Source: Lachnospiraceae bacterium (lineage in GTDB: Bacteria > Bacillota > Clostridia > Lachnospirales > Lachnospiraceae). From it: a DNA stretch of 39,964 nt. Location of the stretch: assembly GCA_014804355.1 (NCBI GenBank), contig JAAUZY010000099.1, forward strand, positions 1 to 39,964, in the 5' to 3' direction. Below are positions 1 to 39,964 of the stretch, in pieces. The position numbers and the translations under genes are program-made. How positions within the stretch are numbered: position 1 is the stretch's first letter; each line of letters starts with the position of its first letter. The notes beneath the pieces were generated by a model that made no database searches, was not told the origin of the DNA, and saw only the letters and a list, made by a program, of their open reading frames with translations.

Positions 1-209
1 CAACGATTAATAAGTTCTTTGAGAATAATCTGAATGTGTCCGAGACTTCCAGACAGCTCTTTGTACATCGTAATACATTGGTGTATCGTATTGAGAAACT
101 GGAGGCAAGTACCGGATTGGATATCAGGACGTTCGAGGATGCCCTGACCTTCAAGATCGCGCTGATGGTTGTTAATTATATGAAATATCTGGATTCTTTA
201 GATTATTGA
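1..209 (+). CDS. PucR/CdaR-type transcriptional regulator, C-terminal fragment
   Basis: The gene enters from the left edge in frame 3 and only its last 68 residues are visible. They match the C-terminal helix-turn-helix of PucR/CdaR-type regulators: a segment like 'FFENNLNVSETSRQLFVHRN' followed by 'TLVYRIEKLEASTGLDIR' and a hydrophobic final helix. The family binds DNA through this domain and usually responds to a metabolite through an N-terminal sensor, which lies outside the window, so the target pathway cannot be named. A good intrinsic terminator follows 25 bases after the stop, so this is the end of its transcription unit. Confidence 0.85.
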   Translation, partial: TINKFFENNLNVSETSRQLFVHRNTLVYRIEKLEASTGLDIRTFEDALTFKIALMVVNYMKYLDSLDY

Positions 210-234
210 TGAGAGTCAGGGATATGCTCTTTCG

Positions 235-275
235 TGCCGGATAGCATCCGTTGGATGTTTATCCGGCATTTTTTT
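235..275 (+). terminator. Intrinsic terminator after the PucR-type gene
   Basis: The arms TGCCGGATA (235-243) and TATCCGGCA (260-268) are perfectly complementary, an inner GCATCC/GGATGT helix extends the stem, and a run of T follows from 269. Confidence 0.9.
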
Positions 276-386
276 CTTTATCGGTGCATATATTCCTAGT
301 GTACGGATATATTGATGCCCCGAAGCCAGACCGGCGGGTATCGATTGATTGGTGTGTCAGTATGGTATAAGAGAAAGGGAGAGGGT

Positions 387-1478
387 ATGTATCAGAAGGA
401 AATTATATATATAGGTCTGTATAAGGATGGAATCAGAATGGGGAGCGCCGGCTTTATAAAGGTGGAGAGTCGTGATAAGGACAGCAGATTATACCTGAAA
501 ATCCAGAATATTCCCCATAATATAAACGGCAGATTTCCGATCCGCGTCTATAGCGGAAGCGGTTGGAAGGAATTAAACGGCATTACGATTCAGGACGGCG
601 GCGGCATCTGGAAAGATGATCTTGCGGATCAGACGGACCATACGATGATTCAGGTTATGCTGCCCGGCGGATATTTACTGGAAGGAAAGAGTAGATTTGC
701 AGCAGAGGCGCGAGAGCATATAGAGGTGCAGGGGGAATCAATAATACAAAAAGAGACAGTGCCGCAACAAAGAGAGGTTGTCCACAGTGACATGAAATCG
801 GAAAATAAAGCGGTTACACATAAAGACATAGAACCGGAAAATAAAGCGGTTATCCGTAGAGATATGGAACCGGAAAATAAAGCGGTTGCTCGTAGAGACA
901 TGGAACCGGAAAATAAAGCGGTTACCCATAGAGATATGAACCCAGAAAATAAAGCAATTACCCGTAGAGATATGAAATCCGAAAATGAATTCGCCCCGCA
1001 GAAAGGTATGGAAGAGCCGATCAGGGCGGAACAGCCGCGATACGCCAACACACCGACTAAGGTTATCGTTACGGAAGAACTGCCTCGCCGTACAGTGAAA
1101 GAAGACGAACCCGAACAGGAGAACATACCGGTATACCCTGTAAAAGAGGACAAGTGGGAGCAGATTTTGGACACTTATGAGAATATACATCCCTACGGCG
1201 ACGAGCGGGTCTATGTAAAGATCGAACCCAAGGATTTCGTGATTTTGCAATCGAAATATCAGCATTTGGTCAATAACAGTTTCCTGCTACATGGATTCTA
1301 TAATTACCGTTACATAATTCTGGGGAAGGAGCAGGATTATTATCTAGGGGTTCCGGGTGTGTTCTATGAGCGTGAGAAGATGGTTGCGCTTATGTTCGGA
1401 TTTGAAGCATTTGAATGTCCGGGAGGTAATGTGAGAGCGGGAGAATTCGGGTATTATCTCAGAAAAGTGGAATTATGA
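387..1478 (+). CDS. DUF6128-like protein with a 12-residue tandem repeat linker
   Basis: A 363-residue protein of unknown function. I place the start at 387 because a GGGAGAGGG ribosome binding site precedes it and the conserved 'YQKEIIYIGLYKDGIRMG' begins there; an in-frame ATG at 312 has no such site. Two globular ends are visible. The N-terminal ~100 residues look like a compact beta domain, and the C-terminal ~95 residues (from 'HPYGDERVYVKIEPKDFV') resemble the DUF6128 domain I know from Lachnospiraceae, recalled from memory and not searched. Between them lies a charged linker holding six 12-residue repeats. There is no signal peptide or membrane segment, so it is probably cytoplasmic. 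It stands alone between a terminator and the convergent SRP RNA. Confidence 0.75.
   Translation: MYQKEIIYIGLYKDGIRMGSAGFIKVESRDKDSRLYLKIQNIPHNINGRFPIRVYSGSGWKELNGITIQDGGGIWKDDLADQTDHTMIQVMLPGGYLLEGKSRFAAEAREHIEVQGESIIQKETVPQQREVVHSDMKSENKAVTHKDIEPENKAVIRRDMEPENKAVARRDMEPENKAVTHRDMNPENKAITRRDMKSENEFAPQKGMEEPIRAEQPRYANTPTKVIVTEELPRRTVKEDEPEQENIPVYPVKEDKWEQILDTYENIHPYGDERVYVKIEPKDFVILQSKYQHLVNNSFLLHGFYNYRYIILGKEQDYYLGVPGVFYEREKMVALMFGFEAFECPGGNVRAGEFGYYLRKVEL
783..998 (+). repeat. Six 36-bp tandem repeats inside the DUF6128-like gene
   Basis: Six in-frame units of 12 residues with the pattern [H/R]-[K/R/S]-D-[M/I]-[E/K/N]-[P/S]-E-N-K-A-[V/I]-x. Inner units are nearly identical at the DNA level and the outer ones have diverged (the last reads ENEFAP). 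This suggests recent expansion by slippage. The units are read through in frame, so they are a flexible charged linker and not a spacer array. Confidence 0.9.
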
Positions 1479-1540
1479 GAAATAGCTTGCGTTTTACCGG
1501 ACTATGAAGTTGGCTTAATAGTGAGCCATACGCAATTTAA

Positions 1541-1806
1541 AACCGTGCGCTTTATGTCGAACTTAACCCATGTACGTTACCTTTACAGTTAACTCCGCCA
1601 GGCACCCTCACGGCACATGAGAGCTTCCACTTAGTGCTGCTGTGTTCCCACCCTGACACGGTTCATGGATTCCCATTGCGTAAGACCCAAACTTCAACGC
1701 CACTTATAAAGGGCAGCTACACAAGCGTACGCCCTCGATAAAACATCACCCCCACTAGAGCGGATTGTGGGTACAGGGCACCGCTAACGCCCCGGCTGCA
1801 CGGTTT
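1541..1806 (-). ncRNA. ffs: Signal recognition particle RNA, large bacterial type (scRNA)
   Basis: On the minus strand this matches the Bacillus-type ~270-nt SRP RNA throughout. The Alu-domain start reads GCGTTAGCGGTGCCCTGTACC, split here as GCGTTAGCGG and TGCCCTGTACC, followed by the AATCCGCTCTAG segment. The S domain carries CATGAACCGTGTCAGG, then GGGAACACAGCAGCACTAAG, then CTCTCATGTGCCG. The 3' end GCGCACGGT pairs with the 5' ACCGTGC. The RNA scaffolds Ffh and drives co-translational membrane targeting. Ends are set by the pairing of the 5' and 3' termini and are good to a few bases. In many Firmicutes this gene sits between tadA and dnaX; here it is about 31 kb away from them. Confidence 0.95.
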
Positions 1807-1810
1807 TATT

Positions 1811-1839
1811 AGTATACTGTTTTTTTATACATTTGTCAA
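1811..1839 (-). promoter_or_regulatory. Sigma-A type promoter of the SRP RNA
   Basis: On the minus strand, TTGACA (1834-1839) and TATACT (1811-1816) are separated by exactly 17 bases. The -10 box ends 4 to 5 bases before the predicted 5' end of the SRP RNA. The -35 box lies just past the stop codon of the upstream response regulator gene, so the RNA has its own strong promoter. Confidence 0.9.
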
Positions 1840-1845
1840 CGGTCG

Positions 1846-2556
1846 TTACAGATTCTCATTGTCGATCATGCGGTATCCGATGCCGATCTCTGTAAAAATA
1901 TACTGCGGATCAGCGGGGTTTTGTTCTAATTTGCGGCGAATGTTGGCCATATTTACACGCAGAATCCGGTTGTTGCTGTCCGCGTATGGTCCCCATACAT
2001 GAGTGATCAGTGTATCGTAGGTGATCACTTTGCCGGCATTGCGGGCGAGGAAGGTCAGGATCTTATACTCGATCTGGGTAAAATGGATAATGTCGCCGGC
2101 TACGGTTATCGTGTGCTTATCATAGTCAATGACCAGATCTTTCGCCGTGTATCTGCTCTGCCCGGAGACAGGGACGCCGTTGTTTAAGGAAGAACGGCGC
2201 AGCGCAGTGCGTATTCTTGCCATCAGCTCGGATGTGCCGAAAGGTTTGGTAATATAATCGTCAGCACCCGCATCCAGAGCTTCTACCTTCTCTTCTTCCT
2301 GCGTTCTGGCGGAGATAACGATGATGGGAATATTGCTCCATTCTCTGACATTGCGTATCACGTCGATGCCGTCCATATCGGGAAGACCCAGATCTAACAG
2401 GATCAAGTCGGGGCAGCCCGAAGCCGCCAGAGACAGACCGTTTGCGGCATTTTCCGCAAAGCTTACTTTATAGTTCTGTGTCCGCAGTGTGGTTGCAATA
2501 AAATTACATATATTTTTCTCATCTTCGATCAACAAGATTTCATGTCTGAGATTCAT
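1846..2556 (-). CDS. kdpE: KdpE-like OmpR-family response regulator
   Basis: A 236-residue two-domain regulator. The receiver has the acidic pocket (E11, D12), the phospho-acceptor D55 in 'LILLDLGLPDMDG', the switch Ser/Thr region 'IIVISA' and the Lys of 'DYITKPF'. It is followed by a winged-helix OmpR/PhoB DNA-binding domain that ends with 'ILRVNMANIRRKLEQNP' and 'IFTEIGIGYRM', typical of KdpE. It lies 32 bases after the kinase gene in the same direction, as one operon. Known KdpE proteins activate the kdpFABC potassium pump, but no kdp structural gene is visible here, so the target is inferred from similarity only. Downstream lies the SRP RNA promoter. Confidence 0.88.
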   Translation of the reverse strand: MNLRHEILLIEDEKNICNFIATTLRTQNYKVSFAENAANGLSLAASGCPDLILLDLGLPDMDGIDVIRNVREWSNIPIIVISARTQEEEKVEALDAGADDYITKPFGTSELMARIRTALRRSSLNNGVPVSGQSRYTAKDLVIDYDKHTITVAGDIIHFTQIEYKILTFLARNAGKVITYDTLITHVWGPYADSNNRILRVNMANIRRKLEQNPADPQYIFTEIGIGYRMIDNENL

Positions 2557-2588
2557 AAAAAGTCCTCCGCTTTGACGGCTCCGGTTTG

Positions 2589-3662
2589 TTACTCTCCTTT
2601 CGGAAGCGTAAAATAGAATTCTGCACCCTGTTCATGATTTCCGGCATTAATGGTACCGTTGTGAGCCGTGATAATCGTCTTACAGATGGACAGGCCGATT
2701 CCCATTCCCTTTTTGGAGTCCGATTCACTGTTTCCGATATAAGAATTACCGTCAAAAATATTGTTTAATCGCTCCGGATCAATGCCGATCCCGAAATCTT
2801 TCACATGAAATGTCACATTATGCTCATCATCATCCACGTAACACAGGATCGGCTTGCGGCTCTGTGAATGGACGATCGCATTTTCCAGCAGATTGATCAG
2901 TACCTGCTCGATTAATATAGCATCCATCGGCAGGATGAGAAGATCCTCGGGCACCGAGACATTGACGGAAGCCTCCGGAATTCTTTTCTTCAAACGATTG
3001 ATGGCGGCGGAGACGATTTCCTCAACCGATTCATCGGTTTTCTTGACTGCGGAAGACTGGTCATGAATACGGGTCACGGACAGGAGATTTTCCACCATAT
3101 TGAGAAGCCAGTCGGCATCCTCCCGAATATGCGTCACAATAGCTGTCTTCTCAGATTCATCCAGCAGTTCGTTGCTGTCCAGATAAGAGGAACTGGCGCC
3201 GATAATGCCGGTCAGCGGTGTTCGCAGGTCGTGGGATACGGCGCGCAGCAGATTGGCACGCATCTTTTCCTTCTCCGTCTCCGAGAGCAGCTTGTCCTTC
3301 TCGGCGATCATACGGGCCTGCTGTTTCATATTAGTGGTCATGGTACAGGTGAGCAGCGTTACACCGAGCATTTCTAAGAAAGTGATCGGATAGCCGGAGA
3401 GTGTAAAATTCAGTTCGAAATAAGGGTAAGTGAACAGAAAATTTACACAGACCACGGCGATCACAGAGGAAACCAATCCCGGCAGATATCCGTCCGTATA
3501 GCGCACAATAACAATCAGCGCGAGAATATAGATCGGCGCGATATTGCCGGAGTTCTCCGGTACATGATAGAAGAACAGGAATGCAAAAGCAGTTGCGACC
3601 GCCAGACCGGACAGAGTAATAATAATATTTTTAACAAGTGATTTTGTCTTTGTTTTGTTCAT
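2589..3662 (-). CDS. KdpD-like sensor histidine kinase lacking the KdpD/Usp input domain
   Basis: A 357-residue membrane kinase. It starts almost directly with the four-helix DUF4118 membrane domain of KdpD (residues ~10-110, 'IYILALIVIVRYTDGYLPGLVSSVIAVV'-like, quoted in part as PIYILALIVIVRYTDGYL). Then come a coiled linker, the dimerisation helix with phospho-acceptor H144 in 'AVSHDLRTPLTGIIG', and a HATPase domain with N-box 'LINLLENAIVHS', 'DFGIGI' and 'GMGIGLSICKTII'. Full KdpD (~900 residues) carries an N-terminal KdpD and Usp domain that sense potassium and c-di-AMP; these are absent here. The ATG at 3662 has a weak ribosome site, and an in-frame TTG slightly upstream is possible. Confidence 0.85.
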   Translation of the reverse strand: MNKTKTKSLVKNIIITLSGLAVATAFAFLFFYHVPENSGNIAPIYILALIVIVRYTDGYLPGLVSSVIAVVCVNFLFTYPYFELNFTLSGYPITFLEMLGVTLLTCTMTTNMKQQARMIAEKDKLLSETEKEKMRANLLRAVSHDLRTPLTGIIGASSSYLDSNELLDESEKTAIVTHIREDADWLLNMVENLLSVTRIHDQSSAVKKTDESVEEIVSAAINRLKKRIPEASVNVSVPEDLLILPMDAILIEQVLINLLENAIVHSQSRKPILCYVDDDEHNVTFHVKDFGIGIDPERLNNIFDGNSYIGNSESDSKKGMGIGLSICKTIITAHNGTINAGNHEQGAEFYFTLPKGE

Positions 3663-3702
3663 AATAGATACCAAGGCATGACTATGCAATCCTTTCCCGT
3701 TT

Positions 3703-3730
3703 ATTATACCTTTTTTGCAATAAAAGCAAA
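3703..3730 (-). promoter_or_regulatory. Possible promoter of the kdpDE-like operon
   Basis: On the minus strand a perfect TATAAT lies at 3703-3708, about 41 bases before the kinase start. A plausible but poor -35 (TTTTGC) lies 17 bases further upstream. The -10 is clear and the -35 is not. Confidence 0.45.
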
Positions 3731-3933
3731 ACAGAAAACACGGCATCGGCACTGTTTTAGCAAAATTTTAGCAGTAGAACAGCAAGAGGGCCTTGCAAGC
3801 CTTTCCGAAGAAAGCAGAAGTGGGGATATTTGAAAATTTTCCACCATTTTAAAATTCTGATATCTGTAAATGGAGGTGTATGAATGATAAGCTTAAATCA
3901 TTAAAATACATCTATAAACGGGAGGAAAAAGAG

Positions 3934-5328
3934 ATGAAGAAAAAAATTATTGCAACGCTGCTTACAGCGGCCATGATGGTATCAACGCTTGCAGGATGCG
4001 GCAATACCGACAGTAGCACATCGACCTCAAATGACGTACAGAGTACTACACAGGAAGAGGCGCCGGCTGCTGATGACACGGCGGATGATACAGCACCGGC
4101 TGCCGCTGAGGATACAGCGGCTTCAGGGGAAGCGGTAACGATCAAGTTGTTTTCCAACCTTCCTGATCGTAAGAACGGACAGGGACTTGTAGAGCAGATG
4201 ATCATCGATGAGTATATGGCAGCGAATTCAAATGTTACAATTGAAGTTGAGGCACTTGACGAAGAGGCATATAAGACGAAATTCAAGGCATATGCAATGG
4301 ACGGCATGCCGGATGTTGTAAGTATCTGGGGACAGCCTTCATTCCTCGATGAAGTGTTGGATGCGGGAGTGCTTGCAGAATTGAATGAGGCTGATTATGC
4401 AGATTACGGATTTATCGCAGGCTCCCTTGAAGGTTTCAAGAAAGACGGTAAATTGTACGGGCTTCCGAGAAATACAGATATTCAGATCATCTATTATAAC
4501 CAGAAGATGTTTGATGACAACGGCTGGGCAGTTCCCGCTACATACGATGAATTGATGTCGGTTTGCTCAGATATCAAGGCAGCAGGATACACACCGATCG
4601 CTATGGACGGCGGCGACGGATGGCCGATGGCATGTTTCCTTACGGATATTTTAGTGAAAGTTGCCGGAACAGATTATGCGGATATCGTTCGTAATGCTAT
4701 AGCTACAGGTGATTTCTCTGCACCGGAGCTGCAGGAAGCGACACAGATTCTGGTAGATTCTGCGGCAGCAGGTATGTTCCAGGTGGGATATGACTCTCAG
4801 GATTACGGAACGGCAATGAATCTGTTTACTAACGGTCAGGCTGCAATGTTCTGCATGGGAAGCTGGGAGTGCTCCATGGCATTAAACGAGGACATTCAGG
4901 AAGACATCAGAAACAACATTCGTGCATTTACCCTGCCTGTTGTTGACGGCGGTAAAGGCGGTGCAAATGATATCGCAGCATGGAACGGCGGCGGATATGC
5001 AGTATCTGCAAGCTCTGCAGTGAAAGATGAGGCAGTTAAATTCTTGAATTATATGTATCAGCCTGATAAGCTTTCCAAATATGGCTGGGAGAATGGTGTA
5101 GGTATGTCCGCGCAGGATCAGACGGCTTATCTGACCGGTAACGAGACTGATTTGCAGAAACAGGTTATGGATATTCTGAAAAATGCAACCAGCGTTTCGG
5201 GAACACCGATCAATGACTGTGGTCCGTCCGCATTCAAGACATCCATTGAAAGCGAGATTCAGGGTGTATCCAACGGTTCCACATCTGTAGAGGACTTCCT
5301 CGCAGCAATCGGTGCGGCATGTGAATAA
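3934..5328 (+). CDS. Sugar ABC transporter substrate-binding lipoprotein
   Basis: A 464-residue extracellular solute-binding protein (family 1, carbohydrate type). The start at 3934 follows GGGAGGAAAAAG; an in-frame ATG at 3880 is too close to its ribosome site. Residues 1-22 form a lipoprotein signal with lipobox L-A-G-C, then an Asp/Ala/Thr-rich linker to about residue 68. The mature part has 'VTIKLFSNLPDRKNGQGLVE', 'MPDVVSIWGQPSFLDEV', 'LYGLPRNTDIQIIYYNQKMF' and 'FTNGQAAMFCMGSW', all typical of this fold. It captures a sugar or oligosaccharide and delivers it to the two permeases downstream. The substrate cannot be read from sequence. Confidence 0.92.
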   Translation: MKKKIIATLLTAAMMVSTLAGCGNTDSSTSTSNDVQSTTQEEAPAADDTADDTAPAAAEDTAASGEAVTIKLFSNLPDRKNGQGLVEQMIIDEYMAANSNVTIEVEALDEEAYKTKFKAYAMDGMPDVVSIWGQPSFLDEVLDAGVLAELNEADYADYGFIAGSLEGFKKDGKLYGLPRNTDIQIIYYNQKMFDDNGWAVPATYDELMSVCSDIKAAGYTPIAMDGGDGWPMACFLTDILVKVAGTDYADIVRNAIATGDFSAPELQEATQILVDSAAAGMFQVGYDSQDYGTAMNLFTNGQAAMFCMGSWECSMALNEDIQEDIRNNIRAFTLPVVDGGKGGANDIAAWNGGGYAVSASSAVKDEAVKFLNYMYQPDKLSKYGWENGVGMSAQDQTAYLTGNETDLQKQVMDILKNATSVSGTPINDCGPSAFKTSIESEIQGVSNGSTSVEDFLAAIGAACE

Positions 5329-5355
5329 ATGCAGAATTAATTAAGTGATTAGTGG

Positions 5356-5400
5356 GAGGATGTTCCAAAAGAAATATACTTTTGCAACATCCTCTTTCTT
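5356..5400 (+). terminator. Intercistronic hairpin with T-rich tail, probable attenuator
   Basis: GAGGATGTT (5356-5364) pairs with AACATCCTC (5386-5394), an inner AAAAG/CTTTT helix follows, and TTTCTT trails the stem. It lies between the receptor and permease genes of one operon. Such partial terminators are known to give more receptor than permease mRNA. Confidence 0.8.
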
Positions 5401-5430
5401 AATTCATATCTGCGTGAAAGGAGATTTTAT

Positions 5431-6306
5431 ATGAAAAAACTGTATAGTAACAAGCTAGTTATTTTCAGTCTTGTTCTGCCGGGCGTGCTGGTTTTCCTGT
5501 TCGCGGTTCTGGCACCGATTTGTTTGAGCGTATACTATGGATTTACGGATTATACAGGCATGGGAGAAGCACATTTGATCGGGTGGGATAACTATGTGAA
5601 ACTGTTTCAGGATAGTGCGTTCGGCCGTTCCCTGAAAAATTCCCTGCTGTTAGCCATCGGATTCATCTGCATACAGCATCCGATCGCAATCGTTGTAGCC
5701 GCGGTGTTAGACAAACTGCAGGGCAGGGCGGAAGGAATTTTCAGGTGTATCTACTTTATACCCAACGTTATTTCCGTAGCGGTTATTGCCTATCTTTGGA
5801 AATTCATTTATAATCCGGATTTCGGACTTTTGAATAATGTGTTGTCGGCATTCGGATATCAGGGGAAGATAAACTGGCTGTCGCAGCAGAATGCGATCTG
5901 GTCAGTGCTTATCGTTTTGATCTGGCATGGATTTGGCTGGGGTATGCTGATTTATTATACGGGTATTAAAAATATTGACCCGGTATTATACGAGGCGGCC
6001 TCCATTGACGGTGCAAGCTGGTGGACGACATTCTTCAGAATTACGCTGCCGTTAATGAAGCCGGTGATCCAGATCAATGTTACCATGGCTATCATCTCTG
6101 CCTTAAAGCAGATGGAGACGGTATACCTGTTGACAAACGGCGGACCGAATAACAGTACGCAGTTTGCGGCTAACTATCTGTATCAACAGGCATTTAAGGC
6201 GTTTAAGTACGGATACGGCAACGCCATCGGTGTAGTATTTATCATAATCTGTATACTGGTGACAGTTGCACTTAACAATATCTTTCGGGATAAGCAGGAA
6301 GCGTAG
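5431..6306 (+). CDS. Sugar ABC transporter permease, MalF/UgpA type
   Basis: A 291-residue integral membrane protein with six predicted segments, the first at residues ~10-30 ('LVIFSLVLPGVLVFLFAVLA'). It carries the binding-protein-dependent transport signature 'YEAASIDGASWWTTFFRITLPLMKP', the EAA loop that docks on the ATPase, and ends with a helix before 'NNIFRDKQEA'. Ribosome site AAAGGAG precedes the ATG. It forms the channel with the next gene product. No ATPase gene occurs in the operon; in Firmicutes this class often shares a general MsmK-type ATPase encoded elsewhere, which is inference here. Confidence 0.92.
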   Translation: MKKLYSNKLVIFSLVLPGVLVFLFAVLAPICLSVYYGFTDYTGMGEAHLIGWDNYVKLFQDSAFGRSLKNSLLLAIGFICIQHPIAIVVAAVLDKLQGRAEGIFRCIYFIPNVISVAVIAYLWKFIYNPDFGLLNNVLSAFGYQGKINWLSQQNAIWSVLIVLIWHGFGWGMLIYYTGIKNIDPVLYEAASIDGASWWTTFFRITLPLMKPVIQINVTMAIISALKQMETVYLLTNGGPNNSTQFAANYLYQQAFKAFKYGYGNAIGVVFIIICILVTVALNNIFRDKQEA

Positions 6307-6317
6307 GGGGTGATCAC

Positions 6318-7154
6318 ATGAAAGAAAATAATATGAAAATCGGTAAAGTTATTTTGTGGATCGTGCTGATCATTGTAGCGATCATCCAGCTGTTCCCACT
6401 GATCTGGCTGGTGGATTTTTCGCTCGGAAGCAGTAATGAGATGTTTACAAACGGGCTGCTTATCATTCCGGAGAAGATACGATGGGATAACTATGTGAAA
6501 GCATTTGTGGATGGTAATTTCCTGCATTATTTAAGAAACAGTGTTCTGATCAATACGCTTGCGGTTATTTTCGTTGTAATCATATCTATCATGGCAGCTT
6601 TTGCCTGTCAGCGTATGAAATGGAAACTCAGCGGACTGGTAAGTACGTTGCTTGTTATGGGTATGATGATTCCGATCCATGCAACACTGCTTCCGAATTA
6701 CAAGATTTATTCTGCATTCCACCTGACAGATACCATTTGGGCATTGTTGATTCCTTATGTAGCCTTCTCATTGCCGCAGGGAATGTTCTTGATGACGGGT
6801 TTCATTCAGGCGGTTCCAAAGGAGCTTGAAGAGGCGGCAGTTATGGACGGATGCGGGATATACAGGATCGTATTTCAGATTGTTACGCCGCTTTTAAAAC
6901 CTTCGATCTCAACGGTGGCGATTATGACATTCTTAAATAACTGGAATGAATTTATGATGGCGAGCACTTACTTAAGTACACCCACATGGAAGACGCTGCC
7001 CTTCTCCGTACTGGAATTTACCGGAGAGTATTCCTCCAATTATGCAGTTCAGTTTGCGGTTATGGCATTGACGGCAGCGCCTGCGGTTATCGTATATGTG
7101 GTATTAAATAAGCACATTACGAAGGGTGTTGCAATGGGAGCCGTAAAAGGATAA
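6318..7154 (+). CDS. Sugar ABC transporter permease, MalG/UgpE type
   Basis: A 278-residue partner permease, 11 bases downstream of the first. It has an N-terminal membrane segment 'VILWIVLIIVAIIQLFPLIW', a typical long periplasmic-side segment 'PEKIRWDNYVKAFVDGNF', the EAA loop 'PKELEEAAVMDGCGIYRIVF', and the C-terminal motif 'KHITKGVAMGAVKG' that is highly characteristic of MalG-type carbohydrate permeases. GGGGGTGATCAC precedes the ATG. The ATG at 6318 is used because the next one (MKIG) lies inside the same leader. Function: the second half of the sugar channel. Confidence 0.92.
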   Translation: MKENNMKIGKVILWIVLIIVAIIQLFPLIWLVDFSLGSSNEMFTNGLLIIPEKIRWDNYVKAFVDGNFLHYLRNSVLINTLAVIFVVIISIMAAFACQRMKWKLSGLVSTLLVMGMMIPIHATLLPNYKIYSAFHLTDTIWALLIPYVAFSLPQGMFLMTGFIQAVPKELEEAAVMDGCGIYRIVFQIVTPLLKPSISTVAIMTFLNNWNEFMMASTYLSTPTWKTLPFSVLEFTGEYSSNYAVQFAVMALTAAPAVIVYVVLNKHITKGVAMGAVKG

Positions 7155-7195
7155 AATGAGAAAAATTTTATTTCTTTGAGGGCGCGGAGGATGCA

Positions 7196-9043
7196 ATGAG
7201 AAGGATCAGAAACTGGATTATGAAGTTGAGTATTCGGCAGAAGCTGGTTTTTTACAGCTATTTAATTATTACGCCTATTTTGCTGTTGATCAGCATCCTT
7301 CTCCTAATGCATAACTATCATTCAGCGGTGCAGAGCGAAGAGGACAGATGTATTCAGAACGTACAAAGTATATCGGACGGAATCAGTGTTGTACAGAAGA
7401 ATATTATGGAGATGGGAACCTATATCTGCATCAATGATGAGGTCAATAAGATACTGACGGTGGATGAGCCGGAGGAATTAAACCGGGATGCCAGACTTTG
7501 GATGAATCATGCGCCTATGCAGATTATACAGGATATGGTGGCAATCGACGGACAGATCAAAACGGTTGCCATATATCCCGAAAACGGCATCATTCCTTAT
7601 CTGAGTTGCGTTGACCGGTCTTCCTATATAGGTGATATCAAACAGGTTAAGCAGCAGGAGATATATGACCTTGCGGTACAGGAAAAAGGAAAATTTCTCT
7701 GGCAGAGGGTATGGCGGCGGTATCAGTCCGATACGTACCAGTTTAATCAAAGTGACAAGATCGTGATGTATCGTGAGATCTATGATCTGACGAGGAAGAA
7801 TAAACTGGGCTATCTGGTGATCGGCTCTTCGGCGGATATATTTGACGAGATATGCCAAAATTCTTTGCGTGACAGACAGGAAGCAGTGGTTGTGATGAGC
7901 GAATATGGCGCGGAACTTGTACGCTGCGGAAATATAGACGATGAAATTATATCGGAGATGATCGTAGAAAGTTCTGCCGAGCCGATGGGTAAGAACCTGA
8001 TTCAAAATACTACATGGAAAAACTATAACATCTACCGTTGTCGTGATGAGGAGACAGGAACGATCGTTTATAAGATTGCGCGCCGGGTAGGATGGGAAGA
8101 TTTAAGCAACACGATCATCTATGCACCTCTGGCATTGTTAATCGGATTTTTGATCGGATTATATCCTGTTTTGCTTCTGGTTTCTGATATTGTCTCCAAG
8201 CCATTACATACGCTGAGCGTTGCGATGGAGAATTTTAAGAGGGGAGATTTCAGCCAGAAGGTAGAGGTAATGACGCAGGACGAAGTGGGAGAAGCGTCGG
8301 CGTGTTTTAACAGCATGGTAGATGATATCAGAGAGCTGATTGATAAGAATTATATCTTAGCGCTCAAGGAGCGGGAAAGCGAACTGGACGTTCTGCAGGC
8401 GCAGATGAATCCACATTTTCTATATAACACGTTAGATTCCTTGTATTGGAAAGCGACGGAATCGGGAAGCGATGAGATTGCGGAAGACATTTTGACACTT
8501 TCACAACTATTCCGCCTTGTTTTAAACAGGGGAGACGGAATCGTAACGGTTCGGACGGAAGCGGAGTTGCTGGATCGATATCTGCATATTCAGAAGATGC
8601 GGTTCGGGAAACGGTTAAAATATGAAATATCACTGGATCAGGCAATTATGGAGGAAGAGATTCCCAAATTGATCCTGCAGCCTTTTGTGGAGAATGCAAT
8701 TGTGCACGGATTTGAAAAGGCCGATGGCAATTATACGCTGTCCATTATCGGGAGCAGAGACGATACACATATGACATTTCAGGTTATAGATACCGGTGCC
8801 GGCATGAGTGCGGAACAGATGGAGGCAATCTGGGATAAAGCGGACAGCCGCAAGTATGCAAGCCAGCGCATCGGAAGGTATGCGATTAAAAATGTAAAAG
8901 AACGACTGGAACTTATTTACCATGATAATTACAAGCTTCATATCAATAGCAGGGTAGGGCAGGGAACGACTGTGGTTATTTCCATTCCCTGCGGACTGAA
9001 GGAGATCAGGCAGCATGAGTATCAAGTTATTGATTGCGGATGA
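7196..9043 (+). CDS. YesM-type sensor histidine kinase
   Basis: A 615-residue two-pass membrane kinase of the LytS/YesM class. TM1 lies at ~17-38, an extracellular sensor region (dCache-like, inferred) to ~300, TM2 at ~305-328, then HAMP to ~380. The kinase domain holds the class signature 'QAQMNPHFLYNTLDSLYW' with the phospho-acceptor His near residue 406, followed by the HATPase motifs 'LILQPFVENAIVHGFE', 'DTGAGMS' and 'IGRYAIKNVKERL'. These kinases sense carbohydrates or their binding proteins and phosphorylate the adjacent AraC-type regulator. The gene sits 41 bases after the permease and its 3' end overlaps the regulator by 29 bases, so they are translationally coupled. Confidence 0.93.
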   Translation: MRRIRNWIMKLSIRQKLVFYSYLIITPILLLISILLLMHNYHSAVQSEEDRCIQNVQSISDGISVVQKNIMEMGTYICINDEVNKILTVDEPEELNRDARLWMNHAPMQIIQDMVAIDGQIKTVAIYPENGIIPYLSCVDRSSYIGDIKQVKQQEIYDLAVQEKGKFLWQRVWRRYQSDTYQFNQSDKIVMYREIYDLTRKNKLGYLVIGSSADIFDEICQNSLRDRQEAVVVMSEYGAELVRCGNIDDEIISEMIVESSAEPMGKNLIQNTTWKNYNIYRCRDEETGTIVYKIARRVGWEDLSNTIIYAPLALLIGFLIGLYPVLLLVSDIVSKPLHTLSVAMENFKRGDFSQKVEVMTQDEVGEASACFNSMVDDIRELIDKNYILALKERESELDVLQAQMNPHFLYNTLDSLYWKATESGSDEIAEDILTLSQLFRLVLNRGDGIVTVRTEAELLDRYLHIQKMRFGKRLKYEISLDQAIMEEEIPKLILQPFVENAIVHGFEKADGNYTLSIIGSRDDTHMTFQVIDTGAGMSAEQMEAIWDKADSRKYASQRIGRYAIKNVKERLELIYHDNYKLHINSRVGQGTTVVISIPCGLKEIRQHEYQVIDCG

Positions 9044-9749
9044 TGAGGATACGATCCGCAACGGAATTGCTAAATATATACAACTGCATACAGACCGTTT
9101 CGATAAAATATATCTTGCAGCCAACGGGCAGGAAGCCGTAGATATTATTTTTCGGGATAAACCGGATATTATGTTTCTGGATGTACAGATGCCGCTGTTG
9201 GACGGCATCGAGGTTATGCAGGAAGCAAAACGTGCGGATATCTTACCGTATACAATGATATTAAGCGCGTATGATGAGTTTAAATATTGTCAGCAGGCAT
9301 TGCGTCTGGGAGCAAAAGAATATTTATTGAAACCGGTAAGATCCTCGGATATTCTGCAAATGGTGAATCAGGCGGCGGATGAATTATTCGGGACGCAGGA
9401 AGCGATTGGGACGGAACCGACGGAAGAGAAAAATCGTTTGGTGGAATTAGCCAGAGAATATATAGAAGAGCACTATTACGAGAACCTTATGCAGGTGGAT
9501 GTGGCGCAGCGGGTGGGCATATCCGCGGGATATCTGTCTACGCTTTTCCAGAAGCAGCTGTCGGTCGGGTTTGTGGATTATCTCAACGAGATCCGCATTG
9601 AACATGCTTGTACTTATCTACGGCAGAGTTATTTAAAAACTTATGAGATCGCCTATAAAGTCGGATTTAAAGATGAAAAATATTTTTCTAAAGTTTTTAA
9701 GAAGATCAAAGGGCAGTCACCCTCGGAATATCGGAAACTGAATCAGTAG
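9015..9749 (+). CDS. YesN-type response regulator with AraC DNA-binding domain
   Basis: A 244-residue protein. The receiver (1-120) has D9/D10, phospho-acceptor D56 in 'DIMFLDVQMPLLDGIEV', 'MILSAYDEF' and the invariant Lys in 'EYLLKPV'. The AraC/XylS domain (~145-244) has two helix-turn-helix units and the family signature 'YKVGFKDEKYFSKVFKKIKG' ending in 'SPSEYRK'. The receiver-AraC fusion is the standard partner of YesM kinases. The start is fixed by the overlap with the kinase gene and the AGGCAGC-type upstream site. It most likely activates the upstream sugar operon. A terminator follows 75 bases downstream. Confidence 0.93.
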   Translation: MSIKLLIADDEDTIRNGIAKYIQLHTDRFDKIYLAANGQEAVDIIFRDKPDIMFLDVQMPLLDGIEVMQEAKRADILPYTMILSAYDEFKYCQQALRLGAKEYLLKPVRSSDILQMVNQAADELFGTQEAIGTEPTEEKNRLVELAREYIEEHYYENLMQVDVAQRVGISAGYLSTLFQKQLSVGFVDYLNEIRIEHACTYLRQSYLKTYEIAYKVGFKDEKYFSKVFKKIKGQSPSEYRKLNQ

Positions 9750-9823
9750 GCGGGGAGAGGAAGCTGGTTTAAGCGTTACGTTGACGGGGTGGCACTGTAT
9801 CAATAGAGAGAAGGGTATGGTAT

Positions 9824-9859
9824 AAAGGCAGATGGGGAATGTTCCGTCTGCCTTTTTTT
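9824..9859 (+). terminator. Intrinsic terminator of the sugar operon
   Basis: AAAGGCAGA (9824-9832) pairs with TCTGCCTTT (9847-9855) and the T run continues to 9859. An inner GGAA/TTCC helix shortens the loop. Confidence 0.92.
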
Positions 9860-9899
9860 GACTTGATTGAAATGGTATGGATATGGCGTTATGTTCTTA

Positions 9900-9928
9900 T
9901 TGCGTTCCTATCGGGACACCGATATAAT
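9900..9928 (+). promoter_or_regulatory. Promoter of the xre-hipA-like operon
   Basis: TTGCGT (9900-9905) and TATAAT (9923-9928) are 17 bases apart. Transcription would start roughly 10 bases before the TTG start codon, leaving a very short leader. Confidence 0.75.
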
Positions 9929-9946
9929 GTATATGAGGTGATTGAG

Positions 9947-10396
9947 TTGACGTTGAATGAGTTGATAAAGGAAAAAGGTCTTTCACGATATCGTCTTTCA
10001 AAAATAAGTGGGGTGCCGTGGGCAACCCTGTCTGATATTTGTTCCGGTAAAACCAAGTTTGAACGGTGCAGCGCGGCAACCCTTTCCAAGCTGTCAAAGG
10101 CATTGGAGATCAGTATGGAGGAACTGCTGCTTATAGAGACAGGAAACAGTATGGATGAAGAGGGGAAGCCAAAGGATAAGGAGTATCTGGAAACAGGACT
10201 GCCGACAAGTTTACGGCATGCCCTTGATGAGTATATACAAGGAGAGAAAGAGCAAGTATCGCATATGGACTGTCTGTGGGGAGAACTGTACGGTTCCATC
10301 AATGCCTGCCAGTGGGGAGGCAGGATCACACAGGAACAGGCGGATTACTTGCGGAAGAAATATCTGTTCGGCGAGGAGGCGGAGGAAGATGATTGA
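9947..10396 (+). CDS. Xre-family regulator paired with a HipA-like kinase
   Basis: A 149-residue protein. I choose the TTG at 9947 because GAGGTG lies six bases before it and the Cro/CI helix-turn-helix starts immediately ('LNELIKEKGLSRYRLSKISG', 'PWATLSDICSGKTKFERCS'). Residues 1-65 are the DNA-binding domain. The rest is an acidic helical extension ('RHALDEYIQGEKEQVSHMD') with no domain I recognise. By gene order it is the antitoxin and autoregulator of the HipA-like protein, like HipB, but larger than HipB (88 residues). Its stop overlaps the next start by 8 bases (ATGATTGA). The extension could serve the neutralising role that HipS plays in HipBST; that is inference. Confidence 0.8.
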   Translation: MTLNELIKEKGLSRYRLSKISGVPWATLSDICSGKTKFERCSAATLSKLSKALEISMEELLLIETGNSMDEEGKPKDKEYLETGLPTSLRHALDEYIQGEKEQVSHMDCLWGELYGSINACQWGGRITQEQADYLRKKYLFGEEAEEDD

Positions 10397-11273
10397 TTTT
10401 ACGCCATGTGAGGTCAATAAATTTAAGGCTTACGGCGGTGCAAATGGGAATAAGATTCATGTTAGGTATCAGGGGAAGGGATATATGCTGAAATTCCCGC
10501 CGGTGCCCGGACGCAGCAAAACCATGAGTTATACTAATAGTTGTATCAGCGAATATCTTGCCTGCCACATTTATGAGTCGCTTGGTATCAAGGCGCAGGA
10601 AACATTGCTTGGTACTTATACGGACAGGCGGGGAAAAGAAAAGATAGTGGTTGCCTGCCGTGATTTCACGGACGAAGAGAAGAGACTGATTGAATTTGCA
10701 CAACTTAAAAACACTTGTATTGACAGTGAACAGAATGGATATGGAACGGAACTTTCTTCGATTATGGCAGCGATCGATGAGCAGACACTGATACAACAGG
10801 ATGAGTTGGAGGCATTTTTCTGGGATATGTTCATTGTGGATGCTCTGCTTGGTAACTTTGACCGTCATAACGGAAACTGGGGTATTCTGGTGAATGAGGG
10901 AAAGCAGACGGCAGAGATTGCACCTGTATATGACTGCGGTTCCTGCCTTTATCCGCAACTTGCGGTGAAGGAAATGCAGGGGGTTCTGGAAAGAGAAGAG
11001 GAGATCGATAAACGTATCTTTGTGTATCCGACATCTGCCATAGAGGAACAAGGTAAAAAAGTTTCTTATTTTGAATTCATATCTTCCTTAAAACATCAGG
11101 GATGCAATGCCGCGCTAAAACGTATTCATGCGAGGATTGACATGGAACGTATTAGCAGACTGGTGGAGGATGTGCCGTTTCTTGAACCGGTTCAGAGGGA
11201 GTTTTATAAGATCATGATACGGGAGAGGAAAGAGAAGATCTTGGATTATAGTATGGAGCTGCTTCTAAAGTAG
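10389..11273 (+). CDS. Compact HipA-like serine/threonine kinase
   Basis: A 294-residue HipA-like kinase, clearly shorter than E. coli HipA (~440). Recognisable elements: Gly-rich loop 'AYGGANGNKIHV' near residue 15, ATP-binding Lys in 'YMLKFP' (K35), the catalytic segment 'LLGNFDRHNGNWGIL' with D158 and N163, and the metal-binding 'APVYDCGSCLYP' (D182). The HipA N-subdomain 1 is missing, as in HipT and CtkA. HipA-family kinases phosphorylate targets such as aminoacyl-tRNA synthetases and cause growth arrest; the target here is unknown. The start overlaps the upstream regulator gene. All key active-site residues are present, so it is probably functional. Confidence 0.85.
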   Translation: MIDFTPCEVNKFKAYGGANGNKIHVRYQGKGYMLKFPPVPGRSKTMSYTNSCISEYLACHIYESLGIKAQETLLGTYTDRRGKEKIVVACRDFTDEEKRLIEFAQLKNTCIDSEQNGYGTELSSIMAAIDEQTLIQQDELEAFFWDMFIVDALLGNFDRHNGNWGILVNEGKQTAEIAPVYDCGSCLYPQLAVKEMQGVLEREEEIDKRIFVYPTSAIEEQGKKVSYFEFISSLKHQGCNAALKRIHARIDMERISRLVEDVPFLEPVQREFYKIMIRERKEKILDYSMELLLK

Positions 11274-11399
11274 GAGGCGTTGGGGATCTTGAATTAGTAG
11301 TGACAGTGTCACAGAATTTGCTCTACAGGTATTGTTTGATGGTAGAATATTCCAATAGTCATTTATTAGGAGCGTAATGGAAGACGACATTGATTGTTC

Positions 11400-11784
11400 T
11401 TGGCATTTATACTTATGCAGCAGAATATAAGAATACAGATAAAATCCGCACAATCCAGTTATCCCACCGGCTGAATGAATTGGAAAGCAAATGAAAACCT
11501 TTGCTCCGAAAAGGGACTGGAACTTCGTTTGCAAAGGGTCGTGGAAGTAGAACAGGTCTTTGACTGGATCAAAGGTTGTTGGTCATTCCGACGATTTCAT
11601 CTACGTGGAACTGACAAAGTAAAAATAGAATGGGAACTGTTGGCAATCACCCATAACATCACCAAAATGGCATTGGAAGAATAAGTATCCAGTGCTATTT
11701 TTGATGAAAAGTATTTTCTAGAGCCATAAAGAGAGGCTGCCCCTCTCTATGGCCTTAGTCAATCATAGTTTTGAGACACCCTCG
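11400..11784 (+). pseudogene. Relic of an IS1182-like transposase, C-terminal end
   Basis: Three fragments of one transposase C-terminus lie in different frames. One frame gives 'YKNTDKIRTIQLSHRLNELE' (about 11413-11480). A second gives 'ANENLCSEKGLELRLQRVVE', then 'VFDWIKGCWSFRRFHLRGTD' and 'KVKIEWELLAITHNITKMAL' up to 11684. This matches the IS1182-type pattern (FRRF..RG..KV..EW..L...HN..K). The usual Cys residues upstream are gone and the catalytic DDE part is absent. The sequence TTTTGAGACACCCTCG at 11769-11784 is probably its right terminal inverted repeat. Decayed and inactive. Confidence 0.8.
11723..11753. repeat. Strong hairpin near the transposase relic end
   Basis: GCCATA..GAGAGG (11723-11736) pairs with CCTCTCTATGGC (11742-11753) around a five-base loop. 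No T run follows on either strand, so I do not call it a terminator. It may be a subterminal structure of the relic IS. Confidence 0.6.
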
Positions 11785-11811
11785 TAATTTTTGGCGAAAT
11801 AATATGAATTA

Positions 11812-12120
11812 TTATAATGCCTGCAAAAAAGCCAACAATGCATTATATTGATTGGAATCAAGCTTAGATGCGGAGTGTATTAATTGTGCCTGTTTATCAT
11901 TTAGTAATACGGCATTAGAATTATCCTCTATGAAAAATTGTGATATGGAAATATTAAAGGCATCACAGATTTTCATCAGAGATGGCAAGGTAGGAAGCAT
12001 ATCTTTACGATACCATGATGATATAGTTGACTGTGTTAAACCGGAAGCCTCAGCAAGCTGGTATTCCGTCCAATGTCTTTCTATTCGGAGTTCTGTGATT
12101 TTTTCTAATACATCTATCAA
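11812..12120 (-). CDS. Small Xre-family repressor, divergent from the BspA-type gene
   Basis: A ~102-residue protein that is mostly a Cro/CI helix-turn-helix: 'ITELRIERHWTEYQLAEASG' and 'LTQSTISSWYRKDMLPTLPS', then 'ICDAFNISISQFF' and a short helical tail. I favour a TTG start at 12120 because AAGGTGGTG lies six bases upstream; GTG at 12132 or 12129 is also possible. The gene is transcribed away from the large surface-protein gene, and a palindrome lies on that gene's -10 box, so it is the natural candidate to repress it. A TATAAT on the minus strand upstream serves this gene. Confidence 0.82.
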   Translation of the reverse strand: MIDVLEKITELRIERHWTEYQLAEASGLTQSTISSWYRKDMLPTLPSLMKICDAFNISISQFFIEDNSNAVLLNDKQAQLIHSASKLDSNQYNALLAFLQAL

Positions 12121-12171
12121 AATCTTCACCACCTTACTTAAATTATGCGTTTATTATACTCAAAATTATCG

Positions 12172-12200
12172 TTGCTAATTACTATTTAAAATCGTATAAT
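12172..12200 (+). promoter_or_regulatory. Promoter of the BspA-type surface protein gene
   Basis: TTGCTA (12172-12177) and TATAAT (12195-12200) are 17 bases apart, about 56 bases before the start codon. Confidence 0.78.
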
Positions 12201-12209
12201 AAATACGAT
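12191..12209. promoter_or_regulatory. Palindromic operator over the -10 box
   Basis: ATCGTAT-AATAA-ATACGAT is a perfect 7-bp inverted repeat with a 5-bp spacer, and its left arm and spacer contain the TATAAT box. A related half-site (TATCGTTG) lies near 12168 in front of the divergent xre gene. Position and symmetry fit a dimeric Xre repressor. Confidence 0.72.
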
Positions 12210-12255
12210 ATTATTTATATGTAGAAGAAAAATAGAGGAAGGACTGGTTATTAGT

Positions 12256-15200
12256 ATGAGAAAAAGAATTTTGAGTATTATGCTGGCAGTGGTTGTAACA
12301 TTTACAGCAATGGGCAGTAATGTGTCAGCAGCAGAATTAGGCGAAGCCATGGATGAGTCGATTCAGACGCAGACAGAGGAGATGGAAACAGTAGAGGCTG
12401 AATCAGAAACGGAAAAGCAGGAAGAGGAATCTGCTGCGGAGGATACGGAGGCAGGAACTGCGGAGGATATGAATACAGGATCTGAATCAGAAGGAGAGGA
12501 AGCCGACTCAGATAACGAAGATTCCAAAGAAAATGAAACAGATGATGAGACTGAAGGAGAAAGTCAGGAAAACGGAGATGACTCCGCAGTGACGGAAGAT
12601 GTAGGGGATGAATCGGAAACCGCAGAAGAGAAAGAAGATGTAGATTCTTCCGTGGAAGATGAAACAGAAATTGATGCTGGCGTGGCGAAAAAGGTGCTGG
12701 CGACTTCCGATACTGATATTGCAAGCGGGCAGTACACGGAGAATGGTTCGAATATTGTCTGGGTTATTGATGCAAATGGTAAATTGACGGTGGAAGGAAC
12801 CGGAGATTTTGCCGTGTCATCCAGAAACTTGGATAACCCCAGAACGCCTTGGTATTCAAATGCCGCGTCTATTAAGTCCGCAGAAATAAATGTAACAGGT
12901 ATGACTGATGCCAGCTTTATGTTCTATAATTGCGTAAATTTGACAAGTCTGGATTTAAGCAATTTTGACACCAGTGAAGTGACAGATATGAGTTATATGT
13001 TTTATGATGGCAGGATTTATGGTGAGGCTGATGATTATGGTTTCTATTATGAAGATGAAGATTCCTATTACTGGGATGGTGAACACCTGACCAGTTTGGA
13101 TGTGAGTGGCTTTGATACCAGTAAAGTGACAGATATGAGTTATATGTTTTATGGGTTAAGATCCCTTGACAGTTTGGATGTGAGTGGCTTTGATACCGGT
13201 AATGTGACAAATATGAGTCATATGTTTTACGGGTTAAGATCTCTTATCAGTTTGGATGTAAGTAATTTTAGTACCGCTAAAGTGACAGATATGAGCTATA
13301 TGTTCTATGCTTGCGGTTTCGATCGCCGACATGGGGAAAGAAGAACCAGTTTGGATGTGAGCGGCTTTGATACCGGTCACGTGACTGATATGAGTAATAT
13401 GTTTAGAGAATGCCGATGTCTTGCCAGTCTGGATGTAAGCGGCTTTAATACTGGTAACGTGACAGATATGAGCGGCATGTTTTATTGCTGTGGAAAGTTG
13501 GATAGCATAGATGTAAGCGGCTTTGATACCGGTAAAGTGACTAATATGAGTAATATGTTTTGCGGCGTTTACCCGGACAGTTTGGATGTAAGCGGCTTTG
13601 ATACCGGCAATGTGACAGATATGAGCGGGATGTTTGCCTCCTGCGGTCTGATTAGCGTGGATGTAAGCAGCTTTGATACGGGTAACGTGACAGATATGAG
13701 TGAGATGTTTGACGGTTGCAATAACCTGACCAGAGTTGACCTAGGTAGTTTTGATACCAGTAAAGTGACTAATATGAGCGGTATGTTTTACTGCTGCCGA
13801 AACCTGACCAAAGTTGACCTAAGCGGTTTAAATACCAGTAACGTGACAGACATGAGCAAGATGTTTTATGACTGCGAAAGTCTGACCGACATTGATCTGA
13901 GTAATTTTGATACCGCCAACGTGACAGATATGAGCGAAATGTTTTTCCAATGCCGGAAGTGGACCAGAGTGGATCTGAGCGGTTTAAATACCAGTAGTGT
14001 TACTGATATGCGTGGTATGTTTTATAGCTGCAATAGTCTGACCAGAATTGACGTAAGCGGTTTTGATACCAGTAATGTTACTGATATGAGTAATATGTTT
14101 GGATACTGCACTAATTTGCTCCAAATAGACTTAAGCAAATTAAATACCAGCAAAGTGATAAGTATGCGGTCTATGTTTTCTGGCTGCACTATGACCAGAA
14201 TTGATGTAAGCGGTTTAAATACCAGTAATGTTACTAATATGAGTAATATGTTTGCAAGCTGTAAAAATTTAATCAGCGTTGATTTGAACGGTTTAGATAC
14301 CAGTAATGTAACAGAAATGAGTTCTATGTTTTGGGGTTGTACCAGTCTGACCAGTGTGGATTTAAGCGGTTTTGACTGTAGTTCATTCAGCTGGAGAACA
14401 TCTTTGGATGATGTGTTTAACAATTGCAGCGCATTGACTACTGTTTATACGCCATATAGGGATAATAGTGATGGAAATACATACGTCCTACAGCTGCCAA
14501 AGAGTAGTGACTCGGATGTCTGGTATGGCTATGATGAAAATGGAGAAATAATTAATAATATTAGTGGTTTTCAGCTAAGAGATTACAGTATTGTACTAAT
14601 GAAAAACCAAGTACCCACTGCAAATACAATAACAGCCACAAAAGCAAATACATTCTATGAGGTTGGGAATACATTGAATATAGATGACCTGACAGTCTAT
14701 TATTATGATGAGAAGGGCGCTGTTAAGAAAGTTACAGAGGGTTATTCAACAAATGCAAATGAAGTAGATATGTCCTCTGTGGGGAATAAGACACTGAAAA
14801 TAACATATAACGGTATGACCGCAGAAGTGGAAATTATCGTGGGAGTAGCTTATACGGTAACATTTACCGGAACGGGAAAAGATGACGTATCTTTCGAAAC
14901 ACTGAAGGTAATGGAAGGTGCAGACTATAAGTTCTGGCTGGCAGTAAACGAGGACTACGTCTACACAGTCACAGCAACGATGGGAGAAAAAAACGTAAGA
15001 CCAAAGTTTGATTCGTCTGCTAATTCCTATACGATATCGAATGTAAGTGGAAATCTTGTGATTACAGTTAAGAAGACGTTTGAAGACAAATCCGGACTTA
15101 AGATATCGTTTAAAAATGAGGATGATAGGAAAACCGCCTACATCGGCACGGCAATACAGCCACAAATTGAGGTGACATACAACGGTAAAAAACTTATTTT

Positions 15201-16707
15201 GGGCACTGACTATAGCGTAAAGTACTCAAACAACATTAAAATTGGAATCGCTAAGATTACAGTAACAGGTAAAGGAAACTTCGTAAAAGGAAACAGCAGC
15301 ACCACCTTTGAAATTGTGCCAAGGAATATTGCAGACGTAACCCTTTGTGGCGTGGCAACAGACATTGACAAGAAAGAAACACTGACACTTGCAAGCGGTG
15401 CGACGTTGACTCCTGTACTGTTTTACAACAATATCAAACTTACCAATAAGGACTATGTAATAAGAGGTGCAAGTGATGCGGAAATAACAGGCAAAAAGCT
15501 CAATGACAGCTATAATAATACCATAATTAAAATCGAAGCCAGGTCTGGTGGAAACTTTACTGGAAGCAGGGAAGTTACACTGAATGTAGTGGATAAAAAG
15601 AATCTGACAAAATTTACCGTGATTGTTGATAAAACTAAGTTCAAAACACTGACTTATGATGGCAACCCACATTACATACATGAAATAAGTGGCGCTATAA
15701 CCGTAACAGCCAAAAACGTAGCCAAGACAAATATGGAATACGGAAAGGATTATACTATAGTATATCCAAGCGATGTAACCAATGCCGGAACTAAAAAGTT
15801 TACCGTTGTGGGCTGTGGAATTTATACCGGAAGCGTCAGTAAGTCCTACACAATCAAACCGGCAAAGGAGGCAGCACTGTCTGTTTATTATGATGACAAT
15901 ATTGTAACAGGAAATAGGATAACCACTCCATTTACTTTTGCAAGCTCCGGAATCACTTTTAGCAGTAAACTGACTGTCACTGACGGTAACGGTAACGCGC
16001 TGAACGAGGGTAAAGATTACAAGGTTTCCTACAGTGGAAATAAGCAAGTCAGCACAAAGGCAAAATGCACCATTACATTTCTTGGCAACTACAAAGGACA
16101 CGCAAAGCAGACTGTAGGATTTGAAATCGCCAAGGCTGACTTAAGTGACGCAGAAGTGATAATTGCGGATAAAGCATACACGGGAAAGGCAGGAATTTAC
16201 AAATCAGTCCCCTATGTAATTGAAGATAAAGACAACGCTAATGTCTTATTGAAGTCCTCTAACTATAAAATCACCTATTACACCGAGGATCCGACGAATA
16301 ATGACAGCGCTGTGCAGATGAAAGGAAAGAACAAGGTTGGAGCCGGATGCACCGTATGGGTGAAGCTTGAAGCAAAGGGCAAAAATTATTCAGGCACTCA
16401 GATTGTAAGCTATAAAGTGCGTGAAGCACAAGACCTTTCCAAGGCAAAAATAACTTTTAAGGATACCGACGGCAATACCGTTAAAAAGATGCCATATACT
16501 GGCAACAAGATAACAGATAAGCATATTAAAGCAGTGGTAAACGGCGAATTTGCCGAAGATGATGCCGATATAGAAGTAATATATGTAAACAATATAAAAA
16601 AAGGCAAAGCAACCGTAATCATAAAGGGTACAGACACCGACATTTGCAAGTATGCGGGTTGCAAGACAGCAACATTCAGCATTGTAGCGCGCAGCTTTAG
16701 CTTGTAA
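12256..16707 (+). CDS. Giant BspA-type leucine-rich repeat surface protein
   Basis: A 1483-residue secreted protein. Residues 1-27 are a Sec signal ending in 'SNVSAAE'. Residues ~28-145 are a very acidic Glu/Asp/Thr/Ser region. From ~215 to ~720 come 17 clear copies of the Lactobacillus/Listeria/Mycoplasma-type BspA repeat ('LDVSGFDTSNVTDMSNMF' pattern) plus degenerate end copies. The C-terminal ~700 residues are Ig-like and MBG-like beta units ('YNGKKLILGTDYSVKYSNN' and similar, about six). There is no LPxTG motif or membrane anchor, so surface attachment is unexplained. BspA-type proteins mediate adhesion to host or other bacteria. Start follows GAGGAAGGA. Regulated probably by the divergent Xre protein. 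Confidence 0.92.
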   Translation: MRKRILSIMLAVVVTFTAMGSNVSAAELGEAMDESIQTQTEEMETVEAESETEKQEEESAAEDTEAGTAEDMNTGSESEGEEADSDNEDSKENETDDETEGESQENGDDSAVTEDVGDESETAEEKEDVDSSVEDETEIDAGVAKKVLATSDTDIASGQYTENGSNIVWVIDANGKLTVEGTGDFAVSSRNLDNPRTPWYSNAASIKSAEINVTGMTDASFMFYNCVNLTSLDLSNFDTSEVTDMSYMFYDGRIYGEADDYGFYYEDEDSYYWDGEHLTSLDVSGFDTSKVTDMSYMFYGLRSLDSLDVSGFDTGNVTNMSHMFYGLRSLISLDVSNFSTAKVTDMSYMFYACGFDRRHGERRTSLDVSGFDTGHVTDMSNMFRECRCLASLDVSGFNTGNVTDMSGMFYCCGKLDSIDVSGFDTGKVTNMSNMFCGVYPDSLDVSGFDTGNVTDMSGMFASCGLISVDVSSFDTGNVTDMSEMFDGCNNLTRVDLGSFDTSKVTNMSGMFYCCRNLTKVDLSGLNTSNVTDMSKMFYDCESLTDIDLSNFDTANVTDMSEMFFQCRKWTRVDLSGLNTSSVTDMRGMFYSCNSLTRIDVSGFDTSNVTDMSNMFGYCTNLLQIDLSKLNTSKVISMRSMFSGCTMTRIDVSGLNTSNVTNMSNMFASCKNLISVDLNGLDTSNVTEMSSMFWGCTSLTSVDLSGFDCSSFSWRTSLDDVFNNCSALTTVYTPYRDNSDGNTYVLQLPKSSDSDVWYGYDENGEIINNISGFQLRDYSIVLMKNQVPTANTITATKANTFYEVGNTLNIDDLTVYYYDEKGAVKKVTEGYSTNANEVDMSSVGNKTLKITYNGMTAEVEIIVGVAYTVTFTGTGKDDVSFETLKVMEGADYKFWLAVNEDYVYTVTATMGEKNVRPKFDSSANSYTISNVSGNLVITVKKTFEDKSGLKISFKNEDDRKTAYIGTAIQPQIEVTYNGKKLILGTDYSVKYSNNIKIGIAKITVTGKGNFVKGNSSTTFEIVPRNIADVTLCGVATDIDKKETLTLASGATLTPVLFYNNIKLTNKDYVIRGASDAEITGKKLNDSYNNTIIKIEARSGGNFTGSREVTLNVVDKKNLTKFTVIVDKTKFKTLTYDGNPHYIHEISGAITVTAKNVAKTNMEYGKDYTIVYPSDVTNAGTKKFTVVGCGIYTGSVSKSYTIKPAKEAALSVYYDDNIVTGNRITTPFTFASSGITFSSKLTVTDGNGNALNEGKDYKVSYSGNKQVSTKAKCTITFLGNYKGHAKQTVGFEIAKADLSDAEVIIADKAYTGKAGIYKSVPYVIEDKDNANVLLKSSNYKITYYTEDPTNNDSAVQMKGKNKVGAGCTVWVKLEAKGKNYSGTQIVSYKVREAQDLSKAKITFKDTDGNTVKKMPYTGNKITDKHIKAVVNGEFAEDDADIEVIYVNNIKKGKATVIIKGTDTDICKYAGCKTATFSIVARSFSL
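12940..14400 (+). repeat. Tandem BspA-type repeats (about 17 copies)
   Basis: Each unit is about 24-25 residues with the core L-x-x-[LVI]-D-[VL]-S-[GN]-[FL]-[DN]-T-[SG]-x-V-T-[DN]-M-x-x-M-F. The DNA of neighbouring units is similar (the phrase GTGACAGATATGAG recurs), which allows copy number change by recombination. A longer Tyr/Asp-rich insertion breaks the array after the first unit. Confidence 0.92.
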
Positions 16708-16746
16708 ACTGAATTGCAGTATTAATTGCATTATGCTTTGTAAGGA

Positions 16747-16799
16747 GAAACGAGGGTGTCTCAAAAGTCATAAAATGATTTTTGAGACGCCCTCGTTTC
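16747..16799. terminator. Long perfect hairpin carrying two IS-like ends; bidirectional terminator
   Basis: The arms run from GAAACGAGGGTGTCTCAAAA (16747-16766) to its near-complement at 16779-16799, with one G-T exchange, and a short loop. Its position after the surface-protein gene fits a terminator, although only three T follow. The left arm is the exact inverse complement of 11769-11784 beside the transposase relic, so it may be derived from the same IS end. Confidence 0.75.
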
Positions 16800-16861
16800 C
16801 GTGCTTAAAAATATGAGGAGTATTTTATAAAATCTACGAAAAACGCCTATTTTTGACAGAT

Positions 16862-16925
16862 GATGCAAAAATGATACAAAAACGATGCAGAATTGATGCG
16901 ACATCCTTTTATAATATAAACGATA
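16862..16925 (+). repeat. Relic of an Rpn gene 3' end
   Basis: About 64 bases closely resemble 21601-21664, the end of the Rpn pseudogene. Both encode DAKM[IM]QKR[CY]RID followed by [F/L]YN[IV]ND. Here the reading frame stays open until a TGA that overlaps the next gene's start (ATGA), so only the last ~30 codons survive. Confidence 0.75.
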
Positions 16926-16953
16926 AAAAGAGCGCAAAGGTAAGAGGCCATAG

Positions 16954-18450
16954 ATGAAAAGAAAATTTATTAAGTTGTTTATTAGTTTAATGTGTATTAT
17001 TGGGCTGTCAGCCTGTTCAAAATACAAAGAAGCAGATGATTCAGAAGAAAGCCATTCGTTAGAAGAATCTGTAATTGTAAAGTATGAGGAAACCAGTGAA
17101 ATCCTGACAGGGAATGAGGAAGAGTGGAATGTGATTACCACGTCCTTGCTTGAAATAGTAGAGAACAATACATTATCGTTAAAAACGCTGGAACAAGTTT
17201 TTGGGGATTTGTTGAAAGAAGTGGATTGGGTGGCAACCGAAGTTGTAGAAACGGCAAAACAAGCAGTGAATGAAGATAAACAGGATATAATGCAACAGGC
17301 AGGGAATACATATGAAAACGATGGGAAGTACAGTTCGTTTCTGAAAAAAGCATGGATCGTGGACGGACCGAAGAGGGAGTCTGGAAGTTTTGAATTTATT
17401 ATTACCGAAATAAATGATAAAAAAATAAAAGGATATATTGCGGTTAATGACAACATAGACTGGCTCTATCGGAGCGACAGTGAGCTTGCGCGCAGACTAT
17501 GCAAACCTTTTAAAGGCACTATTGCAGGAAATCAGGCAGAATGTGTGTTTCAATATGAGGAATGTCAGGTAGAAGCTACATTTTTATTTCAGGAAAATGG
17601 TAGAATGGAGGCGGAGATTAGATGTGATAAACTGGATATCAATGAGAGGTATCCATTCCGCCCGTCCAATTTGTCAGATTATCAACTGCATGATGATATA
17701 ACATCCACGCCGGTCTTTTTTGATACATGGGGAGAAGTAAATCTGGTCTCTGCTACAACTGATAATAATCATTCTGTCCCATGTTTTTATTTCACGAACA
17801 ATGACGGAGATATTTTATATGAGGATTATTGTATGGAGGGATTGGTTTTCTGGGATATTTTTGTGGAAGATATTGATCAGGACGGGCGGCTGGATATATG
17901 GACGGTAATATGTGCCGATCATTCCCCGGAGGGCGTAAGAATGGTAGACATATTCTATCAGGCAGAGAATGGATATTTTTACAAGGAGTGGGAGCAGACA
18001 GGCGAATTGCCGAAAGAATACTACGGAGAGTATCGGGTCACGCAGTTTTGCCCGACGGAGGATTATGCCGGAATAAGTGAAACAGTACTGACACAGCAGG
18101 AAGCGGAGCAGATGCTGGAGAAGGATATCGTGATCCAGGACCGCCTTTTTGTAACTTATGATTCGGAGAGGCGTATAGGGACGAGAGGGGACCGTGAATT
18201 ACCCACAAGGGACAGCGTGATAACAGAGTACCGTTATTCAGGTCCGGTTTCATCGGAGCTTCTTATTCGTGAAGCGCATCCTGATGAGAGGCTGCGGGAA
18301 GCAGTCGGTGAAGAGTATTATGAGAAAATTAACGGTGTATTTAGCTATATGTCTGTAGGCTGGCAGCAGTTTTATACATTGGAAGGTGAAGAGAAGCTGA
18401 TTATGCATTCCATGCTGACAGGGCAGAATTTTATATTGGAAAGAAAGTAA
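16954..18450 (+). CDS. Secreted lipoprotein of unknown function with an Asp-rich calcium-like loop
   Basis: A 498-residue lipoprotein: signal 'KLFISLMCIIGLSAC' with lipobox L-S-A-C (Cys 21), then an acidic linker. The middle part (~90-240) is predicted mixed alpha/beta with no family I recognise. Around residue 308 'FVEDIDQDGRLDIWTVICAD' is an EF-hand/FG-GAP-like loop, found also in the next gene. The last ~130 residues are duplicated in shortened form at 19985-20214. AAGGTAAGAGG precedes the ATG. It is the first of several unrelated-looking lipoproteins in this zone. The function is unknown; binding of an extracellular ligand is the most general guess. Confidence 0.8.
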   Translation: MKRKFIKLFISLMCIIGLSACSKYKEADDSEESHSLEESVIVKYEETSEILTGNEEEWNVITTSLLEIVENNTLSLKTLEQVFGDLLKEVDWVATEVVETAKQAVNEDKQDIMQQAGNTYENDGKYSSFLKKAWIVDGPKRESGSFEFIITEINDKKIKGYIAVNDNIDWLYRSDSELARRLCKPFKGTIAGNQAECVFQYEECQVEATFLFQENGRMEAEIRCDKLDINERYPFRPSNLSDYQLHDDITSTPVFFDTWGEVNLVSATTDNNHSVPCFYFTNNDGDILYEDYCMEGLVFWDIFVEDIDQDGRLDIWTVICADHSPEGVRMVDIFYQAENGYFYKEWEQTGELPKEYYGEYRVTQFCPTEDYAGISETVLTQQEAEQMLEKDIVIQDRLFVTYDSERRIGTRGDRELPTRDSVITEYRYSGPVSSELLIREAHPDERLREAVGEEYYEKINGVFSYMSVGWQQFYTLEGEEKLIMHSMLTGQNFILERK

Positions 18451-18479
18451 TATGAGTCTTAGGAAAACTGTTTTTTTAC

Positions 18480-19856
18480 GTGATGGTTTATAGGATTGGT
18501 GATTGGATGAGTAATCTATTGAAAGAACAAATTACAAATAAAAAAATACTTCAAATATTATTGGTGGTCTGCACCTTATGTTTCGCCATAGAATATGGAC
18601 AGAGTGGACTTGGCGAAGAGCATGATGGTGTAGCTGTATCGACGAATTATCAAGGGCATGATGGTGTTATATGTCGGGAAGTGACGGAAGGGTATGAATT
18701 AGTTTTATACAATAATGAGAATGAAGAAGTTTTTTCAATGGTTTACCCATGCGAGCCGTGGATTGTAAATATAACGGAAGAAGTTTGGCAAATCGGTGTG
18801 AGTACAGGAAATCCAAGTCGTTATGTTTTTTATTTTGACAGGCAGAATTCTAAGATTTCCAAAACCTTTTTCAACCCGATATTATTTGATAATATGTATG
18901 TCGCCTATATGGAAGGAAATAAGTTGATACTAGAGGACATATTCAGCGAAGGGATATTATGTGAGAAAATAACAAGAGATTATAGTAAAATGGCAGATCC
19001 TATTTCGGCAGTCGATTCGATTGAAATATTAGAGAATGGGGAGATTTTATTGCAATATTATAAGGGAGATGATATGGAACTGGTATCAGAAATAATTGAA
19101 GAATCGAGTTATTTAACAGTTGATTGGACTGATTTTGAAATATTAATGGGGCATACTATTGAGCCGGAAGACAGCGGAAGGGGATGGGAATTTTCTATTG
19201 CTGATGTTGATTTTGACGGTACATTGGAACTGCTGGTGACGTTTGCGGCGAATCATTGTGGACAAAATGCCCTTTATATTTATAAGCAAGAGAATGGAAG
19301 AGTTTTTTCTTTTGCTGATACGAATGCCGTATTTGGAAAGTATGTCATGAGCGATATAGATTACAAGGCGATTTCACCGTATATGGATATTGATTTATTG
19401 GCTGCATATAAAAATCAGAATAATGAATATCGCTACCTTTCTCTGGATTACAGTTTTTTTGGCGGTAATGAACGCGGTAATATCGGTACGGTGACTTTAT
19501 ATGAGACAATTTTGGATAAGCAAACTGCGCCGGTGAAATTGGCTGAGATTTCGTATGTCTTACCGGAAGAAACAGTGGAGATGTATTTTCGTGGGGAAAG
19601 AATCTATGAGGCCGGAGAACTGAAAGATCAATTAGATGAATACATGGAAGGCTATACGGAACTGGAAATAAAGTATGAAACAGCTACGAAATCTTTCTCA
19701 AGAGACATTGTGTCACAGAGCGATGAATATAAGGCGAAAGAGTTGGTGGAATTGTATAAATCATTGGAGGAATTGTTGGCGGAGAGAAAAGAATTGGAAG
19801 AGGCAGAAAAAGACATTAAAGAAAATGGTACAATTGCACATGACGTTATGGATTAG
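18480..19856 (+). CDS. Membrane-anchored protein with an Asp-loop domain and an antitoxin-derived tail
   Basis: About 458 residues; the start at 18480 or the in-frame ATG for 'MSNLLKEQI' near 18507 are both possible. A single hydrophobic segment ('ILQILLVVCTLCFAIEYG') anchors it, and the rest should face outward. 'FSIADVDFDGTLELLVTFAA' near residue 240 parallels the loop in the upstream lipoprotein, so the two genes are distant paralogues or share a module. The last ~26 residues ('ERKELEEAEKDIKENGTIAH'...) match the C-terminus of the antitoxin at 20569-20781 and are unrelated in style to the rest. This is a probable gene fusion caused by recombination. Function unknown. Confidence 0.75.
   Translation: MMVYRIGDWMSNLLKEQITNKKILQILLVVCTLCFAIEYGQSGLGEEHDGVAVSTNYQGHDGVICREVTEGYELVLYNNENEEVFSMVYPCEPWIVNITEEVWQIGVSTGNPSRYVFYFDRQNSKISKTFFNPILFDNMYVAYMEGNKLILEDIFSEGILCEKITRDYSKMADPISAVDSIEILENGEILLQYYKGDDMELVSEIIEESSYLTVDWTDFEILMGHTIEPEDSGRGWEFSIADVDFDGTLELLVTFAANHCGQNALYIYKQENGRVFSFADTNAVFGKYVMSDIDYKAISPYMDIDLLAAYKNQNNEYRYLSLDYSFFGGNERGNIGTVTLYETILDKQTAPVKLAEISYVLPEETVEMYFRGERIYEAGELKDQLDEYMEGYTELEIKYETATKSFSRDIVSQSDEYKAKELVELYKSLEELLAERKELEEAEKDIKENGTIAHDVMD
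19776..19843 (+). repeat. Copy of the antitoxin gene 3' end (68 bp)
   Basis: Compared by eye with 20695-20762, 65 of 68 bases are identical. Homology stops abruptly at the left end. Here it forms the last codons of the 458-residue gene. Confidence 0.9.
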
Positions 19857-19931
19857 GATTGAGAGATTAAGGATGGAGTTGGAGATAAATTAAGTTTGAA
19901 ACCAGTAGGTAGTGGGTAGAGAAAAGGTGAA

Positions 19932-20216
19932 TTGTATGAGAGAGTAAAGGATGATGTAAATCTATTACAAGAGAGAGTAGATTGTGCCGGAATAAGTGAA
20001 ACGGTACTGACGCAGCAGGAAGCGGGTCAGATGCTGGAGAAGGATATCGTGATTCAGGACCGCCTTTCAGAGTACCGTTATACAGCCCCGGTTTCGCCGG
20101 AGCTTCTTATTCGTGAAGCACATCCTGATGAGAGGCTGCGGAAAGGAGTCGGTGAAGAGAAGTTGATTATGCATTCCCTGCTGACAGGGCAGAATTTTAT
20201 ATTGGAAAGAATGTGA
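19932..20216 (+). pseudogene. Truncated duplicate of the 498-residue lipoprotein's C-terminus
   Basis: From 19985 the sequence copies 18066-18448, with two in-frame losses of 75 and 78 bases. The reading frame stays open for 94 codons from 19932, and the first 17 residues ('MYERVKDDVNLLQERVD') are unrelated. It has no signal peptide and lacks a clear ribosome binding site. The second deletion lies exactly between two GGTGAAGAG repeats in the parent (18307-18315 and 18385-18393). A decayed copy is more likely than a working gene. Confidence 0.82.
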
Positions 20217-20239
20217 TATGATTAAGCAGGATAAACGAA

Positions 20240-20267
20240 TTGAAAATACTTTGAAGTTTGATATAAT
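20240..20267 (+). promoter_or_regulatory. Promoter of the RelE-type toxin-antitoxin operon
   Basis: TTGAAA (20240-20245) and TATAAT (20262-20267) are 16 bases apart and lie 25 bases before the toxin start. Confidence 0.75.
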
Positions 20268-20292
20268 AATACATAAATAGGAGGTTGACAAC

Positions 20293-20553
20293 GTGAAAAT
20301 TGAATATGCTAAAAAGGCAGTGAAATATATTGAATCGTTGGATAAACCGACAAAACAGCGAATTAGAACAGGCATTGAAGGATTAATAGAAAATCCGCCA
20401 AAAGGTGACATAAAGACAATGCAGGGCTATTCAGACGGGAGAAAGCGATTAAGAATAGGAAAATATAGAATAATATATAATCATAGGCAAGATGGAAAAA
20501 TAGAAGTATTATGCATTATGAATGTTGATACAAGGGGCGATATTTATAAATAG
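20293..20553 (+). CDS. RelE/ParE-superfamily toxin
   Basis: An 86-residue basic protein with the RelE fold pattern: 'YAKKAVKYIESLDKPTKQRI', then 'GIEGLIENPPKGDIKTMQGY', then the core strand pair 'RLRIGKYRIIYNHRQDGKIE' and 'MNVDTRGDIYK' with the C-terminal Arg/Tyr of catalytic relatives. RelE toxins cut mRNA in the ribosome; ParE toxins poison gyrase, and sequence alone does not separate them, though 'RGDIY' favours the RelE branch. The start is GTG with AGGAGG upstream. The toxin comes first and the antitoxin second, 15 bases apart, like higBA. Confidence 0.88.
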   Translation: MKIEYAKKAVKYIESLDKPTKQRIRTGIEGLIENPPKGDIKTMQGYSDGRKRLRIGKYRIIYNHRQDGKIEVLCIMNVDTRGDIYK

Positions 20554-20568
20554 GGAGGAGTTGTGTTC

Positions 20569-20781
20569 ATGAGTGGAGCAGTAAAAGAAGCGGCTAGTCT
20601 TATGGAAATATTACCGGAAAGTGATCAAGACTTTGTACTTGAATTTATAAAAAAACTTGTTCTTGCATGGGACCCGGATTATACAAAAGTTACATTGGCA
20701 GAAAGAAAAGAATTGGAAGAGGCCGAAAAAGACATTAAAGAAAATGGTACAATTGCACATGATGCTATAAATTGGGATTAA
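20569..20781 (+). CDS. Antitoxin of the RelE-type pair
   Basis: A 70-residue acidic protein. The ATG at 20569 is preferred because GGAGGAG lies eight bases upstream; an in-frame GTG at 20563 is too close. 'LMEILPESDQDFVLEFIKKL' forms the N-terminal helical part and 'ERKELEEAEKDIKENGTIAH' the tail, ending in 'DAINWD'. This is the layout of small antitoxins paired with RelE-like toxins in Clostridia, where the tail wraps around the toxin. Its last 68 bases also occur at the end of the 458-residue gene upstream. A terminator follows after 52 bases. Confidence 0.82.
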   Translation: MSGAVKEAASLMEILPESDQDFVLEFIKKLVLAWDPDYTKVTLAERKELEEAEKDIKENGTIAHDAINWD

Positions 20782-20833
20782 GAGTATACATCGAATGATA
20801 GTATAGCATTAGTGTATTTTGGAAATGCTACTT

Positions 20834-20867
20834 AAAGCAATCGTTATAGAGAAGCGGTTGCTTTTTT
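20834..20867 (+). terminator. Intrinsic terminator of the toxin-antitoxin operon
   Basis: AAGCAATCG (from 20835) pairs with CGGTTGCTT (one G-U pair) and a run of six T follows. Confidence 0.88.
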
Positions 20868-20899
20868 GATGCAAAGAACGTTTTCACGCAAATAAATGA

Positions 20900-20928
20900 T
20901 TGACAAACAATGAATCTGATATTATGAT
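20900..20928 (+). promoter_or_regulatory. Promoter before the Rpn pseudogene
   Basis: TTGACA (20900-20905) and TATGAT (20923-20928) are 17 bases apart. The ~150-base leader contains two small hairpins (GTGCG/CGCAC and CAGACAG/CTGTCAG). Confidence 0.8.
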
Positions 20929-21077
20929 GAGTTTATCAGAGAATTTCTAACAGTGTGCGTCTCGCACATTCAGACAGTTTCTGTCAGATTTTCTACAAAT
21001 CAACTTAATAAGACAGGAACAGAGAGGCGGCACACAGAGCCCATATCGGAATCCTGTCGCATACGGGAGGAACGAGC

Positions 21078-21678
21078 ATGGGAAAAAACAAAAGAAACAG
21101 ACGGGAGCGGCAGAGGTAAGTCTTTATGGTTCGATGGAGATTAGCTGCCTACACCGCAGTGTGTTGTGTTCTATAACGGTGAGAAGGATTCCCCCGAAGA
21201 GTCTGTCTTAAAACTGTCGGATGCTTTTATGAGTAAAGAAAGACAGGCGGACGTGGAACTGAAGGTCAGGGTGCTGAACATTAATTATGGACATAATAAG
21301 GTGTTGATGGACAGTTGTCAGACTTTGCGGGAGTATGCTGAGTTTGTGATGATATCCAGACAGTATGCCGCCAGCGGGATGAAATTGCAGGCAGCATTGA
21401 ATGCGGCTGTTGATTATTGTGTGGCACATGGGATTCTGGATAGTACATTGAGGGAACATCGGGCGGAGGTGTTGGTAAAGGCGTATGGAACAGTAATAGG
21501 AACCATACGTCCTTTTTGCGTCCCAAAGGAAGAGCATGAGCTAAAGCGTGTCAATATCCACGACTTAAAGCATGGAAAACAGATCAAAACAGAAGAAATT
21601 GATGCAAAAATGATGCAAAAACGATACAGGATTGATGTAAGTTGGCTTTATAATGTAAATGATGAAGAAAATGTATGA
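21078..21678 (+). pseudogene. Rpn-family recombination-promoting nuclease, internally deleted
   Basis: The N-terminus is intact: GGGAGG, then an ATG for 'MGKNKRNRRERQR'. It stops soon after, and reading resumes in another frame at 'LPTPQCVVFYNGEKDSPEES', 'VLKLSDAF', then 'INYGHNKVLMDSCQTLREYA' and 'LNAAVDYCVAHGILDSTLRE', all typical of the C-terminal half of PD-(D/E)XK Rpn/YhgA-like proteins. The catalytic D..ExK region in between is missing, and full-length members have about 300 residues. The longest open part is 21166-21678. Rpn proteins cut DNA and promote RecA-independent recombination; this copy cannot be active. Confidence 0.82.
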
Positions 21679-21744
21679 GAGATATCAATTATAAATGAAA
21701 ACAGGTAATTGTTATCAGAAATAAATGAAAAACGGTAAGGATTT

Positions 21745-24207
21745 ATGGTTTATAAAATTAATAAAGTACTTAACATATTTATTCTACTTGGCATACTACT
21801 CCTACCCGGCTGTGGCGCATCAGACGCTTCGAAACAATATGGAGATTACAATGTTTCCATAGAGGAGCCGGAAGAAAAAGAAAGCAGCGAAATAACGGAT
21901 GCGACCACGCTAGAAGAAGACACTTTGCCCATAGAAGAAACAGAGCCTGCACATGACCCCGAGGCCGTAAGCGATGATGAACAGTGGAACAACAGGATTT
22001 ATGTGACCGCGGATGAAATGCAGGGCAACATTTTAGGGTATAGTCTGATCAGAATGCCGCCAAATCCGGAAAATATGTATTATGAGCAGGACATGCCGTA
22101 TCTGTTGGATGAAGATCTTGTTGGGAAAGGGATCTATGTTTCGGATTATATGTGTGAGACAGAAGTATTCCTTGCAAATATCTTAAAAGAAGTTTTGACG
22201 GGCCGTGGAGCAGTCAGTACTGAAAACAGACAGTATTTTACAGAATATGCGCTGCAACAGTTAGCGGATACGGGCTGGGAATCATTAGATGAAGAGTGGG
22301 AGCCCGATCCATATGCATATGACAGAGAGTATTGTATGAATCCGGTATTTGGTGGCAGCGGCTATCGGTTTTTTTATTCCTTTTATCTTGATAAAGAAAA
22401 AACAGCCACAGAAGAGACGAACAAAGTAGATATTACGCTCTATGTTGACGGTGATGGAAAGATCCGTGATATAAAGACAAGTATCAGTACGGTGCCAACA
22501 GAAGAAAACAGGATGGAAAAGTGGATCAGCGTGGAGGGATTGTTTGATGATACTTATAGTGAACAGGTGATCCGGGATGGCAGTCCGTGTAAAGAAGAAA
22601 TGGTGTGGGACTTTGAAAGGCATTTCAAAAGATTCATGGCTCCCGACGAGGTCTACGAGCGGAATAATGAAGGGTTGTTGGAATCCGGAAAAGTCTGTGC
22701 AAGTGCGGAGAAGCTGGCGGATATTTTTCTTCATGTCATGGAAAGCAGAGGAACGGATGTGGAGAAATATGCAGAGTGGTTTGGATATGATAAGGATTTC
22801 TCGGACTTTGCGGATACGGATTGGAAATCACTGGGAGAGGAATGGATTGCGAGGGAGGAATACGACTGCTTTTTTATAGATAAAATATATTTTTCCGGAT
22901 ATGTGGGATTCCGGTTCTATTTTTTCCCCGACTTTAAGACCATGGGTGTGGATACGGCGAGCATGGTTGCTATAGATTGTAATGTCGATGTTTATGAGGG
23001 TATGCTGTGCTATACCGATATAGACATTTTCACTGTAACAGAGGAAGAGTATCTGGCGATGAAGTGGAATCAGGCGGAGAGCAGGGTGCCTGTGGTTGAA
23101 AAAGGAGCTGTCCTATTGGAGGAAGCAATGGTAGCAATACCTGTGATTGACAGACCGGTGAAGTATATGCCGATTAGTGAATTTGATCCTGTTGCTGCAG
23201 CTGAGAATCATAGCAGAAGAAAAGTGAAGAATGAGATATGGGGATTTACTGATGCGGCAGAGGCAGGCGATTATTTGGGGAAAAAATTTCTGCAAGATTT
23301 TGCTGAAGACAGTGTGGAAGCAGGGGAAATATATGAGCTTGCCAAGGACAAGGAAGACATATATTCGGTTTTATATGCTATAGACGGATTCGCAGATGAT
23401 GGATGGAAAGCGGACAAGCAATATGATTGTTGCTATGTAAAGTCCAATGAAGCAGAGGGGTGTATGCATCTGCAATATTTCTTTTATCCTGAGAGAGTCA
23501 ATGAAGAACAGGCGAAGAGCAGAACGCTGGTTGTAGATATGTATCTGTCGGAGTCGGGGATTGAGAACATGGAAATGAATAGTTTTGTACTGGACTGGAA
23601 GAAAAAGGAAAATGCAAATCCCTATTTTTACAATAGGGAGCAGGCTTCGCTGCAAGTCCATGCAGAATATCATAATGGTACTGAATTTGTTGATGAGACT
23701 GCTGACGCAGAGATTTACAGAGTCAAAACATATGAACATGGCTGCGTATACAGGATGATAATATATATTGAACCATTTATGAGTTCCTGGTATTTCAAGA
23801 GTGAAGAACCCATGAATATATACTTCTATGTGGCGGCTGATAAAATTTATAGAATTTTGCCGTATGCCCAGCCGGAACCGGGCGGCAGAACAATCGATTT
23901 GTATGATGATGATAATCTGCTGACAGAGACGTTAGATACAGATGAGAAGTTGCAGAATAATAGTATCGTTGTCTGTCAGGAGGAAGAATTTCAGCAAGAA
24001 TATTCTTCCATAACAAAAGACGGAAATAAGATAACCTATTATTTGTCCGAGACAAAAGTAAATGGAGAACCGGGCGGAGAAGATTTATTTGTATGGGAAC
24101 AAGGAAAAGGTTTAGTTGAGTTCGGAACGGGATTCGGTCCGGGACCGATGGATGTACACATTGATGAAATACAGGAAGTAATACTATGGAAGAACGTCCC
24201 GGATTAG
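21745..24207 (+). CDS. Large lipoprotein with three repeated domains
   Basis: An 820-residue lipoprotein. Signal 'NIFILLGILLLPGC' has lipobox L-P-G-C (Cys 23), followed by an acidic linker to ~75. I see three copies of one domain at about 130-260, 310-430 and 490-620. They share a long helix, then 'LADTGWESLDEEW', 'FADTDWKSLGEEW' or 'FADDGWKADKQYD', and then a strand such as 'FRFYFFPDF' or 'LQYFFYPER'. The end ('LFVWEQGKGLVEFGTGFGPG') recurs as a relic at 25420-25530. The first ~50 residues are homologous to those of the lipoprotein at 25542 though the rest differs. Unknown family, extracellular. Confidence 0.82.
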   Translation: MVYKINKVLNIFILLGILLLPGCGASDASKQYGDYNVSIEEPEEKESSEITDATTLEEDTLPIEETEPAHDPEAVSDDEQWNNRIYVTADEMQGNILGYSLIRMPPNPENMYYEQDMPYLLDEDLVGKGIYVSDYMCETEVFLANILKEVLTGRGAVSTENRQYFTEYALQQLADTGWESLDEEWEPDPYAYDREYCMNPVFGGSGYRFFYSFYLDKEKTATEETNKVDITLYVDGDGKIRDIKTSISTVPTEENRMEKWISVEGLFDDTYSEQVIRDGSPCKEEMVWDFERHFKRFMAPDEVYERNNEGLLESGKVCASAEKLADIFLHVMESRGTDVEKYAEWFGYDKDFSDFADTDWKSLGEEWIAREEYDCFFIDKIYFSGYVGFRFYFFPDFKTMGVDTASMVAIDCNVDVYEGMLCYTDIDIFTVTEEEYLAMKWNQAESRVPVVEKGAVLLEEAMVAIPVIDRPVKYMPISEFDPVAAAENHSRRKVKNEIWGFTDAAEAGDYLGKKFLQDFAEDSVEAGEIYELAKDKEDIYSVLYAIDGFADDGWKADKQYDCCYVKSNEAEGCMHLQYFFYPERVNEEQAKSRTLVVDMYLSESGIENMEMNSFVLDWKKKENANPYFYNREQASLQVHAEYHNGTEFVDETADAEIYRVKTYEHGCVYRMIIYIEPFMSSWYFKSEEPMNIYFYVAADKIYRILPYAQPEPGGRTIDLYDDDNLLTETLDTDEKLQNNSIVVCQEEEFQQEYSSITKDGNKITYYLSETKVNGEPGGEDLFVWEQGKGLVEFGTGFGPGPMDVHIDEIQEVILWKNVPD

Positions 24208-24437
24208 ATGTCATAGGTGATTTATATGACTCGGTCTACGGTAATGGAATCTTCTATGCAATATATGATTATCTAGATATAACGGATGGGGATAAAAAGG
24301 ATCATTGGGAAATAGACAGTAACTATATGTACATAGGACGGAATGGATATATCGCATGTGCTAATTGTAGCAATGGGGTTGAAGATATAGTAGTTCTTGT
24401 TGATGTGAGGAATAAGAGCTATGCTGTGTTGGAGTGA
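24186..24437 (+). CDS. Small acidic protein overlapping the large lipoprotein gene
   Basis: 83 residues, starting inside the last 22 bases of the lipoprotein gene in another frame. 'YGNGIFYAIYDYLDITDGDK' and 'MYIGRNGYIACANCSNGVED' suggest a small beta protein, with no signal peptide. It has no strong ribosome site. It could be a translationally coupled small protein or the displaced C-terminus of a longer ancestor. No family recognised. Confidence 0.5.
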   Translation: MEERPGLDVIGDLYDSVYGNGIFYAIYDYLDITDGDKKDHWEIDSNYMYIGRNGYIACANCSNGVEDIVVLVDVRNKSYAVLE

Positions 24438-24503
24438 GGGTGAAAATATTTAATTGGAAAATACTATTTTAATAGGTTTATTTTTTCAGAGAAAATATGT
24501 TGA

Positions 24504-24526
24504 CTGATAGTATCAAGGGCTATCAG
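24504..24526. repeat. Small inverted repeat before the 261-residue gene
   Basis: CTGATAG (24504-24510) and CTATCAG (24520-24526) are exact inverse complements around nine bases. No T run follows. It could be an operator or a leader hairpin. Confidence 0.4.
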
Positions 24527-24564
24527 AGGAAGAGCGTTAAGAAGAGAGGTGTTAAAAGACTATT

Positions 24565-25350
24565 GTGAAAGATCGGGTTAGAGATTTAGTGTTATTGTCA
24601 GGTTTTTTAGCATTAATATATGTAATTGGATTAAATCAGCAAGAATGGGAAGAAAAAAATGATCTAAGCATTGAAGTGCAAAAATCAGAAATGCAGATAG
24701 CAGGTCAGTTAGAGAAAGAAACAGCAATGACTGAACTGGCAGAAAGCAAGGAGATGCTGTCCGATGCGATAGCCTATATGACGGCGGATATACAGTATTT
24801 CATGAAGGAATGTGAAAGAATCGGACAAGATATGAAAAGCGTTGAGGAAAAAGAGGCCAGACCGGAAATTCAAGAATTACTGGTAAAAAAGGAGAATGAA
24901 AGTTCTCATATGGTCTATGAAAAATATTTTCGATTAACGCAGGGAGAGTTAGCAAGAATAGAAGGTATGGAAGATTTATCGGACTGCGGAATGTTTGGAT
25001 TTTTAAACTCACATTTTGGCGGCGTAACATTTGATATAGATGATGGAATATTAGTTCAATATGGAAATGACAGTATGAGTCAAATATGGGAATCTGCGCT
25101 GCCAAGAGCTATTATTATTACGGGACCAGAAGCAAGTATCGGATTTATGGATGCCCGGGCGGGGATGGACTTCGCGCAAATACAAGAGAACGCTTACGAG
25201 GCGGAAATCCAAGAAGGCTTTATGTATTTTGATGATGGAATTGTATATTACATACAGTATGCGGATGAGTTTTATGATTATATTTTTATTTCAGATTATG
25301 AGGATGGTTGGGATTCGTGGTTGATGATTGAGAAAAGAATTCGTGAATGA
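24565..25350 (+). CDS. Single-pass membrane protein with coiled coil, unknown function
   Basis: 261 residues from a GTG start; GAGAGG lies 15 bases upstream, so the start is not certain. Residues ~6-24 ('DLVLLSGFLALIYVIGL') form one membrane segment, 30-110 are charged and helical (coiled coil), and the C-terminal ~130 residues are a globular acidic domain with 'GMFGFLNSHFGGVTFDIDDG' and 'YFDDGIVYYIQYADEFYDYI'. The topology suggests a domain held outside the cell on a stalk. I recognise no family. It lies among the lipoproteins and may belong to the same exported set. Confidence 0.7.
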   Translation: MKDRVRDLVLLSGFLALIYVIGLNQQEWEEKNDLSIEVQKSEMQIAGQLEKETAMTELAESKEMLSDAIAYMTADIQYFMKECERIGQDMKSVEEKEARPEIQELLVKKENESSHMVYEKYFRLTQGELARIEGMEDLSDCGMFGFLNSHFGGVTFDIDDGILVQYGNDSMSQIWESALPRAIIITGPEASIGFMDARAGMDFAQIQENAYEAEIQEGFMYFDDGIVYYIQYADEFYDYIFISDYEDGWDSWLMIEKRIRE

Positions 25351-25369
25351 AGAAAGAGTGGATATGGGG

Positions 25370-25530
25370 CGTGGCAGATATGTCGTTTATCACGTTAATG
25401 ATAATTTCAAGATGGAGAAGATCTATCTGTATGGGTGCAAGGAAAAGGGTTTATCGAGTTTGGAACAGGATTTGATCTGGGATTGATGGATGTGTATATC
25501 GATGGGGTACAAGATGTTACAGAAGAATAG
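25370..25530 (+). pseudogene. Relic of the large lipoprotein's C-terminus
   Basis: The sequence encodes 'LSVWVQGKGFIEFGTGFDLG' then 'LMDVYIDGVQDVTEE' to a stop at 25530. This matches the end of the 820-residue lipoprotein ('LFVWEQGKGLVEFGTGFGPG'). The upstream part ('YVVYHVNDNFKM') is joined in another frame. No start or signal is left. Confidence 0.8.
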
Positions 25531-25541
25531 GAGCATAGTCT

Positions 25542-27035
25542 ATGCTTTATAAGATTAAGGAAAATGAAATTAATATATTTATACTATTTGTCATACTGTT
25601 CCTATCCGGCTGTGGTACATCAGATGGTTCAATACAAAATGGGGATTACAATATTTCCATGGAAGAGCCAAAAGAAAAAGAAAGCAGTGAAATAATACAT
25701 GAAAGTGAACTTGCAGAGGATACCCCATGCATAGAAAATATAGGGTCAGCCTCTCGCTTTGAAAGTATTGCGGAAGTCATAGAAAATAACAATGTGGCAA
25801 TCCTCACCCAAAAAATTAAAGAACTTTTACAGAATAATTTGTTAGAAGGATTTACATTTCTGGAATCGGAGAAAGCGCTCTGCTATTATTTGAAAAAAGA
25901 ACCTTCAGGTATGTACGTATTTGCGGTATGTAAAGAGGATTTGAACGGAGACATTATTCATGAGAGAAATGTTTATGTCGCTAAAGAAACGGGCCGTATA
26001 TACAGGAAGGACGAAGGCACATTGATCCCGTTGGAAATAGATGTGCCCAGAGGGATTCGTTTACCGGATGTTACAAGAAATGTTTGGAATTATGAACCGG
26101 AGTTAGTCTATAGCGAGGATGGGACAAGCTTTCAAATCATTTATGGTGAAGAAGGGGCGGATGTGCTGGATCAAATGCTAGATTTCATAGAACCGGAGGA
26201 AGGATTAGAGAATTATAAAATCATGTATTATGGTGAGTGTACCTTTTTTGACAGGCGTTATCATGAGGTGAATTTGGTTGAATCATCAGATACACATGTC
26301 CATATAGTGAAGCGTTATTATATAGATGTGCAAAATGGAAATGTATATGAAGAACCGGAAGACTGGTATATGGATTCTGAGATTGCACTACGTTATATTG
26401 GTAATGTGGGAGAATCGGAAGAGAAAGCACCTAAAACGGCTATCAACATACATGATTCTTTTGTTCAAATTGAGACGAATAGTATACACAAACGGATAGC
26501 CTTTCCAAGTATCGATATAACGAATGCGGAAGTCGTAGCCAATTCCATAAACGAACAGATTTATCATGAAATTATGCTGGAGGATTTTTGGGAATATGGA
26601 CATGGACGAGAGGAAACAGAAGTTCAATATGAAATAGAATCTGTCGGTGAAGCAATAGTAAGTATTCATTTTCACGGCTATCAATCTTACATGGGGTCTT
26701 ATGCAGAGTATAATAAGGGAATGAATTTCGATTTGCGCACGGGCAAGATTATATCTTTAAAAGATTATTATACGTTATTTGATATAAAGGCGATCATTAT
26801 GAATGCCAGAGATAGAAATGAAATCTGTATATTAGATTTTCCTGTGAATGAAGAAGAGATTGAACAGGAAATGGATAGTTTTGTACAGCTTTTTGATTCA
26901 GAAGAGTATGTGAACCGCACAGATATTTTTTTCCTGAAAGATGATCATATTTATTTCATAGCACCGTCACCTGAATCGATGAGACAAAGTATTTATATGG
27001 AACTGAGTTTGGATAAATTTAGTAAACTCCAATGA
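25542..27035 (+). CDS. Lipoprotein with RsiV/DUF3298-like C-terminal domain
   Basis: A 497-residue lipoprotein (lipobox L-S-G-C, Cys 24) whose first ~50 residues match the leader of the 820-residue lipoprotein, including 'GDYNISMEEPKEKESSEI'. The rest is different. Residues ~85-310 are of unknown type. The C-terminal ~190 residues, from 'FPSIDITNAEVVANSINEQI' through 'YAEYNKGMNFDLRTGKIISL' to 'DDHIYFIAPSP', resemble the DUF4163/DUF3298 region of RsiV and PdaC, which bind peptidoglycan or lysozyme. That assignment is by pattern and is moderate. An AGGAG is present upstream. Confidence 0.75.
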   Translation: MLYKIKENEINIFILFVILFLSGCGTSDGSIQNGDYNISMEEPKEKESSEIIHESELAEDTPCIENIGSASRFESIAEVIENNNVAILTQKIKELLQNNLLEGFTFLESEKALCYYLKKEPSGMYVFAVCKEDLNGDIIHERNVYVAKETGRIYRKDEGTLIPLEIDVPRGIRLPDVTRNVWNYEPELVYSEDGTSFQIIYGEEGADVLDQMLDFIEPEEGLENYKIMYYGECTFFDRRYHEVNLVESSDTHVHIVKRYYIDVQNGNVYEEPEDWYMDSEIALRYIGNVGESEEKAPKTAINIHDSFVQIETNSIHKRIAFPSIDITNAEVVANSINEQIYHEIMLEDFWEYGHGREETEVQYEIESVGEAIVSIHFHGYQSYMGSYAEYNKGMNFDLRTGKIISLKDYYTLFDIKAIIMNARDRNEICILDFPVNEEEIEQEMDSFVQLFDSEEYVNRTDIFFLKDDHIYFIAPSPESMRQSIYMELSLDKFSKLQ

Positions 27036-27065
27036 GTACAATATTGAAGGGTATAGGATAAGTGT

Positions 27066-28484
27066 ATGAATAATAAAGTAAGCACAATAACAAAAAGAAT
27101 CTTATGTGTATGTATGGTTGTGATTTTGCTATATGGAGTTTGCGGATGTACGGCTCCAAGTGAAGAACGCGCGGAGATAGATACAGAAGACAGTCAGGAA
27201 AGTGAGATTCCGCAGGATTCCAGCAGCGATATTGTGGAGAAAGACAGAAACAGCAGAACTGAAAATCCGGAAGCTGACGAGAGCATTCCGGATTCTGCCG
27301 GAGAGATGGCAGGCGAAGATGATTCCTATGTGCTCAGCGAAGAAGAAAAGAGAGTTCTTCTGGCATACGCGGAATACCTCCGAAAATTTTATGAGGAATA
27401 CCCATATGAAGCAGACGGGATAAAATATGATCTGGTGTTCATTGACAGCGATAATATTCCGGAACTGGCGATCATTCCTTCTGACGCCCATGCTTTCGGT
27501 GTGATCATATGTGTATACAATGACGGAAACGTAGTGGAAACAGGTGAATTTGGAAGCTTTGGAAGGTGCAGGTTTAATCCTTATGAAAACCTGATTTTCA
27601 GCACATATATGGAGCTGGGCGAAGAAGAATCATTTTTTTATCGGATTGAAGGGAATGAAAGAGTAGTACTGTTGGCGCTCCACAGTATTCCGCAATATGA
27701 AGGGCTTCAGTACATTGCGCAATACTATGAGGTAGACGGAACCGAGGTATCTGAGGAAGTATATGAGCAAGTCTATGAAGAGTGGGACAGGGAAGAACTG
27801 CATATATGGGGATATGATGACGCTGTATTTGTGAACAATATTGATGATATGTACAGAGAATTGTGCAAGCGCTTTTCTTTTTTGAAAGAGCAGGAGCGTA
27901 TAGAGCAGAACGATTCTTGTCTGGAGGAGTGGAAACAGGCTTATCTTAATTATCTGAAGAAAGATAATTATGCGGCTACCTGTACATACAGTCTGATTTA
28001 TGTGGATGATGACAACATTCCTGAAATGGTGATTGACACCGGATATGAAGCGGGAGGATGTCGGTTTCTGACATTTCATGATCATGTTCTGGATGTGTGG
28101 CAGTCTGGCCGCCTTAATGTCTCTTATATTGAGAGAGGAAATCTGATCTGCAATTCAGATGGCAATATGGGGCATTATTATGATAATGTCTATACCATTC
28201 AGGACGGGAAATGGGTCTATGTTGACGGCGGGATACGGGGTGACGGGCCGGATGGTGTGCAGTTTGACGAAAATGATGACTATATTGAGTTCTTTTACTG
28301 GACAGGAGAGGAACAGGAATATTGGGTCGGAGAGGAAATGACGGAAGAGGAATATGAGGCTCGATTAAATGCCATATATCCTAAGGAAAAGAGTATATAC
28401 CCACAGAATGATTACACTCTGGATGAGATCAAATCGATGTTAAGGACGGGAGATTGGTCTCTGCAAAGCACCGGTATGAACTGA
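27066..28484 (+). CDS. Lipoprotein with duplicated Asp-rich domain, frameshifted before a lectin domain
   Basis: A 472-residue lipoprotein (lipobox G-V-C-G-C region, 'VVILLYGVCGC'). After an acidic linker there are two copies of one domain: 'YDLVFIDSDNIPELAIIPSD' and 'YSLIYVDDDNIPEMVIDTGY', each with an EF-hand-like Asp loop common in Lachnospiraceae exported proteins. The protein stops at 'GDWSLQSTGMN', while the next frame continues directly into a C-type lectin domain that has no signal of its own. I infer that both were one gene of about 620 codons, broken by a frameshift near 28465. Alternatively the two are coupled by overlap. Confidence 0.78.
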   Translation: MNNKVSTITKRILCVCMVVILLYGVCGCTAPSEERAEIDTEDSQESEIPQDSSSDIVEKDRNSRTENPEADESIPDSAGEMAGEDDSYVLSEEEKRVLLAYAEYLRKFYEEYPYEADGIKYDLVFIDSDNIPELAIIPSDAHAFGVIICVYNDGNVVETGEFGSFGRCRFNPYENLIFSTYMELGEEESFFYRIEGNERVVLLALHSIPQYEGLQYIAQYYEVDGTEVSEEVYEQVYEEWDREELHIWGYDDAVFVNNIDDMYRELCKRFSFLKEQERIEQNDSCLEEWKQAYLNYLKKDNYAATCTYSLIYVDDDNIPEMVIDTGYEAGGCRFLTFHDHVLDVWQSGRLNVSYIERGNLICNSDGNMGHYYDNVYTIQDGKWVYVDGGIRGDGPDGVQFDENDDYIEFFYWTGEEQEYWVGEEMTEEEYEARLNAIYPKEKSIYPQNDYTLDEIKSMLRTGDWSLQSTGMN

Positions 28485-28927
28485 TCGTGAAAGATGTCAC
28501 CTGGAAGGAAGCGGAAGTGCTTTGTCATGAGAGCGGCGGTTATCTGGCAACCATTACTTCCCATGAGGAGTATGAACAGCTTCGGGAACGGATGATTTCT
28601 GAGTATAAAGAGGATATCCCCTTTTCTGTGGGAGCAACTAACGAGAGGGTTGAGGGAACTCCTTTTGGCTATCGCTGGCTGGAACCGGGAATTAAATATG
28701 GTTACTATATGCTGGATTTGTCTAACGCAATATTCAGATTCTGGTTGGAAGGAGAACCCAGCTATACAGGGCTTACGGAGAGCGGCGTGGAAGTCAATGA
28801 GGATTATGTGGTTCTTTTTTACCGGGGAAAAGATGGTCGATGTTATCTCAATGATGTGCCAAATGACATTTTAGAGGCGGCGCCCTCTTATGCGGGCAGG
28901 GTAGGATATATCTGTGAGTATGAATAA
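28454..28927 (+). CDS. C-type lectin-like domain, probable 3' part of the frameshifted gene
   Basis: About 150 residues: 'YELIVKDVTWKEAEVLCHES', 'GGYLATITSHEEYEQLRERM', 'GYRWLEPG', 'FRFWLEGEP', and 'GRCYLNDVPND', ending 'GYICEYE'. This is the C-type lectin fold order, with a weak equivalent of the WND segment (YLND). Four Cys-type disulphides of animal lectins are mostly absent, as in many bacterial versions. The only start is a TTG at 28454 without a good ribosome site and there is no export signal, so on its own it would be misplaced. The domain usually binds carbohydrate or protein at the cell surface. Confidence 0.75.
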   Translation: MVSAKHRYELIVKDVTWKEAEVLCHESGGYLATITSHEEYEQLRERMISEYKEDIPFSVGATNERVEGTPFGYRWLEPGIKYGYYMLDLSNAIFRFWLEGEPSYTGLTESGVEVNEDYVVLFYRGKDGRCYLNDVPNDILEAAPSYAGRVGYICEYE

Positions 28928-29095
28928 TAATATCAGATAGTAGCGCGGGAAAGGCGGGAACTGTGGGAGGACAGTAGGAGGATTCTGCAAGCCTTGAAAT
29001 CCCCATGGAAATGCTGACAGATCGCAATGTGGCGGATGCAGGCAAAAATGGACAGCCAGCGAGAAAAACAGATTAATTGGGTGTGTTGATTTTTT

Positions 29096-29150
29096 CCATA
29101 TTATTTTGACAATAGGTATATCACCTATATGGAAGAAGATAATGTCAAAA
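29096..29150. repeat. Nested inverted repeats upstream of the VapBC promoter
   Basis: TTTTGACA and TGTCAAAA flank the palindrome ATAGGT-ATATC-ACCTAT, and TTCCATAT pairs with ATATGGAA across part of the same stretch. Several alternative foldings compete. The rest of 28928-29095 shows nothing recognisable. Confidence 0.65.
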
Positions 29151-29153
29151 AGG

Positions 29154-29182
29154 TTGATAGTATATGTTGTATTGCGTATAAT
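29154..29182 (+). promoter_or_regulatory. Promoter of the AbrB/PIN toxin-antitoxin operon
   Basis: TTGATA (29154-29159) and TATAAT (29177-29182) are 17 bases apart, 52 bases before the antitoxin start. Confidence 0.82.
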
Positions 29183-29234
29183 AAAAAGTAAAGAAAGTAA
29201 AGAATACCAAGTTGCCATGAAAGGATGATGAAAC

Positions 29235-29492
29235 ATGGAAGTAGCAAAAATTTCCAGCAAAGGGCAGATTACCATTCCCATATCTGTCAGAAACAGACTG
29301 AACCTAAAAGCAGGAGACAAAATTGTTATTTTAGAGGAAAATGGAAGATTTTACTTTGAAAACTCAGCTATGCTGGCATTTAAGAGGGCAGAAGATGCTT
29401 TTGCAGGAGAAGCAGAGAAAGCCGGTTTTACTACTGAGGAAGAAATGCAGGACTATATGAAAGAATTGCGGAAAGAGGTAAGGGGGTATTAG
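29235..29492 (+). CDS. vapB: AbrB/MazE-type antitoxin (VapB-like)
   Basis: 85 residues. The N-terminal 45 form the swapped-hairpin AbrB domain: 'AKISSKGQITIPISVRNRLN' and 'LKAGDKIVILEENGRFYFEN'. The helical, acidic C-terminal part is where such antitoxins contact the toxin. AAAGGATGATG precedes the ATG. The gene ends one base before the start of the PIN-domain toxin gene, and both are read from the promoter at 29154. The AbrB domain binds the operon's own promoter, probably the inverted repeats upstream. Confidence 0.88.
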   Translation: MEVAKISSKGQITIPISVRNRLNLKAGDKIVILEENGRFYFENSAMLAFKRAEDAFAGEAEKAGFTTEEEMQDYMKELRKEVRGY

Positions 29493-29493
29493 T

Positions 29494-29892
29494 TTGAAGG
29501 TAATGCTTGATACTAATATTTTTATCTCCATGATCTTTTTTCCGTCCGCACAGACAAGGGAACTGGCAAAAAAACTGACAGACAACCATCAGATTGTAGT
29601 GTGCGATTATGTGATTGAGGAATTGCGGCTTGTAACTGACCGGAAGTTTCCTGCTAAGAGAAGATTCCTTGACCGTTTTTTTATGGAACTGCCTTTTGAG
29701 TTGGTCTATACACCGAAAGCATTGGATTTGAGTGGTTTTCCCGAAATGCGTGATGCAAAGGATTCGCCAATATTGGCAACGGCGATCATGGAAGGGATTG
29801 ATGTATTTGTGACCGGCGATAAGGATTTTCTGGTTTTGGATGTGGAACTGCCTGAAATTGTCACAATGGTGGAATTTCTTAGACGATATTGA
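29494..29892 (+). CDS. vapC: PIN-domain toxin (VapC-like ribonuclease)
   Basis: 132 residues with the PIN active site: D6 in 'VMLDTNIFISMIFF', the Glu in 'VIEELRLV', D in 'MRDAKDSPILATAIMEGID', and D in 'VTGDKDFL'. All four acidic residues that hold Mg2+ are present, so it should be an active RNase. The start is TTG at 29494 with AAGGGGG seven bases upstream; an ATG four codons in is an alternative. It belongs to the PIN group (COG1569-like) often paired with AbrB-type antitoxins in Clostridia. It would cleave tRNA or rRNA when freed from the antitoxin. Confidence 0.9.
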   Translation: MKVMLDTNIFISMIFFPSAQTRELAKKLTDNHQIVVCDYVIEELRLVTDRKFPAKRRFLDRFFMELPFELVYTPKALDLSGFPEMRDAKDSPILATAIMEGIDVFVTGDKDFLVLDVELPEIVTMVEFLRRY

Positions 29893-29943
29893 TCAGTTTG
29901 ACACCAGATATAATAATTGTAAAATATCTTTTTGAAATGAGGT

Positions 29944-30168
29944 ATGATTTTGGATCTATCGGAAGTATTAGAAAAACAAAAAGAATATGAATCGGCAAAA
30001 TACACCTTCTCGGGGATGACAGTCGCATCCTATGAAAAAGCTTTTGAGGTGGAATATACCCATAACTCCACAGCCATCGAGGGAAATACATTGACCCTGA
30101 TGGAGACGAAAGCGGTGCTGGAGGATAAACAATTAGATAAATATCTGGCACATATGAAAAAGTCATAG
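29944..30168 (+). pseudogene. N-terminal fragment of a Fic-family protein
   Basis: 74 codons with 'VEYTHNSTAIEGNTLTLMET' and 'KAVLEDKQLDKY', the well-known start of Fic/DOC-type proteins (inhibitory S/TxxxE(G/N) helix 'STAIEGN'). The catalytic HxFx(D/E)GNGR core is absent, and the frame ends just before the MATE terminator. GAAATGAGG precedes the ATG, so a short peptide could still be made. Confidence 0.82.
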
Positions 30169-30188
30169 AGGGATTTTACTCCCTCTAT
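30156..30188 (-). terminator. Intrinsic terminator of the MATE gene
   Basis: On the minus strand ATAGAGGGA and TCCCTCTAT form a 9-bp stem followed by GACTTTTTTC. It lies 11 bases after the stop codon. Confidence 0.85.
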
Positions 30189-30198
30189 AACCGCAGCT

Positions 30199-31590
30199 TT
30201 ATCTGTTATTCAACTCCTTGTAAGTGCGGGCAACCAGAATAACCGTAATAATAAATGTCAGAATATCCGATACCGGCATGGAGAATAATACACCGTCTAA
30301 TCCCCAAAACACGGGAAGAACAATAGCAAAACCGACGCCGAACACCACTTCACGAATCATGGAAAGAACGGTGGATTCCGCCGCTTTACCCATTGCCTGT
30401 AAGAAAATGAAACATGCCTTGTTTACGCATGCCATGACAATCATACACAAATAAATCCGAAATGCCTTGAGCGCAAACGCTGTGTAATAACTGCTTTCAT
30501 TAGCGGCTCCGAAGACGGAGATCAACTGCTTCGGGAAAATTTCAACCAGAATCAAGGCGACGGCGCCTACTAATGCCTCGCCGATCAGCAACTTCGTAAA
30601 AAGCTCTTTGACGCGCGATCTGTTGCCGGCTCCTATATTATAGCCTACAACCGGAATGCAGCCGGCGGCCATTCCCACCACAATCGAAATAACGATCTGG
30701 AAAAATTTCATAACAATGCCAACAACGGCCATCGGAATCTGAGCATACTGCGGCTGTCCGAATATTTCATCCAGCGCTCCGTATTTTCGGAGCATATTGT
30801 TGATCGCCGCCATTGCTGCAACTAAAGAAATCTGGGATAGAAAACTCGTAATTCCCAAAAGCAGCGTCCGACCGCAAATTTTCTGATTTATTTTCAAATC
30901 CTCTAAGGAGGGTTTGATCGTTTTCATATGAAAGATATACCATACTGCCAAAATGGCTGTAATAATCTGCCCGAATACAGTCGCAACGGCCGCACCCATC
31001 ATTCCCCATTTGAATACAAAAATAAAAACCGGGTCAAGAATAATGTTGGCAACGGCGCCGGCAAGTGTAGAGGCCATGGCAAACTTAGGGTTTCCGTCCG
31101 CGCGGATCACGGGATTCATTGCCTGCCCGAACATATAAAAGGGAATTCCGAGACTGATGTAAAGAAAGTATTCCTTTGAGTAGTAAAATGTCTCTTCATT
31201 TACCGTTCCGCCGAACATGGCAATAATTTGCTCCTGAAAAACCAAGTAAATAATAGTCAGCAGCAAACTGGCGGCGATAATCATAATTACCGCATTGCCG
31301 ACGCTTCTTTTTGCGGTGTCTTTCTCTCCCTTGCCGAGGCAGATACTGACAAAGGCACAGCAACCGTCCCCGATCATAACTGCAATAGCAAGCGCGACTA
31401 CTGTAAGAGGAAATACAACTGTATTTGCCGCGTTGCCGTAAGAGCCAAGATAACTGGCATTTGCAATAAAGATTTGGTCCACAATATTATAAAGCGCTCC
31501 GACCAAAAGTGAGATAATACACGGGATCGCATATTTTCTCATTAGCTTCCCGATAGGTTCCGTTCCTAGAAATTGATTTGACTGCTCCAT
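30199..31590 (-). CDS. MATE-family efflux transporter (MepA-like)
   Basis: A 463-residue 12-helix protein in two homologous halves. 'QFLGTEPIGKLMRKYAIPCI' and 'GALYNIVDQIFIA' are the standard MATE opening, and 'ADGNPKFAMASTLAGAVANI' and 'VVGYNIGAGNRSRVKELFTK' mark the second half. The start at 31590 ('MEQSNQF') fits the family; the ATG at 31611 lies inside the leader terminator. Such pumps exchange Na+ or H+ for organic cations. The two guanidine-IV-like riboswitch units upstream point to guanidinium or a related cation as substrate. The gene is alone between its leader and terminator. Confidence 0.92.
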   Translation of the reverse strand: MEQSNQFLGTEPIGKLMRKYAIPCIISLLVGALYNIVDQIFIANASYLGSYGNAANTVVFPLTVVALAIAVMIGDGCCAFVSICLGKGEKDTAKRSVGNAVIMIIAASLLLTIIYLVFQEQIIAMFGGTVNEETFYYSKEYFLYISLGIPFYMFGQAMNPVIRADGNPKFAMASTLAGAVANIILDPVFIFVFKWGMMGAAVATVFGQIITAILAVWYIFHMKTIKPSLEDLKINQKICGRTLLLGITSFLSQISLVAAMAAINNMLRKYGALDEIFGQPQYAQIPMAVVGIVMKFFQIVISIVVGMAAGCIPVVGYNIGAGNRSRVKELFTKLLIGEALVGAVALILVEIFPKQLISVFGAANESSYYTAFALKAFRIYLCMIVMACVNKACFIFLQAMGKAAESTVLSMIREVVFGVGFAIVLPVFWGLDGVLFSMPVSDILTFIITVILVARTYKELNNR

Positions 31591-31611
31591 TTTATACACC
31601 ATTCCTTTCAT

Positions 31612-31664
31612 GAAAAAAGCGCATAGCTTGACGTTTGCTGGATTTACGCCACTGGCTACACGCT
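31612..31664 (-). promoter_or_regulatory. Guanidine-IV-like (mepA motif) riboswitch/terminator, proximal copy
   Basis: On the minus strand: AGCGTGTAGC, then GGCGTAAATCCAGC, ACGTCAAGCT, and a closing ATGCGCTTTTTT. The 3' arm pairs with the 5' AGCG and a T run follows, directly before the MATE start. The layout resembles the mepA motif that controls MATE pumps in Clostridia, as I recall it; not searched. Confidence 0.72.
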
Positions 31665-31682
31665 TTTCTTTTTGTATTCAAT

Positions 31683-31736
31683 AAAAAAAGCGTGCAACTT
31701 ATACGCAACTGGAATTACGCATAAATGCTACACGCT
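31683..31736 (-). promoter_or_regulatory. Guanidine-IV-like (mepA motif) riboswitch/terminator, distal copy
   Basis: On the minus strand: AGCGTGTAGC, then TGCGTAATTCCAG, TTGCGTATAAGTTGC, and ACGCTTTTTTT. It aligns with the proximal copy over its whole length, sharing AGCGTGTAGC, GCGTAA, TCCAG, CGT, AAG and GC-TTTTTT. It begins about where transcription should start, 9 bases after the -10 box. Confidence 0.72.
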
Positions 31737-31744
31737 GTATCTTT

Positions 31745-31772
31745 ATTATACAGAACCAGGAAAATTTTTCAA
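31745..31772 (-). promoter_or_regulatory. Promoter of the riboswitch-MATE unit
   Basis: On the minus strand TTGAAA (31767-31772) and TATAAT (31745-31750) are 16 bases apart. Confidence 0.8.
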
Positions 31773-31839
31773 AGGACTTTTTTAACAAAATAGTGCGGCT
31801 CAGACGGCTCGTCTCTTGTGGATAATACAAAATAGGTAT

Positions 31840-31847
31840 GCTATAAT
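31840..31847 (+). promoter_or_regulatory. Extended -10 promoter of the zinc-ribbon gene
   Basis: TGCTATAAT-type extended -10 (TATAAT at 31842-31847). The nearest -35 candidate, TTGTGG at 31816, is 20 bases away and weak, which suits an extended -10. Confidence 0.6.
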
Positions 31848-31848
31848 A

Positions 31849-31937
31849 AGACATGAAGTTATACTAAGGCGTCATAGAACGCCGCCTAAGTATAACTAAG
31901 TCATGTCTGGGAGAATGTGAAAAAACGTGCATTCTCC
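31849..31937 (+). ncRNA. Large 5' leader hairpin pair
   Basis: Right after the -10 box, AGACATGA (31849-31856), AGTTATACT and AGGCG pair with CGCC, AGTATAACT and TCATGTCT (31901-31908), an interrupted stem of about 25 pairs. A second hairpin GGAGAATG/CATTCTCC (31910-31917, 31930-31937) follows. There is no T run. This would form the very 5' end of the mRNA. It is not a known riboswitch to me. Confidence 0.6.
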
Positions 31938-31972
31938 ATGGGCTGTATCAGCAACTTACAGGAGGCGTTAAT

Positions 31973-32443
31973 ATGGGAAGTGTACAAGGAACTTGCCCGA
32001 AGTGTGGGGCGCAGGTGCGGGAAAAGTGTAATGCATGGGTGTATGGCAGTCCGATCAGAACCTGTCCGAAATGCAAGAACGAGTTCTTAGATAAAAGATG
32101 GCGAGAAGTTGCAATTGATGGATTCGCAGTAGGACCAAAGAGTGCAAAGCTGTATTTGGGCGCAACGATCGGATTTCTGGTATTCACGATTATTTGTATT
32201 TTATGGCTTAGGAATCTGATAAGCACACAAGGATATTATCCGACCAAATTGGCAGGCTGCATAGTGGTAGGGATTGTCGGCACGATTGGGTGTGCCATTG
32301 TGTTTTTGCGCATCATAACAGGCTATGAAGATAAACAAAATGCAAGATATATGGCTGAATCCAAGAGGAGACTGCAGGATCAAAATTATGTAGACAAACT
32401 TATTTCGTTCGGATATACGGTTCCGGACGAGTTCAAATACTAG
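31973..32443 (+). CDS. Zinc-ribbon membrane protein of unknown function
   Basis: 156 residues. The N-terminal ~40 hold two CxxC pairs ('GTCPKCGAQ' and 'RTCPKCKNEF') typical of a zinc ribbon. Two membrane helices follow ('LYLGATIGFLVFTIICILWL' and 'LAGCIVVGIVGTIGCAIVFL'), then a charged cytoplasmic tail 'ESKRRLQDQNYVDKLISFGY'. AGGAGG lies seven bases before the ATG. Its mRNA carries an unusually structured leader. A shared terminator follows. No specific function can be given. Confidence 0.75.
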   Translation: MGSVQGTCPKCGAQVREKCNAWVYGSPIRTCPKCKNEFLDKRWREVAIDGFAVGPKSAKLYLGATIGFLVFTIICILWLRNLISTQGYYPTKLAGCIVVGIVGTIGCAIVFLRIITGYEDKQNARYMAESKRRLQDQNYVDKLISFGYTVPDEFKY

Positions 32444-32445
32444 AA

Positions 32446-32469
32446 AAGCCGAAGCAAACGCTTCGGCTT
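32446..32469. terminator. Bidirectional terminator between the zinc-ribbon gene and tRNA-Ser
   Basis: AAGCCGAAGC and GCTTCGGCTT form a 10-bp perfect stem around AAAC. T-rich tails occur on both sides, so it serves the convergent genes. Confidence 0.88.
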
Positions 32470-32474
32470 CTGAG

Positions 32475-32560
32475 CGGAGTTGGAGGGATTCGAACCCTCG
32501 TGCCCCGGAGGGCTAACGCATTTCGAGTGCGCCCCGTTATGACCACTTCGATACAACTCC
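32475..32560 (-). tRNA. tRNA-Ser (anticodon CGA)
   Basis: On the minus strand, acceptor GGAGTTG pairs with CAACTCC, followed by discriminator G. The anticodon loop is CTCGAAA on a CGCA/TGCG stem, giving CGA, which reads UCG. A long variable arm and GGTTCGAATCC T arm fit serine. The CCA end is not encoded. 86 bases. Its place next to tadA is conserved in Firmicutes. Confidence 0.95.
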
Positions 32561-32571
32561 GTACCCATATG

Positions 32572-32600
32572 ATTATAATTTGAATTGAGATAATTGTCTA
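32572..32600 (-). promoter_or_regulatory. Promoter of tRNA-Ser
   Basis: On the minus strand TAGACA (32595-32600) and TATAAT (32572-32577) are 17 bases apart, 11 bases before the tRNA. Confidence 0.82.
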
Positions 32601-32725
32601 CTATTTTTCCCAAAATAATTTGCTGACCGGTATTATGATCTGACCGCGTGATGTTTGACATGAAGCGGACAGAAGGATAAAGGTGGCTTAGCGGTGCGTA
32701 ACAAGACAGATAAGGAGCGCGGATT

Positions 32726-33235
32726 ATGACGCAGGATGAGAAATACATGAAAGAAGCACTCAAACAGGCAAGGAAGGCATACGCGCTGGGCGAAGTCCCG
32801 ATCGGCTGTGTGATCGTCTATCAGGATAAGATCATCGGCAGAGGATATAACAGACGCAACACCGACAAGAACACGCTCGCTCATGCGGAGATCACGGCGA
32901 TCAATAAAGCGAGTAAGAAGATGGGTGATTGGCGTCTGGAAGAATGCACCTTATATGTGACCTTGGAACCCTGCCAGATGTGCGCCGGAGCCATTGTGCA
33001 GGCACGAATCACTGAAGTTGTCATGGGCAGCATGAACCCCAAGGCCGGTTGCGGCGGCTCTATCTTAAATATCCTCGAAATGCCCGAATTTAATCATCAG
33101 GTGCAAGTGCGCAGAGGCATACTCGCAGAAGAATGCACCGACATGCTGACCACCTTTTTCAAGGAACTGCGCATACGCAATAAGCTGGAAAAAGAAGCAG
33201 TAAAATCTGAGGAAAATGGAGACAAGAATTTGTGA
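32726..33235 (+). CDS. tadA: tRNA-specific adenosine deaminase TadA
   Basis: 169 residues of the cytidine/deoxycytidylate deaminase fold. It has the zinc and catalytic motif H53-A54-E55 ('NTLAHAEITAINKA') and 'TLEPCQMCAGAIVQARI' with C83 and C86. TadA converts the wobble adenosine 34 of tRNA-Arg(ACG) to inosine in the cytoplasm and is usually essential. AAGGAGCG precedes the ATG. A basic C-terminal extension ('LRIRNKLEKEAVKSEENGDK') is slightly longer than usual. In Bacillus the next genes would be SRP RNA and dnaX; here pfkA and a structured repeat lie between. Confidence 0.95.
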   Translation: MTQDEKYMKEALKQARKAYALGEVPIGCVIVYQDKIIGRGYNRRNTDKNTLAHAEITAINKASKKMGDWRLEECTLYVTLEPCQMCAGAIVQARITEVVMGSMNPKAGCGGSILNILEMPEFNHQVQVRRGILAEECTDMLTTFFKELRIRNKLEKEAVKSEENGDKNL

Positions 33236-33264
33236 CAGATTTGTTTTCCATAAGGAATAATTAG

Positions 33265-33293
33265 TTGTGAACCCAACGGAAATAAGGTATAAT
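33265..33293 (+). promoter_or_regulatory. Promoter in front of the structured element and pfkA
   Basis: TTGTGA (33265-33270) and TATAAT (33288-33293) are 17 bases apart. GTGAAC (33267-33272) and GTTCAC (33294-33299) form an inverted repeat around the promoter and may be a regulator site. Confidence 0.78.
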
Positions 33294-33295
33294 GT

Positions 33296-33432
33296 TCACG
33301 TAGGCAATGAGCGCTGCCACGATGTAAGATGACAAATCGGCTGCTCGCAGACGAATTTGTCAGATTCCATCGTGATAGGGCGAAGCCCGTGAGCGAGATG
33401 AAGCGAAGCGGAATCGAGCGTGCAGCGCGGAG
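33296..33432 (+). ncRNA. Structured intergenic RNA candidate, copy 1 (upstream of pfkA)
   Basis: Predicted helices: P1 GCGCTGC (33311-33317) with GCAGCGC (33422-33428); P2 CACGATG (33318-33324) with CATCGTG (33368-33374); P2b GACAAAT with ATTTGTC; P2c CTGC (33341) with GCAG (33347); P3 GGGCGAAGCCC (33378-33388). The copy at 39756 has different bases but the same pairing in P1, P2 and P2c. The linker GAGCGAGATG-AGCGAAGCGG is conserved and unpaired or weakly paired. It starts three bases after a -10 box. Function unknown. Confidence 0.75.
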
Positions 33433-33600
33433 TAACCCAAGCCCAAAACCCAAGCAAAAGCGAGAGCGAGCGCAGCAAGATCGAGCCAGCAGCGCAAAGC
33501 AAAATCGAGCGGCAGCGCGGAGTAACCCAAGCCCAAAACCCAAGCCAAAGCGAGAGCCGAGCGCAGCAAGATCGAGCCGGCAGCGCAAAGCGGAATCAAA
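33422..33600 (+). repeat. Two 90-bp tandem repeats before pfkA
   Basis: The units begin with GCAGCGCGGAGTAACCC at 33422 and 33512. They are nearly identical (a few substitutions or 1-bp changes, for example CAAGCAAAAG against CAAGCCAAAG). The unit contains the 3' arm of P1, so it looks like a duplication of the tail of the structured element. Open frames here encode low-complexity Arg/Ser/Pro/Gln text and are not credible genes. Confidence 0.85.
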
Positions 33601-33620
33601 GCAGTTAAGGAGGAATCACA

Positions 33621-34694
33621 ATGAAAAGAATAGGTATGTTGACCAGCGGTGGAGATTGTCAGGCATTAAATGCGGCTATGCGCGGCGTAGTCAAATGTTT
33701 ATCATGCAGCGGAGAAGACGTTGAGATTTACGGATTTTTGGATGGATACAAAGGACTGATCTACGGAGATTTCCGTATGTTGACAGGTCATGACTTCGCA
33801 GGAATCCTGACGAAGGGCGGCACGATTCTCGGCAGCTCCAGGACTCCTTTTAAACTGATGCGGGAACCGGATGAGAACGGCCTTGATAAAGTAGAGGCAA
33901 TGAAACAGAACTATTATAAATTAAAGCTGGACTGCATGGTGATTTTGGGCGGCAACGGCACACATAAGACTGCTAACATGCTCCGTGAGGAAGGCCTTAA
34001 TGTGATTACCCTTCCGAAGACAATCGACAACGATCTGTGGGGCACGGATATGACCTTCGGTTTCCAGAGTGCGGTGGATATCGCGACAGACTGTATCGAC
34101 TGCATCCATACTACGGCATCTTCCCACGGACGTATCTTCATCGTGGAGGTTATGGGTCACAAGGTTGGCTGGCTTACTCTGAATGCCGGAATGGCAGGCG
34201 GCGCAGACATCATTCTGATCCCTGAGATTCCTTATGATATTGATAAAGTGATCAAAGCCATCAATGAGCGTGAAGCGAGAGGGTCCAGATTTACGATCAT
34301 GGCAGTGGCGGAGGGCGCGATCTCTAAAGAAGACGCGAAGCTTTCCAAGAAAGAATATAAAGAAAAGATGAAGAATTATCCGTATCCTTCCGTTTCTTAT
34401 GAAATTGCAGATAAGATTCAGAAGAAGAGCGGTAAGGAAGTGCGCGTTACCGTACCGGGACATACCCAGCGTGGCGGAAGTCCCTGTCCGTATGACCGTG
34501 TGTTTGCTACCAGACTGGGCGCAGAGGCAGGCAGACTGATTCTGCAGGGTGAGTATGGATTTATGGTAGGTTATAAGAACAGAGAGATCGTCAGAGTGCC
34601 TCTTGAAGAAGTAGCAGGCAAGCTGAAGATGGTATCACCGGATGCGACCATCGTACAGGAAGCGAAGATGGTAGGTATCAGCTTCGGTGATTAA
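33621..34694 (+). CDS. pfkA: 6-phosphofructokinase
   Basis: 357 residues. It catalyses phosphorylation of fructose 6-phosphate to the 1,6-bisphosphate, the committed step of glycolysis. Motifs: 'GMLTSGGDCQALNAAMRGVV' (start of the nucleotide site), 'GGNGT' (110-114), 'LPKTIDNDLWGTD' (131-143) with the catalytic Asp, 'EVMGHKVGWL' and 'VPGHTQRGGSPCPYD'. Gly at the second position after GG and Lys in PKTIDND fit the ATP-using group with Lys124, not the PPi group. Asn replaces the usual Asp of GGDG(S/T), which is unusual. AAGGAGGAATCAC precedes the ATG. Longer than E. coli PfkA (320). Confidence 0.93.
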   Translation: MKRIGMLTSGGDCQALNAAMRGVVKCLSCSGEDVEIYGFLDGYKGLIYGDFRMLTGHDFAGILTKGGTILGSSRTPFKLMREPDENGLDKVEAMKQNYYKLKLDCMVILGGNGTHKTANMLREEGLNVITLPKTIDNDLWGTDMTFGFQSAVDIATDCIDCIHTTASSHGRIFIVEVMGHKVGWLTLNAGMAGGADIILIPEIPYDIDKVIKAINEREARGSRFTIMAVAEGAISKEDAKLSKKEYKEKMKNYPYPSVSYEIADKIQKKSGKEVRVTVPGHTQRGGSPCPYDRVFATRLGAEAGRLILQGEYGFMVGYKNREIVRVPLEEVAGKLKMVSPDATIVQEAKMVGISFGD

Positions 34695-34705
34695 TAGGAG
34701 AAGTA

Positions 34706-36301
34706 ATGTCTTATACAGCTCTTTATCGTAAGTTCCGCCCGGATTGTTTCGAGGATGTAAAAGGGCAGGAGCATATCGTTACAACATTAAAGAACCAAAT
34801 AAAGGCGGAGCGGATCGGTCATGCATACCTGTTCTGCGGTACACGCGGAACAGGTAAAACTACGATCGCAAAGATCTTTGCGAAAGCAGTCAATTGCGAG
34901 CATCCTGTGGATGGCAGTCCATGCGGGGAGTGTCAGGCGTGTAAGACGATTGCGTCAGGAGCGAGCATGAACGTGATCGAGATCGATGCGGCTTCCAACA
35001 ACGGTGTGGATAATATCCGTGAGATCGTGGAGGAAGTATCCTATTCGCCGGCAGAGGGCAAGTATAAAGTTTATATCATAGATGAGGTTCACATGCTTTC
35101 TATAGGGGCATTCAATGCGCTTCTTAAGACGTTGGAAGAACCGCCTTCCTATGTGATCTTCATTCTTGCGACCACAGAGGTGCACAAGATACCTATTACC
35201 ATTCTGTCCCGATGTCAGCGATATGATTTCAGACGTATCACGATCGACACGATCACCGGCAGGCTGCGGGAATTGATGGATACAGAACAGATTCAGGTCG
35301 AAGAGAAAGCGCTTCGCTATGTGGCGAAGACGGCGGACGGTTCCATGCGGGATGCTTTAAGCCTGTTAGACCAGTGCATTGCTTTTCACTTCGGCCAGGA
35401 ACTGGCTTATGATAAAGTGTTGGATGTGCTGGGGGCTGTGGACACGGAAGTGTTCGGCAGACTGCTTAGGCATGTGCTGGAACGGAATGTGACAGGCTGC
35501 ATTGAACTTTTGGAAGAGATCGTTATGCAGGGCAGAGAACTTACCCAGTTTGTGACAGATTTCACATGGTATCTGCGTAATCTTCTTCTGGTAAAATCTT
35601 CCGATGACATAGAGGACGTGATCGACGTTTCTACGGATAATCTTGTCAGACTGCGGGAAGAAGCGGGTATGACAGAGACGGATGCGATCATGCGCTATAT
35701 CCGTATTTTTTCCGAACTGTCGGGGCAGATCAAGTATGCGGCGCAGAAGCGCATACTGATAGAGATCGCCCTGATCAAGCTGTGCCGTCCGGATATGGAG
35801 AAAGACTACGAATCCATAGTAGAGCGGGTCAGAGCAGTGGAAGAGAAGATCGAGAACGGGATCGCGGTCGTACCTGCGGGCGGAGGATATCCTGCCGACG
35901 GCGGTATGTACGGCAGCGGGAACCAGATGGCAGCGGGTACGCCGGTGGAGAGACCTCCGCTTCCGAAAGCGATTCCGGAGGATGTGCAGGCAGTGGTCGA
36001 TAAGTGGGCAACGATCGTAGGGCAGACCTCCATGCCCATGAAACAGTATCTGAAAGATGCGGGTCTTAGCCTTGGCGGAGACAATAAACTGATGATTGTG
36101 GTAGAAGACGGGCTTGCGTCGGACTACTTTTTAAAGCAGGAGGGGCATAAGGAGCAGCTTGTGCAGACGCTATCCGAGGCTGTGGGCAGAGAGATCGAGG
36201 TTACGATACAGAGTGTACCGAATCGAAATGCTTTTGTGCAGAATTATGTGGATTTAAGTCAGGTGATCCATATGGATATAGAAGTAGAAGAAGAGGATTA
36301 G
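34706..36301 (+). CDS. dnaX: DNA polymerase III subunit gamma/tau
   Basis: 531 residues. The clamp-loader ATPase opens with '[19 protein letters not shown]', Walker A 'GTRGTGKTT' (45-53), a zinc site C64/C73/C76/C79, Walker B '[11 protein letters not shown]', and sensor '[10 protein letters not shown]'. Domain III runs to ~370, followed by a Gly/Pro-rich linker and a C-terminal domain ('[20 protein letters not shown]') that resembles the tau end of Firmicutes. It loads the beta clamp at the fork. TAGGAG lies before the ATG, 12 bases after pfkA. First gene of the conserved dnaX-ybaB-recR block. Confidence 0.96.
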
Positions 36302-36332
36302 AAAAAGAACAGATAAGGAGCGGGAAGACATT

Positions 36333-36677
36333 ATGGCAAAACGTGGAGGATTTCCGGGCGGTATGCCGGGGAACATGAACAATCTGATGAAGCAGGCGCA
36401 GCGGATGCAGCGGCAGATGGAAGAAAGCCAGAAGGAGCTGGAGACGAAAGAATTTGTCGCTAAGGCAGGAGGCGGTGCGGTGGAAGTGACCGTGACAGGC
36501 GGAAAAGAGATCACGAAGGTGAAGCTGTCCGAGGAAGTGGTAGATCCCGATGATATCGAGATGTTAGAAGATCTCGTGATGGCGGCGGCTAACGAGGCGC
36601 TGCGTATGGCTGATGAGGCGAATAACGAGCTGATGAGCAAGATGACCGGCGGTCTTGGCGGAGGATTTCCGTTCTGA
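36333..36677 (+). CDS. ybaB: YbaB/EbfC-family nucleoid-associated protein
   Basis: 114 residues. Family hallmarks: '[20 protein letters not shown]' coiled coil, '[20 protein letters not shown]', and '[20 protein letters not shown]' near the C-terminus. It forms a tweezer-shaped dimer that binds DNA without strong sequence choice and almost always sits between dnaX and recR. AAGGAGCGGG precedes the ATG. Its TGA stop overlaps the recR ATG (TGATG), so the two are translationally coupled. Confidence 0.95.
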
Positions 36678-37273
36678 TGGAACTGTACAGCGGTCATATC
36701 AATAAATTAATAGAAGAGTTGGCAGGGCTTCCGGGCATTGGTTCTAAATCCGCTCAGAGGCTTGCTTTTCATCTGATCAATATGCCGCAGGCAAAAGTGG
36801 AAAGACTGGCGCATGCGATCATTGACGCCAAAGAAAACGTGCGGTATTGCCGGGAATGCTATACGCTGACGGATCAGGATATATGTCCGGTCTGTGCCAA
36901 CGTCAACAGGGATCACGGCACCCTCATGGTGGTGGAGAATGCCAGAGATTTGGCGGCATATGAGAAGACAGGTAAATACGGCGGTGTCTATCACGTGCTC
37001 CACGGGGCGATTTCCCCCATGCTGGGGATCGGGCCGAATGATATCAGGCTTAAGGAACTTATGCACCGTCTGGAAGGTGATGTGAGCGAGGTGATTATCG
37101 CTACGAATTCCAGTCTGGAAGGCGAAACGACAGCCATGTATATCAGTAAGCTGATCAAGCCTACGGGGATCAAAGTGACAAGGATTGCCAGCGGCGTGCC
37201 GGTGGGCGGCGATCTGGAATATATAGATGAGGTTACGCTGTTGCGTGCATTGGAAGGCAGAGTGGAACTGTAG
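36677..37273 (+). CDS. recR: Recombination mediator RecR
   Basis: 198 residues, the normal length. Helix-hairpin-helix '[20 protein letters not shown]', zinc finger C58-C61-C70-C73 ('[16 protein letters not shown]'), Toprim region '[20 protein letters not shown]' and '[15 protein letters not shown]', and the C-terminal '[20 protein letters not shown]'-like Walker-type segment (shown in part). With RecO it loads RecA onto SSB-covered gapped DNA. The start overlaps the ybaB stop. Confidence 0.97.
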
Positions 37274-37293
37274 GAAGCGGAGGGAAAATAAAG

Positions 37294-38334
37294 ATGCAGA
37301 TAGTAAAAGAGAAGTTCGGAACAACTAAATGCGGTAAGGATGTGTATGCGTATACTTTATCCAATGCCGGCGGTATGCAGGCGAAAATCATTAATTTCGG
37401 AGCAAATCTTATAAGTCTGCTTGTGCCGGATCAAAACGGCAATCTGGAAGATGTAGTTTTGGGATTTGATAAGCTGGAAGACTATTACGGAAACGGCAGT
37501 TTCTTCGGGGCGACGGTCGGACCGAGCGCTAACCGGATTGCGGGTGCATGCTTTGAGATAGACGGTCAGCGCTATCAGATCGATGCGAATGACGGCGAGA
37601 ATAATCTGCACAGCCATATAGAAGAGGGGTACCATAAACGTGTCTGGGATGTAACGGAGACTGAGAACGGATTGGTTCTTTCTCTGGAAGGCAAAGACGG
37701 GGAAATGGGTTTTCCGGGCAATAAGAAGGTCACCGTGACTTTCAGCTTATCCGATGACAATGCGCTGAAATTGAGTTATCACGTGACAGCAGATGCCAAT
37801 ACGATTGTGAATATGACCAATCACACATATTTCAATTTAGCGGGACATAAAGCAGGCAGGATCGAGGATCATCTGTTGAAAATAAATGCTTCCCATTACA
37901 CGCCGGTAGTTCCGGGAGCAATTCCTACGGGAAAGATCGCGCCGGTAGAAGGAACACCCATGGACTTTACGAAGATGAAACCGATCGGGCAGGATATCAA
38001 TGCCGATTGTGAGCAGTTGAAGATCGGGCAGGGATATGACCACAATTTTGTGATCGACGGTGCCGACGGCACGCTTCGGGAGATTGCGGAGGCTGAAGAT
38101 CCCAAGAGCGGCAGGAAGATGAAAGTATTTACCGATCTGCCCGGAGTACAGTTTTATGCGGGCAACTGTATCGGAGAGGAGACCGGTAAAGAGAATACCG
38201 CGTACGGGCCGCGCAAAGGATTCTGTCTGGAGACGCAGTTCTATCCGGATAACATCCATCATCCGAATTTCCCGCAGTCAGTGTTCGGACCGGGAAAAGA
38301 TTATGATTCTGTGACAATTTATCAGTTTGTATAA
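37294..38334 (+). CDS. galM: Aldose 1-epimerase
   Basis: 346 residues, the usual length. Motifs: 'FGATVGPSANRIAGACFEID', 'NNLHSH', catalytic His in 'NMTNHTYFNLAGH', substrate 'YDHNFVID', and the catalytic Glu in 'KGFCLETQFYPDNIHHPNFP'. It interconverts alpha and beta forms of galactose and glucose. GGAGGGAAAATAAAG precedes the ATG, 20 bases after recR, so it may be cotranscribed. A strong terminator follows. Confidence 0.95.
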   Translation: MQIVKEKFGTTKCGKDVYAYTLSNAGGMQAKIINFGANLISLLVPDQNGNLEDVVLGFDKLEDYYGNGSFFGATVGPSANRIAGACFEIDGQRYQIDANDGENNLHSHIEEGYHKRVWDVTETENGLVLSLEGKDGEMGFPGNKKVTVTFSLSDDNALKLSYHVTADANTIVNMTNHTYFNLAGHKAGRIEDHLLKINASHYTPVVPGAIPTGKIAPVEGTPMDFTKMKPIGQDINADCEQLKIGQGYDHNFVIDGADGTLREIAEAEDPKSGRKMKVFTDLPGVQFYAGNCIGEETGKENTAYGPRKGFCLETQFYPDNIHHPNFPQSVFGPGKDYDSVTIYQFV

Positions 38335-38369
38335 AGGTCTGTTGTTTTATTGCAGATGTTGCAAATAAA

Positions 38370-38431
38370 AGATACGGAAATTGTGGTGCAGGGCGAAGCG
38401 TTACTGCACGATGATTTCCGTATCTCTTTTT
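38370..38431 (+). terminator. Intrinsic terminator after galM
   Basis: AGATACGGAAAT (from 38370) pairs with ATTTCCGTATCT, an inner GTGCAG/CTGCAC helix extends it, and CTTTTT follows. Confidence 0.9.
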
Positions 38432-38609
38432 ATTGTTAACGACATTAGAAATTTTGCGTTCGGTCTTGCAAATTTTTTGTTTATGCAGACACATCAATTA
38501 TCGCGTATTTTGCCATATTTTTCACATAAGACATGCTATAGTAATTTTATAGTGTGATACAGTGCGCGAAGACGATCCGAATATCGATCTTCGGAATGGA
38601 GTGAATGCA

Positions 38610-39743
38610 ATGAGACAGTCATCAATCATCATTCACAAAGGAGGAAAAGAAGAAAAGTACGAGATCTACGTGGAAGATTACGTGCTGTCTTTTTTAAAAG
38701 AGGAAACGGGAACATTGGAGCTTTCGGAATTCTTTTTCTACGGATTCAAAGAAAAGTTTGGCAAAAAATATACGATATTTGGCGTGGGAAGGGATAGACA
38801 TCTGGAAGTATTTGATAAATACAGTCTGTTGGAAGAGATCGGCTGTCGTCTGACGCAGGCGGGCCCCGTGTTTCTGGTCAGAGAAGGAACGGAAAACTAT
38901 GAGGTGAAGGGATACGAGGTTTTCTATCAGGATAATGCACCGATGCAGACATATCTGATAGAACGGAAAAACGGAAACGGCGGGAAAGACAGGGACAGCG
39001 ATCCTGTCGAAGCAGATAGAGGCAGTGGGACAGACCAAAGGAAATGGCAGAGTGCGCAGCCGCAAGCCATGCAGGGGCAGACGTCCCGCAGGCAGATATC
39101 ACCCAGTACGATTTCCGCCCAGCTTAGTATTATTCTTATGATATTGGTCGCCATTGTGGTCAATTCTACAAACAGCTATGATGAGATGCAGCAGTTGAAT
39201 CAGTCGGCTACAGAAGTTTTTTTTGCCATGGAGAATCAGGAGGCGGAAAAAACGGGCGAGGAAGGAGAGAGCCGGGAAGAGGTCGTAGTGCAGCGGGAAC
39301 CTTCGCAGGAAGAGGATATTCTGAAACTGGCAGCACTTGAAAATAAAGAACAGGCAGGCGAACCGGAGGAGGCAGCGGGAGAAGAGAATTCTGAAGAAAC
39401 AGAGGATGAATCTCTGAACGAGAATGACAAAAATACATCAGATCTTTCCGAGACTCCTAAAGATACTGCAGACAATGCCAATGCGGAAGCCGGTCGGAAC
39501 AATGACGAAGAAGAAACAGGAGAGTCTGAAACCACTGAGGAAAACTCCGATCAGACCGAAGAAGAGGTGGAGGCACTTTCCCGCAATGTGGCAAGATACT
39601 ATAAAGTGGAGCCCGGTGATACCCTATATATGATCAGCCAGAAAATCTATGGAGATACCTCCCATGTACAGAGAATCTGCGAGCTGAACCAGATCACCGA
39701 CCCGGATCATATCCGAGACGGACAAAAAATAATACTTCCCTAA
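38610..39743 (+). CDS. Membrane-anchored LysM-domain protein
   Basis: 377 residues. The ATG at 38610 follows GGAGTG by seven bases; an in-frame GTG nine bases upstream is possible. Residues 1-120 form a cytoplasmic domain with 'IHKGGKEEKYEIYVEDYVLS'. One membrane helix ('AQLSIILMILVAIVV') lies near 190. After it a long acidic Glu/Asp/Thr stretch and a C-terminal LysM domain: 'YYKVEPGDTLYMISQKIYGD', 'LNQITDPDHIRDGQKIILP'. LysM binds peptidoglycan, so it probably links the cell wall to the membrane. The cytosolic domain and LysM tail layout occurs in Lachnospiraceae; its role is unknown. Confidence 0.85.
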   Translation: MRQSSIIIHKGGKEEKYEIYVEDYVLSFLKEETGTLELSEFFFYGFKEKFGKKYTIFGVGRDRHLEVFDKYSLLEEIGCRLTQAGPVFLVREGTENYEVKGYEVFYQDNAPMQTYLIERKNGNGGKDRDSDPVEADRGSGTDQRKWQSAQPQAMQGQTSRRQISPSTISAQLSIILMILVAIVVNSTNSYDEMQQLNQSATEVFFAMENQEAEKTGEEGESREEVVVQREPSQEEDILKLAALENKEQAGEPEEAAGEENSEETEDESLNENDKNTSDLSETPKDTADNANAEAGRNNDEEETGESETTEENSDQTEEEVEALSRNVARYYKVEPGDTLYMISQKIYGDTSHVQRICELNQITDPDHIRDGQKIILP

Positions 39744-39755
39744 CCAGATTCATGT

Positions 39756-39905
39756 TATAATGTACGCGACACCAATGAGCAGTGCCACTCCGTAAACAGA
39801 CAAACCGGCAGCTTGCTGACGGATTTGTCTGCTTATGGAGTGATAGGGCGAAGCCCGCGAGCGAGATGGAGCGAAGCGGAATCGAGCGTGCACTGCGGAG
39901 TAAAA
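39756..39905 (+). ncRNA. Structured intergenic RNA candidate, copy 2
   Basis: TATAAT at 39756-39761 is followed by GCAGTGC (39779-39785), pairing with GCACTGC (39890-39896) as P1. CACTCC (39786-39791) pairs with GGAGTG (39837-39842) as P2, GACAAA with TTTGTC, CAGC (39809) with GCTG (39815), and P3 GGGCGAAGCCC is at 39846-39856. The conserved linker GAGCGAGATGGAGCGAAGCG follows. It aligns over its length with 33296-33432. No good -35 box is seen here. Confidence 0.75.
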
Positions 39906-39917
39906 AAAGAGCAATAT

Positions 39918-39964
39918 GACAAACCGGCAGCTTGCTGACGGATTTGTCTGCTTATGGAGTGATA
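39918..39964 (+). repeat. Partial third copy of the structured element at the window edge
   Basis: 47 bases, starting GACAAACCGGCAGC and ending in GGAGTGATA, are identical to 39799-39845. The 5' arms of P1 and P2 are not present before it, so it looks like a tail fused to copy 2 or the start of a tandem array that leaves the window. Confidence 0.85.

Follow-up and report, generated by a model that had tools for sequence, protein, structure and literature searches.

Two copies of one folded element follow promoter –10 boxes

In a 39,964-nt stretch of Lachnospiraceae DNA (the window, analysed as a whole), two folded elements each stand directly after a TATAAT box, which raises the question of what these elements are and what the box has to do with them. 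The original prediction described two same-strand copies of one fold, with three stems in which both strands had changed and pairing was kept, and we found all of these features. The copies, at 33295–33434 and 39763–39902 on the + strand, are each 140 nt long and belong to one family (78% ungapped identity, 159 nt aligned); their TATAAT boxes are at 33288–33293 and 39756–39761, right before the elements as had been stated. The fold consists of a closing stem (P1), a long hairpin (P2), a GGGCGAAGCCC hairpin (H2) and a third hairpin (H3).

All features of both copies are on the + strand. Upstream of copy 1 (boundaries placed by analogy with four 140-nt copies that have exact duplications) are the ancestral pfkA promoter's –35 box, TTGTGA (33265–33270, 17 nt from TATAAT), and the left target 9-mer GGTATAATG (33286–33294), which includes the –10 box. 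In copy 1, the P1 5′ strand GCGCTGC (33311–33317) pairs with GCAGCGC (33422–33428) around P2 (33318–33374), H2 (33378–33388) and H3 (33393–33419), which has tandem G-A mismatches. A 3′ module expansion (33422–33600) contains a 46-nt repeat (98%, at a distance of 90 nt) together with additional H3- and P1-3′-like strands, and pfkA, encoding 6-phosphofructokinase (Pfam PF00365, E 9.8e-105), lies downstream at 33621–34694. Extra exact P1 3′ strands are found downstream in 47 of the 160 copies having 200 nt of downstream sequence, compared to 2 for a shuffled 7-mer.

In copy 2, the target 9-mer GTTATAATG (39754–39762) again includes the –10 box, the P1 5′ strand GCAGTGC (39779–39785) pairs with GCACTGC (39890–39896), and P2, H2 and H3 are at 39786–39842, 39846–39856 and 39861–39887. 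Part of P2 is repeated at 39918–39964, identical over 47 nt and ended by the contig end; since two relatives (L204, L100) have a diverged partial P2 at this place, the perfect identity may reflect assembly or conversion. A right-hand duplicate of the target survives at neither window copy, that of GGTATAATG being gone from copy 1.

The fold covaries across homologues

When we compared the 127-nt cores of the window copies with 200 dinucleotide shuffles, we found folding z-scores of –3.66 and –5.66. Alignment A2 has 4 rows, the window copies and two more complete ones of the same genome; 97.6% of its cells are paired, and both sides have changed in 10 of its 42 pairs, as compared to 4.6 in shuffles. 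Using A5, a structure-blind MAFFT alignment of 48 hand-chosen loci out of 80 named loci (the window's close relatives were among those omitted), de novo RNAalifold recovered 4 bp of P1 and the basal 11 bp of P2, along with H2 and H3, with both-side changes in 18 of 24 pairs. The significant covariation across homologues that had been predicted was also found under a phylogeny-aware null, in a test modelled on R-scape's null that is not R-scape itself: significant pairs fall inside the structure in 14 of 14 cases in A5, 26 of 27 in A3 and 16 of 19 in A4, where A3 and A4 lean to the fold of model R1 because both were fitted to it. These data confirm a structured family with a covarying fold.

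Outside H2, the fold is kept while the bases at most paired positions change. Of the two parts that the original prediction called nearly constant, the H2 hairpin is indeed near-constant in A4, although its constancy in the named set is no proof because H2 was part of the search pattern. The other part, a linker proposed as the working surface of the RNA, is H3, which forms a hairpin in the minimum-energy folds of both copies (in slightly different registers) and in other species is replaced by unrelated stems with pairing kept. We ruled out the conserved-linker reading because the stretch is a covarying hairpin that turns over.

Mismatches are asymmetric between the strands

Pairing of this kind could also arise in DNA. 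If the element were a palindromic MITE, its stems would be maintained not by selection on RNA but by template switching that corrects quasi-palindromes, or because transposition requires hairpins of single-stranded DNA. Some species do have very long, near-perfect P2 palindromes, and in the distant copies L408, L409 and L411 the inverted ends, judged by eye, exceed P1. Among close relatives, a 3-base block change (GAA/TCC) restores pairing in one step, which hairpin-templated mutation fits as well as selection does; that part of the pairing arose by mutation is a rival reading. However, summed over A3 and A4 (a few copies count twice because the alignments share copies, 181 hits reducing to 170 distinct), we found 206 G-U against 66 A-C mismatches and 345 A-G/G-A against 16 C-T/T-C. 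Neither cruciforms nor strand-symmetric mutation would be expected to give this sense-strand asymmetry; tandem G-A motifs recur despite the supposed correction, and H3 covaries as P2 does. We therefore conclude that the transcribed strand is the one on which the fold acts and consider a purely DNA-level origin unlikely, while noting that the acting form may be sense-strand single-stranded DNA instead of RNA.

Copies are numerous and point toward diverse genes

The element of about 140 bases is common in Lachnospiraceae and present in some other Clostridia; the cultured Parablautia muri is one carrier. A pattern scan of genome contigs gave at least 120 stretches (L051–L170), 80 of which (L051–L130) were run against the model; for the G loci, the model search covered L201–L280 and 20 of the 29 loci among L022–L050. 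The many copies that had been anticipated amount to 170 distinct ones among the model hits. Their placement is that of 5′ leaders, again as predicted, with 130 of 145 copies pointing toward the downstream gene. We obtained a downstream ORF for 138 of the 170 copies (ORF calls were mechanical, and genes other than the window's own were named by eye from translations), and the products are very diverse, so that the consistent downstream genes proposed in the original prediction were unsupported.

This bears on whether the family consists of host-serving cis-regulatory leaders, that is, riboswitch- or attenuator-like elements or mRNA stabilisers that regulate the downstream gene. The sense orientation in a 5′-UTR position fits such a role, as does a fold kept at a species-shared site (pfkA, in G032 as in the window), and by eye P2 in some copies looks like an intrinsic terminator. 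Yet the downstream genes share no common pathway by eye, the same pfkA gene and promoter occur in relatives that have no element, and single genomes hold up to 22 matches, with truncated or decayed copies among the family. We regard host regulation as the purpose of the fold as improbable. The element is short, non-coding, multi-copy and dispersed, as MITEs are; its ends are asymmetric, the one inverted repeat being P1, 7 bp long and lying inside them, and by eye the inverted ends seem longer in the three distant copies named above.

The –10 box is the insertion target

We found TATAAT with at most one mismatch at the fixed place before 106 of 169 copies, compared to 2.3% elsewhere; a –35 box with at most two mismatches accompanies 47 of 105 copies (compared to 12.7%) and an extended TG 79 of 105. 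Of the remaining 63 copies, 27 have TATAAT with two mismatches, 7 follow T-runs and 29 neither; 5 of these 29 lie at the apparent stop of the gene before them, with acetate-kinase-like genes nearby. In the class-wide search, TATAAT is clear only in L410 among the eight copies read.

A shared-word test of whether the box is duplicated was weak (words of at least 9 in 5 of 166 copies, tandem L075 excluded; mismatched pairs gave about 1.5), and we turned to exact duplications and empty sites instead. Four copies (L040, L041, L052, L270) are exactly 140 nt long and flanked by perfect 9-bp duplicates of the –10 box, a target-site duplication as in MITEs. These four are among 64 identical 9-mer pairs in the scan; we judged them to be real, as well as four that belong to other short types, and regard the remainder as chance or tandem effects. 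In L121, L218, L223 and L298 the neighbours of the right-hand TATAAT are unlike those of the left one, and therefore right-hand boxes are not all clean duplicates. When we compared filled with empty sites (L302 with L320, L041 with L318), one empty site had a single box and the second a diverged single copy. These duplications and empty sites bear out the predicted spread by a mobile process.

At the pfkA site, the element-free relatives L199 and L189 keep the same promoter (TTGTGA-17-TATAAT), and at the empty site L320 the promoter reads TTGACA-15-TATAAT and ATGATATAATG occurs once; on these two grounds we rejected the very improbable reading in which TATAAT is cargo of a mobile promoter-plus-leader, a reading that the fixed –10 spacing in most copies would favour and that copies after T-runs without TATAAT also contradict. 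From these comparisons, the box is the target of insertion.

Searches for known families, carriers and an enzyme

Searching the window with Rfam 15, we found only SRP RNA and a tRNA, and no family at gathering score at the element; with E up to 10, copy 2 matched only microRNA models far below gathering and copy 1 had no match. None of 13 further loci reached gathering score, which rules out a known Rfam family, the outcome that would have spoken against the original prediction. We likewise ruled out phage or plasmid carriage, with no exact pattern match in IMG/VR and none by blastn when copy 2 was compared with plasmids and phages. In our open-access literature search, we found no description of the family or of –10-box-targeted MITEs.

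Transposase domains PF00872 and PF01609 are present in 3 and 7 of 10 genomes. Among the 36 transposase loci kept in a flank scan there were five loose matches; only L356 had both end features, none had a TATAAT duplication, and IS256-type and DDE_Tnp_1 loci had no –10 duplication. Left ends numbered 34 in 8 of 9 genomes; we discarded these as sites of an autonomous partner, the 30 that were read (175 nt) being full copies, deletion derivatives or nested inserts.

A model for insertion into promoters

Taken together, these data make it probable that a MITE-like, trans-mobilised non-coding element nests in sigma-A promoters and becomes a 5′ leader. The family, fold, covariation, strand asymmetry, target, duplication and orientation are at the level of the sequence itself; the steps of the mechanism are built upon them. 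Machinery supplied in trans would insert the element into the –10 box, and about 9 bp (NNTATAATN) would be duplicated. Transcription would then start at the element's left end from the left –10, which retains its native –35, so that the element becomes the gene's 5′ leader. The right end of the element (..AT) and the right-hand duplicate could rebuild an extended –10 (ATGATATAAT) before the gene, putatively active, and therefore the gene may keep its own promoter. In the transcribed strand, P1 closes P2, H2 and H3. Most likely this fold works for the element and not in sensing for the host: it would be recognised in trans, or would render a leader harmless enough for essential transcripts to tolerate it. 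The original observation is thus confirmed and its interpretation partly supported.

At least two other small structured families follow the same boundary rule. A tentative extension, which we think possible and somewhat doubtful, is a guild of small structured elements in gut Clostridia (judged unrelated by eye) that share one –10-recognising machinery and a 9-bp duplication: the 140-nt element, a 118–120-nt type, an abundant ~85-nt type and possibly a 70-nt type. The machinery might recognise the –10 box, or a promoter opened by RNA polymerase, with the folded RNA or sense-strand DNA as its substrate, and promoters would become stacks of "TATAAT + folded leader" units.

The covariance models R1 and R2 make these structured 5′ leaders a searchable family in Lachnospiraceae, dominant gut bacteria, and the leaders are explained as a mobile element that targets the –10 box itself. 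Insertion into the core promoter of important genes, with the box duplicated so that the gene can retain a promoter, would solve target choice in an unusual way. Whether covariation signals a selected RNA, or mobility or hairpin mutagenesis, becomes a testable question.

Comparison with known systems

The BOX, RUP and SPRITE repeats of Streptococcus pneumoniae are, according to passages of PMC3049150, small, dispersed, non-coding repeats with a strong predicted RNA fold in which the ends are paired, co-transcribed as 5′ or 3′ extensions and thought to be mobilised in trans; BOX has modular internal repeats. The 140-nt element is likewise small, dispersed, non-coding and folded, with modular repeats and paired ends. 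In contrast to these repeats, for which those passages describe no –10 targeting, it is asymmetric and duplicates 9 bp of the –10 box, has another fold and sequence, and spreads over several families of a class. Correia elements of Neisseria and other promoter-bearing MITEs, as described in passages of PMC10969869, lie near genes and affect transcription with promoters that the element carries; our element is similarly MITE-like and near genes, but its promoter is the target and is duplicated. According to passages of PMC3942029, the prokaryotic Mutator-like transposases of TnGBS, ISLre2 and ISKra4 direct oriented insertion at sigma-A promoters, 15–17 bp upstream of the –35, and are encoded by the elements themselves. 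The 140-nt element shares oriented insertion at sigma-A promoters, whereas it strikes the –10 box itself and is too short to encode an enzyme.

Distribution of the element

We found both copies of the structured element claimed in the original prediction (33295–33434, upstream of pfkA, and 39763–39902), each on the plus strand and directly after a TATAAT. Within the window they form a direct repeat (159 nt, 78%), and both fold far better than shuffled sequences. The window genome carries four full copies, these two together with C66:23227–23356 and C3:6968–7096, as well as a copy without the P2 hairpin (C5:4426–4496) and weaker relatives. The four full copies share a fold that changes on both strands: 97.6% of cells are paired and 10 of 42 pairs show two-sided changes. 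At 39918–39964, the contig breaks off partway through a sequence that perfectly repeats the P2 of the second copy; since P2 is diverged and partial at the matching site in relatives, this perfect repeat may be an assembly-end artefact.

Elsewhere in the window we identified the bacterial large SRP RNA (1543–1803, minus strand; RF01854, 179 bits) and a 1483-aa protein (12256–16707) with many 78-bp DNA repeats and DUF285, BspA-type leucine-rich repeats. Near-identical fragments (91–94%) at 18061–18455 and 19980–20221 keep the same order, which suggests a partial gene duplication.

A covariance model built from the four full copies (R1) matched 80 of 145 genomes and 13 of 62 genera, own genome and relatives included (E ≤ 0.01), with up to 22 matches per genome. 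Among the matches listed, at least 68 of 77 genomes of the own genus, including the window genome, carry one. A sequence pattern search of named GTDB genomes gave at least 120 matching stretches, and the 80 listed by title were mostly Lachnospiraceae or unspecified Clostridia (Hungatella, Parablautia, Anaerostipes, Enterocloster and many MAGs). A broader model (R2) matched 28 of 391 genomes of the class and 20 of 222 genera (E ≤ 1e-4), reaching several families beyond the window's own. Exact pattern search of viral contigs and blastn against plasmids and phages did not recover the element, and no Rfam family matched it at gathering score.

Fold, covariation and strand

The closing stem P1 (7 bp) encloses a junction of P2, H2 and H3. 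P2 is long and varies in both sequence and length, H2 (GGGC-GAA-GCCC) is near-constant, and H3 in the window (GC-GA-GAT...ATC-GA-GC) is a hairpin interrupted by tandem G-A mismatches, its place being taken by unrelated stems in other species. In two model-fitted alignments, A3 (87 rows) and A4 (107 rows), 93.7% and 91.9% of cells are paired, compared with 64.5% and 72.4% when shuffled and 32–44% and 31–41% when slid. To guard against circularity, we aligned 48 copies picked by sequence using MAFFT with no structure input (A5). RNAalifold on A5 returned the same helices, although P1 was limited to 4 bp and P2 to its basal 11 bp alongside H2 and H3, and both sides had changed in 18 of 24 pairs. 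Against a null modelled on that of R-scape, in which substitutions were re-dealt along the branches of a FastTree tree with Fitch ancestral states, we found the significant covariation across homologues that the prediction required: 14 of 14 significant pairs lie within the predicted structure in A5, 26 of 27 in A3 and 16 of 19 in A4, where two of the other three adjoin a structure pair and one lies elsewhere.

Part of this covariation may be mutational. At two separate loci (C66 of the window genome, G000, and window 39763–39902, against counterparts in G056 and G027), close relatives differ in a three-base GAA/TCC block whose bases switch together to their complements, with both G000 copies in one state and both G056 copies in the other. 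This is what hairpin-templated mutation or gene conversion would produce, and suggests that one or the other has acted between dispersed copies.

Pairing maintained solely at the level of double-stranded DNA, or through mutation that is symmetric between strands, should leave G-T mismatches as frequent as A-C, and A-G as frequent as C-T. On the sense strand we counted (A3+A4) 75+131 G-U against 29+37 A-C and 122+223 A-G/G-A against 9+7 C-T/T-C, counts that come from related sequences, some in both alignments, and are not independent events. Per pair position, G-U is commoner than A-C at 23 against 7 and 25 against 6, and A-G is commoner than C-T at 23 against 3 and 22 against 3. An asymmetry of this kind speaks against a palindrome acting purely at the DNA level and for folding of the transcribed strand, as RNA or as that strand's single-stranded DNA.

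Insertion at the –10 box

Among 170 distinct copies, one too short upstream to judge, TATAAT (≤1 mismatch) stands at a fixed place in 106 of 169, compared with 2.3% at control positions. An extended TG is present in 79 of 105 copies and a –35 with ≤2 mismatches in 47 of 105 (vs 12.7%). We located pfkA in 71 of 76 same-genus genomes and read 29 upstream regions; four (L178, L180, L181, L194) hold apparent element remnants. Because relatives such as L199 and L189 have the same TTGTGA-17-TATAAT promoter without the element, the pfkA promoter at copy 1 is, by this comparison, ancestral.

Using the joined flanks of six candidate sites as queries, we obtained spanning matches for three. In G035 (L320), the empty site is TTGACA-15-TATAAT with one ATGATATAATG, and its filled counterpart in G006 (L302) has two ATGATATAATG, one on each side of the element. 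The empty site in G007 (L318), compared with filled G021 (L041), has one diverged copy (GATAGAATT). At the L298 site, relatives mostly carry right-end remnants and do not count as clean empty sites. Scanning 345 sequences (1.62 Mb) for repeated 9-mers that fit NNTATAATN gave 64 identical pairs, including four copies of the element in which the insert measures exactly 140 nt (L040, L041, L052, L270). These four end on the right in ...AT, and joining this to the G of the duplicated 9-mer restores TGATATAAT. Both copies in the window also span 140 nt, but their right duplicate is no longer present.

Of all 170 copies, 7 follow T-runs, 27 have two mismatches to TATAAT and 29 fit neither; in about five of these 29 the –10 is displaced by two or three bases, and five lie where an upstream gene apparently stops, close to acetate-kinase-like genes. 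Among eight class-wide R2 copies read (four from the own family, four outside), L410 alone has a clear TATAAT, and the inverted ends of L408, L409 and L411 are apparently longer. Given these exceptions, the sequences compared show –10 targeting in Lachnospiraceae copies but not across the element family as a whole.

Downstream genes and proposed mechanism

In the context set (151 of 170 copies, with ≥400 nt on each side), the downstream gene is on the element's strand in 130 of 145 copies with a called neighbour. Where copies overlap no ORF ≥80 aa, 86 of 92 have a same-strand downstream gene, at a median distance of ~50 nt, and 138 of 170 copies are followed by an ORF that has a plausible ribosome-binding site. 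Judged by eye, these ORFs encode diverse products, many of them housekeeping (PfkA, IspG, UppS, PyrH, GreA, AtpD, AckA, LeuA, MurG, GlgC, response regulators). A host sensor is argued against by this dispersal over unrelated genes and by decay at some sites. We favour a MITE-like element that would be mobilised in trans, nest in promoters and so become a leader; the reason its RNA fold is kept up is one that we infer. A search of ten genomes for two transposase families gave no convincing match as the mobiliser.

Other elements with the same boundaries

The left NNCGC, the right AT and the 9-bp –10 duplication also surround other, seemingly unrelated structured elements. A second family of 118–120 nt (NNCGCAAAAGAAAAACAAGCG... 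TTTGCGAGTTTAGAT; L288, L344, L340 and L081, in G006, G022, G069 and a named contig) has these ends and this duplication with its own multi-hairpin fold, and matches the window genome partially at C43:72312–72446. A third, abundant family of ~83–85 nt (L218; G020:C166, G076:C4, G014:C7 and others) places two hairpins between two TATAAT boxes, at times as tandem units each ending in a –10 box. A single 70-nt insert (L122) has the same boundaries. Two TATAAT boxes around a short NNCRC...AT insert gave 54 matches in 30 of 77 genus genomes (reversed control, 12), of which about 44 belong to one two-hairpin family, some in tandem; longer inserts gave 25 matches in 22 of 77 genomes (control, 8), 7 of them recognisably the 140-nt element. 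A –10-box machinery common to several element families is a new possibility. In L289, L299 and L307, a GC-rich repeat (GTGCTAAGCGCCAGTGGCGCTTGT...) is nested at the H2 hairpin of the element.

Comparison with known systems

Thousands of structured RNAs have been catalogued from human microbiomes, and the element family could be among the unnamed candidates (PMC8040213). Pneumococcal BOX, RUP and SPRITE are nearest in kind (PMC3049150), and Correia and other promoter-bearing MITEs are also among the closest systems (PMC10969869). TnGBS, ISLre2 and ISKra4 target promoters as well, inserting upstream of the –35 (PMC3942029). We file the family as a variant of transcribed MITE-like elements.
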